Shown here: positions 1 through 59,836 of the stretch, in pieces | Numbering within the stretch: position 1 is the first letter of the stretch | How the letters are laid out: every line of letters starts with the position of its first letter | Assembly (NCBI GenBank): GCA_028871455.1 | Contig: JAGWNF010000019.1 | Span: 1 to 59,836, forward strand | Length of the DNA: 59,836 bases | From: Alphaproteobacteria bacterium | GTDB taxonomy: Bacteria > Pseudomonadota > Alphaproteobacteria > ATCC43930 > CGMCC-115725 | Direction of reading: 5' to 3' | The notes under the pieces: generated by a model | Database searches by the model: none | Seen by the model: the letters and a program-made list of their open reading frames with translations, nothing else | What the model was told of the DNA's origin: nothing | Position numbers and translations under genes: made by a program

Positions 1-252
1 TATTTCTGCACCGGTCCGGAGGCGAAGGACTGGGGCACGGACATCTACGACGACCACAAACGCTGGATCGGCCGCACTTCCGCCGCGTTCAACAGCGCCG
101 TGATCTTCGTGCCGGGACCCAATACCTGGCACGGTTTCGAGCCGCGGCCAATCGTCGGGGTGCGTCGCCTGATGGAGATCAACTATGTCCGGCCGACCTG
201 GCGAGACCGCGACCAGCTGGCCTTTCCCGACCGGCCCATCACGACGGCCTAG
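1..252 (+). CDS. C-terminal part of a probable 2OG-Fe(II) oxygenase-family protein (5' end outside window)
   Basis: The frame is open from the first base and stops at TAG 250-252, leaving 83 C-terminal residues. The visible part contains VPGPNTWHGFEPR, which resembles the distal His-plus-Arg strand of 2-oxoglutarate/Fe(II) dioxygenases, where His binds iron and Arg binds 2-oxoglutarate. It ends in a basic, Trp-containing tail (NYVRPTWRDRDQLAFPD). I recall similar tails in oxygenase-like proteins of polysaccharide clusters. The HxD half of the iron site lies outside the window, so the family assignment is an inference. The next gene begins 46 bases downstream on the same strand. Confidence 0.5.
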   Translation, partial: YFCTGPEAKDWGTDIYDDHKRWIGRTSAAFNSAVIFVPGPNTWHGFEPRPIVGVRRLMEINYVRPTWRDRDQLAFPDRPITTA

Positions 253-298
253 CGGACTCTCCGCGGTGCGCAGTGCCGAGACCAAGGATTGGCGGGTG

Positions 299-1456
299 AT
301 GCAGCTCGAGCGCGGCTTTGCGACGCGGAGTTTCCACGGCACCAAGGGCGGATCGGAGCATTTCATCGCCGTCACGGTGCCGTCTGCGGGGGATTTGCGC
401 AGCCAGATCGATCTCGTCGCTGAGCGCTATGCGGCCGCGCGCCGGTCGCTCGGCCTCGCGCCGGATACGGCCGTGTTCCGCCGCATTTTCCTGAGCGACG
501 TCCTCAATCAGGCGACCATGGTGCGGAACAGTCCGCTGGCTGGCGAGCCGGGTGACGGCGTGGCGATCTCGATCGTGCAGCAACCGCCCTTGACCGGTGC
601 GAAGCTCGCGCTGTTCGCGTATCACATCGAAGGTGGCGGTCCGCTTGTGCGACGGCGGTTGTCGCCGCGCCACCTGCTCGTCGGGAAGAACGGTCGCCGG
701 CATCTCTGGAGCACGCGGCTCTGCGCTGACGACCATGATAAGGATGGGTCCTCCGCCGCACAGACGCGATCCGTGTTCGTCGATCTGATCAAGACCCTCG
801 AGGGTCAGGGCGCCAATCTGCGCGACCACTGCGTCCGCACCTGGATTTACCTGAAGGATGTCGACGTTTTCTATCAGGGCATGGTCGACAGCCGGCGCGA
901 GTTGTTCGCGAAGCAGGGCCTGACGGCGAACAGCCATTTCATTGCCAGTACCGGCATCGAAGGCGCCTGCGCCCATCGCTTCGACCTGGTCGCGATGGAC
1001 GCCTATTCCGCCCTCGACCTCGCCCCTGAGCAGATCTCGTACCTGAACGACTTCGATCACCTCTGTCCGACCGCGAACTACAATGTCACTTTTGAGCGTG
1101 GCACGCGGATCGCCTACGCCGATCGTGCGCAGCTCTTCATTTCCGGAACCGCCAGCATCGACGAGGCCGGCTCGGTGCTATTCCCCGGCGACGTCCTGCG
1201 GCAGCTCGACCGCGCTCTCGACAACGTCGAGGCGCTGCTGCAGTCGGGTGCGGCGACCCTGGCGGACATGATGTACCTACTGGTCTATCTCCGCGATCCG
1301 ACCGATTTCGCGCGCCTCGGGGGCTATCTGGCCGAGCGCTACCCGCAGCTGCCCTGCCTGATCGTGCAAGGTGCGGTCTGTCGGCCGGATTGGCTCGTCG
1401 AGATCGAGGGCGTTGCGGTGACGCCGAACGACGATCCGGCGCTGCCGGCATTTTGA
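299..1456 (+). CDS. Extended Rid (YjgF/UK114) superfamily protein, chorismatase-like
   Basis: A 385-residue protein. The C-terminal ~120 residues are a clear Rid/YjgF fold (QLFISGTASI, ending in WLVEIEGVAV). The first ~250 residues form an additional domain with FHGTKGGSEHFI and SIVQQPPL. This two-part layout is that of chorismatases (FkbO/Hyg5/XanB2), which hydrolyse chorismate, and of uncharacterised long Rid proteins. Cys361 and Glu368 keep the seven-residue spacing of the Cys/Glu pair I recall as catalytic in Hyg5-type chorismatases; ordinary RidA has Leu at the Cys position. I chose ATG 299, with AAGGA about 12 bases upstream, because longer in-frame starts run back into the preceding gene. 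It ends 10 bases before hemN, so the two are probably co-transcribed. The substrate is unknown. Confidence 0.65.
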   Translation: MQLERGFATRSFHGTKGGSEHFIAVTVPSAGDLRSQIDLVAERYAAARRSLGLAPDTAVFRRIFLSDVLNQATMVRNSPLAGEPGDGVAISIVQQPPLTGAKLALFAYHIEGGGPLVRRRLSPRHLLVGKNGRRHLWSTRLCADDHDKDGSSAAQTRSVFVDLIKTLEGQGANLRDHCVRTWIYLKDVDVFYQGMVDSRRELFAKQGLTANSHFIASTGIEGACAHRFDLVAMDAYSALDLAPEQISYLNDFDHLCPTANYNVTFERGTRIAYADRAQLFISGTASIDEAGSVLFPGDVLRQLDRALDNVEALLQSGAATLADMMYLLVYLRDPTDFARLGGYLAERYPQLPCLIVQGAVCRPDWLVEIEGVAVTPNDDPALPAF

Positions 1457-1466
1457 GACGCCGGTC

Positions 1467-2819
1467 ATGACCGCCCTGCCCTCGTCGCTCCAGCAAGTCG
1501 CCGCCGAACGCCTGCCGCGCTACACGAGCTATCCGACGGCGCCCAATTTCACGCCGGCCATCGACGGCGCGGTGACGCGCGACTGGCTCCGGACGATCGA
1601 TCCGAAGCAATCCGCCTCGCTTTATTTCCATGTCCCATACTGCCGCTCGCTGTGCTGGTATTGCGGCTGCCACACCAAGATTCCGGCGGATGATACGGCG
1701 ATCGGCCGCTATATCGAGACGCTGCTCGCGGAGCTCGACTTGGTCGTGTCGCTGTTGCCGCCGCGGGTCGGCATCACCCATCTCCATTGGGGCGGCGGCA
1801 CGCCGACCATCATCGGCCCGTCCGCGATGCGTCGGCTGCAGGCGGCGATCACGCGCGATTTCCGCCTCGACGCGGGCGCCGAAATCGCCATCGAGGTCGA
1901 TCCACGGACATTGACCGCCGAGATGGCCACGACGCTGGGTGCTTGCGGCTTCAATCGCGCGAGCCTCGGCGTGCAAACCTTCGATCCGGTCGTGCAACGC
2001 GCGATCCATCGCATTCAGAACGCGGCGGTCACCGAAGCAGCGGTGCGGCACCTGCGCGATGCGGGCATCCGCGCCCTCAATCTCGATCTGATCTATGGCT
2101 TGCCCCATCAGACGGTTGCCTCGTGCGTCGCGACCGTCGAGCGCGTGCTGGATTTCGCGCCTGACCGGGTGGCGGTCTTCGGCTACGCGCATGTGCCGGC
2201 GATGAAGCCGCATCAGCGCCATATCGACGAAGCGAAACTGCCGGACGCGGCCGCGCGGTTCGCGCAGGCCGAGGCGATCGCCGAGGCGTTCCTCACCGCC
2301 GGCTATCGCCGCATCGGCCTCGATCATTTCGCCAAGCCGGACGATGCTCTCGCCCGTGCGCTCGACGCCGGCAGGCTACGCCGCAATTTCCAGGGCTACA
2401 CCACGGATGGCGCCGACCTGCTGCTGGGGTTCGGTGCATCCGCCATCGGCCGCCTGCCGCAAGGCTACGTCCAGAACACCCCGCGGATCGCCGCCTATCA
2501 GGAGGCCGTCGCCGCCGGTCGCATGGCGACCGCCCGCGGGGTCCATTTCACCGCCGAGGACCGGCTGCGCGCGGTCGTCATCGAGCGTCTGATGTGCGAT
2601 CTGACCGTCGACCTCGAAGCCGCGTCGGCGGCGTGGCTGCCGGCATACAATTTCGCGCGCGAGCGCAAGCGCCTGGCGGTAATGGCGGCAGACGGCCTGG
2701 TCGAGATCGAAGGCGCACGGATCACGGTGCCGGCGGAAATGCGGCCTTTCGTGCGCCGCGTCGCCGCGGTTTTCGACGCCGCACAAGCCGTCGGAGCCAC
2801 CCACGCGCCGGCGGTCTGA
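1467..2819 (+). CDS. hemN: Oxygen-independent coproporphyrinogen III oxidase (radical SAM)
   Basis: A 450-residue protein of normal HemN length. It converts coproporphyrinogen III to protoporphyrinogen IX without oxygen, in the haem pathway in the cytoplasm. The radical-SAM cluster motif is YFHVPYCRSLCWYCGC, with Cys59, Cys63 and Cys66 holding the 4Fe-4S cluster and Cys68 giving the CxxxCxxCxC form of true HemN. The SAM-binding GGGTPT segment follows. The C-terminal HemN domain is present (LLLGFGASAIGRLP, RGVHFTAEDRLR). Placement in a low-oxygen block fits the enzyme. No FNR-type box is visible directly upstream, so it is probably read from a promoter before the Rid-like gene or outside the window. 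Confidence 0.95.
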   Translation: MTALPSSLQQVAAERLPRYTSYPTAPNFTPAIDGAVTRDWLRTIDPKQSASLYFHVPYCRSLCWYCGCHTKIPADDTAIGRYIETLLAELDLVVSLLPPRVGITHLHWGGGTPTIIGPSAMRRLQAAITRDFRLDAGAEIAIEVDPRTLTAEMATTLGACGFNRASLGVQTFDPVVQRAIHRIQNAAVTEAAVRHLRDAGIRALNLDLIYGLPHQTVASCVATVERVLDFAPDRVAVFGYAHVPAMKPHQRHIDEAKLPDAAARFAQAEAIAEAFLTAGYRRIGLDHFAKPDDALARALDAGRLRRNFQGYTTDGADLLLGFGASAIGRLPQGYVQNTPRIAAYQEAVAAGRMATARGVHFTAEDRLRAVVIERLMCDLTVDLEAASAAWLPAYNFARERKRLAVMAADGLVEIEGARITVPAEMRPFVRRVAAVFDAAQAVGATHAPAV

Positions 2820-2843
2820 TCGATACCGGCCACCAGCGGCCGT

Positions 2844-2857
2844 TTGACCTAGATCAA
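2844..2857. promoter_or_regulatory. FNR/FixK-type box upstream of hsp20
   Basis: TTGACCTAGATCAA matches TTGA-N6-TCAA, the half-site arrangement bound by FNR, FixK and Dnr-type CRP-family regulators. It lies 98 bases (centre to ATG) before the hsp20 start in a 129-base intergenic gap. Related boxes occur at 3558 and 7617, which supports a shared regulator. Regulation itself is inferred. Confidence 0.7.
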
Positions 2858-2948
2858 TGCCGGCGAACGCCCGTCCTTACACGATGCATTCCGAGCCACC
2901 GTTTGGCGTTCAATCGGACGCGACTGGGAATCGCGTATGGAGGTTTCG

Positions 2949-3455
2949 ATGACCAATGCACCCACCCCTGTTGAAGTCAAATCGGCGCTGAGCGGCACGC
3001 CCGACGTCTGGCGCTCGTTCCGCAGTGAAATGGATCGACTGTTCGACCGTTTCGATCGCTTCGGCTTTCCCTCGTTCCCGTCGTTGCCATCGCTGTTCGA
3101 AAGGTCCGCCAGCTTTTCGTTCAACGTTCCGGCGGTTGACGTAAGCGAGGACGACAAGGCCTACAAGATCGAGGCCGAGCTGCCCGGCCTGAACGAGAAG
3201 GACATCGAAGTGAGCCTGAATGGCGACCTGCTGGTCCTCAAGGGCGAAAAGCGCCAGGAGAAAGAGGAGAAGGGCAAGAACACCTACGTCTCCGAGCGCT
3301 CCTACGGCTCGTTCCAGCGCGCCTTCAGCCTTCCCGACGGGGTCGATCGCAACAAGATCGCCGCCGATTTCAGCAAAGGCGTCTTGACCGTTACGCTGCC
3401 GAAGAACGCCGAAACGCAGAAGCAGCAGAAGAAGGTTGAGATCAAGGCGCACTGA
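2949..3455 (+). CDS. Hsp20 / alpha-crystallin small heat-shock protein
   Basis: A 168-residue small heat-shock protein, an ATP-independent cytoplasmic holdase. A Phe/Ser-rich N-terminal arm (~1-55) precedes the alpha-crystallin domain (~60-150), which has VDVSEDDKAYKIEAELPG, the strand motif LVLKGEKRQEKE and GVLTVTLPK near the end. The C-terminal KKVEIKAH tail lacks a clean IXI/V motif. I chose ATG 2949 because GGAGG lies five bases upstream; the in-frame ATG at 2937 would overlap that ribosome site. An FNR/FixK-type box lies upstream and a strong terminator follows, so it is probably a single-gene unit induced at low oxygen. Confidence 0.93.
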   Translation: MTNAPTPVEVKSALSGTPDVWRSFRSEMDRLFDRFDRFGFPSFPSLPSLFERSASFSFNVPAVDVSEDDKAYKIEAELPGLNEKDIEVSLNGDLLVLKGEKRQEKEEKGKNTYVSERSYGSFQRAFSLPDGVDRNKIAADFSKGVLTVTLPKNAETQKQQKKVEIKAH

Positions 3456-3510
3456 ACCGAACTGCCTGCGGAACAGCACTTTCCTCCCTGCCGTTCCGAG
3501 GTCGACTGGC

Positions 3511-3540
3511 GGCGCCGGCCGAGACCGGCGCCTTCTTTTA
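3511..3540 (+). terminator. Rho-independent terminator after hsp20
   Basis: A perfect 8-bp stem (GGCGCCGG / CCGGCGCC) with a 6-base loop is followed by TTCTTTTA. It begins 55 bases after the hsp20 stop and separates hsp20 from the BON gene. Confidence 0.85.
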
Positions 3541-3557
3541 TCCGCCATGGCGCGCGA

Positions 3558-3571
3558 TTGAGGCAGATCAA
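3558..3571. promoter_or_regulatory. FNR/FixK-type box upstream of the BON gene
   Basis: TTGAGGCAGATCAA matches TTGA-N6-TCAA. Its centre is about 61 bases before the BON start codon. A class II activator position (-41.5) would put transcription initiation about 20 bases before the ATG. It follows the hsp20 terminator, so it would start a new unit of BON, usp and adh genes. Confidence 0.65.
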
Positions 3572-3625
3572 GACGGAAACGAACGTCCTGCCGTAGGTTG
3601 GCGTTCTTCGGGACAGGAGCCGACC

Positions 3626-4288
3626 ATGAAACTGGGCGACGATCTTCAATTGCAACAGCGCGTGCTCGACGAGCTGACCTTCGATCCGAGCGTCAACGCG
3701 GCCCATATCGGCATCGCCGCGCGGGATGGCGTCGTTACCTTGAGCGGGCACGTCGGCAGCGTGGCGGAGAAATTCGCGGCCGAGCGCGCCGTTCGCCGCG
3801 TGAAGGGCGTGAAGGCTATCGCACAGGATATCGAGATTCATCTGCCGCCGGACAAGAAGACGGCCGACGACGAGATCGCCCAACGTGCCCTGAAAATGCT
3901 GGAGTGGGATGTTCTGATTCCGTGGGGCACGATCGGCGTCGAGGTCGAGCACGGCATCATCACCCTCGCGGGCACCGTCGAATGGGGCTATCAGCGCGAC
4001 GAGGCCGAGCGCGACCTGCTGCGGCTCGGTGGCGTCAAGGGAGTCGTCAATCTGGTCAAGGTCCGCCCGCACGTCGATCCTGCGGACGTACAAGCCCATC
4101 TCCGGGCGGCTTTCGAGCGCAACGCCGAGCTTGAGGCGAGCGGCATCACCGTCGCCGTCAAGGACAGTCGCGTCACCCTGGGCGGTAGGGTCAAGAGTTG
4201 GATCGAGCGCGAGGAAGCGGAACGCGCCGCGTGGTCGGTTCCGGGCGTCACCGCGGTCGAGGATCGCATCGTCATCACGCGGCCGTAA
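3626..4288 (+). CDS. Protein with three BON domains (OsmY-like)
   Basis: A 220-residue protein made of three successive BON repeats at roughly 5-72, 78-147 and 150-218. Each has the turn GxVTLxGxV and a closing helix with (V/G)xGVxxV (DGVVTLSGHVGS, HGIITLAGTVEW, DSRVTLGGRVKS). BON domains bind phospholipids or other hydrophobic ligands and occur in osmotic-stress proteins such as OsmY. No signal peptide is visible, so unlike OsmY it is probably cytoplasmic. ACAGGAG about 7 bases before the ATG supports the start. Its stop is 5 bases before the usp gene, consistent with one operon. Confidence 0.88.
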   Translation: MKLGDDLQLQQRVLDELTFDPSVNAAHIGIAARDGVVTLSGHVGSVAEKFAAERAVRRVKGVKAIAQDIEIHLPPDKKTADDEIAQRALKMLEWDVLIPWGTIGVEVEHGIITLAGTVEWGYQRDEAERDLLRLGGVKGVVNLVKVRPHVDPADVQAHLRAAFERNAELEASGITVAVKDSRVTLGGRVKSWIEREEAERAAWSVPGVTAVEDRIVITRP

Positions 4289-4293
4289 GCTCA

Positions 4294-4755
4294 ATGACGG
4301 GAAACGCTTCGATGCGCAGCGTGCTCGCGGCGACCGACGGCTCGGACTCGGCCGAGCGCGCCGTCGATTTCGCAGCCGGGCTGGCCAAGAACTGCGGCGC
4401 GAAACTGGTTTTGATCAGCACGGCGACACTCGATTCCCGCTTCGCGCTCGACGCCGGATTCAAGGTGATGCTTCAGACCGAGCAGATCTCGGTCGGCGAA
4501 TTTCTCGAGAACGAGGCCAAATCCGTCGTGAGTCCGGCGGCGTCGCGCGCCGAGAAAATCTATGGCGCCAAGGTCGCTACGATCGCCCGCGCCGGAGAAG
4601 CCGTCGACACCCTCATCGCGCTGGCCGCCGAATATGATGAACCGGTGATCGTGGTCGGTCGGCGTGGACGCAGCCAGCTTGCCGGCTTGCTGCTGGGCAG
4701 CGTGTCGCAGAAGCTGGTGACGCACGCGCCCTGTCCGGTGGTCGTCGTTCCGTAG
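4294..4755 (+). CDS. Universal stress protein UspA family
   Basis: A 153-residue single-domain Usp. It begins RSVLAATDGSDSAERA (strand 1 with the ATP-contacting Asp) and ends with GRRGRSQLAGLLLGSVS, which fits the ATP-binding pattern G-x2-G-x9-G-S. It is therefore probably an ATP-binding member that acts as a cytoplasmic stress or energy sensor. Start choice is uncertain: ATG 4294 follows the BON stop by 5 bases, while ATG 4312 gives a more typical Usp N terminus. It lies between the BON gene and an alcohol dehydrogenase. Usp plus Hsp20 plus alcohol dehydrogenase is a common content of FixK/FNR-controlled clusters. Confidence 0.9.
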   Translation: MTGNASMRSVLAATDGSDSAERAVDFAAGLAKNCGAKLVLISTATLDSRFALDAGFKVMLQTEQISVGEFLENEAKSVVSPAASRAEKIYGAKVATIARAGEAVDTLIALAAEYDEPVIVVGRRGRSQLAGLLLGSVSQKLVTHAPCPVVVVP

Positions 4756-4768
4756 CATACTGACGCAC

Positions 4769-5752
4769 ATGCTGGCGATGACGCTGGAACGCGCGCGAAC
4801 GCCGCTACGCGCCATTGATCGCGCGCCGCCGGAGCCGGATTCCGGCCAGGTATTGATCCGGATCCGCGCCTGCGGCGTCTGCCGCACCGACTTGCACGTC
4901 GTCGACGGCGAGCTGACCGAGCCGAAGCTGCCGCTGGTGCCGGGACACGAGATCGTCGGCACGGTCGAAGCCGTCGGCGCCGGCGTCGAGCGCCGACGCA
5001 TCGGCGACCGGGTCGGTGTGCCGTGGCTTGGTTGGACCTGCGGCGCGTGCGATTTCTGCCGCAGCGGCCGCGAGAATCTGTGCGACCGGGCGCGTTTCAC
5101 CGGCTATCAGATCGACGGCGGCTACGCCGAGTACACGGTCGCCGACGAGCGCTTCTGTTTCCCGATTCCGGCGGGCTTCGATGATCGTGCAGCCGCGCCC
5201 CTGATGTGCGCGGGCTTGATCGGCTACCGCGCACTCCGCCTTGCCGGCGATGTCAAACGCCTCGGCCTCTACGGCTTCGGCGCCGCGGCGCATATCGTGG
5301 CACAGATCGCCCGCTACCGCGGCCAAGAGGTCTTTGCCTTCACCAAGCCCGGCGACGCCAACAGCCAGGAATTTGCCCGCTCGCTGGGTGCGGCCTGGGC
5401 AGGCGGCTCGGACGAGCAGCCGCCCGAGCCGCTCGACGCGGCGCTGATCTTCGCGCCGGTCGGCGCGCTGGTGCCGGCTGCGTTGGCCGCTACGGTCAAA
5501 GGCGGCATCGTCGTCTGCGCTGGCATCCACATGAGCGACGTTCCGCGGTTTTCCTATCGCCTGTTGTGGGAGGAGCGCGTGGTGCGCTCGGTTGCCAACC
5601 TGACCCGCCGCGACGGCGAGGAGTTCCTGGCGCTCGCGCCGCGCGCCAAGGTGCGGACGACGACGGTGCCGTTTCCCCTCGCCCAGGCCAACGAGGCTCT
5701 GGCCCAGCTCCGCGAAGGCCGCTTCGAGGGCGCGGCGGTGCTGCTGCCCTAG
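4769..5752 (+). CDS. Zinc-dependent alcohol dehydrogenase family protein
   Basis: A 327-residue medium-chain dehydrogenase. Catalytic zinc ligands are Cys38 (CGVCRTDLH) and His60/Glu61 (PGHEIVG). The structural zinc lobe is CGACDFCRSGRENLC (Cys91, 94, 97, 105). The nucleotide-binding turn reads LYGFGAAAHI, a GxGxxA form, so NAD(P) use is expected. It is slightly shorter than the ~340-350 typical of the family. These AdhA-like enzymes reduce or oxidise small alcohols and aldehydes; the substrate cannot be read from sequence. It is the last gene of the BON-usp-adh run and converges on the minus-strand fusion gene, stopping two bases before it. Confidence 0.9.
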   Translation: MLAMTLERARTPLRAIDRAPPEPDSGQVLIRIRACGVCRTDLHVVDGELTEPKLPLVPGHEIVGTVEAVGAGVERRRIGDRVGVPWLGWTCGACDFCRSGRENLCDRARFTGYQIDGGYAEYTVADERFCFPIPAGFDDRAAAPLMCAGLIGYRALRLAGDVKRLGLYGFGAAAHIVAQIARYRGQEVFAFTKPGDANSQEFARSLGAAWAGGSDEQPPEPLDAALIFAPVGALVPAALAATVKGGIVVCAGIHMSDVPRFSYRLLWEERVVRSVANLTRRDGEEFLALAPRAKVRTTTVPFPLAQANEALAQLREGRFEGAAVLLP

Positions 5753-5754
5753 GA

Positions 5755-7260
5755 TCAGCCGATCGCCGCTAGCGCCGCATACGCCGCGCCGGTCCCGTCG
5801 CTTGCCGCGTCGATGCGCCGCCAGTCGATCAGGCCAAGGTCGAGACCGAGCTGGAACCGGAGAACCGCAACGTCGGCATCGGACGCATCGCCGCGCCGCG
5901 TCGACAGCCGTTGCGCCAGAACGGCTTCCGGCGCGTCGAGCCACAGTCCGACAAACGGCACACCGGCATTGTTGGCAATGGCGGCGATCGCGGCGCGCTC
6001 ATCGGCGCGCAGAAAGGCGGCGTCGGCGATGACCGCCTGGCCGTCGCCGATTGCTGTTGCCGCCTCACGGCCCAGCATGTGGTACACGCGGATATTCGTG
6101 GACGCGTCATAGGCCGATGTCGGCAAGCGCCGTTCCGGCGCGACGCCATGGAGGCGTTTGCGGATGACGTCACTGCGCAGCACGCGAGCGCCAGGCGCAC
6201 GACCGACCTGCGGCGCAATCGCCTGCGCCAGCGTGGTCTTGCCCGCGCCGCTGACGCCGCCGATCGCAATCAGCCGCGACGGTACCGGATGCATCAGCGC
6301 CTGCGCGAGGCGAAAATAGTTGAGCGCGGGGTCGTTCGCGCCACCGGCCGCCGTGACATGGGCCCGGACGGCGGCGCGCATGCCGAGATGGAGCGGCACG
6401 AGGCCGAGGCCGCCCGCGTCGCCGGTGACGTCGAGGTAACGGTTGAAAACCTGGGCGGCGAGGTCGCGGCGGTCGCGGTGGATTAGATCCATCAGCAGGA
6501 AGGCGAGGTCGTAGAACACGTCGATCGAGGCGATGGCGTCGTTGAACTCGATCGGATCAAAGAGCGTCGGCTTGCCATCGAGCAGGCAGATATTGCGCAG
6601 ATGAAGATCGCCGTGGCAGCGCCGCACGCGGCCGTCACGATTGCGCCGCTCGATCGTCGACCGGTGCGTCGCGAATTCAACTTCGAGCCGGTCCGCGAAT
6701 GTCGCGACCTCGCTAGCAGGGAAGACCCCGGCGCGCTTGAGGTTGGCGACGATATCGGCGATCACCGCGTGAACGGCGTCTGGCGTGCCCCAGCACGGCG
6801 TCGGTGGCGCGGTGGCATGGAACGCCGCGATTTCATCCGCCAGATCCCGCACGAGCGCGGGCGTCAGACGATCGCCGATTGCCATGCGATCGAAGAGTGC
6901 CGCTTCATCGAAACGGCGCATCTCGATCAGCCAATCGACGGTCTCGCCCGCTCCATCGAGGGCGAGCACGCCGTTGGTGGCACGCGTCACCGCATGGACC
7001 GCGCGATAGAGCGACGGCGCCATGGTGCGGCCGAGACGCAGCTCAGCCTCGCAGCTCCGGCGGCGCAACTCGATGGTTGAAAAATCGAGATAGGAAAACG
7101 TCACCGCCCGCTTCAGCTTAAAGGCGCGTTCGCCGACCAGAAAGACGATCGAGATGTGGGTTTCGCGCTTTTCAACCGGGGTTTCGGGCACACCGTAGGC
7201 CGCGCCATGGCTGAGAATCGCAATTGTTTCGGTCTGATTCGGAGGCGACATAGCCGGCAT
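5755..7260 (-). CDS. Bifunctional aminoglycoside-phosphotransferase-like / P-loop ATPase protein
   Basis: A 501-residue fusion. The N-terminal half (~30-300) is a kinase-like phosphotransferase fold with the catalytic loop HGDLHLRN (216-223) and the metal-binding segment FDPIEFND. The C-terminal half (~330-495) is a P-loop kinase-like ATPase with Walker A GGVSGAGKTT (334-343). Families with this layout are annotated as phosphotransferase/ATP-binding proteins and often sit in stress or anaerobic clusters; the substrate is unknown and drug resistance is not implied. ATG 7251 is an alternative start. It lies 24 bases downstream of the small 7285-7563 gene, so both are probably transcribed from the box-bearing promoter at 7.6 kb. 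Confidence 0.85.
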   Translation of the reverse strand: MPAMSPPNQTETIAILSHGAAYGVPETPVEKRETHISIVFLVGERAFKLKRAVTFSYLDFSTIELRRRSCEAELRLGRTMAPSLYRAVHAVTRATNGVLALDGAGETVDWLIEMRRFDEAALFDRMAIGDRLTPALVRDLADEIAAFHATAPPTPCWGTPDAVHAVIADIVANLKRAGVFPASEVATFADRLEVEFATHRSTIERRNRDGRVRRCHGDLHLRNICLLDGKPTLFDPIEFNDAIASIDVFYDLAFLLMDLIHRDRRDLAAQVFNRYLDVTGDAGGLGLVPLHLGMRAAVRAHVTAAGGANDPALNYFRLAQALMHPVPSRLIAIGGVSGAGKTTLAQAIAPQVGRAPGARVLRSDVIRKRLHGVAPERRLPTSAYDASTNIRVYHMLGREAATAIGDGQAVIADAAFLRADERAAIAAIANNAGVPFVGLWLDAPEAVLAQRLSTRRGDASDADVAVLRFQLGLDLGLIDWRRIDAASDGTGAAYAALAAIG

Positions 7261-7284
7261 GGTACGCCGGGCGCGGCGCGGCGC

Positions 7285-7563
7285 TCAGCAGCAATTCAGC
7301 GCGGGATCGCTGCGGCAGCGATCGATGAAGTGGCGCAGTACCAGTTTGAGCATCGCCGAATGGCGAAAATCTCCGCGTGCCTGGGCGGCGACGATGTCGT
7401 CGCGCATGATGTCCTTAATCGCGCGCTGTCCGTTGGCGGTGTGGATCAGGTAGTTGCCGAGCTCGGTGGCGATCACCTCGGGCAGGTGCTCGTGCTCGGC
7501 GATCGCGTCGATTTCCTCGCGCGTGAGATCCGACAAGTCGAGACAATCCTGCAAGGTTAGCAC
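7285..7563 (-). CDS. Small conserved protein of low-oxygen clusters, unknown function
   Basis: A 92-residue, mainly helical acidic protein starting LTLQDCLDLSDLTREE, with four cysteines (two at the extreme C terminus). No catalytic motif is recognised. I recall similar short proteins next to hsp20/usp genes in rhizobia and related bacteria. I chose GTG 7563 because AAAGGAG lies seven bases upstream; a longer frame from GTG 7581 would place that ribosome site inside the gene. It is the first gene of a minus-strand pair with the phosphotransferase-ATPase fusion. It faces the acyl-CoA ligase gene across a promoter carrying two FNR/FixK-type boxes. Confidence 0.7.
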   Translation of the reverse strand: MLTLQDCLDLSDLTREEIDAIAEHEHLPEVIATELGNYLIHTANGQRAIKDIMRDDIVAAQARGDFRHSAMLKLVLRHFIDRCRSDPALNCC

Positions 7564-7616
7564 CGCGGCACTCCTTTGCACTGCCGACCATGATGACAGG
7601 TCCGTTGCAGTCGGCC

Positions 7617-7630
7617 TTGACCTAGGTCAA
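7617..7630. promoter_or_regulatory. FNR/FixK-type box (perfect palindrome) in divergent promoter
   Basis: TTGACCTAGGTCAA is a perfect 14-base palindrome fitting TTGA-N6-TCAA. Its centre is about 60 bases from the GTG of the minus-strand 92-residue gene and about 83 from the ATG of the plus-strand CoA ligase, so it could serve either direction. Confidence 0.72.
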
Positions 7631-7636
7631 GCCGGA

Positions 7637-7650
7637 CTGATCTGAATCAA
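7637..7650. promoter_or_regulatory. Second, weaker FNR/FixK-type box
   Basis: CTGATCTGAATCAA has one perfect half (ATCAA) and one half with a single change from TTGAT. It is centred exactly 20 bases from the 7617-7630 box, about two helical turns, and about 63 bases before the CoA ligase start. It is therefore well placed for that gene. Confidence 0.5.
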
Positions 7651-7706
7651 GGCGCTATTGGGTGGATCCGGTAAGACTTTGGGCCGTTCATCCCCGTAGA
7701 CGCTTT

Positions 7707-10412
7707 ATGAGTACCCGCAACCTCGGATACGTGTTCAAGCCGCACTCGATCGCCCTGATCGGTGCCAGCGACAAGCCTGCGTCGGTCGGCGGCGTCCTGA
7801 CGCGCAATCTCACGGCCGCCGGTTTCGACGGGCCGATTTCGTTGGTCACGCCGACACACGCCTCGATCGGGGGCATTGCGACCTACCGCGACGTCGCCAG
7901 CTTGCCGCAGGCACCCGATCTGGCCGTAATCGCAACGCCGCCGGCTACCGTGCCCGGATTGATTGCTGATCTCGGACAACGTGGCACCAAGGCCGCCGTG
8001 GTCATCACTGCCGGCTTCGGCGAGGGCGATGACGCGGCCGGCGCGCGCCTGCGTCAGGCCATGCTGACGGCGGCGAAGCCCTACCTCTTGCGCATCGTCG
8101 GCCCCAATTGCCTCGGCATCATCGCGGCGGAGCGCCGCGTCGATGCGACCTTTGCGCACATTGCTGCGCCGCACGGCGATCTTGCCTTCGTGGCGCAATC
8201 GGGTGCGATCATTACCGCGATGCTCGACTGGGCAGCGGCGCATGGCATCGGCTTTTCGCACGTGGTGTCGCTCGGCGACATGACGGATGTCGATTTCGGC
8301 GACATGCTCGATTATCTGGCGAACGACACCCGGACGCGCGCTATCCTGCTCTATATCGAGGGCGTGACTGCTCCGCGCAAATTCATGTCGGCCGCGCGCA
8401 TTGCGGCGCGCACCAAGCCCGTCATCGTCGTCAAAGCGGGGCGCCGCAGCGAAGGCGCGCGCGCGGCACGCTCGCATACCGGTGCCCTGGCGGGATCGGA
8501 TGCGGTCTACGACGCCGCGTTCCGCCGTGCCGGCATGCTGCGCGTCTACGAACTCGACGAGCTTTTCGATGCCGCCGAGACACTGGCATTGTGCGATCCG
8601 ATTGCGGGCGACCGCCTCGCCGTGCTCTCGAACGGCGGCGGCCTTGCCGTCATGGCGACCGACAGCCTCGTCGAGGCCGGCGGCCGGCTGGCCGAACTTA
8701 AGGCCGAGACGATCGCCGCGCTCGACCGCGTACTGCCGCACACCTGGTCGCACGGCAATCCAATCGACATTATTGGCGATGCGTCGCCCGAGCGCTACCG
8801 CGAGGCGGTGGCAATCGCGCGGCGAGACGGCAACGCCGACGCGTTGCTCGTGCTCAACGCGCCGACGGCGCTGGCGTCGCCCGTTGAAGCGGCGCGCGCC
8901 TTGGCCGCCGGCAGCCCGATCAGGCCGCGCAACCTGCTCACCAGCTGGGTCGGCGAAAGGACCGCCGACGAAGCGAGGCGCGTCTTCGCCGCCGCGCGCA
9001 TTCCGACCTACGCCACGCCGAGCGAGGCGGTGCGGGGATTCATGCATCTGGTCCGCCATCACCGCAGCCAGCAGCTGCTGCTGCAGGTTCCACCGGCGAC
9101 GTCGGAAGATTTCGCGCCCGATCGCGACCACGTTCGCCGGATCATCGATACAGTTCTGGCGGAGCGGCGGCAGTGGCTGAGCGCTGCCGAGAGCAAGGCC
9201 GTGCTGAGCGCCTACGGCATTCCGGTAGCGGCGGCGCAGACGGCGAGGGATCCGGAGGAGGTCGGCGTCATCGCGCGCGCCCTCGGCGGGCCGTGCGCAG
9301 TCAAGATCCTGTCCCCTGACATCACTCACAAGAGCGACGTCGGCGGCGTGGCGCTCGACCTGTCCACGCCCGAAGCCGCGAGCGCCGAGGCCGAGTCGAT
9401 GCTCGCGCGCGTCCGGCGGGCAGCGCCCAAAGCCCGCATCGAGGGGTTCACGGTCGAGCTGATGGTCAGCCGGCGCAACGCCTACGAGCTCATCGTCGGC
9501 ATGACCGACGATGCACAGTTCGGGCCTGCGATACTCTTCGGCCACGGCGGCACGGCTGCCGAAATTATCGATGACAAGGCGCTGGCGCTGGCGCCGCTCA
9601 ATCTGGCGCTGGCGCAGGCACTCATGGCTCGGACGCGCATTTATCGGCTGTTGCAGGGCTATCGCAACGAGCCGGCGGCGGCGCTCGACGCGATCGCCAT
9701 GGCGCTCGTAAAGCTGTCGCAGCTGGCGGTCGATTTCGCCGAGGTCGCGGAGCTCGATATCAATCCGCTGCTCGCCGACACCGACGGTGTGATCGCGCTC
9801 GACGCCCGGATGCGGGTCCAGCCGGCAACCGGCGATCCGACCGCACGGCTCGCCATCCGCCCTTATCCCGATGCCCTGGTCGAGCGCGTGGTCCTGCGCG
9901 CCCACGCCTATCAGCTGCGGCCGATCCGCCCGGAAGATGCGGCGGCGATTGTCGATTTCTTCCACCATCTCGAATCCGAGGACGTTCGCATGCGGTTCTT
10001 CGCGCCGCTGGCGGAGCTGAACACAGCCCTGCTCGCCCGTCTCACGCAGCTCGACTACGACCGCGAGATGGCGCTGCTGCTGTGCGACGCCGCCGGCGAA
10101 GGACCGCAACCGGAGATCGTCGGCGTCGTCCGGTTGGCGGCAGACCCGGACAACGATCAGGCTGAATTCGCCATCACCGTGCGATCGGACCAAAAGGGCC
10201 ACGGCATCGGCCATTTTCTGATGGAGCGCATCATCGCCTATGCGCGCAGCCGTGGCATCCGCACGCTATGTGGCGACGTGCTGCGCGAGAACCGGCTGAT
10301 GATCGAGTTGTGCCGCGACCTCGGCTTTACCCTGACGGTGCTGCCCGAGGATGCGGAGATCCTTCGCGTGACGTTCGATCTGACAGCCGCGCGGGTGCCG
10401 ACGCCGGTTTAG
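7707..10412 (+). CDS. Acyl-CoA synthetase (NDP-forming) fused to GNAT acetyltransferase
   Basis: A 901-residue multidomain protein. From the N terminus it has a CoA-binding Rossmann domain (FKPHSIALIGAS), a succinyl-CoA-ligase-like domain with the phosphohistidine segment ARSHTGALAGSD, an ATP-grasp domain (~470-690; YELIVGMTDDAQFG, GGTAAEIIDD) and a C-terminal GNAT domain (~720-890; acetyl-CoA loop SDQKGHGIGHFLM). The layout is that of Pat-type lysine acetyltransferases and of NDP-forming acetyl-CoA synthetases. The phospho-His being present suggests the ligase part may be active, unlike some Pat proteins. I chose ATG 7707 because family N termini match there; GTG 7662 is possible. Two FNR/FixK-type boxes precede it. 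Confidence 0.9.
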   Translation: MSTRNLGYVFKPHSIALIGASDKPASVGGVLTRNLTAAGFDGPISLVTPTHASIGGIATYRDVASLPQAPDLAVIATPPATVPGLIADLGQRGTKAAVVITAGFGEGDDAAGARLRQAMLTAAKPYLLRIVGPNCLGIIAAERRVDATFAHIAAPHGDLAFVAQSGAIITAMLDWAAAHGIGFSHVVSLGDMTDVDFGDMLDYLANDTRTRAILLYIEGVTAPRKFMSAARIAARTKPVIVVKAGRRSEGARAARSHTGALAGSDAVYDAAFRRAGMLRVYELDELFDAAETLALCDPIAGDRLAVLSNGGGLAVMATDSLVEAGGRLAELKAETIAALDRVLPHTWSHGNPIDIIGDASPERYREAVAIARRDGNADALLVLNAPTALASPVEAARALAAGSPIRPRNLLTSWVGERTADEARRVFAAARIPTYATPSEAVRGFMHLVRHHRSQQLLLQVPPATSEDFAPDRDHVRRIIDTVLAERRQWLSAAESKAVLSAYGIPVAAAQTARDPEEVGVIARALGGPCAVKILSPDITHKSDVGGVALDLSTPEAASAEAESMLARVRRAAPKARIEGFTVELMVSRRNAYELIVGMTDDAQFGPAILFGHGGTAAEIIDDKALALAPLNLALAQALMARTRIYRLLQGYRNEPAAALDAIAMALVKLSQLAVDFAEVAELDINPLLADTDGVIALDARMRVQPATGDPTARLAIRPYPDALVERVVLRAHAYQLRPIRPEDAAAIVDFFHHLESEDVRMRFFAPLAELNTALLARLTQLDYDREMALLLCDAAGEGPQPEIVGVVRLAADPDNDQAEFAITVRSDQKGHGIGHFLMERIIAYARSRGIRTLCGDVLRENRLMIELCRDLGFTLTVLPEDAEILRVTFDLTAARVPTPV

Positions 10413-11509
10413 CGCGCGCGGCTACGATTCTTGGCCTCGCGCGCCAGCAGCGCCCGCTTGCGCTCGATGCCCCAGCGATAACCGCCGAGCCCGCCGTCGC
10501 GCCGCACGACGCGATGACAGGGAATCGCGACCGCCACCGGATTGGCCGCACAGGCCTGTGCGACCGCGCGCACCGCGCGCGGTCGGCCGACGCGCCTGGC
10601 AATCTCGCCATAGGTCGCGGTCGCGCCCGGTGGAATCGTACGGAGCGCCTGCCAGACGCGCTGCTGAAACGCAGTGCCGCGCAGATCGAGTGGCAGGTCG
10701 GTTGCGGCACCGGATTCGTCCACCAGGGCGACACCCCGCGCGACCAACGTCTCGAACGCCGAATCGCCGCCGACCAGCTCCGCCTGCGGAAAGCGATCCT
10801 GGAGGTCTTGCACCAGGCGTTCGGGGTCATTGCCCAACAGGATCGTGCACACGCCGTTGATCGTCGCCGCGATCAGAATGGCGCCGAGCGTACATTGCCC
10901 GACCGCGAAACGGATCGCCGCGCCGGCGCCGCCGGCGCGGAACGTCCGCGGCTTCATACCGAGCAGCGCGTCCGAGACGGCATAGAACCGGCCGCTCGAG
11001 CCGAAGCCGGCGTCATAGATTGCCTCGGTCACGTTGCCGGCGCGCGGCAGGCCTGCGCGCAGGCGCCGGGCCCGGCAGGCAACGGCATAACCGCGCGGTG
11101 TCAGGCCGGTCACGGCCTTGAAAACGCGGTGAAAATGGAACCGGCTCATGCCGGCATCGCGCGCCAGCGCAGCGAGATTCGGGATTGTCTCCGCTGATTC
11201 GATCGCGCGGCACGCTCGTGCCACCGCGGCTGTGCGCCGGGCGACGAGCGGCGGCGCATCGGGCCGGCAGCGCTTGCACGGTCTAAATCCGGCCGCCTCC
11301 GCCGCCGTGCGGCTGTCGTGAAACGCGACGTTCTCGCGTCTGGCGGGCCGCGCCGCACAGCTCGGTCGGCAATAGACGCCGGTCGTCCGCACCGAATAGT
11401 AGAAATGGCCGTCGGCAGCGGGATCGCGCCGCCGGACTGCCGCCCAGCGCGCGATTTCGGTCGCAAACGTCGACCTACCTTGCGGTGTCTTCGCCAATGC
11501 CAGGGCCAT
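10409..11509 (-). CDS. ada: Ada: methyl-DNA-responsive activator and O6-methylguanine-DNA methyltransferase
   Basis: A 366-residue protein with the full Ada layout. The N-terminal zinc site GVYCRPSC...RPCKRC has Cys47, 51, 78 and 81, the same spacing as E. coli Cys38/42/69/72, so it can repair methylphosphotriesters. An AraC-type HTH domain follows (SRFHFHRVFKAVTGLTPRGY). The C-terminal methyltransferase carries the acceptor Cys331 in IPCHRVV. I chose ATG 11509 because GAGGGAG lies six bases upstream; an ATG at 11566 is in frame but has no such site. It converges on the CoA ligase gene with a four-base overlap. It probably regulates itself. Confidence 0.95.
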   Translation of the reverse strand: MALALAKTPQGRSTFATEIARWAAVRRRDPAADGHFYYSVRTTGVYCRPSCAARPARRENVAFHDSRTAAEAAGFRPCKRCRPDAPPLVARRTAAVARACRAIESAETIPNLAALARDAGMSRFHFHRVFKAVTGLTPRGYAVACRARRLRAGLPRAGNVTEAIYDAGFGSSGRFYAVSDALLGMKPRTFRAGGAGAAIRFAVGQCTLGAILIAATINGVCTILLGNDPERLVQDLQDRFPQAELVGGDSAFETLVARGVALVDESGAATDLPLDLRGTAFQQRVWQALRTIPPGATATYGEIARRVGRPRAVRAVAQACAANPVAVAIPCHRVVRRDGGLGGYRWGIERKRALLAREAKNRSRAR

Positions 11510-11614
11510 GGTCTGCTCCCTCGATTGCGTCACGGCGCCGTCCGTCACGCAACCGCTATATGGCATCGCCGCCCGCCGACCACACTCCGGCGCTTGCGCT
11601 CGAATTCGCGGTAG

Positions 11615-12175
11615 CTAATCCCGCACGCGCTTAATCCAGGCGGCCAGCGCCGCCATCAGGTCCTGGATAAACTTGCGCGTGGCCTCGTCGGTCAGCTTGC
11701 CCTGGGCGTCGAACTTGTTCTGCGCCTGTGGAATCATCACCTCGGGCTTGTTCAGCGGAATCATGTCGAGGAAGACGCAGGTCTGGCGCAGGTGGTATTG
11801 CGCGCGGCCGGTGCCGAACATGCCTCCGCTTGCGCCCATCATGGCGACCGGCTTGCCGGCGAAGGGCTGATCGGGCCGCCGCGACACCCAATCGATGGCA
11901 TTCTTCAGCACACCAGGCACCGAATAATTGTACTCGGGCGTGACGAAGAGCAGGCCATCGGCTTCCTTGATGCGGCGGCCCAGGTCCTCCACAACCGGCG
12001 GGAAGCCTTGCTGCTTGACGTCTTCGTTGTAGGGCGGAATTTCGCCAAGCCGATCGTATTGATCGAGCGTCATGCCAGCCGGCAGATTCTCGGCCGCGAC
12101 CTTCAGTGCGAGACGGTTATACGAACCCTTGCGTAGGCTCCCGCAGATCGCAAATACCTTAAGCGTATCGGCCAT
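11615..12175 (-). CDS. NADPH-dependent FMN reductase family (flavodoxin-like) protein
   Basis: A 186-residue protein with the FMN-phosphate loop FAICGSLRKGSYNR near the N terminus and the typical PEYNYSVPGVLKNAIDWVS segment, as in SsuE/ChrR/AzoR-like reductases. It reduces FMN, quinones or similar acceptors with NAD(P)H in the cytoplasm; the real acceptor is unknown. I chose ATG 12175, four bases after GGAGG; the longer frame lacks a ribosome site. It lies between ada and the lpxR-like gene on the same strand with moderate gaps, so operon membership is unclear. Confidence 0.92.
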   Translation of the reverse strand: MADTLKVFAICGSLRKGSYNRLALKVAAENLPAGMTLDQYDRLGEIPPYNEDVKQQGFPPVVEDLGRRIKEADGLLFVTPEYNYSVPGVLKNAIDWVSRRPDQPFAGKPVAMMGASGGMFGTGRAQYHLRQTCVFLDMIPLNKPEVMIPQAQNKFDAQGKLTDEATRKFIQDLMAALAAWIKRVRD

Positions 12176-12253
12176 GGGACCTCCATTGCTTACGGCGCGC
12201 AGAGGAAGCACGTCGCCCCGCCCGGATCAAGCCCGTCGGCCGGGACCGATGCG

Positions 12254-13249
12254 TCAGAGGCCGAACGAAAAGCGGAATCCGGCGTAGCTGTCCTCGCCCT
12301 GTTGGCCGTAGAACTCCTTGGTGCGCGTCAGCAGGCCGACGTCGAGGCGGATGGCGCTGCGCCAGAAGAGCGCGACGCCGGCCGTCAGATCGCCGACCAG
12401 CGGCTTCTTGGCGACACGCGGGCCTGACGCGAAGGTGTTGCCGTCGAGAAAGATGTTGTGCGCCACGGCGCGGCCTTCGGCGCCGGCAAAAACGTACCAG
12501 CCGAGCGGCGTCGTCAGGTGCGCGCCGTCGAACCAATCCGTGCCGGAAGGCGCCGGCCGGATGCGCGCCGGGCCGTAGTCGGCCTTCAGATCCTGCCCGA
12601 ACCGCAGCAGGCCGCCAAGCGCACCATAGGTCAACACGTTGCCGGCGGTCACACCCGCCGCCGGCACGAAATCGACACCGACACCGCCGAGGTCACCGAG
12701 CCTGACGCGCCAGTGTTTTTCATAGGACAGCGTCAAGCCTGGTTCGTTCTTCAGTTGATCGTGCCAGCCCTCGCCGCCGGGAATACCGACGACGAATTGG
12801 TGCCAGTCGTTCTGCACTTGGCGGCCAACGGCGGCCGGTCCGACCACGCCGATCAGCAATTCAAGGCCGGTCAGCTGATCGCCGTTCTCTTGCAGCAGTG
12901 CCCCGCCGGTATAGAGCCAAGCCGCGTAGGGCCGGTCATGCGGGTCGGGCGGATTGAGCGTGAGATTGACCGGCGTGAAGATGCTTTGGCCGAGGAAAAT
13001 CCAATCAAATCGACGTTCGCCGCCCCCCACTGCGGGAAATAGCGGCGACACCGCGTCGAACATCTTGCAGCGCCAGTCGTCCGACGCGAGCGGATCCGAC
13101 AGGTAGGCGCCGCGAATTCCCTGGCTGTAATGCTTGTCGCTGGTAAAGAAGAGCGAATCGTTCTCTTCAAGAACAGATAGCTGCCCGGCGTTCGCCGTCG
13201 ACGCCCAGAGACACAGCCCAGCCAGAAGCACCGCTCCGCGCATCCGCAT
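12254..13249 (-). CDS. LpxR-like outer-membrane lipid A deacylase family protein
   Basis: A 331-residue protein with a signal peptide (~1-21, ending STANA). The mature N terminus has ENDSLFFTSDKHYSQGIR, matching the LpxR pattern: Asn30, Asp31 and Ser42 correspond to the catalytic and calcium-site residues. GWHDQLKNEP carries the presumed catalytic His. The C terminus ends in an aromatic residue-Gly-Leu beta-strand (FRFSFGL) typical of outer-membrane barrels. LpxR removes the 3'-acyloxyacyl group of lipid A. A second, PagL-like lipid A enzyme is encoded at 56850. A small possible gene (13259-13465) lies 9 bases upstream. Confidence 0.85.
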   Translation of the reverse strand: MRMRGAVLLAGLCLWASTANAGQLSVLEENDSLFFTSDKHYSQGIRGAYLSDPLASDDWRCKMFDAVSPLFPAVGGGERRFDWIFLGQSIFTPVNLTLNPPDPHDRPYAAWLYTGGALLQENGDQLTGLELLIGVVGPAAVGRQVQNDWHQFVVGIPGGEGWHDQLKNEPGLTLSYEKHWRVRLGDLGGVGVDFVPAAGVTAGNVLTYGALGGLLRFGQDLKADYGPARIRPAPSGTDWFDGAHLTTPLGWYVFAGAEGRAVAHNIFLDGNTFASGPRVAKKPLVGDLTAGVALFWRSAIRLDVGLLTRTKEFYGQQGEDSYAGFRFSFGL

Positions 13250-13258
13250 GGCGCTTTA

Positions 13259-13465
13259 CTAATGCGCGACGGCCCGATTCGGCTCCCGGGCTTGACCGAA
13301 ATCCGGCCGCTGCCATAGGTCGCCGGCGACCGTGGGGGGCGTCACGTGCGATGTGCCGTAAGCCGTTTCGGTCGGCGGCGCGGGCGGTTTGAATTTCGGA
13401 TCGACCGTGTCGCCGGCAAGCGCAATATCGATCAACAGCGCCGGCTCGGCTAGGCGCGCGAACAT
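13259..13465 (-). CDS. Possible small protein, unknown function
   Basis: A 68-residue frame ending 9 bases before the lpxR-like start, with GGGAA upstream of its ATG as a weak ribosome site. The product is Pro/Ala-rich (FKPPAPPTETAYG) with no recognised domain and no clear signal peptide. Position favours a short gene co-transcribed with the lpxR-like gene, but chance is not excluded. Confidence 0.3.
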   Translation of the reverse strand: MFARLAEPALLIDIALAGDTVDPKFKPPAPPTETAYGTSHVTPPTVAGDLWQRPDFGQAREPNRAVAH

Positions 13466-13553
13466 GACGAATTCCCAGGTTTCGGGCGGCTACCAATAGG
13501 CCGGCGATGGCATCGAAGCAACGGCGCGCCTGTATGGCGGCCGCGCGGCGGAA

Positions 13554-15428
13554 TCAGGCCGCCGCAGTCTGCCGGACGCAGCGTTCGGGGGGCAGGATGA
13601 GGCGTGCGGTCGTGCCGTAGCCGACGGAGCTTTCAAGCGTCAGCGTTCCGCCGTGGAGTTCGGCGAGCGACTTGGCGATCGGCAGACCCAAGCCGGTGCC
13701 TTCCTGGGTTCGCGCCAGCGAGCCATCGACCTGATAGAACGGCTCCATGACGCGGCTGATCTGGTCCGGCGGGATGCCGATGCCGGTGTCCTCGACCTCA
13801 ATCTGCACACCACTGGCGTCACTCACTCTCGCAAGCACGCGCACTTCGCGTTCGGCCGGCGTGAACTTCACGGCATTCGACAGCAGGTTCAGCAGGATTT
13901 GCCTCAAGCGGCGCTCGTCGCCGCGGAAGGTTGGCATGTTCGGCGCGATCTTGACCGTGATGATGACGCCCTTCTTGTTGGCGATCGGCGTGACGAAACG
14001 GACACTGTCTTCGATCAGGGTGGCCGCGTCGATCAGGCTCTCGTTCAGCGAGAGCTGCTTGGCGTCGGATTTGGCGAAATCGAGGATGTCGTTGATGATC
14101 GACAGCAGCTGCGAGCCGCTGCGGTTGATGTCCTTGGCGTAATCGCGATAACGGTCTTCGGCCAGCTTGCCTTGCGCGTCGTTCATCAGCATCTCGGAGA
14201 AGCCAAGGATGGCATTGAGCGGCGTCCGCAGTTCGTGATTCATGTTGGCGATAAACTCGCTCTTGAGGCGGCTGGCATCCTCGGACACCTGCTTGGTCTG
14301 GAGCAGTTCGGACACGGCGCGCTCGCGCTCGGTCACGTCATGGAAGGTCACGACCACGCCGCCGATCGCCGGCTCGTGTGTCATGTTGCACAACGTCGCC
14401 TCGTAATCGCGCAACGGCCCGCCGGCTTTGCGGATCTTGATGTGATCGACATGCGCCGCCGTCGACCGCGGCCCGTGCACGATCAACGCGCGGCGCAGCA
14501 AATCTGCGCCCTGGCCCTCGACCAGATCGAAAATGCTGCCGCTCTCGAGCGCCTTGACGTCGAAACCGGTCAGACCTTGCGACTGGACCACGAAGGTGAT
14601 CTGTCCGGTGCGTGTTACGACCAGGAAGATGTCGTTCGAGCTCTGCACCAGATGACGGAATCGGTCGGTGGTAGACTGGACGATATGCTGCTCGCGCTCG
14701 CGCATGGATTCGAGGTGGCGGTCGAACCTGACCGACAGTAACTCCAGCGCGAAGATTATGGCACTCGCGGCGGCGATGATGATCGCGAGACTGCTTTGAT
14801 TGAGCTGCGCGGTCGATGGATGCAGCAGGCCCGGCATGGTGGTGAAGCGGGCGGCTTCCATGCCGGTGTAATGCATGCCATAGACGGCCACACCCATGAC
14901 CACGGCCGCACCGGCGCGCCAGAGAGTGCCCTTCTCGCGCAACGCGATCCACAGCGCGGCGGTCGCGGCGACGCAAGCGATGAGGATCGACAAGCCGACA
15001 AGCGTGGGATCGTAGCTGATGACGGCCGGCAGCTGCATGGCCGCCATGCCGGTGTAGTGCATTGCCGCCACGCCCAGGCCCATGATGACGCCCGCCAGGG
15101 CCAGCCGCCGCGTGCTGCGCCCGCCGGCGATGATCGCGAAGCCCACCGCCGTGACGTCGATCGCGATGGCCAGGGAAATCAGCGTCACGGGAATGCTGTA
15201 GCCCACCGGCACCGACAGCGAGAAGGCGAGCATGGCGATGAAGTGCATCGACCAGATGCCGCCGCCCATGGCCGTCGCGGCCGCGAGAATCCAACCGATT
15301 CGCGGCCAGCCGGTCGACGACCAGATGCGCGGGGCCACGTTGAGCGCGACGAAGGACGCCCAGGTCGCGACGCCCATCGACAGGACGACGAGCATCGGTT
15401 GATAGGTGCCGTTCAGTATGCCGGTCAT
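13554..15428 (-). CDS. MHYT-domain sensor histidine kinase
   Basis: A 624-residue membrane sensor. Its N-terminal MHYT domain has about seven helices with three copper- or gas-binding motifs: MHFIAM (61-66), MHYTGM (123-128) and MHYTGM (185-190). A PAS domain (~270-390), a HisKA domain with phospho-acceptor NHELRTPLNAI and a HATPase domain (DTGIGIPP, GTGLGLPIAKSL) follow. MHYT domains are thought to sense O2, CO or NO through bound metal. I chose ATG 15428; upstream in-frame starts would overlap the divergent promoter of the hydrolase. No response regulator gene adjoins it, so the partner is unknown. Confidence 0.9.
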   Translation of the reverse strand: MTGILNGTYQPMLVVLSMGVATWASFVALNVAPRIWSSTGWPRIGWILAAATAMGGGIWSMHFIAMLAFSLSVPVGYSIPVTLISLAIAIDVTAVGFAIIAGGRSTRRLALAGVIMGLGVAAMHYTGMAAMQLPAVISYDPTLVGLSILIACVAATAALWIALREKGTLWRAGAAVVMGVAVYGMHYTGMEAARFTTMPGLLHPSTAQLNQSSLAIIIAAASAIIFALELLSVRFDRHLESMREREQHIVQSTTDRFRHLVQSSNDIFLVVTRTGQITFVVQSQGLTGFDVKALESGSIFDLVEGQGADLLRRALIVHGPRSTAAHVDHIKIRKAGGPLRDYEATLCNMTHEPAIGGVVVTFHDVTERERAVSELLQTKQVSEDASRLKSEFIANMNHELRTPLNAILGFSEMLMNDAQGKLAEDRYRDYAKDINRSGSQLLSIINDILDFAKSDAKQLSLNESLIDAATLIEDSVRFVTPIANKKGVIITVKIAPNMPTFRGDERRLRQILLNLLSNAVKFTPAEREVRVLARVSDASGVQIEVEDTGIGIPPDQISRVMEPFYQVDGSLARTQEGTGLGLPIAKSLAELHGGTLTLESSVGYGTTARLILPPERCVRQTAAA

Positions 15429-15555
15429 GCGGGAAAATTCGTCGCCAGGGAAGTTCGAGGCCGAGTTTGACCGAGAATGATTAACGTTGGGTTTGCCGCG
15501 GCGCGGCGGTTGGGTGTGGGTTATGGTAAAGCAAAGATTAAGAACGGGAGGGGCG

Positions 15556-16344
15556 ATGAACGGAATTGATCCTGCGCTCGACGCCCAGGCCGTCACGTTG
15601 CACCGCATGGGCAACGGCCCGCCTTTGGTGCTGCTGCATTGCCTCGGTGTCGATCACCGACTGTGGTCGCTGGCGATCCGCGACATCGCGCGTGACCGCA
15701 CGCTGCTCGCCTACGATTTTCCCGGTCACGGCGAGACCCCCGTACCGGCGCGGCCCTATGACATCGCAGACCTTTCGGCCCAGCTCGCCGCGGTTCTCGA
15801 TCGCGCCGGCGTCACGCGCGCGACGGTTGCCGGCATCTCGCTCGGCGGCCTGGTTGCGCAGCACTTCGCGGCGACGTGTCCCACTCGGGTCGATCGGCTG
15901 GTGCTTGTCGACACGACACCGCGTTACACCGACGAGCTGCGCAGCATGTGGGCCGTGCGCGCCGCGCAGGCGCGTAAGGACGGCGTCACGTCGCTGATCC
16001 CCGGCCTTCTCGAAATCTGGTTCACCAAAGGTTTCGCGGCGCAGGATCCGCCGGCCGTGCGCTACGTGCGCGAGGCCTTCGCGCACTGTTCCGGCGAGGG
16101 CTATGCCCGGGCCTGCGAGGCGCTAGCGGCAGCTGATCTGCGTGGGCTCACCCCGAAAATCGCTGCGCCAACGCTGGTGGTCTGCGGCGAACAGGACATT
16201 CCGAGCTTCCTCGATGCGGTGCGTTGGCTCAACGCCAACATTCGCGGTGCGCACCTCGCCTGGCTCGCGCCGGCGCGTCACGCGTCGATCCTCGAGCGGC
16301 CGGTGCAGTTCGAGCAAGCGCTCGGTGTCTTTTTCGCCAGCTAG
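15556..16344 (+). CDS. Alpha/beta hydrolase, 3-oxoadipate enol-lactonase (PcaD)-like
   Basis: A 262-residue alpha/beta hydrolase. The nucleophile elbow is GISLGGL (Ser), the acid is probably Asp in CGEQDIPS, and the base is His in PARHASILERP. The overall pattern (VLLHCLGVDHRLW, YDFPGHGETP) is closest to PcaD-type enol-lactonases, but no other beta-ketoadipate gene is nearby, so the substrate is open. GGGAGGGG four bases before ATG 15556 is a strong ribosome site. It diverges from the MHYT kinase and overlaps the convergent secreted-protein gene by four bases. Confidence 0.85.
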   Translation: MNGIDPALDAQAVTLHRMGNGPPLVLLHCLGVDHRLWSLAIRDIARDRTLLAYDFPGHGETPVPARPYDIADLSAQLAAVLDRAGVTRATVAGISLGGLVAQHFAATCPTRVDRLVLVDTTPRYTDELRSMWAVRAAQARKDGVTSLIPGLLEIWFTKGFAAQDPPAVRYVREAFAHCSGEGYARACEALAAADLRGLTPKIAAPTLVVCGEQDIPSFLDAVRWLNANIRGAHLAWLAPARHASILERPVQFEQALGVFFAS

Positions 16345-17216
16345 TTCGCCCGGCATGAAAGCGCGGGCTTCAGCGCGGGCAGGCCGTTGAGCGTGGCCAC
16401 GGCCGGCCAGTAAGCGCTGCGCCGCAGCTGGCATTTCGTCAAATCATGCCAGAACGCTTCGGGATCTCCGCGATCGGAGCGCCAAGCGCGCCGGGTGACC
16501 TCGTGCGCCAACCGGAGATGACCGGTGTAGATCGGGTCGCCGACGAGATGCAGGAGCGGCGGCGACACCCATTGCGGATCGTCGGGCCAGCCGGCACGCG
16601 CCGCGGCAACCGCCTTGGCGAGCGCCGACGGCGCCGGTCGCCGCATCAGATCGGGCGCCGGCACGTAACGCATCGCCCGCGGATCGAAGCGTAGCGTCAC
16701 TTCGGGCGGACGCGACGCCGCGAAATAGATGCGGTAGTAAGCAAAGATCGGATCCCAGACATGGGCCACGAGCGCGCGCTCGCCCGGCCACCGCACGAAC
16801 ATGACGCCCGAATCGGCGCCGTCGATCGTCGGTATCACCCGCGCGGTTCGACCGAGCACGACGAGCGTCACTGCAAAGCAGCAATGCGCACCACCGCTGA
16901 AGCGCTCGATCGCCAGGACCGGCAACCCCAGTCCGAGCAGATCGGCGCCGACTCGCACCGGTGCGTCGCCGCCGGCGCGGACGAAGAGATGATTAGGACT
17001 GACCGCGAGCGAACGGTCTTGGGTGGCGTAGACGACCCGGTCGCCGCGCCAGATGCGCAGCCGATCGGACGGCATGAGGCCGCCCGCGACGTGCGCGAGC
17101 GTCACCCGGTAGGGACCAATTTCCCAAGCGCGGGCGGACACGTCGTCGGCTGCGTGAGCGCCGACGCTCGATGCGAGCAGCAGCGCGATCGCCGCGGCGA
17201 GGCACCACCACATCAT
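16341..17216 (-). CDS. Secreted/periplasmic protein of unknown function with GGAHCC motif, coupled to gltD
   Basis: A 291-residue protein with a clear signal peptide ([20 protein letters not shown], cleavage ~22). Visible features are a GGAHCC motif (108-113) in [17 protein letters not shown], a beta-rich middle, and a C-terminal segment with [12 protein letters not shown] and a final Cys. I do not recognise an enzymatic family; similar GGAHCC segments occur in uncharacterised exported proteins. Its start codon overlaps the gltD stop as ATGA, so translation is coupled to glutamate synthase. It is the last gene of the gltB-gltD unit and meets the plus-strand hydrolase tail to tail. Confidence 0.75.
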
Positions 17217-18652
17217 CGCGGCAGGTCGGATCTTCCCATCATGAATTCGTCGACGGCGCGGGCACATTGCCGACCCTCGCGAATCGCCCAGACCACCAGC
17301 GACTGGCCGCGGCGCGCGTCGCCGGCGGCGAAGACCTTGTCGACGCTGGTCCGGTAATTCTCAGTGTTCGCCTTGATGTTGCCGCGCGTGTCGAGCCCGA
17401 GGCCCAGGGCGTCGACCGCGCCGGGCTTCACCGGATGGACGAAACCCATCGCCAACAGCACCAAATCGGCCAGGACATGGAACGCACTGTTCGACATTTC
17501 GACCATCTGCGGGCGGCCATCGCCATCGCGGTGCCATTGGACACGCACACAATCGAGCCCGGTCACCCGTCCGTCCTTGCCGGTGAATGCCTTGGTCAGG
17601 ACCGACCAATCGCGGTCGACGCCCTCTTCTTGCGACGACGAGATGCGCAGCTTCATCGGCCATTCGGGCCAGGTCAGCAGCTTATCCTCGTGCTCCGGCG
17701 GCTGCGGCATGATCTCGATCTGGGTCACTGACTTGGCGCCCTGCCGGTTGGCGGTGCCGATGCAGTCCGAGCCGGTATCGCCACCGCCGATCACCAGCAC
17801 GTTCTTGCCGCCGGCGAGAATGTCGGGACCGTCAAATTTCTCGCCGGCGACGCGATGGTTCTGCTGCATCAGGAAGTCCATCGCGAAATGGATGCCCGAA
17901 AGTTCACGGCCCGGCACCGGCAAGTCGCGCGGCTGCTCGGCGCCGATGGCAAAGACCAGGGCATTGTTTGCTTTGAGGAGCTTGGCCACCGGCAGGTTCA
18001 GCCCGACATGCGTATTGACGTGAAACACCACGCCTTCCGCACGCATCTGGGCGATCCGGCGATCGACGACGTGCTTCTCGAGTTTGAAATCGGGAATGCC
18101 GAGCCGCAACAGACCGCCGATCCGCGGCGCCTTTTCATAGACCGCCACCTCGTGGCCGGCGCGCGCCAGCTGCTGCGCACAGGCGAGACCGGCCGGTCCC
18201 GAGCCGATGACCGCGACGCGCTTGCCGGTGCGGTGCTTCGCCGGCTGCGGCGCGACCCAGCCTGCCTCCCAGCCGCGCTCGGCGATGGCGTGCTCGATCG
18301 TCTTGATGGTGACCGGCGATTCGATGAGGTTGAGCGTGCACGACGCTTCGCACGGCGCCGGGCAGATGCGGCCAGTGATGTCCGGAAAGTTGTTGGTCGA
18401 GTGCAGCACCTCAAGGGCGCGCCGCATGTCGCCGTCATAGACCAGATCGTTCCAGTCCGGAATGATGTTGTTCACCGGGCAGGCGGCGTGACAGTAGGGC
18501 GTGCCGCAATCCATGCAGCGCCCCGCCTGGCGCTTCAGCTCGTCGGCCGGCAGCGGCTCGGCGAACTCGCGATAGTGCTTGATGCGCTCTTCGACCGGCG
18601 CGGAGGCATGGTCGCGCCGTTCGAACTCCATGAACCCGGTCGGCTTACCCAT
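17213..18652 (-). CDS. gltD: Glutamate synthase (NADPH) small subunit
   Basis: A 479-residue beta subunit of GOGAT. It takes electrons from NADPH through FAD to GltB. The N-terminal cysteine-rich Fe-S region has [17 protein letters not shown] and [15 protein letters not shown] binding is at [15 protein letters not shown] and NAD(P)H binding at [15 protein letters not shown]. The C-terminal flavin segment is [14 protein letters not shown]. It starts four bases after the gltB stop and ends in an ATGA overlap with the secreted-protein gene. Length and order (gltB then gltD) are normal. Confidence 0.97.
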
Positions 18653-18656
18653 TGGA

Positions 18657-21600
18657 TCAGGCGCTCACTGCGACGCCAATCTCCACGGGCCGGACCTTCT
18701 GCACATTCTCGATCTTTTGCAGGGCACGCCGATACTCGATCGGCATGACCTTGACGAAGCGGTTCTGCCACTCTGCCCAACCGTCGAGGATCAGGCGGGC
18801 GCGCGGGCTTTGGGTCAGCCGCGCATGCCGCTCGATCATGCGGCGCAACAGGCGGAAGTCGTTCTCGTGGAGCGAATAGGTGAACGCGATCGGCTGATCC
18901 GCATCGACCGGACCATCATCGCCCTGGAGCGGCTCGAGCTCGACCATCGCGGTGTTGCAGCGGGTCTTGAAATCGCCGCGCTCGTCGAGAACGTAGGCAA
19001 CGCCGCCACTCATGCCAGCGGCGAAGTTCGGACCCGTATCGCCGAGCACCGCGACGATGCCGCCGGTCATGTATTCGCAGCAATGCGCGCCGGCGCCCTC
19101 GACCACTGCCACCGCGCCCGAATTGCGCACGGCGAAGCGTTCGCCAGCCACGCCGCTGAAATAGCACTCTCCATTGATAGCGCCGTAAAGCACGGTGTTG
19201 CCGACGATGATGCTTTTGTCACGCGCGAGCTTGCTGTCGCGTGGCGGATAGATCACTAGCCGGCCACCTGACAGGCCCTTGCCGACATAGTCGTTGGCCG
19301 CGCCTTCGAGCGTGAAGGCGATGCCACGCGCCAAGAAGCCGCCGAAGGTCTGGCCGCCGGTACCCTTGAAGCGGACGTCGATCGTGGCATCGGGCAGGCC
19401 TGCGTCGCCGTAGCGCCGCGCCACCTCACCCGACAGCATGGCACCGACGGTGCGGTTGACGTTGCGTACCGGCGTCTCAATGACGACGCGTTTGCCGTGC
19501 TCGAGCGCCGGCTTGGCCGCAGCAATCAGCTTGTGGTCGAGCGCCTTCTCGAGCCGGTGATTCTGCGCCTCGCACTGATAAGTCTTGGTGCCGGCCGGCA
19601 CTTGCGGCCGATAGAGTACGTGGCTGAGGTCGAGCTGACGCATCTTGGGATGGTTCAAGCCGCGGCGCATCACAAGCCGATCGGTGCGGCCGATCATCTC
19701 GTTAAAGGTGCGGAAGCCGAGTTTCGCCATCAGTTCGCGCGCTTCCTCGGCGACGAAGCGGAAATACGTGATGACGTCCTCCGGCTTGCCGACGAAGCGC
19801 TTGCGCAGCTCTTTGTCCTGCGTCGCGACGCCGACCGGGCAGGTATTGAGGTGACACTTGCGCATCATTACGCAGCCCTCGGCGATGAGGGCCGCGGTGG
19901 CGAAGCCGAACTCATCGGCGCCCAACAGTGCGCCAACGATGACGTCCCGGCCGGTGCGCAGACCGCCGTCGACCTGCACCGAGATGCGGCCGCGCAGGCC
20001 GTTAAGCACCAGCGTCTGGTGCGTCTCGGCGAGGCCGATCTCCCACGGCTCGCCGGCGTGGTGAATCGAGGTCAGCGGACTCGCGCCGGTGCCGCCTTCG
20101 TGGCCGGCGATGGTGACGTGATCGGCGTAGGCCTTGGCGACACCGGCGGCGATGGTGCCGACCCCGATCTCGGCCACCAGCTTGACACTGATCCAGGCCT
20201 TCGGATTGACGTTCTTCAGGTCGTGGATGAGCTGCGCCAGATCCTCGATCGAGTAGATGTCGTGGTGCGGCGGTGGCGAGATCAAGCCGACGCCGGGCAT
20301 CGTGTGACGGGTGCGTGCGATCCAGTCGTCGACCTTATGGCCGGGCAGCTGGCCGCCCTCGCCCGGTTTTGCGCCTTGCGCCATCTTGATCTGCAGCATG
20401 TCGCCGTTGACCAGGTACTCGGCGTTGACGCCGAACCGACCGGACGCGACCTGCTTGATCGCCGAGCGCAGCGAATCGCCGTTGTCGAGCGGCGTATAGC
20501 GCCGCGGATCCTCGCCGCCCTCGCCGGTGTTCGAACGGCCGCCGATGCGATTCATGGCGATGGCGAGGGTGGTATGCGCCTCCCATGAGATCGAGCCGAA
20601 CGACATGGCGCCGGTCGAGAAGCGGCGCATGATGTGCTCCGCCGGTTCGACCTCGTCGAGCGGGATTGACTCTGGCATGAAGTCGAAATCGAGCAGGCCC
20701 CTCAACGCGACGGCGCCGTCCTCTTGGTCGCCGGCACGGCGCGCGTATTCCTTGTACTTGCGATAGTTGTTGCCGCGCACCGCATGCTGCAACAACGCCA
20801 CCGTGTCCATGGTCCAGATGTGCTGCTCGCCACGCACGCGGTAGAGGATCTCGCCGCCCGGATCGAGCGCGTTGCGATAGACCGGCGCATCGCCGAAGGC
20901 TAGCCGGTGGCGGCGCACGGTCTCCTCGGCGATCTCTTTGAGGCCAATGCCCTCGACCGGCGAGGTCGTGCCGGTGAAGTATTCGTCGAGCACGGAGTGG
21001 TTGAGTCCGACCGCGTCGAAGATCTGGGCGCCGCAATAGGACTGGAAGGTGCAGATGCCCATCTTGGACATCACCTTCAGGATGCCTTTGGTCAGCGCCT
21101 TGATGTAACGCTTCTGCGCCTCAGCCTCGGTGACAAGCTTCTCGCCCAGATCGCGCTTCAGCGCCGCGATGCTGTCGAGCGCGAGATAAGGATTAATCGC
21201 TTCGGCGCCGTAGCTAGCGAGCAAGCAGATATCGTGGAGCTGACGCGCTTCGCCGGTTTCAACCACCAGGCCGACCTCAGTACGCAGCCCCTCGCGGATC
21301 AAATTGTGATGAACAGCGGCGACCGCCAACAGCGACGGCACTGCAATGTGCTCGGCATCGAGCGCGCGATCCGACAGCACGATGATGTTTGAGCCGGCGC
21401 GCACGGCGTCCTTGGCCTCGGCGCAGATGCGCCCCAACGCGGGCCCCATCCCATCGGCACCCTCGGTCGCGGGATAGCAGGTCGAGAGCGTGAAGCTCTT
21501 GAAATGGCCGTTGGTGTTGTCCTCGATTCGGCGCACCCGCTCCATGTCCATGTTGGTGAGGATCGGCTGATGCAGCTCGAGCCGGATGTGCGAGCCGCCG

Positions 21601-23276
21601 GTCTCGAGATCGAGCAGGTTGGGTCGCGGTCCGACCAGCGAGACCAGTGACATAACCAGTTCTTCGCGGATCGAATCGATCGGCGGGTTGGTGACCTGGG
21701 CGAAGCGCTGCTGGAAATAGTCGAACAGCAGCTTGGGCCGGTCCGAAAGCACCGCCAGCGGCGTGTCGCGACCCATCGAGCCGACGGTATCCTCAGCGGT
21801 CAGCACCATCGGCTTGAGAAAGAACTTGATGTCCTCCTGCGTGTAGCCGAAGGCCTGCTGGCGATCGAGCAGCACGTCGGCCGGCGGTGGCAAGGGCGTC
21901 ACTTCCTCGGGCAGCGATTCGAGCTTGATCTGAGTCTGGTCGAGCCACTTCTGATACGGCTTGGCGCGGGCGATCTCGGCCTTGAGCTCGGCATCGTCGA
22001 CGATGCGGCCCTTCATCAGATCGACCAGCAGCATCTTGCCGGGCTCGAGCCGCCATTTGCGGACGATCTTTTCTTCGGGCACATCGAGTACGCCGGCTTC
22101 CGATGCCATCACTACATGGTCGTCCGACGTGATGAAGAACCGCGCCGGCCGCAGGCCGTTGCGGTCGAGCGTGGCGCCGATTTGGCGGCCATCGGTGAAG
22201 GCGATCGCAGCGGGTCCGTCCCACGGCTCCATCAGCGCCGCGTGATATTCATAGAAGGCGCGCCGGTCCCTATCCATCAGCGGGTTTTCCGCCCACGCCT
22301 CCGGAATCATCATCATCAGCGCGTGGACCATCGGATAACCGCCAGCGATGAGCAGCTCGAGGCAATTGTCGAGCGTCGCCGAGTCCGAGTTACCATCGCC
22401 GATGAGCGGCCAAAGCTTCGCCAAGTCCTCGCCCAGCAGCTTCGAGGTCATCGAATGCCGCCGCGCCATCATCCAGTTGATATTGCCGCGCAACGTGTTG
22501 ATCTCGCCGTTATGCGCGAGAAAGCGAAAGGGATGCGCCAGTTCCCATGACGGAAAAGTGTTGGTCGAGAAGCGCGCATGCACCAGCGCCAGCGCCGATT
22601 CGGCGCGCGGATCCTTGAGATCCTTGTAGTAATGCGCGAGGCGCTCCGGAATCACCATGCCCTTGTAAATGATCGTCCGGGTCGACAGGCTGGCGATGTA
22701 GAATGCCGCGCCTTCCATCAGCTTCTTCGCCCGCACGGTCGCGTGCGACTGCTTACGGATGACGTAGAGCTTGCGCTCAAGCGCCTCGGCATCGGCGCAG
22801 TTGGCGCCGCGTGCGACAAAGAACTGCCGAATCACCGGCTCGATCGGCTTGATGCTGTCGCCCAGCGCCGTCGAATCCACTGGCACGTCGCGCCAGCCGA
22901 GCAGCGTCTGGCCTTCGGCGGCGATGAGACGCGTGATAGTCGCCTCGCATTCTCGGCGGGTCTCGGCGTCGCGCGGAAGGAACACCATGCCGACACCGTA
23001 ATGGCCTGGTTCCGGCAGCGTGAAACCCAGCCGCTTGGCTTCGTCACGGAACAGCCTCTCCGGCAGCTGGATCAGGATGCCGGCGCCGTCACCGGCAAGC
23101 GGATCCGAACCCACCGCGCCGCGATGCGCGAGGTTGTCGAGAATCCGGATGCCATTCGCGACTAGGTCGTGGCTCTTGCGATTCTTGATGTTCGCAATGA
23201 AGCCGACCCCGCAGGCGTCATGCTCATGCGCCGGGTCATACAGACCTTGCCGCGCGGGACCACCGTGCGCCGTCAA
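18657..23276 (-). CDS. gltB: Glutamate synthase (NADPH) large subunit
   Basis: A 1539-residue alpha subunit that makes two glutamates from glutamine and 2-oxoglutarate. The order is an N-terminal glutamine amidotransferase with catalytic Cys22 (HDACGVGF), the central domain, the FMN/2-oxoglutarate synthase domain ([46 protein letters not shown] with Fe-S cysteines) and the C-terminal beta-helix ([21 protein letters not shown]). The start is uncertain. TTG 23276 has GGAGG eight bases upstream and leaves a normal-length propeptide before the amidotransferase Cys. An in-frame ATG at 23408 would add 44 residues with no clear ribosome site. gltD follows. Confidence 0.95.
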
Positions 23277-23853
23277 AACCCCATCCTCCTCCGACCCGAT
23301 CGCCCCCTGAGTCGCGAACCCAGGCTGGATCGGGAATTTGCCCAGCCGCGGCTCACGCCGCGGCGATACCGCGATGTGCTTTGTGGCAGCATCGCGGCAG
23401 GGCCCCATCGAGTCAAGGAAAGCCTACCGTTAAATGGGGTCTCCGGCGGCCGAAAAAACCCTTGGCGCGGCAGGGAAATCATCGTTAAGCGCCGACCGTT
23501 GAACCGGTGCGCGACAACCCACTACGGCGACCGCTCGATGTTGACAGTGGCCGAGCGTGCGACGCATGGTTAAGTCCGACATCAACCAGGACCACGGTAA
23601 GTGCGCGACGACGCCGCACCGCGTCCGGCGAGGGATGCGGCAACCGGCGCCGCCCGAGAGAGGACCATCCGCTTGATCGGCCGCGCCCAGCTGAAGTCCG
23701 TGAACCTGCACAACGACGAGTTGAACGAGGCCAAGCGCCTCGACTGGTCGGCTGAGTTGGGCTGAAATTCGGGCGGTCGCCGCCCAAAAATTGGGCAGCA
23801 ACTCCAGTGGATCGTTCAGCGTTTTTTCATCGCATTGCGGCTAAGCACTTGGC
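23277..23853. other. 577-base gap between gltB and a histidine kinase
   Basis: The divergent region should hold the promoters of gltB (minus) and the kinase (plus). I see no clear sigma-54 site and no riboswitch. The only coding candidate is a 54-residue GTG-started frame (23601-23765), listed separately. Confidence 0.5.
23601..23765 (+). CDS. Possible 54-residue protein, unknown
   Basis: A GTG start lies nine bases after AGGA and the frame ends at TGA 23763-23765. The second half (SVNLHNDELNEAKRLDWSA) reads like a natural amphipathic protein segment, while the first half is Arg/Ala-rich. There is no recognised domain. It sits 88 bases before the histidine kinase gene on the same strand. Support is weak. 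Confidence 0.2.
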   Translation: MRDDAAPRPARDAATGAARERTIRLIGRAQLKSVNLHNDELNEAKRLDWSAELG

Positions 23854-25137
23854 ATGCAAGCGGAACGGCCGAAACGACGCACGCGGCACGTGCTGGCAGA
23901 TGGAGACGGCGACTTCGCGTCGTCCGCGCCGTCCACGGCCCGCATCCAGGCAGCGCGACATTTCGAGGCCGAGCACCGCTACCGCGACATTTTCGAGAAC
24001 TGCGCCTGGGATGTCTTTCAGACGACGCCGGCCGGCCGTTATCTTCGTGCCAATACGGCGCTCGCTCACATCTACGGCTACGACAGCCCCGGCGCGTTGC
24101 TCTCGGCGCTCACCGACATCGGCGCACAGCTCTATGTCCATCCGCGGCGGCGCGACGAATTTCGTCGCGTCATGCGCGAGCGTCGTGTCGTCACTAATTT
24201 CGAATCCGAGGTCCATCGCCGCGACGGCTCGGTGATCTGGATCACCGAGACCTGCCGTGAGGTTCGCTCGAGCACTGGCAAGCTGCTCTATTACGAAGGC
24301 ACGGTCGAGGACATAACCGAGCGCAAGCGCGCCGAGATCGAGCTACGCCGCGCCAAGGAGACGGCCGAGGCGGCCAATCATGCCAAGAGCGAATTCCTCG
24401 CCGTGATGAGCCATGAGCTGCGCACGCCGCTCAATGCGATCATCGGCTTCGCCGATATCATTCATCGTCAGATGCTCGGGCCTGATGCTGCCGCGCGTTA
24501 CGTGGAATATGCCGGCGATATCCAGCGCAGCGGCCAACGCCTTCTCGGCGTGATCAACGATATCCTCGATCTGGCGCGCACCGACGGCGCAGCGGCACAG
24601 GCCGAAATCGAGACGGTCGAACTGGCCGCACTCGCTGACGACGTGGTCCAGGCCATCGCCGAGATCGCGAGAACCGCTGATATTGTGCTCACCGTTCGCG
24701 CCGAGACGGCATATGTCCGCGGCAACGCGGGCATGCTGCGCCGCGCCCTGCTGAATCTCGCCGGCAATGCCGTCAAGTTCACGCCGCCGGGCGGCAGTGC
24801 CGAGATCGTCGTCGTCGCGGAGCCGGATGGCCAAGCACGTATCGAGGTCCGGGACACGGGTATCGGTATTGCCGCCGGGGAGATCGACCGCGTGACCGAA
24901 CCGTTCTATCAAGCCGATTCGGGCTTGAACCGGCATCACGAAGGCGCCGGTCTCGGGCTGACGATCGCCGACCGTATCCTCCGCGTGCATGGCGGCACGC
25001 TTAGTCTGGCGAGCCGGCCGACGCAGGGAACGGTCGCGACCGTGCGACTGCCGCTGGCCAGGGCAATGGCGGAATTGCGCCGGCTGAGTCCGATCAGTAC
25101 TGCTTGTACGGCAGGAATTTGTACTGGAACACCTTGA
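23854..25137 (+). CDS. PAS-domain sensor histidine kinase
   Basis: A 427-residue soluble kinase. One PAS/PAC unit (~40-160; YRDIFENCAWDVFQTTPAG, then VEDITERKRAE) is followed by HisKA with phospho-acceptor His187 in VMSHELRTPLNAIIGF. HATPase motifs include NLAGNAVKFTPPGG, VRDTGIGIAAGEID and GAGLGLTIADRI. No transmembrane segment is visible, so it senses a cytoplasmic signal; PAS cofactor residues cannot be assigned. No response regulator is adjacent. The last ~25 residues past the ATPase fold (ISTACTAGICTGTP) are unusual and may be a read-on tail. Confidence 0.88.
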   Translation: MQAERPKRRTRHVLADGDGDFASSAPSTARIQAARHFEAEHRYRDIFENCAWDVFQTTPAGRYLRANTALAHIYGYDSPGALLSALTDIGAQLYVHPRRRDEFRRVMRERRVVTNFESEVHRRDGSVIWITETCREVRSSTGKLLYYEGTVEDITERKRAEIELRRAKETAEAANHAKSEFLAVMSHELRTPLNAIIGFADIIHRQMLGPDAAARYVEYAGDIQRSGQRLLGVINDILDLARTDGAAAQAEIETVELAALADDVVQAIAEIARTADIVLTVRAETAYVRGNAGMLRRALLNLAGNAVKFTPPGGSAEIVVVAEPDGQARIEVRDTGIGIAAGEIDRVTEPFYQADSGLNRHHEGAGLGLTIADRILRVHGGTLSLASRPTQGTVATVRLPLARAMAELRRLSPISTACTAGICTGTP

Positions 25138-25365
25138 GTTCGATCGAGCGACTGGCGTGGAAACGAGTCTAGGCGGTGGCAAATCTCCGATCAACTCTAT
25201 GCACCGCTACCGCCAGATATTCGCGAAGTACTCTAAGATCTAGACCATAGAAATCGAACGAACCCGGAAGATGCCAGGTTCCGAGAACCAGAAATACACG
25301 CCTGATTGTTCATTTCGAAACATTATCGCACGAACCAAATTCGAGCGCAGACGGCGTGTTCCGAC

Positions 25366-27978
<2,613 letters not shown>

Positions 27979-28045
27979 TGGACCCCCGTTTTGAGACCGA
28001 CACATCCGCCCTTCTTGGAAGCGACGGATCTGTCTTCCGGCTCAA

Positions 28046-28073
28046 ATATGGGGAGATTTCGGACGCCGACAAG
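28046..28073 (-). promoter_or_regulatory. RpoH (sigma-32) type promoter for clpB
   Basis: On the minus strand CTTGTC (28073-28068) is followed after 14 bases by CCCCATAT (28053-28046). The heat-shock consensus is CTTGAA-N13/14-CCCCATnT, so the -10 is perfect and the -35 matches four of six bases. The -10 ends 67 bases before the clpB ATG. Confidence 0.72.
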
Positions 28074-28116
28074 GGCGCCGAAAGCGCGGTTCAGGTGCAG
28101 CGGGGCGCCCCCTCGC

Positions 28117-28707
28117 TCAGGCGTTGTAGTCGGGTTCGACTGGCGGTGGTGGCGGCTGCATCCCCGCCTCGGCCGGACGAGGCGTCGCCGACGGCTGTGG
28201 TGCCGAAACTTGCGGCTGCGGCTGCGGCTGAGATTGAGGCTGGGGCTGGGGATGTTGCTGGGGCTGGTGTTGTTGCGGTGGCCGCGGTTGCTGCGGTGAT
28301 TGCTGCATCTGCGATTGCGGCTGCGGCTGCGGTTGGCCATGAGCGCCCGGTTGCGAACCACGGCCGTCCATGTCGTCGCCACCGGACATGTCGTTGTCGG
28401 CGGGCGTCATCGGCCGCTGGCCCTGGTTATCGTAGCCGCCGTTGACCTGCATGATCCGGTAATAGTGCTCAGCGTGCTGATAGAGATTCTCGGCCGCGAT
28501 GCGATCGCCGGCGGACGCGGCTTCGCGGGCCATGGCGATGTAGCGCTCGAACACCTGGTAGGCGTTGCCGCGGATCTTCACGCTCGGCCCGCTCGAGTCG
28601 AAACTCTGCGTGCGGTGCGGCGGGCGCCCGCCGCCCTGCCGGTTCTGCGGATGGCCGCCCATCATGTTGCGTCCACCACGCCCACGATTTTTCTGGCCTG
28701 GTCTCAT
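28117..28707 (-). CDS. DUF4167 domain protein with Gln/Pro-rich tail
   Basis: A 196-residue protein typical of alphaproteobacteria. The N terminus is Gly/Arg-rich (RPGQKNRGRGGRN), RNA-binding-like. The DUF4167 core (~30-95) reads GPSVKIRGNAYQVFERYI, then AREAASAGDRIAAENLYQHA. The second half is low-complexity Gln/Pro (PQPQPQSQMQQSPQQ), which in the DNA is a run of near-repeats of ctgcgg/ctgggg units. Its function is unknown; a role with RNA or ribosomes is only suggested by the neighbours prmC and prfA. The order prfA-prmC-DUF4167-clpB is conserved in the class, in my recollection. Confidence 0.88.
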   Translation of the reverse strand: MRPGQKNRGRGGRNMMGGHPQNRQGGGRPPHRTQSFDSSGPSVKIRGNAYQVFERYIAMAREAASAGDRIAAENLYQHAEHYYRIMQVNGGYDNQGQRPMTPADNDMSGGDDMDGRGSQPGAHGQPQPQPQSQMQQSPQQPRPPQQHQPQQHPQPQPQSQPQPQPQVSAPQPSATPRPAEAGMQPPPPPVEPDYNA

Positions 28708-28888
28708 GAGTTCCTTACAGTCGAAGTCATCGTTTGCAGTTCGATCGTGCCTTTACGGCTTCGCCCCGAATCCGAAGCGGTATCAACTCCTCGCGCACGG
28801 CACTCTTGCCGGCGGTAAATCGAAAAAGGGGCGGTTTGTGCGCCTGAGGCGCGGAGCACATGGCTCCTTGGCTTTTGGCGGGTTCACC

Positions 28889-29748
28889 CTAGACGGGATG
28901 GCCGCCGAAGCCAACCTGTTTTTTTGCGCGGTCCGCCTTACCGGCGGGTAAATTTCCTTGCCGCAGAATGAGGCATCGCTCGCATCCCGCGAGGTCGCGC
29001 CGCGTTTCTATCGCTCGCAAGCCGGCCGCCGCCATGATCTGCGTTACCGCTTCGGCTTGGCCGAAGCCGAGTTCCACGAACGCCCAACCCGCCGGACGCA
29101 ATGCGCCGTTCAAGACCGGCGCGAGCGACCGGTACGCCTCCAGTCCATCGCGACCGCCATCGAGCGCGCGATGCGGATCGAAGCACCGCACTTCGGGCGG
29201 CAACGCCGTCATCTCGTCACCGGATATATATGGCGGATTGGCGAGAACAATATCCGCCGGCACCAATTTTGTTTCAGCCCAGTCGCCGGCGATGAAGCTG
29301 GCGCGCGCGGCGAGGCCCAAGGCCGCGGCGTTCTGCCGCGCCGTCGTCACGGCGCCGGCGAGAATGTCGATGCCGATGCCCGTCGCGGCGGGATACTCGC
29401 TCAGCAGCGCCAGCAGGAGTGCGCCGGTGCCGGTGCCGAAATCGATCGCGCGCAGGGCCGCGCCACGGTCCGGCAGCGCGGCGAACGCTGCCTCGATCAG
29501 CGTCTCGCTGTCGGGCCGCGGATCGAGCGTATCCGCCGACAGCGTGAAATCGAGACTCCAGAACTCGCGCGCACCGCGGATGCGCGCATAAGGCTCGTGC
29601 GCGGTGCGCCGCCCAACAAAGGCCGCGAATCGCGCTGCATCGCTTCCCGCCAGCGCCTGCAGCAACCGCGCCTCGTGTCGCGCATTGGCAATGCCGGCGG
29701 CCGCGAGGCGGCGAGTCGCGTCCAGGAGCTGGTCCTTCACTGCGACGC

Positions 29749-29752
<4 letters not shown>
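28889..29752 (-). CDS. prmC: Release-factor glutamine methyltransferase
   Basis: A 287-residue PrmC (HemK). It methylates the Gln of the GGQ motif in RF1 and RF2 with SAM. The SAM loop is [15 protein letters not shown] and the catalytic NPPY motif is [12 protein letters not shown]. The N-terminal helical domain (~1-75) that recognises release factors is present. The C-terminal ~25 residues are basic and extend past the usual fold. The start codon overlaps the prfA stop as ATGA, so it is translationally coupled to its own substrate gene. Confidence 0.95.
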
Positions 29753-30825
<1,073 letters not shown>

Positions 30826-30826
30826 G

Positions 30827-32077
30827 TCAGCCCCGGAAGGCCGCCAGACGGTCCTTGAGCGCGGTCAGCGGCACGTCGGTTTGCGTGCCGGCGTCGAGAT
30901 CGCGCAGCGCCGCTCGGCCGCTTTTCAGTTCGTCCTCGCCCACGATCACCGCGACGCGCGCCTTGATGCGGTCGGCGCGGCGCATGCGCTTCTGCAGGTT
31001 GCCGGAATAGGCGAGATCGACAGCAAAGCCATCGCGGCGCAACTCCTGAGCCAGCTTCAGCGCCAGCGCTTCGGCGTCACCGCCGATCGGCACCAGCGCG
31101 ATCGGCCGCGGCGGTGCCGGCGGCTCGGCGATCATCAGCGACAACCGCTCGATGCCGCCCGCCCAGCCGACGCCTGGCGTCTCCGGGCCACCCATCACGC
31201 CCATCAGACCATCGTAGCGTCCGCCCGCCAGCACCGCACCCTGCGAACCTAACTCGGTCGTGACGAACTCAAACGCGGTATGGGTGTAATAATCGAGACC
31301 GCGCACCAAACGCGGATCGAGGACATAGCGGATGCCGAGCCCGTCAAGACCATCGCGCACCCGCCGAAAGAAGTCATGCGAGGCCGGCGTCAGGTAATCC
31401 TCGAAGTGTGGCGCGCCGGCGCTCAACGCGATATCGGCCGCGTCCTTCGAGTCGAGAATGCGGAGTGGATTGCGCTCGAGCCGCTTGCGGCTGTCTTCCG
31501 ACAGCTTGTGCGCGTGCGCGCCGAAATATTTCACCAGCGCATCACGATAGCCGCCGCGGCTTTCGGGATCGCCCAGCGTATTGAGGTGCAGCTCCGTGCG
31601 CTCAAGCACGCCGAGCGCGTGAAGGATGTCGGCGCCGAGCGCGATCACCTCGACGTCACCCTGAGGCTCCTTGACGCCGATCAGCTCGACGCCGATCTGG
31701 TGGAACTGTCGGAAGCGACCTTTCTGCGGCCGCTCGTAGCGGAACATCGACCCGTGATAGAAGAAGCGCAGCGGCAGGCTTTGCGTCAGCGCGTTCGAGA
31801 TCACGGCCCGTACCACGCCAGCGGTGTTCTCGGGCCGCAGCGTTATCTCTTCGCCGCCCTTGTCGACGAAGCTGTACATCTCCTTCATCACGATATCGGT
31901 AGTCTCGCCGATCGGTCGCGCGAAGACGTCAGTGAATTCGAAGACCGGCGTCGCGATTTCGTCGTAGCCGAAACGCAGCGCATGCCCGCGCGCCGTCTCG
32001 ATGACGGCGCGGTGACGGCGCATCACCGCGGGCAATAGGTCCTGCGTGCCGCGGACCGGCTGGAGGGCCCGGCTCAC
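30827..32077 (-). CDS. hisS: Histidyl-tRNA synthetase
   Basis: A 416-residue class II synthetase. Motif 2 is [18 protein letters not shown], the histidine A loop is [15 protein letters not shown], and motif 3 contains [10 protein letters not shown]. The anticodon-binding domain closes the protein. I chose GTG 32077 ([15 protein letters not shown]), the family's normal N terminus; an ATG at 32233 would add 52 basic residues and overlap ispG. The gap from the ispG stop is 10 bases. Confidence 0.96.
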
Positions 32078-32087
32078 TCTGGCCGAC

Positions 32088-33230
32088 TCAAGAAGCGGCG
32101 ACCTCCGCCGGCTCGGCCGCCTTCTCGTCTTGCTTTTTCGCTTCGATCTCGGCGGCTTTCTTCTCGACCAGCTCGACCAAGTGATCGACGATGTTCTGGT
32201 CCTTGAGGCGATGGTGCGGCACGCCCGCGACATAGACCTGGTGCGTGTTGTTGCCGCCGCCGGTGAAGCCGATATCGGTCTCGCGCGCCTCGCCCGGGCC
32301 GTTGACGACGCAGCCGATAACCGACAGCGTCATCGGCGTGGTGATGTGCGCCAGCCGCTGCTCCAGAATCTCGACCGTCTTGATCACCTCGAAATTCTGC
32401 CGCGCGCAGGACGGGCACGAGATCACCGTGACGCCGCGCCGGCGCAGGCCGAGCGCCTTGAGAATCTCGTAGCCGATCTTGATTTCCTCGACCGGCTCGG
32501 CCGAGAGCGAGACACGGATGGTGTCGCCGATCCCGGCCCAGAGCAGCGAGCCCATGCCGATCGCCGACTTGGTCGTGCCGGTGAGCATGCCACCGGCCTC
32601 GGTGATGCCAAGATGGAGCGGATAATCGCAAGCCTCGGCCAACTGCTGATAGGCCGCGACAGCTAGAAACACGTCCGACGCTTTGCACGAGATCTTGAAC
32701 TCGAAGAAGTCGTTGTCCTCGAGAATCTTGGCGTGGTTCAGCGCGCTCTCGACCATGGCCTCCGGGCAGGGCTCGCCGTAGCGCTCGAGCAGGTCGCGCT
32801 CGAGCGAGCCGGCGTTGACGCCGATGCGCATCGAGCAGCCGTGATCCTTCGCTGCCTTCACCACCTCGCGCACGCGCTCGGCTGAGCCGATATTGCCGGG
32901 ATTAATGCGCAGGCACGCCGCGCCGTTCTTCGCCGCCTCGATCGCCCGCTTGTAGTGGAAATGGATGTCGGCGACGATCGGCACCTTCACCTGACGCACG
33001 ATGTCTCTGAGCGCCGCCGACGATTCCTCATCGGGGCAGGAGACGCGCACGATGTCGGCACCGGCACGCTCGAGCGCCTGAATCTGTTCGATCGTCGCCT
33101 TGACGTCGTGGGTGAGAGTGTTGGTCATCGACTGCACCGTGATCGGCGCGTCGCCGCCGACCGGCACCGGACCGACGTGAATCTTCCGGCTCTTCCGTCG
33201 AGTGATATCGCGATAGGGACGCACGCTCAT
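32088..33230 (-). CDS. ispG: 4-hydroxy-3-methylbut-2-enyl diphosphate synthase
   Basis: A 380-residue IspG (GcpE), the penultimate MEP-pathway enzyme, carrying a 4Fe-4S cluster. The N-terminal TIM barrel starts [10 protein letters not shown] and contains [11 protein letters not shown]. Cluster ligands are the two Cys in [10 protein letters not shown] and the Cys of [12 protein letters not shown]. It is the short bacterial form without the central insert of plant proteins. The ~20-residue C-terminal extension is Lys/Glu/Ala-rich. It lies between rodZ and hisS on one strand. Confidence 0.97.
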
Positions 33231-33340
33231 GACGGAACCTCTTCGAACCCTTGCAATGCCAGATTAGGAGCCCCGGGATCGGCACCCGGCTGGCCCGGGT
33301 TATAGCGCGTTTTACGGCCTCAAACCAAGGCCGAAGCGCC

Positions 33341-34417
33341 TCAGTTGACGACCGCGGTGCCGGCCTTGAGTAGCGCGGGATCGAGGCGGATATCGTGACG
33401 TACCTTGCCGGTGAATGGCGGCGCGGCACGGCCATCGACCGTCACGGTCAGGCCGTCCGCGTTGCCGGCATAGAGTTGCAATCCCGGCTGGTCTGGCACG
33501 CGATAAACGTCGCCGACCTTCAGCAAGTGCTCGAACATTGTTGTCCCATTTTGGTCACGAACCTTCACCCAGCAATCGGATCGCGCGCGGATGACAATGC
33601 GCGCCGCTCCGTCAATGACGCCGAAGACGTGCGTATCGCTCGGCCCCAGGGTCACAGTCGTGTCCGACGGTACCGCCGCGGTCTGCGGCGGTGGACCGGC
33701 CTCGGTATGCGGCGACGGCAGCGGCGCGATGCCCGGCGGCGGCTTCAGCACCGGCGCGACCGGCGGATTGACGTCGGCGGCCGGATGCGTCGGCGGCGAC
33801 GCCGGACCGGCGGGCGAGGCCGGTGCCGGTGTCGCCGACACCGGCGGTGAGCTCGCCGGCGGGGCGACGGAAGGCGTCGACGTCGTCGGCGCGCTCTTCG
33901 GCGGCGCCGCCGGCAGCAGCGACGCCGGGACCGCGCTCACGCGTTCGGGCCGAACGCGACCACCCGACGAGAGGTAATACCAGCCGCCATAAGCGGCGAG
34001 CAGCAACAGCACCGCCGCCGCGAGAATCCGGCCGCGCGGAATGCCACGTTCGCCAAGCGGCACCGGGAACACCAGATCGCGGGAAATCTCGAATCCGCTC
34101 GCCTCCTGCTTGAAGCGCCGCACGGCTTCTTCGCCGTCGAGGCCGAGATGCACGGCGTAGGCGCGCACGAAGCCGAGCGCGTAGACCGGTGCCGGCAGCC
34201 GGTCGTAGCGGCCCTCCTCGATCGCGACCAGATACTGCGCACGGATGCGCAGCGCGTTAGCGATCCGTTCGATGTCACCGCCATAGCTTTCACGGGTTTC
34301 GCGCAAGAGCGCGCCGATCGTGTGCTTCGGCCGCGCGGGCGCAGCATCGACGTCGAGCGCGGCGTCCGGCGGACCGCTCTCCGATTCCGAGCCATTTTGG
34401 TCCGGGAAAGACGACAT
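33341..34417 (-). CDS. rodZ: RodZ-like cytoskeletal protein (HTH plus DUF4115)
   Basis: A 358-residue bitopic membrane protein. The N-terminal HTH_25 domain (~30-105; GALLRETRESYGGDIERIA, RYDRLPAPVYALGFVRAYA) is the MreB-binding part of RodZ. One transmembrane helix follows (~140-160; RILAAAVLLLLAAYGGWYYL). A long Pro/Ala/Ser linker (~165-260) leads to a periplasmic DUF4115 domain (DCWVKVRDQNGTTMFEH). I chose ATG 34417, with GAGGG six bases upstream. It lies 67 bases after ptsP and is probably in the same run. Confidence 0.85.
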   Translation of the reverse strand: MSSFPDQNGSESESGPPDAALDVDAAPARPKHTIGALLRETRESYGGDIERIANALRIRAQYLVAIEEGRYDRLPAPVYALGFVRAYAVHLGLDGEEAVRRFKQEASGFEISRDLVFPVPLGERGIPRGRILAAAVLLLLAAYGGWYYLSSGGRVRPERVSAVPASLLPAAPPKSAPTTSTPSVAPPASSPPVSATPAPASPAGPASPPTHPAADVNPPVAPVLKPPPGIAPLPSPHTEAGPPPQTAAVPSDTTVTLGPSDTHVFGVIDGAARIVIRARSDCWVKVRDQNGTTMFEHLLKVGDVYRVPDQPGLQLYAGNADGLTVTVDGRAAPPFTGKVRHDIRLDPALLKAGTAVVN

Positions 34418-34484
34418 GGACCCTCGGCAGGAATAGTGTCCCAAGGCGCCCGCAGTCGCAACCGTCGTCGGAATCGCGACGCGC

Positions 34485-36755
34485 TCAGATTTCCACGCCG
34501 TGGTCGCGGGCGAAGTCGTGCAGACTCCCGCGCAAGCTGCCGGCGTGACCGCCGAGCGTCGCAAGGAAGTCGCGCAGGATGCCGCAGTCGAGTGAGCGCA
34601 CCATTGCCTTGACCCGGCCGAACGAGCGCGGTGCCATCGACAGATTGCGATAGCCGACCGCGATCAGCGCCATCGCGCCGAGCGGATCGCCGGCCATCTC
34701 GCCGCAGAGCGCAAACGGCTTGCCGGCGGCGCCACACGCCCGCGCGATATCGGTCAGCACCCGCAGCACCGCCGGCGAGAGATAGTCGTAGCGCTCGGCG
34801 ACCCGCGCGTTACCACGGTCAGCAGCGAACAGGAATTGCAGCAGATCGTTGGTGCCGACCGAGATGAAGTCGACGCGCTTCAACAGGTCCGGTAGCTGCC
34901 AAAGCAGGGCGGGTACCTCGAGCATGACGCCGGCTTCGACCGCCTTCGGCAGCGTGCCGCCGCGCTTGCGCACGCGGTCGAGTTCGAGGCTGAGCACCTC
35001 GCGCGCCGCATCGAACTCGGCAATCTCGGCAACCATCGGGAACATGACGCGCAGCAGCTTGCCCGAAGCCGCGCGGATGAAGGCGCGCAGCTGCTGGCGC
35101 AACAGCGCCGGGCGGTCGAGGGCGATGCGTACGGCCCGCCAACCCATCGCCGGATTTTCCTCGCGCTCGCCTTCCATGTAAGGCAGCAGCTTGTCGCCGC
35201 CGATATCGAGCGTCCGGAACGTCACCGGCCGCTCGCCAGCTTGGTCGAGCACGCGGCGGTAGAGCGCCGCCTGCTGCACCACGGTCGGAAATTCCTCGCG
35301 CAGCATGAATTGCAATTCGGTGCGGAACAGGCCGATGCCATGCGCGCCGGCCTCGCCGAGATAAGGCAGGTCGATCAGCAGCCCGGCGTTGAGATTGAGC
35401 TCGATGCGCACGCCGTCCTTGGTTTCGGCCGGCAGGTCCTTTAGCGCGGCATACTGTTCCTGCTGGCCCTGACGGATGCGGATGCGCGCCTGCGCCGCTT
35501 GCACCAGGTCCTCGGTCGGACGCAGCACGACGAGCGCATCGTCGCCGTCGACCACAACGAGATCGCCGGCCTCGACGCGCAGCAACACGTCCTTAACGCG
35601 GCCGACGACCGGGATATCGAGCGCCCGCGCGACGACGGCGACGTGGGCTCCGGGCGAGCCTTCCTCAAGCACCACACCCTTCAACCGGCGGCGATCGTAA
35701 TCGAGCAACTCGGCTGGCCCCATGCTGCGCGCGACCAGCACGAACTCCTCGGGCAATTCCCCCTGCCGCGCGGCGGTGGTCGGCTTGCCGGTGAGATGCG
35801 ATTGCAGTCGGTTAGCGACATCCTCGAGGTCGGCGAGGCGCTCCTTGATGTAGGGATCGGTCGCCTGCAGCAGCCGCGCGCGAGTGTTGTCGAGCACGCG
35901 CTGAACCGCCGCTTCCGCCGTTAGGCCCCCGCGCACCGCGTCGGCGATGCGCTGAAGCCAGCCGCGGTCGGCCGCAAACATGCGATAGGTTTCCAGCACG
36001 TCCTGGTGTTCGCCGGAATCGGGCATGTCGGTCTGCGCCAACAGTTGGTCGATCGCGTTCTGCATCGCGGCCGTCGCCTCGCGCAGACGTTCGAGTTCGG
36101 CATCGATGTCCTCGGCCACGATGCGGCGGATCGCGACCCGCGGCTGGTGCAGCACAGCCTGGCCGACAGCGAGGCCAGCGTTGAGCCGGACGCCATCGAG
36201 CCGCGTCGGCAACGTGACATTGCCCTCGCCCGGCTGCTGCTCCACCGGACTGACCAAGTCGCCCGAAGCCGCGATCTCCGCCAGCACCATGGCGATGGTC
36301 TGCAGCACTTCGATCTCGTCCTCGGTGTAATGGCGCTGGGTGCGGTTCTGCACCACCAGCACGCCGAGGACGCGGCCGCCGCGCAGGATCGGCACGCCCA
36401 TGAGCGAGTGATAGATCTCTTCGCCGGTCTCGGGTCGGTAGGCGAAATCAGGATGCGATTGCGCTTCGGCCAGCGCCAGCGGCCGCGCCGTCGCGGCGAT
36501 CACACCGACTAAACCCTCGCCCACGAGCAGGCGCGTGCGGTGCACCGCTTCCGGTCGCAGGCCTTCAGTGGCGAACAGTTCCAGCAAGTCGCCAGCGCGG
36601 CGGATGTAGCACGAGCACACCTCGGCCACCATGTCGGCTGCGACGATGCGCACGATCGTGTCAAGTTTCTGCTGGGCCGTCCCCTCGCCGGCCATCACGT
36701 CGCGCAAACGACGGAGGACGCGGCGGGACCCAGCGGCCGCCGCGCCAGGTTCCAT
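34485..36755 (-). CDS. ptsP: PtsP: phosphoenolpyruvate-protein phosphotransferase of the nitrogen PTS
   Basis: A 756-residue EI-Ntr. An N-terminal GAF domain (~20-165; binds glutamine or 2-oxoglutarate-type signals in known homologues) precedes enzyme I. The phospho-His is in GAHVAVVARALDIPVVG. The PEP-binding barrel has GIGLFRTELQFM, TFRTLDIGGDKLLPY and FISVGTNDLLQFLFAADR. It passes phosphate from PEP to NPr. Its ATG overlaps the preceding stop as TGATG, so it is coupled to the flavin oxidoreductase gene and, through that, to lysC. NPr and EIIA-Ntr are not in this window. Confidence 0.95.
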   Translation of the reverse strand: MEPGAAAAGSRRVLRRLRDVMAGEGTAQQKLDTIVRIVAADMVAEVCSCYIRRAGDLLELFATEGLRPEAVHRTRLLVGEGLVGVIAATARPLALAEAQSHPDFAYRPETGEEIYHSLMGVPILRGGRVLGVLVVQNRTQRHYTEDEIEVLQTIAMVLAEIAASGDLVSPVEQQPGEGNVTLPTRLDGVRLNAGLAVGQAVLHQPRVAIRRIVAEDIDAELERLREATAAMQNAIDQLLAQTDMPDSGEHQDVLETYRMFAADRGWLQRIADAVRGGLTAEAAVQRVLDNTRARLLQATDPYIKERLADLEDVANRLQSHLTGKPTTAARQGELPEEFVLVARSMGPAELLDYDRRRLKGVVLEEGSPGAHVAVVARALDIPVVGRVKDVLLRVEAGDLVVVDGDDALVVLRPTEDLVQAAQARIRIRQGQQEQYAALKDLPAETKDGVRIELNLNAGLLIDLPYLGEAGAHGIGLFRTELQFMLREEFPTVVQQAALYRRVLDQAGERPVTFRTLDIGGDKLLPYMEGEREENPAMGWRAVRIALDRPALLRQQLRAFIRAASGKLLRVMFPMVAEIAEFDAAREVLSLELDRVRKRGGTLPKAVEAGVMLEVPALLWQLPDLLKRVDFISVGTNDLLQFLFAADRGNARVAERYDYLSPAVLRVLTDIARACGAAGKPFALCGEMAGDPLGAMALIAVGYRNLSMAPRSFGRVKAMVRSLDCGILRDFLATLGGHAGSLRGSLHDFARDHGVEI

Positions 36756-37849
36756 CAGGCTTCCGCCCGGGAGCGCAGCGTTGCGCCGCGCTCTCCCTTG
36801 GTATCGTGCTCGCGACCGAACGCCGCGCGCGACAGCAGCGCATCGATCGCTTGTGCCACCAGCTCGTCTAGAATCTCCTGCGTCGACTGCTCGCGCGTCA
36901 CCATGCCAACGCTCTGACCCGCCATCAGCGAGCCGCCTTCGATATCGCCATCGATCACGGCACGGCGCAACGCGCCGACCCAGAAACGTTCGATTTCGAG
37001 CTGCGCATCCTTCTGCGACAAAGTGCCTTTGGTGAAGCGCTCGAGGACATCGCGCTGCTTTTCCATGAAGGCGCGCGTGCCCTCGTTGGCGAGCGCGCGC
37101 ACGGGAATCACCGGAAAGCGCGGATCGAGCTGCACCGATGGCACCGCATCGCGTGCCGCGGCGCGGATGAAAGCCTGTTTGAACCGCGGATGCGCGATGG
37201 ACTCATGCGCGCAGACGAACCGCGTTCCGAGCTGCACGCCGGACGCTCCCATCTCAAGATAGGACGCGATCGCCGCGCCATGGCCGATGCCGCCGGCAAC
37301 GAAAACGGGCACTTCGGTTACGTGCGGCAGGATTTCCTGCGCCAACACGCTGGTCGAAACCGGGCCGATATGGCCGCCCGCCTCCATGCCTTCGATGATG
37401 ATGGCGTCGGCGCCCATACGGATCAGCTTCTTGGCAATGGCCAGCGCCGGCGCGAAGCACAGCAGCTTGGCGCCCGACTGCTTCACCCGCGCCACCGCCA
37501 GCGCCGACGGCAGCGCGCCGGCGAGCACAATGTGGCTGACGCGGCGCTGCGTGCACGCGTCGATGAGCTCCATCAGCTCGGGATGGAGCGTGATGAGGTT
37601 GACGCCGAACGGCTTGGCCGTGAGCGCCTGAGTCGCGGCGATCTCGGCGTCGAGCTGCGCCGGGTTCATTGAACCACAGGCGATGACGCCGAAACCGCCA
37701 CCGTTCGAGATCGCGGCGACGAGATGGCGCTCCGACACCCAAGTCATGGCGCCACCCATGATGGCGCGTTCGGTGCCGAGCAGACGGCGGCCACGCGCCC
37801 ACAGCCGGTCGAGCCAGTCTGCGGCACGAGTCCGGTCGGTGGCGGTCAT
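36755..37849 (-). CDS. NAD(P)H-dependent flavin oxidoreductase (nitronate monooxygenase / FabK-like)
   Basis: A 364-residue FMN-binding TIM barrel. It has AIMGGAMTWVSERHLVAAISNGGGFG near the start, the phosphate-binding VFVAGGIGHGAAIASYLEMGASGV, and EAGGHIG with the His used by the family. Nitronate monooxygenases, 2-nitropropane dioxygenases and FabK-type enoyl-ACP reductases share this fold, and sequence reading alone does not separate them. It is translationally coupled on both sides: a four-base overlap with lysC upstream and a one-base overlap with ptsP downstream. Confidence 0.88.
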   Translation of the reverse strand: MTATDRTRAADWLDRLWARGRRLLGTERAIMGGAMTWVSERHLVAAISNGGGFGVIACGSMNPAQLDAEIAATQALTAKPFGVNLITLHPELMELIDACTQRRVSHIVLAGALPSALAVARVKQSGAKLLCFAPALAIAKKLIRMGADAIIIEGMEAGGHIGPVSTSVLAQEILPHVTEVPVFVAGGIGHGAAIASYLEMGASGVQLGTRFVCAHESIAHPRFKQAFIRAAARDAVPSVQLDPRFPVIPVRALANEGTRAFMEKQRDVLERFTKGTLSQKDAQLEIERFWVGALRRAVIDGDIEGGSLMAGQSVGMVTREQSTQEILDELVAQAIDALLSRAAFGREHDTKGERGATLRSRAEA

Positions 37850-39066
37850 TCGGCGTCGAGTCCGTAGGCGGTGTGCAGCGCGCGTACGGCGAGCTCGGTG
37901 TACTCCTCGGCCACCAGTACGCTCACCTTGATCTCCGACGTCGAGATCACCTGGATATTGATATTCTTGTTGGCGAGCGTCGAGAACATCTTCTGCGCCA
38001 CGCCCGCATGGCTGCGCATGCCGACGCCGATCACTGAGATCTTGACCACGTTAGGGTCGGGCTTGAGCTCAGCATAGGCCAACGCTTTCCGCTGCGCCTC
38101 GAGCACCTTCACCGCGCGCGCCAAGTCCGCCTTGCTGACGGTGAAGGTCAGGTCGGTCGTGCGGCCGTCGTCGGAGATGTTCTGGACGATCATGTCAACG
38201 TTGATCGCGTGCTCGGCCAGCGGACCGAAGATCGCCGCCGCGACGCCGGGCCGGTCGGGGACCTTGACCAGAGTCACTTTGGCGTCGTCGCGGCTATAGG
38301 CGATGCCGCTCACCACCTGCTTTTCCAAGATCTCGTCCTCGTCCACCACTAGCGTCCCCGGCGTATCCTCGAAACTGGAAAGGACCTGGACACGGACACG
38401 ATGGTTCATCGCCATCTCGACCGACCGCGTCTGCAAGACCTTCGCGCCTTGCGAAGCGAATTCCAGCATCTCCTCGTAGGTTATTCTATCGAGCTTGCGC
38501 GCCTTCGCAACGATACGCGGGTCCGAGGTATAGACGCCGTCAACATCGGTGAAGATATCGCAGCGCTCGGCCTCAAGCGCCGCCGCCAGCGCCACTGCCG
38601 AGGTATCGGAGCCGCCGCGGCCGAGCGTCGTCACGCGCGAATCGGGGCCAAGGCCTTGGAAGCCGGCGACCACCGCGACCTGACCACGCCTCAATCGTGC
38701 CTGGAGTTCGGCGACCAGGATCTCGGTTATCCGAGCACGGCCGTGCATGCCGTCGGTCCGGATTGGAATCTGCCAGCCGAGCCACGACCGGGCATCGACG
38801 CCAAGATCCTGCAGCGCCAGCGCCAGCAGCCCCGCCGTCACCTGCTCGCCGGAAGCAACGACGACGTCGTACTCGCGTGCGTCGTGCAGTCGCGCGATCT
38901 GGTTCGTCCACTCGACGAGCTGGTTCGTGGCACCGGCCATGGCCGAAACCACGACCGCGACCTCGCTACCGGCGTCGACCTCGCGCTTGACGCGCAGGGC
39001 GACGTTCTTGATCCGATCGATCCCGGCGACGGAGGTGCCGCCGAACTTCTGTACTATGCGTGCCAT
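37846..39066 (-). CDS. lysC: Aspartate kinase
   Basis: A 406-residue monofunctional aspartokinase, the first step to Lys, Thr, Met and diaminopimelate. Catalytic segments are VQKFGGTSVA at the start, VASGEQVT and TLGRGGSDTSAVALAAAL. Two ACT domains at the C terminus (~265-330 and ~345-406) bind feedback inhibitors; the second has VSVIGVGMRSHAGVAQKMF. I chose ATG 39066; a longer frame from 39144 would run into the divergent promoter. ubiG starts 119 bases away on the other strand. Confidence 0.97.
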   Translation of the reverse strand: MARIVQKFGGTSVAGIDRIKNVALRVKREVDAGSEVAVVVSAMAGATNQLVEWTNQIARLHDAREYDVVVASGEQVTAGLLALALQDLGVDARSWLGWQIPIRTDGMHGRARITEILVAELQARLRRGQVAVVAGFQGLGPDSRVTTLGRGGSDTSAVALAAALEAERCDIFTDVDGVYTSDPRIVAKARKLDRITYEEMLEFASQGAKVLQTRSVEMAMNHRVRVQVLSSFEDTPGTLVVDEDEILEKQVVSGIAYSRDDAKVTLVKVPDRPGVAAAIFGPLAEHAINVDMIVQNISDDGRTTDLTFTVSKADLARAVKVLEAQRKALAYAELKPDPNVVKISVIGVGMRSHAGVAQKMFSTLANKNINIQVISTSEIKVSVLVAEEYTELAVRALHTAYGLDAE

Positions 39067-39185
39067 GGCGATGAGGGCCCGCGGGGCTGGGAGTTGCCGG
39101 CAAAAGGGCGCGTATTCATACTCTTTCCGGCAAGACCGGGGCAAGGCGGCAAGCTGGAAAGACGCGGGATGGAAAGGGCTGAGGG

Positions 39186-40028
39186 ATGGCCGACGACGCG
39201 GCGCGCGTGGAACGGCCGATGAGTTCGCTGCGCCGCAAACCGCACCGGGCGCCGGTCCGCCGTCGGCGCAAGACCGGCCCGCCGCGGCGCCGCTCGACGG
39301 TCGACGCCGGCGAAGTCGCCAACTTCGCCGCCGTCGCCCGCGCGTGGTGGGATCCGGATGGCGAGTTCCGACCGCTCCACCGGATCAATCCGGCCCGTCT
39401 CGCCTTCATCCGTGACCAGTTGGTCCGCCATTTCGCGCGCGCCGCCGCGTCGACGCGGCCGCTCGTCGGCCTGTCACTGCTCGATATCGGCTGCGGCGGC
39501 GGCCTCGTCACGGAACCGATGGCCCGCCTCGGCTTTCGGGTTACCGGCATCGATGCCGACGCAACAGCGATCGGCATTGCGCGCGACCATGCGGCGCAAT
39601 CGGGCCTCGCGATCGCGTACCGTCGGGCCGCAGCCGAAGACGTGGCACGCGGGCGCCAGCGTTTCGACGTGGTCCTGGCGCTCGAGGTCGTCGAGCACAG
39701 CGCCGACCCGGCTCTTTTCCTCGCGACGGCGGCCCAATTAATCAGGCCAGGCGGCGCTTTGATCTTGTCGACGATCAACCGAACTACGCGCGCTTTCTTG
39801 ACCGCCATTGTCGGTGCCGAGTACCTGCTGCGCTGGATTCCGCGCGGCACGCACCACTGGTCAAAATTCCTGCGGCCGTCGGAAGTAGCTGAAATGCTTC
39901 GAAAAAGCCGCCTCGAGATGGGGACGGTTGCCGGCCTGAGATACCGTCCCGGTGGCGCCGGATGGCAGGTCGGCGGGCCACCTGACGTCAATTATTTACT
40001 GTTTGCCAGCAAACCACCGGGGAAATAA
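39186..40028 (+). CDS. ubiG: Ubiquinone biosynthesis O-methyltransferase
   Basis: A 280-residue SAM-dependent methyltransferase that performs both O-methylations of ubiquinone synthesis. The family entry segment is STVDAGEVANFAAVARAWWDP, the SAM loop is LLDIGCGGGLVTEPMARLG, and EVVEHSADPALFL and RGTHHWSKFLRPSE are characteristic. The first ~36 residues are a basic Arg-rich extension absent from E. coli UbiG. ATG 39219 would shorten it, but AAAGGG upstream of 39186 favours the longer form. It diverges from lysC, a pairing common in alphaproteobacteria. Confidence 0.95.
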   Translation: MADDAARVERPMSSLRRKPHRAPVRRRRKTGPPRRRSTVDAGEVANFAAVARAWWDPDGEFRPLHRINPARLAFIRDQLVRHFARAAASTRPLVGLSLLDIGCGGGLVTEPMARLGFRVTGIDADATAIGIARDHAAQSGLAIAYRRAAAEDVARGRQRFDVVLALEVVEHSADPALFLATAAQLIRPGGALILSTINRTTRAFLTAIVGAEYLLRWIPRGTHHWSKFLRPSEVAEMLRKSRLEMGTVAGLRYRPGGAGWQVGGPPDVNYLLFASKPPGK

Positions 40029-40154
40029 TCTTATTTATTGGGCCGGTTTCGGATTGGATAAGTCCGGACGGCGAGCGTTTCCTCAGTCCAAAGGCGGAGA
40101 TCAACCGTCGGTCTTGGAGGGAATGCGGGGGGTTGTTTTTCCGATGGTGCATCC

Positions 40155-40700
40155 ATGAACGCTTTCGCGCCGCCGCCCGGCGAGGCCGTGCGGCTGTCTG
40201 GCAAAATCAAATGGTTCAATCGCAGCAAGGGCTTCGGCTTCATCGTCCCGGATGACGGTACGAGTGATGTGTTCCTGCCGCTCGCGGTCCTCGAACGCTC
40301 GGGCTTCAGCGAGGCGCCCGACGGCGCCAGCATTAGCTTCGAATGGGTGCAGGGACCGAAGGGCCGCGCGGCAACCCAAGTGCTCGACCTCGACGCCTCT
40401 ACGGCGACACCGCGCGCGCCACGCGAGCGCGGCGGTTTCCGGCCGCGCGACGCCGGCGGCGACGCGCCGATGGGGCCGTCCGAATCGCTCGACGGCGTCG
40501 TCAAATGGTACGACCCAGCTCGTGGTTTCGGCTTCATTCTGCCGAATGACGGCAGCAAGGACATTTTCGTCCACGTCACGGCGCTGCGGCGGTCCGGCAT
40601 CGACGGGCTCGAGCCCGGTCAGCCGGTGCGCATGATGGTGTCGCAGGCGCGGCGCGGCCGCGAGGCCTCGTCGATCGAACTGCTGCCGCACGGCGGCTGA
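40155..40700 (+). CDS. Twin cold-shock-domain protein
   Basis: A 181-residue protein with two cold-shock domains joined by an Arg/Gly-rich linker (~75-112). The first (~14-75) has KIKWFNRSKGFGFIVP with a good RNP1, but its RNP2 position reads DVFLPL instead of the usual VFVH. The second (~115-178) has VVKWYDPARGFGFILP and DIFVHV, both intact. Double-CSD proteins of this size are typical of alphaproteobacteria and bind RNA or single-stranded DNA. There is no obvious ribosome site before ATG 40155, and the 126-base leader could act on translation. Confidence 0.9.
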   Translation: MNAFAPPPGEAVRLSGKIKWFNRSKGFGFIVPDDGTSDVFLPLAVLERSGFSEAPDGASISFEWVQGPKGRAATQVLDLDASTATPRAPRERGGFRPRDAGGDAPMGPSESLDGVVKWYDPARGFGFILPNDGSKDIFVHVTALRRSGIDGLEPGQPVRMMVSQARRGREASSIELLPHGG

Positions 40701-40706
40701 CGCTTC

Positions 40707-41954
40707 TCAGGACGAACGGCGGCTAACAGCTGGGCCGGCGATGATCGTCGCCGCGGCCGCGGCGAAGAATGCGACGTGATAGCTGCCGGTCCATCCTACG
40801 ATCGTGCCGAAAATCGGCGGGCCGATCAGCGCGCCGATGAAGGTGAGCGCCAGCGCGCCGCCAGTTGCCGTGCCGGCGCCGCCCATCGGTGCGAGTCGCG
40901 CCACTTCGGCCAGGAACACGCCGTTCCAACCCAGCACGACGGCGCCAAGCGCAGCAGCCACGATCAGCACCAGCGGCAAAGGCCAGCTCGGACCGACAAA
41001 GGCCAGCGCGATCGCCATCGCGCCGATCATGACACCGAGCAGGCTCAGTGCCTGACGCGCGTTGACCAGCCGGTCAGCGGTCCAGTCCCAGAGAATGCGG
41101 CCGACGATGCCAGCGCCCTGCAACACCGCCATCACCAGCCCGGCCGCAACCAGCGCCATCTGCGCATGCGCGGTCAGGAACGTCACAACAAACGCGCCGA
41201 GGCAGAGCTGCATCGCCGAATAGGTGACCGAGGCGAACGCCAAGTGGCGGAGCGCCGGTTGGCCGACGACCATGCGGATGGCCGCGACGATGTGGCTGCC
41301 GCCCGCGGCTTTCGGATCGACGTCGTCGTCGAGGCTCTTGTGCAAGGGTTCGCAGACGAGCGCGAAAACCACGCTGGCGGCGGCCACCACCAGGGTCGCG
41401 CCGCGCCAGCCTAGCGGCAGCACCAGCACCGGCACGACCAATCCTGCCAGTACGCCGCCCACGGGAACGCCGGTCTGCTTGATCGAGAACACCAGGGCGC
41501 GCCGCGCCGGCGGCGTCTGCCGAATCAGGATGTGCGAACTCGCCGGCGTCATCGGTCCATAGCCGATGCCGATGAGCACTGCACCGACGAGACCGGCGAT
41601 GATCGACGCCGTGGCCAAGAAGGCCAGACCAGCGGCGCCAATCAGCAGCGAAGCCTGACTTACCCGGATGGCGCCATAGCGACGCACCGGACCGCCGGCC
41701 ATGCCGGTCGACAGGCATGCGGCGGCATAGACCACCGCTGTGAAGACGCCAATGTGGTCGGCGCTGACGCCGAAGGCCGGCGCCGCCACGCCCGCGAATA
41801 CCGGCGGCGCCAGCACCATCATGGTGGCCAGCGCCTGGATGGCGAGGGTGGCGATCAGCACCAGCACGATGCGGCGGCGGCGACGCGCCGCATCCAATGC
41901 TGCTGTGAATCCCGGGGATATCCGAATCGTGGGTATTGGCCGGTCGGAGGGCAC
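40707..41954 (-). CDS. MFS transporter
   Basis: A 415-residue carrier with about 12 predicted membrane helices, six before and six after a charged loop near residue 210 (HKSLDDDVDPKAAGG). The helix 2-3 loop GGPVRRYGAIRV and RQTPPARRALVFSIKQTGVPVGG are typical MFS segments. The substrate cannot be told. The start is GTG 41954 with no clear ribosome site. It converges on the cold-shock gene, ending six bases from it. Confidence 0.88.
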   Translation of the reverse strand: MPSDRPIPTIRISPGFTAALDAARRRRRIVLVLIATLAIQALATMMVLAPPVFAGVAAPAFGVSADHIGVFTAVVYAAACLSTGMAGGPVRRYGAIRVSQASLLIGAAGLAFLATASIIAGLVGAVLIGIGYGPMTPASSHILIRQTPPARRALVFSIKQTGVPVGGVLAGLVVPVLVLPLGWRGATLVVAAASVVFALVCEPLHKSLDDDVDPKAAGGSHIVAAIRMVVGQPALRHLAFASVTYSAMQLCLGAFVVTFLTAHAQMALVAAGLVMAVLQGAGIVGRILWDWTADRLVNARQALSLLGVMIGAMAIALAFVGPSWPLPLVLIVAAALGAVVLGWNGVFLAEVARLAPMGGAGTATGGALALTFIGALIGPPIFGTIVGWTGSYHVAFFAAAAATIIAGPAVSRRSS

Positions 41955-42012
41955 GTGATACCGTATTTAGTGGTTGGACGATCTCTCACCACGATATACG
42001 GGGGGATGGCTT

Positions 42013-42363
42013 ATGGAATCGATTTGGACGTCTGAACTCGTGCAGAACCTTGCCCGACTCTGGGACGAGGGGCACTCGACGGCCGAGATCGGCCGCCGGC
42101 TCGGGGTCAGCAAGAACGCCGTGGTGGGGAAGGCGCATCGGCTGGCCCTGACGCCGCGGCCTTCGCCGCTCAAGCGTCCGCCGTTGCGTCGACCGGCGGC
42201 ACCTGCGGTGGCGACCGGCAGCGGCAGCTGCTCCTGGCCGACAGGACATCCCGGCGACAAGGACTTCGGCTTCTGCGGCAAGCGCACGCTCGCTGGCAAA
42301 CCTTATTGTGCCGAGCATGCGGCGATGGCCTATGTGCGGCCGAAGAATCACAACGCCGCCTGA
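42013..42363 (+). CDS. gcrA: GcrA cell-cycle regulator
   Basis: A 116-residue GcrA, an alphaproteobacterial sigma-70 cofactor that reads CcrM-methylated GANTC sites. The N-terminal HTH is WTSELVQNLARLWDEGHSTAEIGRRL followed by VSKNAVVGKAHRL. The C-terminal sigma-binding domain has SCSWPTGHPGDKDFGFCG, then PYCAEHAAMAY, with its conserved Cys and His. The linker is short, making the protein smaller than the ~170 residues of Caulobacter GcrA. I chose ATG 42013 with GGGGG eight bases upstream. It ends 24 bases before a strong convergent terminator. Confidence 0.93.
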   Translation: MESIWTSELVQNLARLWDEGHSTAEIGRRLGVSKNAVVGKAHRLALTPRPSPLKRPPLRRPAAPAVATGSGSCSWPTGHPGDKDFGFCGKRTLAGKPYCAEHAAMAYVRPKNHNAA

Positions 42364-42387
42364 ACCGACCTGAGACCAGCCAAGCGG

Positions 42388-42423
42388 ACGCTCCCGGCGT
42401 CAACGCCGGGAGCGTTTGCGTTT
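42388..42423. terminator. Bidirectional terminator between gcrA and the SNase-like gene
   Basis: A 13-bp perfect inverted repeat, ACGCTCCCGGCGT (42388-42400) and ACGCCGGGAGCGT (42403-42415), is separated by two bases and followed by TTGCGTTT. The genes on either side converge here. Confidence 0.75.
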
Positions 42424-43454
42424 CAGCGGAAGCGCCATAGGCCGCGGTGCGCCGAACGCGCGGCGCCTTCGGCGGGAAGATAGTCGTAGCTCTGCGCCGA
42501 ATCGGCAAGCGCGAGACCCTCGATAACGAGGAAGCGGCCGAGATCGTTGCCCTGCTCGTCGAGACAGATGGCGCCGAGCGTGCCGTGTTGGCCCGGTGGC
42601 ACGCGACAGGCGACGATTGAATGGCCAGCGAGCTTGTGGGCGAGCGTCGCTTGGGCGAGCGCGGCACATGACGTCGGCTTGCCGTTCGTCCCGGCGCAGC
42701 GGTCCTGTGGTTCGGCCGACTTAACACCAAAAAGAGCGACGGTCTGACCCTGCACATCGAGAGTCAACGGACCGGCGGCACGCGCATGGCCGCTGAAGAC
42801 CGCGGAAGCCATGAGCGGCGCGAAGCCTTCAGCACGTGGCGGCGCGGCGGTCGCGACCGCGGATGGCGATGGGCTCGGCGTCGATCGCGGTGCCGGCGCG
42901 GCGGGCACGATGGTGAAGGTATGGCCGTTACGCTCGCTCATCGTCACGGCGCCGAACCGCTTGGTGTCACGTTCGCTTGGCACGACGTGGAAGCCCGGCG
43001 ACGCGACCGCGACGGTCGGCAATTCGGGCACGGCCGGGGTCATCGGGGTCGACCCGGGCGACGTTGACGGCGCTTGTGGCGGCAACTGCACCGGCGGCGC
43101 CGGCGATGGCGCCAGAGGCGCCACGAGGATGAGGGCTTTGTTGCCCGACGGCACCGAACGCAGCAACTCCGGCGGTGACTTCGGCGGGGGTGCGGGCGCC
43201 GTGCTCACAACGCTGGGCGCGGCTTTCGACGACGACGGCGCAGCGGGCATACCGGCTTTCATGGCCGGCTTAGGCACCGCGGCTACCGGCGGCGTCGCCG
43301 GCATCGGGTTGGGTTTACGATGGTGTTCGATGACGGCGACCGACGCCGCGGCGATGAGGCCGACGCCCAAGACGACCGGTCCCCATTTGCGCAGCGTCAG
43401 GCCGCGGGCATGCCGAATCCAGGCCTTGCGGATCGGTTGGTTTTCGCTTGACAT
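42423..43454 (-). CDS. Membrane-anchored protein with degenerate thermonuclease (SNase-like) domain
   Basis: A 343-residue protein. A basic N-terminal tail leads to one membrane helix (~25-42; GPVVLGVGLIAAASVAVI), a long Pro/Ala/Ser linker (~45-225) and a C-terminal SNase-like fold (~228-343) ending DYLPAEGAARSAHRGLWRF. Against staphylococcal nuclease, the usual VRLxGIDAPE reads VALFGVKSAEP and the usual DxYGRxxA reads GQHGTLGAI, so both catalytic Arg and the metal Asp look lost. It probably binds rather than cuts nucleic acid or protein. A Cys pair (DRCAGTNGKPTSC) may be a disulfide, consistent with a periplasmic location. It converges on gcrA and diverges from tatA. Confidence 0.7.
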   Translation of the reverse strand: MSSENQPIRKAWIRHARGLTLRKWGPVVLGVGLIAAASVAVIEHHRKPNPMPATPPVAAVPKPAMKAGMPAAPSSSKAAPSVVSTAPAPPPKSPPELLRSVPSGNKALILVAPLAPSPAPPVQLPPQAPSTSPGSTPMTPAVPELPTVAVASPGFHVVPSERDTKRFGAVTMSERNGHTFTIVPAAPAPRSTPSPSPSAVATAAPPRAEGFAPLMASAVFSGHARAAGPLTLDVQGQTVALFGVKSAEPQDRCAGTNGKPTSCAALAQATLAHKLAGHSIVACRVPPGQHGTLGAICLDEQGNDLGRFLVIEGLALADSAQSYDYLPAEGAARSAHRGLWRFR

Positions 43455-43522
43455 ATTGTCGCTAGGTCTGCGCCTCTGGTGCTAAAGTTCCGTCATCCGG
43501 AACCAATTTCCGAGGTTTTACC

Positions 43523-43744
43523 ATGGGTTCCTTCAGCCTGCTGCATTGGCTGGTCGTTCTCGTCATCGTCGTCCTGCTGTTCGGCGCCGGTAAACTGCCG
43601 CGTGTCATGGGCGACTTCGCCAAAGGCATCAAGGCCTTTAAAGCGGGCATGCGCGAGGATGACGAGGCCGAGAGCAAGCCACCCCAGCAGGTGCAGCCAC
43701 CCTCGGCCGCCGCCGGCGATCGGCCGGCGCATGATCGCGGTTAG
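43523..43744 (+). CDS. tatA: Sec-independent translocase subunit TatA
   Basis: A 73-residue TatA. One N-terminal membrane helix ([21 protein letters not shown]) contains the hallmark FGxGKLP hinge. The amphipathic helix [16 protein letters not shown] and a Pro/Gln-rich polar tail follow. It forms the protein-conducting part of the Tat pathway in the inner membrane. tatB and tatC are not next to it in this window, unlike the usual tatABC cluster. The following gene begins 25 bases downstream. Confidence 0.92.
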
Positions 43745-43769
43745 GACGTCGCGCCTCACCGCGGACATT

Positions 43770-44330
43770 ATGAGCGAAGCCCGGTTTCCGCCGCTCGCCG
43801 AGAGCGCGATGACGGACGAGCAGAGGCGTGTCGCGACCGCGATCGTCGAAGGGCGCCAGACGCTGCGCGGTCCGTTCCACATGCTGTTGCGCAATCCCGC
43901 ACTCGGCGACCGCGTCCAGAACGTTGGCCGCTACCTGCGTTTCGAGAACACCCTCCCCGACGCGGTCAAAGAGCTAGTGATCCTAGTGACAGCGCGCTAC
44001 TGGGGCGCGCAATTCGAATGGGCAATTCATCGCGGCTTCGCGCTCGACACCGGCCTGCCGGCGGCGGTCTGCGACGCGATCGGCCGCGGCCAGGAACCCG
44101 CCGGCCTGACGCCGGAGCAGCAGACAGCTTATGACTTCGCCAGCGAGCTGCTCGCTACCAAAGGCGTGAACGATCCGGTCTTCGCGCGCGCCAGGCAGGT
44201 CTTCGGCGAGGCCGGCGTGGTCGAACTCACGATCTGCGTCGGCTATTACGGCCTCATCGGTCTCGTCCTCAATACCGACCGTACGCCACCCCCGCCCGGT
44301 GCCGAGGCGCTGCCGCCGCTGGCCCGCTGA
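43770..44330 (+). CDS. Carboxymuconolactone decarboxylase family protein
   Basis: A 186-residue all-helical protein of the CMD/AhpD superfamily. The core segment VKELVILVTARYWGAQFEWAIH is the family signature, where His or Glu can act in catalysis. The CxxC pair of peroxidase-type AhpD is absent, so alkylhydroperoxidase activity is unlikely. No protocatechuate genes adjoin it, so the substrate is unknown. ATG 43770 is chosen; ATG 43731, overlapping tatA, is also in frame. It ends 18 bases before queA. Confidence 0.82.
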   Translation: MSEARFPPLAESAMTDEQRRVATAIVEGRQTLRGPFHMLLRNPALGDRVQNVGRYLRFENTLPDAVKELVILVTARYWGAQFEWAIHRGFALDTGLPAAVCDAIGRGQEPAGLTPEQQTAYDFASELLATKGVNDPVFARARQVFGEAGVVELTICVGYYGLIGLVLNTDRTPPPPGAEALPPLAR

Positions 44331-44348
44331 CCCCAACGGGCGCCCGCC

Positions 44349-45383
44349 ATGCGGGTCGACGATTTCGATTTTCCGCTGCCGCGCCGGCTGATCGCCCCGC
44401 ACCCGATTGAGCCGCGTGATGCCGCGCGGCTGCTTGTCGTCGGATCCGCGCTGGTCGATCGACAAGTCCGCGATCTGCCGAAATTGCTCAGGCGCGGCGA
44501 TATCCTGATAGTCAACGACACACGCGTGATTCCGACGCGGCTCTATGGTCGCCGCGGCAGTGCCGCGATCGAAGCGACACTGCATCGCCGCGAGAGCCCG
44601 GCGCGCTGGCGTGCGTTCGTCAAGAACGCACGACGGCTTAAAGTGGGCGACCGCATCGAATTCGCTGCGGACTTTTCTGCAGGCGTTGCCGCGCGGCACG
44701 CAGAAGGCGATCTCAGCCTCGATTTCGATTTCAGCGACGCCGATCTACGCGCCGCGCTCGAGCGTTATGGCGCAATGCCGCTGCCGCCCTACATCAGGCG
44801 GTCGCGTGGCGGCGATCCACGGGATCGCACCGATTATCAGACTATCTTCGCGATTAACGAGGGTGCGGTGGCGGCGCCGACGGCAGGATTGCATTTCACG
44901 TCGCCGCTCTTGGACGCACTCGAAAGCGCCGGCGTCGCTCGGGTTGCCGTGACCTTGCACGTCGGAGCCGGTACCTTCCTGCCAGTCAAGGTCGACGACA
45001 CAGCGGAGCACAAAATGCACGGCGAATGGGGGACGGTGAGCGCCGAAGCGGCCGCGAAGCTCAATGCCGTCCGCTGCGCCGGCGGCCGCATCGTCGCCGT
45101 CGGCACGACCGCGGTGCGGCTGCTCGAAAGCGCTGCGCGCCCGGGCGGCGAAATCGAGCCATTTGAAGGCGAGACTGAGCTCTTCATCACGCCGGGTTAT
45201 CGTTTTCGCGCGATCGACATGCTGTTCACCAATTTTCACCTGCCGCGGTCCACGCTGTTCATGCTGGTCTCGGCCTTTGCCGGGCTCGGTCGGATGAAGC
45301 GTGCCTATGCGCATGCAGTCGAGCGTGACTACCGCTTTTTCTCCTACGGCGACGCCTGCCTGTTGTTTCCGGAGGTGCGGTGA
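44349..45383 (+). CDS. queA: S-adenosylmethionine:tRNA ribosyltransferase-isomerase
   Basis: A 344-residue QueA. It transfers the ribosyl part of SAM to preQ1 in tRNA to give epoxyqueuosine. Family segments include [19 protein letters not shown] at the start, [22 protein letters not shown] and FLPVKVDD, with [12 protein letters not shown] near the end. It is first in a tight queA-tgt-queF-queG run. Its stop overlaps the tgt GTG start (GTGA), coupling the two translations. No preQ1 riboswitch fits in the 18-base gap ahead of it. Confidence 0.96.
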
Positions 45384-46504
45384 GCGTCGCCTTCGCGATC
45401 GCCGCGCGCGACGGTGCCGCCCGGCGCGGTCGGCTCACGACCGCGCACGGCACGGTCGAGACGCCGGCCTTCATGCCGGTCGGCACGGCGGCGGCGGTCA
45501 AGGCCATGCGGCCCGAGGACGTGGCCCAGGCCGGCTTCGCTATGATTCTCGCCAACACTTATCACCTGATGCTACGACCCGGCGCGGAGCGCGTGGCATC
45601 GCTCGGCGGGCTGCACCGGTTCATGAACTGGCCGGGCCCGATCCTGACCGACTCCGGCGGCTTCCAGGTGCTGTCGCTTGCCAAGCTGCGCCAAATCTCC
45701 GAGGACGGCGTCGTCTTCCAGTCGCACCTCGACGGCAGCCGGCACGAACTCTCGCCCGAGCGCGCAATCGAGATCCAGCGCCTGCTCGGCGCCGACATCA
45801 CCATGGTGCTCGACGAGTGCACGGCGTTTCCCGCGACCGGAAACGAAGCGCGCCAGTCGATGGAACGTTCGATGCGCTGGGCCGAGCGCTGCAAGCATGC
45901 TTTCCGCGATTCGGGCGGTTATGGCCTCTTCGGCATCAATCAGGGCGGTGTGCACGCGGATCTGCGCCTCGCCTCGGCCAAGGCGCTGACGGACATCGGC
46001 TTCGACGGCTATGCCATCGGCGGTCTCGCGGTCGGCGAAGGTCAAGCGGCGATGTTCGCCGTGCTCGACGCAACCGTGCCGACGCTGCCCGACGACAAGC
46101 CGCACTATCTCATGGGTGTCGGCAAGCCGGACGACCTCCTCGGCGCGGTAATCCGCGGTGTCGACCTCTTCGATTGCGTGGTGCCGACGCGCTCTGGCCG
46201 CACGGCGCAGGCTTTCACGCGTTTCGGCACCGTCAATCTGCGCAACGCGCGACATCTCGACGACAAGCGGCCGCTTGATCAGGGCTGCGACTGTCCGGCC
46301 TGCACACTCTATTCGCGCGCCTACCTCCATCACCTGGCGCGCGCCGGCGAAATCCTGGCCAGCATGCTGTTGACGCACCACAATCTTCGCTACTATGCAC
46401 GACTGATGGAGCAAATGCGCGCGGCCATCGAAGCCGGGCGTCTCGCCGAGCTCGGCAACCACCTGACACGCGACTGGGCCCGCGGCGATATCGAGCCCCG
46501 CTAG
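45380..46504 (+). CDS. tgt: tRNA-guanine transglycosylase
   Basis: A 374-residue bacterial Tgt that swaps guanine 34 for preQ1 in Asn, Asp, His and Tyr tRNAs. The general-base Asp is in [14 protein letters not shown], the nucleophile Asp region is [12 protein letters not shown] and [14 protein letters not shown], and the zinc site is [17 protein letters not shown]. It starts at GTG 45380 overlapping the queA stop by four bases and ends two bases before queF. Confidence 0.97.
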
Positions 46505-46506
46505 AG

Positions 46507-46974
46507 ATGCCGAAATCCAAGAAGCCCTATCGCGATCTGACGCTGCTCGGCCGGAAGGTGGCCCTGCCCGCTTCGCCTGATGAAGCGGTGCTCGAGCGCG
46601 TCACCAATCCTCATCCGGGCGCCACATATCTCGTGCGATTCAATGCGCCGGAATTCACCTGCCTCTGTCCGCTCACCGGCCAGCCCGACTTCGCGCATTT
46701 CGTCATCGACTACGTGCCGGCGAAGCACATCATCGAGAGCAAGTCGCTGAAGCTATTCCTCGGATCGTTCCGCAATCACGGCACTTTCCATGAGGACTGC
46801 ACGCTGGCGATCGCCAAAAGTGTCGGCGCCGCGATCAAGCCGCGCTGGCTCCGCATCGGCGGCTTCTGGTATCCGCGCGGCGGCATGCCGATCGACATCT
46901 TCTATCAAACCGGCGCGCCGCCGAAGGATCTCTGGCTGCCCGATCCGGGCGTACCACCCTATCGCGGCCGCTGA
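46507..46974 (+). CDS. queF: NADPH-dependent 7-cyano-7-deazaguanine (preQ0) reductase
   Basis: A 155-residue short (unimodular) QueF that reduces preQ0 to preQ1. The catalytic Cys54 lies in [14 protein letters not shown] with Asp61, and the QueF motif [15 protein letters not shown] binds NADPH. It starts two bases after the tgt stop and ends one base before queG. The earlier preQ0 genes (queC, queD, queE, folE) are not in the window. Confidence 0.96.
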
Positions 46975-46975
46975 A

Positions 46976-48088
46976 ATGAATGCGGCGCGGATCAAGGCGA
47001 TGATCCGCGACGAGGCGCTGAAGCTCGGCTTCGACGCCATCGGATTTGCCGCACCCGAAGCCGCTGCGGCGGCGCGCGTCGGCCTTGCCGATTTCCTGGC
47101 ACAAGGCTTCCACGGCGAGATGGACTGGCTGGCCGGGCGCGCGGCGGAGCGCGCCAGCCCGACCGAGCTGTGGCCCGACGTGAAAAGCGTCGTCGTGCTT
47201 GGTTTGAATTACGCGCCTGAGTGCGATCCATTGCCCGAACTCGACGCGCATGACCGCGGCTATGTCTCGGTCTATGCGCGCGGCCGCGACTACCACGACC
47301 TGATCAAGGGCCGGCTCAAGACCCTGGCGCAGAAGATCGCGTCACGCTGGGGCCCGGCGCTCAAGGTCTTCGTCGACACCGCGCCGGTGATGGAGAAGCC
47401 GCTGGCGCAAGCCGGAGGCATCGGGTGGCAAGGCAAGCATACCAACCTGGTGTCACGCGAGTTCGGCTCGTGGTTGTTTTTGGGCGAGATCTTTCTCGAT
47501 TTGGCGCTGCCGCCCGATGCGGCCGAGAACGATCATTGCGGCGAGTGCCGTCGCTGCCTCGATGCCTGCCCGACACAGGCGTTTCCCGGCCCCTATCGAC
47601 TCGATGCGCGGCGCTGCATCTCGTATCTGACCATCGAGCACAAAGGACCGATCAACGCCCAACTGCGGCCGCTGATCGGCACACGCGTCTATGGCTGTGA
47701 TGATTGCCTCGCCGTTTGCCCCTGGAACAAATTCGCACAGGCCGCGCGCGAGGCCGCGCTTCAGCCGCGGCCAGCGCTGACCGCTCCGGCGCTCGCCGAG
47801 CTGGCGCGGCTCGACGACGCGGCGTTTCGTAAACTGTTCGCGGCTTCGCCGGTGAAGCGTATCGGCCGCGACCGCTTCTTGCGCAATGTCCTGATTGCCA
47901 TCGGCAACAGCGGCGAGACGGCGCTCGCCGCCTCGGCGCACGAGCGGCTCGACGACGACTCACCGCTGGTGCGCGCCATGGCCGTCTGGGCGTTGAAGCG
48001 GCTCGATCCGGCGAGGGCGGAGACGCTACGTGATGGCTGTCTGGCGCGCGAAACTGACCTCCAAGTCCGGACGGAGTGGACGGCTTAG
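46976..48088 (+). CDS. queG: Epoxyqueuosine reductase
   Basis: A 370-residue QueG, the last step of queuosine synthesis, using cobalamin and two 4Fe-4S clusters. Ferredoxin-like cluster segments are HCGECRRCLDACPTQAF and YGCDDCLAVCPWNKF. VDTAPVMEKPLAQAGGIGW carries the catalytic Asp region. The C terminus is a HEAT-like helical repeat. I chose ATG 46976, one base after the queF stop. The 3' end overlaps the convergent PAS/ATPase gene by four bases. Confidence 0.96.
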   Translation: MNAARIKAMIRDEALKLGFDAIGFAAPEAAAAARVGLADFLAQGFHGEMDWLAGRAAERASPTELWPDVKSVVVLGLNYAPECDPLPELDAHDRGYVSVYARGRDYHDLIKGRLKTLAQKIASRWGPALKVFVDTAPVMEKPLAQAGGIGWQGKHTNLVSREFGSWLFLGEIFLDLALPPDAAENDHCGECRRCLDACPTQAFPGPYRLDARRCISYLTIEHKGPINAQLRPLIGTRVYGCDDCLAVCPWNKFAQAAREAALQPRPALTAPALAELARLDDAAFRKLFAASPVKRIGRDRFLRNVLIAIGNSGETALAASAHERLDDDSPLVRAMAVWALKRLDPARAETLRDGCLARETDLQVRTEWTA

Positions 48089-49062
48089 GCGACCTTCTGA
48101 GAGATCTTCATCGCCGGCAGGCGGACGATGACGACGAGACCGCGACCCGGCACGCCGGTCACCTGCAGGGTCCCGCCCTCGTCCTCGGCGAGCGCCTTGG
48201 CTTGGCCGAGGATGCTGCGCTCGCCAATCTCGTCTTCGCCGAGCGCCGGCCCGGTATCGGCGATCTCGATGCCAAAATCGTCGCCGGCGCGCGCGGCACG
48301 CAGCATCACGCGACCGCCCGACGCCGAGCGCGCAACGGCGTTGCCGAGCAGCCGCACAACCATCTCGGTCAGCGCCCGATCCGAGCCCGTATAGGTGCCG
48401 ATGCCGGGTTCGACCGAAGTGGCCAGCACGACGCCGGCGGCTTCGGCCTCGGGCTCGACCAGGCAGGCTGCGGCGCCGATCAGCGCAGCGAGCACGACCT
48501 GTTCGTCACGTGCGGCGGCGATCGTAAACGCGGAGGATACGGCGTCGGTAACGTCGCGCACTGTAATCAACAGTTTGCGCGTGCGCCCCGTGTCGTCGGC
48601 GATGCCGAGACATTCGCAGCGCAGACGGCGTGTTGCGCCGTCGGCGCGCAGTGCCCGCAGCTCGATCGGCGCCGGTGTTTCGGCCCGCGCCAGGGTCGCC
48701 AGCCAAGCCGCCGCGCGGCCGCGATCCTGCGCGTGAATCATTGCCATCAGCCGGGCACGAGACGGCGGTGCACTTTCCGGATCCAGGCCGAACAGCGAGT
48801 ACATCGCCGGCGACCAAGTCACGTCGCCATTCGCGATATCCCATTCCCAGCTGGCCACCGGCGTATCGCGGCCCTCGGCAGCGGCGGCTTGATATTGGCG
48901 GAGGCCAGCTTCGGCGGCGATGCGGCGCGCGCGCTCGTCGGCGAACGCCGCCGCCGCGGCCGTCAAAGCCGCGCGCCGGTGGTACGAAACCGCTAACCAA
49001 GCGGCACTCGCACCGACCAGCGCGCCCGCCGCCGCGAGGCCAATTCCGTCAAGCCAATCCAT
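48085..49062 (-). CDS. Membrane-anchored PAS / HATPase protein lacking a HisKA domain
   Basis: A 325-residue protein. One N-terminal membrane helix (IGLAAAGALVGASAAWLAV) precedes a PAS-like domain (~65-170; ASWEWDIANGDVTWSPAMYSLFGL) and a C-terminal ATPase fold (~225-315) with N box MVVRLLGNAVARS and G1 box IEIADTGPALG. Between PAS and ATPase there is no HELR-type phospho-acceptor, only a short Ala/Glu-rich stretch, and the G2 box is weak. It may be a degenerate kinase or an ATP-binding sensor. No response regulator is close. Confidence 0.75.
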   Translation of the reverse strand: MDWLDGIGLAAAGALVGASAAWLAVSYHRRAALTAAAAAFADERARRIAAEAGLRQYQAAAAEGRDTPVASWEWDIANGDVTWSPAMYSLFGLDPESAPPSRARLMAMIHAQDRGRAAAWLATLARAETPAPIELRALRADGATRRLRCECLGIADDTGRTRKLLITVRDVTDAVSSAFTIAAARDEQVVLAALIGAAACLVEPEAEAAGVVLATSVEPGIGTYTGSDRALTEMVVRLLGNAVARSASGGRVMLRAARAGDDFGIEIADTGPALGEDEIGERSILGQAKALAEDEGGTLQVTGVPGRGLVVIVRLPAMKISQKVA

Positions 49063-49095
49063 GCCGCGAGTATCGGCCGGGAAGGTGAACGGAGG

Positions 49096-50370
49096 TTAAA
49101 GCAGGCGCTCGGGTCCCGCTGCCGTGGTTAACAGTGCGTTCAGCACGCGCAAGCGTCGGCGCGGCCGCGGCTTCGCGGCGGCCGCCTTTTCCGCCGCATC
49201 GATGCGCTGCCAGCCAGCGAGGCTGACCGCACCGGCACCACGGGTCTCGAGCAGCCGCGCCAGACCGGCCCGACCCGGCCGGGTTGACGGCGCCGTGCCT
49301 GCTTCCTTGAGGACGCGATCGGCCACCTGCCGCGCATCGGCGACGATCTCAGCGATCGAGCCGGCCGGGCCGCGCTTGGCCCAGCCGGCGGCATAGAGCC
49401 CCGGCGCGATCAAGCCGCGATCGTCGAGCAACCGATCGTAAGCCGCCGTGCGCTCGAGGCCGATCGCCGCGATCACGAGTTCGCCACGCAGCGCGAGATT
49501 TTGGCCGAGACGGTCGGGCCGCGTGAACAGTACCCGCTCAACACCTGCCGCGCCGTCGAAGCGAAGTGGCCGGAGATAGAAGTGAAAGCGGATCGGCAGG
49601 CGCGCTTCGTCGCGCGGGGCTGCGGCGAGCGCGTTGAACGCCCGCAGCAGCGTCTTGCGATCGCGGTCGAGCGTATCGGCGAGCGCTTCGGCATGGGTCA
49701 ACGCCTCGGGATCAATCACCGCCTGAGCGCGCGCAAGCTTCTTCAGGTCGGCAACGTCCCCCGGCCGAAAGCGGGAGGCGAGCAGGTCGTTGCGACCGAC
49801 GACATGGATGCTTTTTAGCGGCATCGCCGCGAGCGCGTCAGCGACCTCCGGGTCAAGATCGGCCTTAGCCAGCTCCTTGGACGATCGCGCCAGCAGCCGA
49901 GCGATTTCGAGTGCGACGCTGCCCTGGCCGACAACGATGACGTTGCGCACACGCGCGAGCGGCGGCGGCGATGGTGTCTCTGGGTCGCCGTTGAGCCAGC
50001 GCATAAACGCGCCCGCCCCCCAGACGCCGGACAGTCGGTCGCCGGGCACATTGAGTTGCCGGTCCACGCCGGCGCCGGTCGCGACCACCACCGCGTCGTA
50101 GAGCGTGCGCAGATCGGCGAGATCGAATTCGCGGCCGAGCGCGACATTGCCCCAGAACGCCACCGATTTCGCCGCCAGGGCGCGCGCAAAAATCGCCGTG
50201 GTTTTCTTGTCGAGCACGCGGTCCGGCGCCAGGCCATAGCGAGCCAGACCGAACGGCACCGGCAGATTGTCGATCAGGTCGATGCGCGCCTGCGGCGCTT
50301 TATGCGCAATCCGCTCGGCAACCGCGAGTCCGGCCGGGCCACTACCGACGATGATGATGGACAGCGCCAA
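49096..50370 (-). CDS. FprA-like FAD-dependent ferredoxin/adrenodoxin-type NADP reductase
   Basis: A 424-residue flavoprotein of the adrenodoxin-reductase type. The FAD fingerprint is [18 protein letters not shown], the early segment PVPFGLARYGLAPDR is diagnostic, and the NADP loop is VIVVGQGSVALEIARLL. AGWAKRGPAGSIAEI closes the FAD site. It should move electrons from NADPH to a ferredoxin, though no ferredoxin gene adjoins it. The start is TTG 50370 with GAGG upstream. A possible 39-residue gene ends eight bases ahead. Confidence 0.9.
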   Translation of the reverse strand: MALSIIIVGSGPAGLAVAERIAHKAPQARIDLIDNLPVPFGLARYGLAPDRVLDKKTTAIFARALAAKSVAFWGNVALGREFDLADLRTLYDAVVVATGAGVDRQLNVPGDRLSGVWGAGAFMRWLNGDPETPSPPPLARVRNVIVVGQGSVALEIARLLARSSKELAKADLDPEVADALAAMPLKSIHVVGRNDLLASRFRPGDVADLKKLARAQAVIDPEALTHAEALADTLDRDRKTLLRAFNALAAAPRDEARLPIRFHFYLRPLRFDGAAGVERVLFTRPDRLGQNLALRGELVIAAIGLERTAAYDRLLDDRGLIAPGLYAAGWAKRGPAGSIAEIVADARQVADRVLKEAGTAPSTRPGRAGLARLLETRGAGAVSLAGWQRIDAAEKAAAAKPRPRRRLRVLNALLTTAAGPERLL

Positions 50371-50377
50371 GGCCGCC

Positions 50378-50497
50378 TCACGCTAGGCGGACGTAATCGG
50401 AGTCGGCCAGCAGCCGATTGACCCCGCGATCCGTGATCAACGCTCCCTCCTCGGCCGGTGGCGCCAATTCGTGCTCTTTTGCCGGACGATAGTGCAT
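50378..50497 (-). CDS. Possible 39-residue protein upstream of the FprA-like gene
   Basis: ATG 50497 opens a frame that starts HYRPAKEHELAPPAEE, continues with ITDRGVNRLLADSDYVRLA and stops at TGA 50378-50380, eight bases before the TTG of the reductase. Codon use and composition look natural. The first residues resemble the N termini of flavin-reductase-like proteins, but the rest does not, so it could be a remnant or a real small protein. Confidence 0.3.
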   Translation of the reverse strand: MHYRPAKEHELAPPAEEGALITDRGVNRLLADSDYVRLA

Positions 50498-50546
50498 ACT
50501 CGTGGCCGGTCAAGAAACGGGGAAGAATTGGTCGCTGCATCGCGTC

Positions 50547-51725
50547 ATGGTTGGGAGCGCGTCTAGCGCCGTGCGCGTCCTTCACCTCTTTCCGCGCTTC
50601 CGACCGCATTTCGCCGGCGACGGCCTCTATTTCGAGAAGCTCTGGCCGCATCTCGTCGCCGCGGGCGGCGGCCACGACGTGCTGGTCTTTACCACGCCGG
50701 CGCCGGCCGAGCCGCCGCGCGTCGCACCTGCCGGCATGAGATTGATCTATCTGCGCCACTCCGAAGTCGAATCGGCACCGGCCGTGCTGCTGCGCTATTA
50801 CATCTGGCTGCTACGCAACGTCCGGCATTATGACGTGATTCACGCGCGCACCCATATCGACCGGTTCTTCGTCTCGAATTGGATCGCCAAGCTTGCCGGC
50901 GTACGATTCGTCTATTCGGCAACGCTCGACGATTCGCCGCCTTATATCCTGCGGACCTATCGTCCGAGCTTGTGGCGGTTCGTCACCTGGGCCATGCGCC
51001 GCACGATTGCACGCCTCGTGGTGCTCAATCGCCGCCTTTACGATGAGAGCGTGCCTTACATGGATCGGCCGGATGACGTCGTGATCGTGCCGCAGGGTGT
51101 CGCCGTGCCCGACCGGATCGACGGAGATGGGACGACACGCGCGGCGCTCGGCATTCCGCGCGACGCCATTGTCCAGCTCTATGTCGGCAGCATCTCGCGC
51201 CGCAAGGACGTGCTGTTCCTGATCGAGAACCTGGCCGCGCTCAACGCCGACGGCGCGGAGCGCTTCCTGGTCATGCTGGGTCCCGAACTCGAGCCCGATT
51301 ATCGCAGCGAGCTCCAGGCGGCGATCGGCACGCTGGGCATCCGCGCGCGTCTCCGCTTCGTCGGCTATCGTGACGATCCAGCGCCGTTCTACCGCATGGC
51401 CGACGTGTTCGTCTTCGCGTCCTGGCTCGAAGGCTTTCCAAACGTGCTAGCCGAGGCGATGTCCTACGCCCTGCCGATCGTTGCGCGCCGGCTCGAAGGC
51501 GTCACGGATTTCGTATTGGCCGACGGCGATACCGGATTGCTATTCGATACCGCGGCGGAATACCGCGACCTCATCCGGCGGATCGAAACCGACCCCAGCC
51601 TGGCCGAGCGCCTCGGACGCAATGCCCGGCAGAAGGCTGCCAGCGACTATTCGCTCAGCTCTGTTGCGGCGCGCTATGGCGCGCTTTACCGCACGCTCGG
51701 CGAACGACACACAAAAACAGCGTAA
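50547..51725 (+). CDS. Glycosyltransferase family 4 (GT-B) protein
   Basis: A 392-residue GT-B transferase. The N-terminal acceptor half begins VRVLHLFPRFRPHFAGDG. The C-terminal donor half has LYVGSISRRKDV, FVFASWLEGFPNVLAEAMSYALPIV and EGVTDFVLADGDTGLLF, with the E-x7-E pattern of GT4 (Glu in WLEGFPNVLAEA). It uses an NDP-sugar to build a surface glycan or glycolipid; the product is unknown. Start choice is uncertain among GTG 50502, ATG 50547 and a later GTG. It lies 19 bases before the PAS gene. Confidence 0.88.
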   Translation: MVGSASSAVRVLHLFPRFRPHFAGDGLYFEKLWPHLVAAGGGHDVLVFTTPAPAEPPRVAPAGMRLIYLRHSEVESAPAVLLRYYIWLLRNVRHYDVIHARTHIDRFFVSNWIAKLAGVRFVYSATLDDSPPYILRTYRPSLWRFVTWAMRRTIARLVVLNRRLYDESVPYMDRPDDVVIVPQGVAVPDRIDGDGTTRAALGIPRDAIVQLYVGSISRRKDVLFLIENLAALNADGAERFLVMLGPELEPDYRSELQAAIGTLGIRARLRFVGYRDDPAPFYRMADVFVFASWLEGFPNVLAEAMSYALPIVARRLEGVTDFVLADGDTGLLFDTAAEYRDLIRRIETDPSLAERLGRNARQKAASDYSLSSVAARYGALYRTLGERHTKTA

Positions 51726-51744
51726 ATGAGCTGTTAACGGCGCC

Positions 51745-52218
51745 ATGCAATGCTGCCGCATGCTCGATGGCAACGAATACGTCGACGTCTCCGAGCTGCG
51801 CGACCCGGCGCTTTGCCGGCTTCATGCCGAGTGGCAGAAGCGTCGCAATGGACGCGCGTTTCCGTCGCGCGGCGATTTCGACCCGATCGACATGAAATAC
51901 ATCCTCGGCAAGCTGTCGCTGATTGAGGTGCATCGCCATCCGTTGCGCTTCTTCTTCCGCGTCCATGCGGGCAAAGCGGCAGAACACTTGAGCTTCGACC
52001 TCACCGGCAAGTTCCTCGACGACTATCCGGACCGCAAGCATCGCGACTTGATCCGCGATCACTTCATCCGCGTGGTCGCCGAAGGCGTGCCGCTCTTGGT
52101 CCGCCGCGATGCGCAAGCAACCGACAATCATCTCCTGCACTGCGAGGGCATTGTGCTGCCTTTGGCCACCGATGGCCGATCGGTCGACATGCTGATGACG
52201 GGATCCGTCTGGGGGTGA
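51745..52218 (+). CDS. PAS_5-type PAS domain protein
   Basis: A 157-residue single-domain protein of the alphaproteobacterial PAS_5 type. Segments are RLHAEWQKRRNGRAFPSRGDFDP, ILGKLSLIEVHRHPLRFFFRV, and GIVLPLATDGRSVDMLMTG at the end. It has no output domain and no membrane segment. Such proteins are common and poorly understood in this class. It may be co-transcribed with the glycosyltransferase upstream. The 206 bases after it show nothing recognisable. Confidence 0.75.
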   Translation: MQCCRMLDGNEYVDVSELRDPALCRLHAEWQKRRNGRAFPSRGDFDPIDMKYILGKLSLIEVHRHPLRFFFRVHAGKAAEHLSFDLTGKFLDDYPDRKHRDLIRDHFIRVVAEGVPLLVRRDAQATDNHLLHCEGIVLPLATDGRSVDMLMTGSVWG

Positions 52219-52424
52219 TCGGCCGGAACCGTCCGCGCAAACACATGACGACGCCTGCCCTCGCGCCAATCATTGAGATATAAGGCGCCGACAGGACTCG
52301 CCAGAGAGTCACGCCACCCGCACCCGGGAATATCCAACGCTTCACGCTGCGTGACCGAGACCGTCGCTGACGACGGCTGGACGACGGCATGCGCAGTGAT
52401 TACGTTCGGCGGCGCTGATCCGCC

Positions 52425-53186
52425 ATGGCCTTCGTCGAAATTAACGGACACCGGATTGAATACGCCGAGATTTCGGCGCGGAATGCGCGCGCGCCGACCC
52501 TGGTCCTGCTGCACGAAGGGCTGGGCTCGGTCGCTATGTGGCGCGACTTTCCCGCCAAGCTGGCGCACGCTACCGGCTGCCGCACGATTACCTATTCGCG
52601 TTGGGGCTACGGTAAGTCCGACCGCTTCGCGGGACCGCGCGATCCGCGCTACATGCATGACGAGGCACTCGACGAGCTGCCAGCGCTCCGGACGGCTTTG
52701 GCGATCGACGATCCGATCCTCGTCGGCCACAGTGATGGCGCGTCGATCGCGCTGATCCACGCTGGCAGCGGCCGCTGGTCCGTGCGCGGTCTGATCCTCG
52801 AGGCGCCACACGTTTTCGTTGAGGATGCCTCGATCGCCGGCATTGAGGAAGCCAAGCGCGCCTACGAGACCGCGGATCTGAAACGCCGCCTCGCGCACTA
52901 CCATGCTGATGTCGAGGGTGTGTTCCGCAGTTGGAACGACATCTGGTTATCGGCGGGATTCCGGGCCTGGAATATCGAGGGATGCCTTTCCGGCATCACC
53001 TGTCCGGTGTTGGCGATCCAGGGCCTCGACGATCAATACGGCACGGTCGCCCAGGTCAATGCGGTCGCGCGGCAAGTCAAGGGGCCGTTCGAGAAACTGC
53101 TGCTCGAGGATTGCATGCACGCGCCGCATCGTGATCAGGAAGCCGACTCGCTTGCGGCGATGGTCGGCTTCATCGCGGCGCTGTAA
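52425..53186 (+). CDS. Alpha/beta hydrolase
   Basis: A 253-residue hydrolase. The nucleophile elbow is VGHSDGASIAL, the acid is probably Asp in QGLDDQYGT, and the base is His in CMHAPHRD. The oxyanion segment is LLHEGLGSVAMW. The family resembles small ester or lactone hydrolases; the substrate is unknown. It ends 24 bases before the methionine-synthase-like gene on the same strand, so both may work on one pathway. Confidence 0.85.
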   Translation: MAFVEINGHRIEYAEISARNARAPTLVLLHEGLGSVAMWRDFPAKLAHATGCRTITYSRWGYGKSDRFAGPRDPRYMHDEALDELPALRTALAIDDPILVGHSDGASIALIHAGSGRWSVRGLILEAPHVFVEDASIAGIEEAKRAYETADLKRRLAHYHADVEGVFRSWNDIWLSAGFRAWNIEGCLSGITCPVLAIQGLDDQYGTVAQVNAVARQVKGPFEKLLLEDCMHAPHRDQEADSLAAMVGFIAAL

Positions 53187-53210
53187 ATTTTTGGACGGGA
53201 GAGAAATCCC

Positions 53211-54233
53211 ATGCTCGAAACCACCATCGCCGGCAGCCTGCCAAAGCCCGCTTGGCTGGCGAAAACCAGGATGCTGTGGGCGCCCTGGGCGGCCGAAGGC
53301 GAAGCGCTGGAGCAGGCCAAGCGCGACGCCACGCTGCTAGCCATCAAGGAACAGGAAGATGCCGGCATCGATATCGTCACCGACGGCGAGATGGCGCGGC
53401 AGCATTTCGTCCACGGCTTCCTCGTCAACATCGACGGGATCGATTTCGCGAAGCGCGTCAAGATGGGCATCCGCGACAATCGCTATGTCGCCGAAGTGCC
53501 GACGGTGACCGGCGCGCTCAAGCGCAAAGGCAGCGTGCACAAGATGGAAGCGACGCTTGCACGCGATCACACGCGCCGCCGCCTCAAGTTCACGCTCCCC
53601 GGTCCGATGACCATCGTCGACACTGTCGCCGACCAGCACTATGGCGATCGCGTCAAGATGGCGATGCGTTTCGCCGAGCTTTTGAACGAGGAGGCGCGCA
53701 AGCTCGACGCCATCGGCATCGACGTCGTCCAGTTCGACGAGCCGGCCTTCAACGTCTACATGCGCGAAGTCAACGAGTGGGGCATTGCCGCGCTGGAGCG
53801 CGCGGCGCAGGGTCTCAAGGCCAAGACCTGCGTCCATATCTGCTACGGCTATGGCATCAAGGCCAATATCGAATGGAAGGCGAGCCTCGGCGGCGAATGG
53901 CGCCAGTACGAGGCGATCTTTCCGGCACTAGCGCGGAGCAAGATCGACCAAATCTCGCTCGAATGCATCCACTCCAGAGTGCCGGTCAGTTTGCTATCGC
54001 TGCTCAAGGGCAAGGATGTGCTGCTCGGCGCGATCGACGTCGCCACCGACCGGATCGAGACGCCGGACGAAGTCGCGGCGGTTGTCAAATCCGCGCTGCC
54101 TTACGTCGCACCTGAAAAGCTCCAGCCCTGCACCAATTGCGGCATGGCGCCGCTCGACCGCACGGTCGCCTATGGCAAGCTCGTCGCGCTGGCGGCGGGC
54201 GCGCGCAAGCTCAAGGCCGAGCTCGGCGGCTGA
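53211..54233 (+). CDS. Core methionine synthase (cobalamin-independent MetE C-terminal type)
   Basis: A 340-residue single barrel equal to the catalytic half of MetE, without its N-terminal half. Zinc and homocysteine ligands are all present: His and Cys in CVHICYGYG, Glu in ISLECIHS and Cys in QPCTNCGMAPL. DGEMARQHFVHGF and QFDEPAFNVYM are further MetE-type segments. Core-MetE proteins make methionine from homocysteine using a methyl donor other than polyglutamyl methyl-THF, some needing a partner protein; no such partner (DUF1852) is seen here. GGGAG lies nine bases before ATG 53211. Confidence 0.85.
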   Translation: MLETTIAGSLPKPAWLAKTRMLWAPWAAEGEALEQAKRDATLLAIKEQEDAGIDIVTDGEMARQHFVHGFLVNIDGIDFAKRVKMGIRDNRYVAEVPTVTGALKRKGSVHKMEATLARDHTRRRLKFTLPGPMTIVDTVADQHYGDRVKMAMRFAELLNEEARKLDAIGIDVVQFDEPAFNVYMREVNEWGIAALERAAQGLKAKTCVHICYGYGIKANIEWKASLGGEWRQYEAIFPALARSKIDQISLECIHSRVPVSLLSLLKGKDVLLGAIDVATDRIETPDEVAAVVKSALPYVAPEKLQPCTNCGMAPLDRTVAYGKLVALAAGARKLKAELGG

Positions 54234-54236
54234 GCA

Positions 54237-55718
54237 TCAGGGCGTCGTCGTCCGGACGTGGATGACGGCGGTGTCGTCGGCGTAGACGCGCTTCCAGCCC
54301 GACAGGTGATCCATCAGCGTCACCGCCACGCTCCGCGCGGCGAACAACGTCCAGGTCGCGTGATATTGATCGAGCAGCGCCGGCAGATCGTCGGTGACGC
54401 CGCGCGTCGCCTCGGTGTAGCGCTTGAGGAAGGCGTCGCCGTACATGTCGGCGCGGCCGTCGATGAACGGCTTGATGCCGTTGAAGATGAGATAGCCACC
54501 GAAGCCGTATTCGTTGAAGACGCGGCCGGTCAGGTCGTGTGTCCGGGCGTAGTCGAGCGCCGCCACGGGCGTATAGGCGTCGGGCTTGCGCACCAGCGGA
54601 TGCTGGAGGAACAGCAAACCGATCGCGGCGGCGGCGATGGCGGTCGCCGCCGCGCCGCGCATGGTTGCGCCGCCGGCAAGCTCGGCCAGCGCGCCGTCGA
54701 GCGGCGCCATTTGTCGGCGCTGCGAGCGCGCGCGGATGAACGCGCCTAGCGCCGGCGCCACCAGCAGCGGCGCAACGAAGCCCAATGCCTCGGCGTGGCG
54801 CCGATGCGCCAGACTCATGTGCAGCAGCAGAAGCAGCATGACGATGCGTGTCGGCGGCAATTTGACGCCGAAGCCCAGCGTTAGCGCCAAGGCGGCAACC
54901 AGCCAGATCTCGAGCGGCTGGAGTGTCTGGAAGTTGGGGCTTTGCCATTCCATCAGTACCGAAAGCGCGAACTTCATGCCGAGCACGTGGAACGGCAGCC
55001 ACAATCCAGCAAAGCCGTTGGGCGTCAGCAGCGCCGCCGCCAGCGACGCCGCACCGAACAGGCTCCAGTGCTTGAGCGCGCCGAGGCGGGCGACGCGATC
55101 ACGCGCCAGGATCAGCGCCTCGCCGGCAAGCAGAGCCGCGAAGGCGAGGCCGAGCGCGAAACCGCCGTGCAAGTTGGCCCAGAGGCACATTAACGCCGCC
55201 AGCCACAGTGGCGGCGCGCGATCGTGAGCGCGCGCTTCGACCAGCGCCGCGAACCACAACACCATGACCGGCAGCGCCAAAATGTGCGGCCGTGCCAGCA
55301 GGTGCGGAAGCGTCAAGCCCCAGGCCGCCGCCGTTCCGGCCAACGCGTGCGCCGGCTCGAGCCAGCGCAACAGCGCGCGCGTCAGGATCGCCAGTGTCGC
55401 GGCCGTCGATGCGGCCGTCGCGAGCATCAGGCCGTTCCAGCCCCACTGGTCGTAGAGCAGCGCGAAGATCGTCTCCGCCAGCCACTCATGCGGGACCCAC
55501 GGTGCACCCGGCATCGAATAGGAGAAGATGTCGACATGCGGTACCGCGTGGTGCGCGAGGATCCAGCGCCCGGCGACGATATGCCAATAGGTGTCGGGAT
55601 CGCCCAGCAGCCGCGCGCCGCTGAACAGCTCCGCCGCGAATGCGGCGAGCGCCACCAGCAGCGGCAGCGAGATGCCGAACCGGTTCTTCGCCGCCGGTAG
55701 CGATGCGGTGACCGCCAT
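54237..55718 (-). CDS. Multi-spanning membrane protein, GT-C-like glycosyltransferase candidate
   Basis: A 493-residue protein with roughly 10-12 membrane helices. An early loop, GDPDTYWHIVAGRWILAHH, and then PHVDIFSYSMPGAPWVPHEW, resembles the first periplasmic loop of GT-C polyprenyl-sugar transferases with its acidic pair. The C-terminal soluble tail has NEYGFGGYLIFN, then FIDGRADMYGD, a conserved pattern in uncharacterised membrane proteins. The sugar and acceptor are unknown. ATG 55718 is chosen because upstream in-frame codons run into the prolyl aminopeptidase gene. It converges on the methionine synthase gene with a three-base gap. Confidence 0.75.
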   Translation of the reverse strand: MAVTASLPAAKNRFGISLPLLVALAAFAAELFSGARLLGDPDTYWHIVAGRWILAHHAVPHVDIFSYSMPGAPWVPHEWLAETIFALLYDQWGWNGLMLATAASTAATLAILTRALLRWLEPAHALAGTAAAWGLTLPHLLARPHILALPVMVLWFAALVEARAHDRAPPLWLAALMCLWANLHGGFALGLAFAALLAGEALILARDRVARLGALKHWSLFGAASLAAALLTPNGFAGLWLPFHVLGMKFALSVLMEWQSPNFQTLQPLEIWLVAALALTLGFGVKLPPTRIVMLLLLLHMSLAHRRHAEALGFVAPLLVAPALGAFIRARSQRRQMAPLDGALAELAGGATMRGAAATAIAAAAIGLLFLQHPLVRKPDAYTPVAALDYARTHDLTGRVFNEYGFGGYLIFNGIKPFIDGRADMYGDAFLKRYTEATRGVTDDLPALLDQYHATWTLFAARSVAVTLMDHLSGWKRVYADDTAVIHVRTTTP

Positions 55719-55796
55719 CGCGGCATTAAGCGAAAAGATGGTTAATGAAAGCTTGCCGCGCCTTGCCTTCGCGGCCCGGATTCTTACACTGGCGCC

Positions 55797-56765
55797 ATGC
55801 CCGATAATCCGCGAATCGGCCGCCAGGACCTGTTTCCGCCGATCGAACCCTACCAGATGGGCATGCTGCCGCTCGACGGCCATCACGCCATGTACTGGGA
55901 GCAGTCGGGCCACCCCGCCGGTCTGCCGGCGGTCTTCCTCCACGGTGGGCCTGGCGCGGGCGCGACGCCCACTCATCGGCGCTTTTTCGATCCGGCCGTC
56001 TACCGCATCGTCGTCTTCGACCAGCGCGGCGCCGGCCGCTCGACGCCGCTCGGCGATACGCAGGACAATACGCTGCGCCACCTGGTCGCCGACATCGAGC
56101 GGCTGCGCATTCATCTCGGTATCGAGCGCTGGTTGGTGTTTGGCGGCTCGTGGGGCTCGACCCTGGCGCTCGCCTATGCCGAGGCGCATCCCGAACGCTG
56201 CAACGCGCTGGTGTTACGCGGCATCTTCCTTTGCCGGCAGAGCGAGATCGACTGGTTCCTCTACGGCATGCGCGTGGTCTTTCCGGAAGCGTGGCGCAAT
56301 TTTTCCAGCTTCATTCCGGCGGCGGAGCGCCGCGATCTGCTCACGGCCTATACCCGACGGCTGACGGATGCGAATCCGGCGGCGCACATGCCGGCGGCCC
56401 GCGCCTGGAGCACCTACGAGGGCGTATGCTCGACCCTGCTGCCGAGCCCCGACACGGTGGCCGCCTTCGGCGAGGATCGCATGGCGCTCGGCCTGGCGCG
56501 GATCGAGGCGCACTATTTCCGTCACCACGTCATCGGGCCGGAGGACGATTTGGTCGCGCATGTCGATTGCATCCGCCAGATTCCGGCGACGATCGTGCAG
56601 GGCCGTTACGACATGGTCTGTCCGGTCGTCAGCGCCGACGAGCTGCACCGCGCCTGGCCCGAGGCACAGTACGTAGTGGTGCCGGATGCGGGCCATTCGG
56701 CGATGGAGCCGGGCATCCGCGGCGAGCTGGTCGCGGCGACCGAGCGGATGAAGCGCCGGCTTTAA
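55797..56765 (+). CDS. pip: Prolyl aminopeptidase
   Basis: A 322-residue Pip that removes N-terminal proline from peptides in the cytoplasm. The oxyanion segment is FLHGGPGAGA, the nucleophile elbow VFGGSWGSTLAL (Ser), the acid Asp in GRYDMVCPV and the base His in DAGHSAMEPG. VVFDQRGAGRSTPLG is family-typical, and the length is normal. It diverges from the GT-C-like gene across 78 bases. Confidence 0.93.
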   Translation: MPDNPRIGRQDLFPPIEPYQMGMLPLDGHHAMYWEQSGHPAGLPAVFLHGGPGAGATPTHRRFFDPAVYRIVVFDQRGAGRSTPLGDTQDNTLRHLVADIERLRIHLGIERWLVFGGSWGSTLALAYAEAHPERCNALVLRGIFLCRQSEIDWFLYGMRVVFPEAWRNFSSFIPAAERRDLLTAYTRRLTDANPAAHMPAARAWSTYEGVCSTLLPSPDTVAAFGEDRMALGLARIEAHYFRHHVIGPEDDLVAHVDCIRQIPATIVQGRYDMVCPVVSADELHRAWPEAQYVVVPDAGHSAMEPGIRGELVAATERMKRRL

Positions 56766-56849
56766 GGCGAGTCGTTGTCACTGGCCTTGCCGTTTCCGGT
56801 CAAGCCCTTAAGATGGCTCCTGTCACGCGGGCGGGGGAGACAATCGCGC

Positions 56850-57377
56850 ATGACGGGACGACGAATTGCCGGGCTCGGCGCCCTGCTGGTGGCGATGTGC
56901 CTCGGAATCGTCACGGCGCGCGCCGATTGGCTCACCGACCTCACCGGCCATGAACGCGACGGCCTGCTATCGGTCGGCGGCGGCATGTTCGACTTCCTTC
57001 ATAATCATAAGGCGGTCGAGGGCCGCGCCGAATACGACTTTGCCCACGGCTTCTATTTCGTGAAGCCGATGATCGGCATTTTCGGGACCAACAAGAAATC
57101 GCTTTTCGCTTACGCCGGCTTCATTCTTGACTTGCATTTCGGCCGCCATTTCGTCGTGGTGCCCAATGCCGCCGTCGGCTATTACCACCGCGGCAACGGC
57201 AAGGATCTCGGCGAGGCGTTCGAGTTCAAGACCGGCGCGCGCTTCGACTACCGCTTCGAAGACGCCTCGCGCATCGGCGTCGCCTTCGACCACATCTCGA
57301 ACGCCGGAATCAGCAAGACCAACCCCGGCGAGGAGAACATCCTGCTGATGTTCTCGTTCCCGCTCGGCAACTGGTAG
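56850..57377 (+). CDS. PagL-like lipid A 3-O-deacylase (acyloxyacyl hydrolase family)
   Basis: A 175-residue outer-membrane barrel with a signal peptide (~1-24, ending GIVTARA). The catalytic triad of PagL is present: His148 and Ser150 in FDHISNAG, and Glu161/162 in NPGEEN. It ends in Trp (FSFPLGNW), as outer-membrane barrels often do. It would remove the 3-position acyl chain from lipid A. GGGGGAG lies ~11 bases before ATG 56850. It follows prolyl aminopeptidase by 84 bases. Confidence 0.85.
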   Translation: MTGRRIAGLGALLVAMCLGIVTARADWLTDLTGHERDGLLSVGGGMFDFLHNHKAVEGRAEYDFAHGFYFVKPMIGIFGTNKKSLFAYAGFILDLHFGRHFVVVPNAAVGYYHRGNGKDLGEAFEFKTGARFDYRFEDASRIGVAFDHISNAGISKTNPGEENILLMFSFPLGNW

Positions 57378-57488
57378 TCACTCGCGCATCTGGCGCGAAC
57401 TTCAATCCCTTCGGCAACCGTAAGGCCGGCAGCAACGCCAGCAGCGAGAGCGCGGCGTGGAGCCTGGCCGGCCAGGCGCGCCGATGCG

Positions 57489-57794
57489 TCAGCGCGGCGT
57501 AGTCTCGCCGCCTTCGACCATGATGGTCTCGACCTCGCCCGCCCCGCTGCGGCGGAACGCGGCCGCCTCGTCGTATTCCTTCGAAGTGAAACAGGCGACG
57601 CCCTGCTCGAAGGTCGGAAACTCGATCACCACGAAGCGTTGAAACTTGGCGGGCCCTTCCATGATCTGATAGCGGCCGCCGCGGGCCAGCACCTTGCCGC
57701 CGTACTTGGCGACGATCGCCGGAACTCGGTCGGTGTACTTCTTGTATTCGACCGGATCGAAGATCCGCGAACGCGCCACCCAATAAGCCGGCAT
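57489..57794 (-). CDS. DUF1330 family protein
   Basis: A 101-residue alpha/beta ferredoxin-like barrel protein. It reads AYWVARSRIFDPVEYKKY near the start, GGKVLARGGRYQIMEG in the middle and VVIEFPTFEQGVACFTSKEY. DUF1330 proteins are small dimeric cytoplasmic proteins with no agreed reaction. It stands alone between the PagL-like gene and the IS1595 element; the 111 bases before it hold nothing recognisable. Confidence 0.88.
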   Translation of the reverse strand: MPAYWVARSRIFDPVEYKKYTDRVPAIVAKYGGKVLARGGRYQIMEGPAKFQRFVVIEFPTFEQGVACFTSKEYDEAAAFRRSGAGEVETIMVEGGETTPR

Positions 57795-57850
57795 CCGATT
57801 TCTCCCGCGTGGTTTATTTCCGCCAACCCTAATTTCCGGGAACTATCCGG

Positions 57851-57879
57851 TTGACGTACCAAGTCCCAAGTGCTAGGGT
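57851..57879 (+). promoter_or_regulatory. Sigma-70-type promoter for the IS1595 transposase
   Basis: TTGACG (57851-57856), a 17-base spacer and TAGGGT (57874-57879) fit a sigma-70 promoter, ending 26 bases before the transposase ATG. Confidence 0.5.
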
Positions 57880-57899
57880 TCCCATAGATTTAGGGAACC
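57877..57899. repeat. Inverted repeat in the transposase leader
   Basis: GGTTCCC (57877-57883) and GGGAACC (57893-57899) form a 7-bp inverted repeat with a 9-base centre. It overlaps the -10 region and ends six bases before the ATG. It may be an operator or an RNA hairpin that hides the ribosome site. Confidence 0.55.
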
Positions 57900-57905
57900 T
57901 GAGCC

Positions 57906-58844
57906 ATGGATACTAAGCTTGATCTTCGCAACCCGATCTATAACGACGATGACGCCGCTAGAGCGCATCTCGAAACCCTGCTCTGGCCACAAGGCCCGAC
58001 CTGCCCGCGCTGCGGCGTTACTGGCGACCGCGTAACCAAGCTCCAAGGCAAGTCAACCCGTCCGGGCGTCTACAAGTGCAAGGACTGCCGCAAGCCCTTC
58101 TCTGTGACCGTCGGCACCGTCATGGAGCGGTCGCATATCCCGTTGTCCAAGTGGGTACTGGCGGCGCAACTCATGGCTTCGAGCAAGAAGGGCATGAGCG
58201 CCCTGCAACTGCAACGGATGATCGGCACCAATTACGAAACCGCGTGGTTCCTGTTCCATCGGCTCCGTGAGTGTGCGCCGGACCCGTCATCGGCTGGTCC
58301 GATCGGCGGCAAGAACCGCGTGGTTGAAGCCGATGAAACCTATGTGGGCGGCAAAGAGGCTAACAAGCATCCCAACAAGCGGTTGCGCCAAGGTCGCGGT
58401 CCGGGCGGCAAGCAAGTTGTTGTCACACTCGTTGAACGCGACGGCGAGGCTCGGTCATTCCATGTCGCCAACGTCAACCAAAAGACGCTTCGGCCGATCA
58501 TCGTCAAACATGCCAGCCGCAAGTCCGCGCTAATGACGGACGAAAGCACGATCTATCCGAAGATCGGTGAGGAATTCGCCAGCCATCATTCGGTCAATCA
58601 CTCGCACGAGGAATACGTCCGGCTCGCCGGCTTCGCTCATACGAACACCGTCGAAAGCTATTTCGCGGTGCTAAAGCGCGGTGTGTACGGCACGTTCCAC
58701 AACATCAGCGAAGCCCACTTGGCGCGGTATCTGCGCGAATTTGATTTCCGCTACAACACGCGCAAGATCAGCGATGCAGAGCGTAGCGAGGCCTTATTGC
58801 GCGGCGCACAAGGCAAGCGGTTGCTCTACCGACAGCCTGACTAA
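57906..58844 (+). CDS. IS1595-family (ISXO2-like) transposase
   Basis: A 312-residue transposase. An N-terminal zinc-ribbon has CPRCG and, ~30 residues later, CKDCRKPF. The catalytic ISXO2-like domain has VVEADETYVGG (first Asp), MTDESTIY (second Asp) and HTNTVESYFAVLKRGVYG near the end. It looks full length and intact. The terminal repeats of the element could not be located by eye. Downstream small genes are probably passengers, as is common in this family. Confidence 0.92.
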   Translation: MDTKLDLRNPIYNDDDAARAHLETLLWPQGPTCPRCGVTGDRVTKLQGKSTRPGVYKCKDCRKPFSVTVGTVMERSHIPLSKWVLAAQLMASSKKGMSALQLQRMIGTNYETAWFLFHRLRECAPDPSSAGPIGGKNRVVEADETYVGGKEANKHPNKRLRQGRGPGGKQVVVTLVERDGEARSFHVANVNQKTLRPIIVKHASRKSALMTDESTIYPKIGEEFASHHSVNHSHEEYVRLAGFAHTNTVESYFAVLKRGVYGTFHNISEAHLARYLREFDFRYNTRKISDAERSEALLRGAQGKRLLYRQPD

Positions 58845-58898
58845 GCCGCGAACGCCAAAGCAAATTGCTCGGTCGTTTCTGAGCTGGAGGGGAAAACG

Positions 58899-59177
58899 AT
58901 GACAAGCAAGATGCAGTTGTCGGCAGCACAATTCGTTTTGGTTCTGCTATTTCTCAATACGAGCGCGGCGCGTGCCGCGACAGACTTCGCATGTGTCAAC
59001 GACTGCACGAGCCGAGGTTATCAATATAACTACTGCATCGCGCGTTGTTCCTACGCTAGTCCGGTACCGGCTCCGCAGCCACTCGTTCAGCCGCACGGCA
59101 CAGATTACAAGTGCGTCAATGACTGCACGCGGAACGGCTACCTCTATCAATACTGCGTCCAATCCTGCTCATATTGA
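58899..59177 (+). CDS. Small secreted protein with two twin-CX3C repeats
   Basis: A 92-residue protein with a signal peptide (~1-26, ending NTSAARA). The mature part is two near-identical repeats, ACVNDCTSRGYQYNYC...CSY (31-52) and KCVNDCTRNGYLYQYC...CSY (71-92). Cysteines at 32/36/46/50 and 72/76/86/90 give C-x3-C-x9-C-x3-C twice, with a 40-residue period. The linker is Pro-rich. The pattern suggests two disulfide-pinned helical hairpins. GGAGGGG seven bases before the ATG is a strong ribosome site. It lies 54 bases after the transposase and is probably a passenger gene. Its function is unknown. Confidence 0.75.
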   Translation: MTSKMQLSAAQFVLVLLFLNTSAARAATDFACVNDCTSRGYQYNYCIARCSYASPVPAPQPLVQPHGTDYKCVNDCTRNGYLYQYCVQSCSY

Positions 59178-59241
59178 TTAGTCGTAGCCAGTAGATTGAC
59201 TCTCACGTATTGCAGCGATCTAATTTAATTCTGACATGCGA

Positions 59242-59266
59242 ACGGCCGGGTTAGAGGCCCGGCCGT
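59242..59266 (+). terminator. Strong GC hairpin, possible terminator of the cysteine-repeat gene
   Basis: ACGGCCGGG (59242-59250) and CCCGGCCGT (59258-59266) make a perfect 9-bp stem with a 7-base loop, 64 bases after the stop. No T-run follows, so it may instead be the first helix of the structured stretch. Confidence 0.45.
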
Positions 59267-59270
59267 CGCT

Positions 59271-59370
59271 TCCGAAAGGCTTACACGGAGCCGCTTCGGA
59301 CGATCCATAGATCGCAAGAATCCTAGGATTCTTAAAGGGTTAGGTCAAGCGGCTCCTTTGGACCAAGGAG
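59271..59370. repeat. Nested and mutually exclusive inverted repeats: candidate structured RNA or transposon-end element
   Basis: GGAGCCGCTT (59287-59296) pairs with AAGCGGCTCC (59347-59356). Between them lie CGATC-CATA-GATCG (59301-59314) and AAGAATC-CTAG-GATTCTT (59316-59333), giving a three-way junction. Competing helices are TCCGAA (59271-59276) with TTCGGA (59295-59300), extended by GGC/GCC, and CTCCTT (59353-59358) with AAGGAG (59365-59370). Both reuse the strands of the closing 10-bp helix, so the element could switch between folds. Confidence 0.5.
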
Positions 59371-59472
59371 ACTGCATTGATCAAATGTCGCCCTGAACGT
59401 ATCTCCCCGAGTCGTCCCAAAACGGTCAGCGTGCGCCCACACAAGCGGTCGCGCGGTCGGCGTATTCGCCGT

Positions 59473-59613
59473 TCATGCTGCCGATGATTTCTTCGTAATC
59501 GGTTTGCGTTTCCGGCGCTTTACAGATTGGCGCGTTTGATCGCGTGAGGTTGGCTTTGTTTTCAAAAGCCGTAGCAGCAACGCATCGCGGCGCTGGCCAT
59601 CATCGTTTCCCAT
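59473..59613 (-). CDS. Small basic protein, unknown function
   Basis: A 46-residue frame from ATG 59613. A short amphipathic helix (NDDGQRRDALLLRLLKTKP) is followed by a Lys/Arg-rich tail (KRRKRKPITKKSSAA). I recall similar short proteins with an RML/RLL-x-T-x-P helix in alphaproteobacteria. It has no strong ribosome site and faces the cysteine-repeat gene. An in-frame ATG at 59658 would add 15 residues. It could be another passenger of the mobile block. Confidence 0.4.
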   Translation of the reverse strand: MGNDDGQRRDALLLRLLKTKPTSRDQTRQSVKRRKRKPITKKSSAA

Positions 59614-59689
59614 AAAGTGAGGATAGCATGTCGAGGGGGAAGCGTCACAAGCCAACAATACGGGACTTAAGCAGACAGATTCCGACGAC

Positions 59690-59836
59690 TGGCCTGCTGC
59701 CGGTTCGGTTGACAGCCGCTTAAGCTAATCCCGCCTTCATCTCGAACTCCATAGGGCTCATATATCCGATTGTCGAATGCCGGCGTTTCGGATTGTAGAA
59801 GCGCTCGATGTAATCGAACACATCGGCCTTAGCCTC
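59690..59836 (-). mobile_element. IS3-family insertion sequence, one end (rest outside window)
   Basis: The C-terminal end of an IS3-type OrfB is cut by the window edge. TGGCCTGCTGCCGG starting at 59690, about 30 bases beyond the OrfB stop, resembles IS3-group terminal repeats (TG start, CCTGC), so the element probably ends near 59690. The matching repeat is outside the window, so the exact boundary is inferred. Confidence 0.55.
59720..59836 (-). CDS. IS3-family transposase OrfB, C-terminal 38 residues (partial)
   Basis: On the minus strand the frame enters at the window edge and reads DVFDYIERFYNPKRRHSTIG, then YMSPMEFE, and stops at TAA 59720-59722. This is the standard C terminus of IS3-family integrase-core transposases (rve domain, after the catalytic Glu). 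The rest lies outside the window, so intactness cannot be judged. Confidence 0.9.
   Translation of the reverse strand, partial: EAKADVFDYIERFYNPKRRHSTIGYMSPMEFEMKAGLA

Follow-up and report, generated by a model that had tools for sequence, protein, structure and literature searches.

A strongly folded segment behind a promoter-like site, a candidate structured RNA in the cargo slot of an IS1595-family transposon

The window, that is, the whole stretch of 59,836 nucleotides analysed here (positions 1 to 59,836 of the alphaproteobacterial contig JAGWNF010000019.1), carries an IS1595-family transposon. Its left 8-bp target duplication, TAATTTCC (57830..57837), is matched by the same 8 bases beyond the right end (G000:C43:844-851); the left terminal inverted repeat occupies 57838..57861 on the plus strand, and the right repeat lies on contig G000:C43, ending at 843. 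The transposase gene (57906..58844, plus strand) encodes a protein of 312 aa with an IS1595 DDE domain (PF12762, E 1.5e-41) and a zinc ribbon (PF12760, E 9.8e-13). According to PMC8101967, an 8-bp duplication and a single transposase gene are usual for the IS1595 family, and the host element shows the family features of DDE domain plus zinc ribbon, inverted ends and 8-bp duplication, in which it resembles IS1595 elements with passenger genes. Unlike the family as described in PMC8101967, it has two cargo positions, a small gene on the minus strand and a structured segment.

Behind the transposase, the slot holds a cargo gene (58899..59177, plus strand) for a Cys-rich protein of 92 aa, which has a signal-like N-terminus by eye and no Pfam family above the cut-off. 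The structured segment (59231-59392, plus strand) follows about 1.4 kb inside the left end of the transposon, then a small gene conserved in related transposons (59473..59613, minus strand; 46 aa here from ATG), and then the start of a second cargo gene (59628..59694, plus strand; frame by eye), which is broken after 59694 by another insertion sequence that splits the transposon and has GGCC on both sides. The start of the small gene is only 14 bases from the divergent cargo ATG at 59628, so that little room is left for a promoter of the second cargo gene itself. The interrupting insertion sequence (59695-59836), which looks IS3-type by eye, has nine near-identical stretches (98-100%) at the ends of G000 contigs, and two weaker matches lie within contigs.

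The order of transposase, conserved minus-strand small gene and plus-strand cargo is also present in 14 related elements. The slot between transposase and small gene was read as empty in L021, L023, L043, L053, and L054, and as occupied by differing open frames in the remaining nine; in the window it holds the 92-aa gene and the structured segment. L021-L023, L043-L049, and L052-L055 are IS1595-type transposons with two variable cargo positions, several of which possess a second small minus-strand frame, EIEITPEMIEAG-like, near the right end, and the cargo of L021 and L047 resembles DUF4145 weakly, below the cut-off. The small minus-strand gene at 59473-59613, with the motif QRRDxLLLRLLKTPPQPRPKRER, is common to the transposon group and belongs to no Pfam family; when 15 sequences are compared in pairs across 23 codons, the three codon positions show 771/478/1416 differences, which indicates that it is protein-coding. 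The +1 frame past the transposase stop (58815-58902) is conserved as well, with SLTKPRTPKQ..R.FL.WR read in the window and at least 12 of 17 relatives, which may reflect programmed frameshifting or the presence of a small overlapping gene; L046, L048, and L049 have an alternate tail in common, while L023 and L051 are divergent.

Helices had been claimed at 59242-59370 in a preliminary description of this DNA, and they are present. The helix listing gave 12 perfect helices of at least 5 bp within 59225-59400, six of which matter here (P1-P6, all on the plus strand). P1 (59242-59250/59258-59266, 9 bp) is a GC-rich hairpin that looks like a terminator hairpin without the T run. P2 (59271-59276/59295-59300, 6 bp) is the hairpin of regions 1:2; P3 (59287-59296/59347-59356, 10 bp), regions 2:3, is the closing helix of the preliminary description and the alternative to P2 and P6. 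P4 (59301-59305/59310-59314, 5 bp) and P5 (59316-59322/59327-59333, 7 bp) are further hairpins, 59316-59333 being a perfect 18-base palindrome. P6 (59353-59358/59365-59370, 6 bp; extended form 59343-59382), regions 3:4, pairs AAGGAG and TTG. One strand is common to P2 and P3 and another to P3 and P6, in agreement with the proposal that alternative helices reuse the same strands.

A helix of at least 10 bp arose in 26 of 3000 composition-matched shuffles and in 25 of the 796 real 151-mers of the window, and the chained pattern (three helices of at least 6 bp with shared strands) in 23 of 3000 shuffles but in 104 of the 796 real 151-mers of the GC-richer window. Five or more 6-bp helices were reached by 188/3000 shuffles and ten or more 5-bp helices by 1072/3000. 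The bare helix count is ordinary, and it is the 10-bp helix and the chained pattern that are unusual for the composition of the segment. The GC content is 55.6% in the structure, 38.5% in the 52 bases before it, 53.4% in the slot gene and 65.8% in the window.

Folding of 59230-59380, which the preliminary description had called for on both strands, gave a strong structure on each, the plus strand being somewhat better (-72.4 kcal/mol, z -6.31) than the minus strand (-64.7 kcal/mol, z -5.71), with none of 200 shuffles as good in either case. Among the borders tried, 59231-59392 on the plus strand gave the best z (-7.21, -78.4 kcal/mol, 0/200 shuffles), far beyond the shuffles, and its ends pair (59232-59237/59385-59390). 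The minus strand of the segment folded as DNA has z -5.45. Among 800 stretches of 150 nt from both strands, four of them extra starts placed by hand in the structured region, 59230 on the plus strand ranks third. Nine high-ranking stretches were viewed, and 59230 alone has no covering stop-free frame of at least 90 codons; stop-free frames of between 197 and 891 codons span the other eight. Elsewhere in the window, 42301-42450 on the minus strand (z -6.58) contains a 12-bp GC hairpin under a stop-free frame of 197 codons.

With the end held at 59380, moving the 5' start gave z values, rough owing to 60 shuffles per start, of -6.69 (59210), -5.07 (59231), -5.22 (59238), -2.70 (59245), -1.48 (59252), -2.99 (59266), -2.03 (59273), and -1.16 (59280). 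Much of the fold signal is supplied by P1, and the z-score alone does not mark 59231 as the 5' border.

In the predicted stable state, P1, P2, P4, P5 and P6 each form a hairpin of their own, P2 containing an inner helix and P6 being long, and the ends of the segment pair. The 10-bp helix of the proposed three-way junction exists, but the junction is not the predicted stable state: forcing P3 gives -60.2 against -71.5 kcal/mol for the stable fold, a penalty of about 11 kcal/mol. In a transcript growing from 59231, the predicted probability of P3 is 0.37 at 59360, reaches its maximum of 0.51 at 59366, where P6 is incomplete, falls to 0.13 at 59372, and is 0 from 59378 on and in the full transcript. 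AAGGAG (59365-59370) and TTG (59377-59379) are paired within P6, the mean unpaired probability of AAGGAG being 0.03 at 37 C. The end pairing has a probability of 0.68 in a transcript that reaches 59410, of 0.08 in one that reaches 59440 and of 0 in one that reaches 59472, whereas the hairpins persist; it is lost in the longer transcripts that a leader RNA requires. Of 5000 shuffles, 51 contain AAGGAG followed after 4-8 bases by a start codon, and 791 contain a less strict ribosome site of 5 bases together with a start codon. The TTG opens a frame of 36 aa (59377..59487, plus strand), which is probably no gene; a frame of 24 aa (59236-59310) runs across strands 1 and 2.

Just upstream of the structure lies a sigma-70-like site, TTGACT-N17-TCTAAT (59196..59224, plus strand), with an expected start at about 59231. 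It is the sole site in the window, on either strand, with at least 10/12 promoter matches (spacer 16-18, at least 4/6 in each hexamer), a score that 23 of 2000 shuffled versions of the AT-rich 58-nt stretch also attain. The 59196 site is missing from the output of a stricter scan, in which the second hexamer must have A as its second base; that scan reports a 9/12 site on the minus strand (59348-59320) inside the structure, against a chance expectation of 0.7 sites of this kind. No intrinsic terminator (GC hairpin plus T run) was detected within 58850-59700, P1 being the hairpin part only, and transcripts should therefore read through. The P1 pattern (GGCCGGG, 3-10 bases, CCCGGCC) has five places in the source genome, versus one for the reversed control; the other four all lie under stop-free frames of at least 80 codons and thus give no support for a terminator there.

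The preliminary description knew of no matching RNA family, and Rfam agrees at its curated thresholds: nothing rose above threshold with the whole window at the gathering threshold or with the region at a permissive one. The best sub-threshold match, PtaRNA1 (RF01811), is like the segment in a weak minus-strand match driven by P1 and unlike it in reaching 21.6 bits against the curated 47. In the DNA search (E 0.01, source genome counted), 3/39 genomes of the family, 3/43 of the order, and 5/385 of the class matched, the order and class samples overlapping; outside the source genome, in which the segment is single-copy, the matches span 22-29 bases only. A single-sequence covariance model including P1 (R1) matched 8/43 order genomes (E 0.1) and 9/385 class genomes (E 0.01), source included. 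Alignment of 14 distinct foreign R1 loci left P1 or pieces of P1 as the common part; L144 has a further loose similarity by eye (a piece of the P2 strand, and an ATG directly preceded by AAGGAGA), L145 a little, and L146-L148 are imperfect matches. P1 is the only part of the segment with look-alikes, some of which, by eye, have T runs or stand behind genes in other genomes. Without P1, the model (R2) matched the source genome alone (1/385 class and 1/43 order genomes).

Among the transposons, R1 run on 43 of 95 transposase loci and the window matched the window alone at E 1, and R2 run on 17 related loci, L041 and the window found the segment in none of the 17, the scan being partial for L042 and L050, whose sequence stops 254 and 551 bases behind the transposase. 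R2 also gave a match with E 0.43 in L022, outside that transposon. Phages gave no match at E 1; plasmids gave only two, which at E 0.9 are no better than chance and fall in 59442-59478, beyond the structure. Pattern searches of viral contigs with the segment returned none or unrelated sequences; seven contigs with GGTTAGGTCAAGCGGC have only that 16-mer in common by eye. No relic of another mobile element was seen in the genome, phage, and plasmid searches. The preliminary description would have counted a decayed insertion end found nowhere else against its reading; of this, the occurrence nowhere else holds for the collections covered (genomes, phages, plasmids, related transposons and viral-contig patterns).

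The 92-aa gene matched 6/42 other order genomes (E 0.01) and 3/384 others of the class sample (E 0.001), and none of the viral contigs. A link between the segment and this gene was rejected, the downstream sequences of L126, L127, and L132 being unlike the segment by eye; a motif filter caught these three of six loci and missed L128, L133, and L123, and L124, L125, and L129-L131 were left out. Three other candidates were also rejected. For a tRNA-like element (acceptor-like helix, 70 bases), ARAGORN predicted no gene anywhere in the window and a T arm could not be seen; for an integron attC site, GTTAGGT is present, but by eye no partner box; and a tiny MITE bounded by the 10-bp repeats has no flanking duplication by eye and no second copy in the source genome. 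In the literature on IS1595, noncoding RNA and structured RNAs with transposase, as far as it was covered, no title describes such an RNA in the family.

The 14 related elements were scanned for folds of their own (720 stretches, 15 shuffles per stretch), and the best were L054 5127 (z -8.44) and L048 5221 (z -7.23), both on the plus strand. By eye on the fold, L054 5150-5300 has two long hairpins and a third that lies beside and across the cargo gene's ribosome site; the fold has no R2 match and no Rfam family at threshold. A long inverted repeat also surrounds TATAAT before the cargo ATG in L054 5127-5300. This leader-like fold is unrelated to the segment, and it is a parallel, not proof.

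In erm-type translational attenuators, the strands pair in the order 1:2, 2:3, and 3:4, and strand 4 contains the ribosome site. The segment has the same pairing and the same place of the ribosome site, a pairing pattern that chance alone often produces in this window, and its predicted 24-aa frame overlaps strands 1 and 2 in a similar manner. Unlike these attenuators, it has no resistance or other clear gene behind the ribosome site, only the 36-aa frame, and the 24-aa frame lacks a ribosome site and, by eye, any recognisable stall motif. Like the structured RNA candidates of comparative genomics in PMC2864571, the segment is intergenic, strongly folded and GC-richer than its upstream flank; unlike them, as described there, it has no homologue found, while those rest on homologues.

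Judged from these predictions, an RNA role for the segment is plausible. We tentatively favour a promoter with a structured leader RNA, both being cargo that the IS1595-family transposon carries in its variable slot, and give this reading somewhat less than an even chance. A hairpin cluster formed by chance around a terminator-like hairpin is almost as likely as the RNA leader; here P1 would be a (weak) terminator hairpin behind the 92-aa gene, and the rest would be chance or a relic between convergent genes, without joint function. The single-copy segment found nowhere else in the collections searched, the P1 look-alikes with T runs or behind genes, the commonness of chained helices in the GC-rich window, and the far weaker folds that start behind P1 (z -2.99, -2.03, and -1.16) are all consistent with such a cluster. 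It accounts less well for the z of -7.2 of the whole, the perfect 10-bp helix and 18-base palindrome beside P1, the promoter-like site just upstream, the missing T run of P1, and the stop-free frames over the four other places of the P1 pattern in the source genome.

An independent small RNA, some 160 bases long and transcribed from the promoter at 59196, with a role in trans or on the transposon, would fit the paired ends, the compact multi-arm fold and the promoter-like site of its own, but no terminator-like site follows and it has no family, homologue or known target; we consider it unlikely, and a leader somewhat likelier than a free RNA because of the lack of a recognisable terminator and the little promoter room of the second cargo gene. 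The preliminary description had also offered a DNA structure recognised by the IS1595 transposase. As between RNA and transposase-bound DNA, the promoter-like site just upstream favours RNA, while the DNA structure is unsupported: the segment is far from both transposon ends, which are ordinary inverted repeats, and is absent from the 17 related loci (two partial). More broadly, a palindromic DNA element for the transposase or another protein, or the decayed end of another mobile element, is very improbable, since against the P5 palindrome and the good fold of the minus-strand DNA stand this position, the phage and plasmid results, and some G-U pairs of the plus-strand RNA fold that are impossible on the other strand.

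For the leader RNA, transcription would start near 59231, the RNA would probably fold as the separate hairpins P1, P2, P4, P5, and P6, and read-through would reach the second cargo gene at 59628; transcription of that gene from the transposase promoter is conceivable as well. With less support, a switch between P2 plus P6, with AAGGAG and TTG closed, and P3, with both open, might act like a translational attenuator; P3 being about 11 kcal/mol worse than the stable fold, it would need a stalled ribosome, a ligand or kinetics. Counting for the leader are the significance of the fold and its better plus strand, the position of the promoter-like site, the absence of the segment from the slots of the 17 related loci (two partial), the lack of a terminator-like site, the transient P3, the rarity of AAGGAG with a start codon in shuffles, and the L054 parallel. 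Counting against it are the lack of a homologue found, the frequency of the chained pattern in real 151-mers, the dominance of P1, a border at 59231 that is not singled out, a promoter-like site that the stricter scan misses while listing one on the minus strand inside the structure, the loss of the end pairing in transcripts that run to 59440 or 59472, the energy cost of P3, the shortness of the frame behind AAGGAG, the commonness of looser ribosome sites with a start codon in shuffles, and the broken state of the cargo gene to be served. A more far-reaching version, in which the segment represents a novel kind of leader RNA in IS1595-type cargo that would set the expression of neighbouring cargo through three-way alternative pairing, with unrelated leaders acting likewise in sister elements such as L054, we regard as distinctly improbable.

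For now, the segment is one orphan sequence that folds strongly and lies beside a good promoter-like site. Should it be transcribed, it would exemplify a regulatory RNA that a transposon carries along, and would suggest that regulatory modules, besides genes, occupy the accessory slots of IS1595-type elements.
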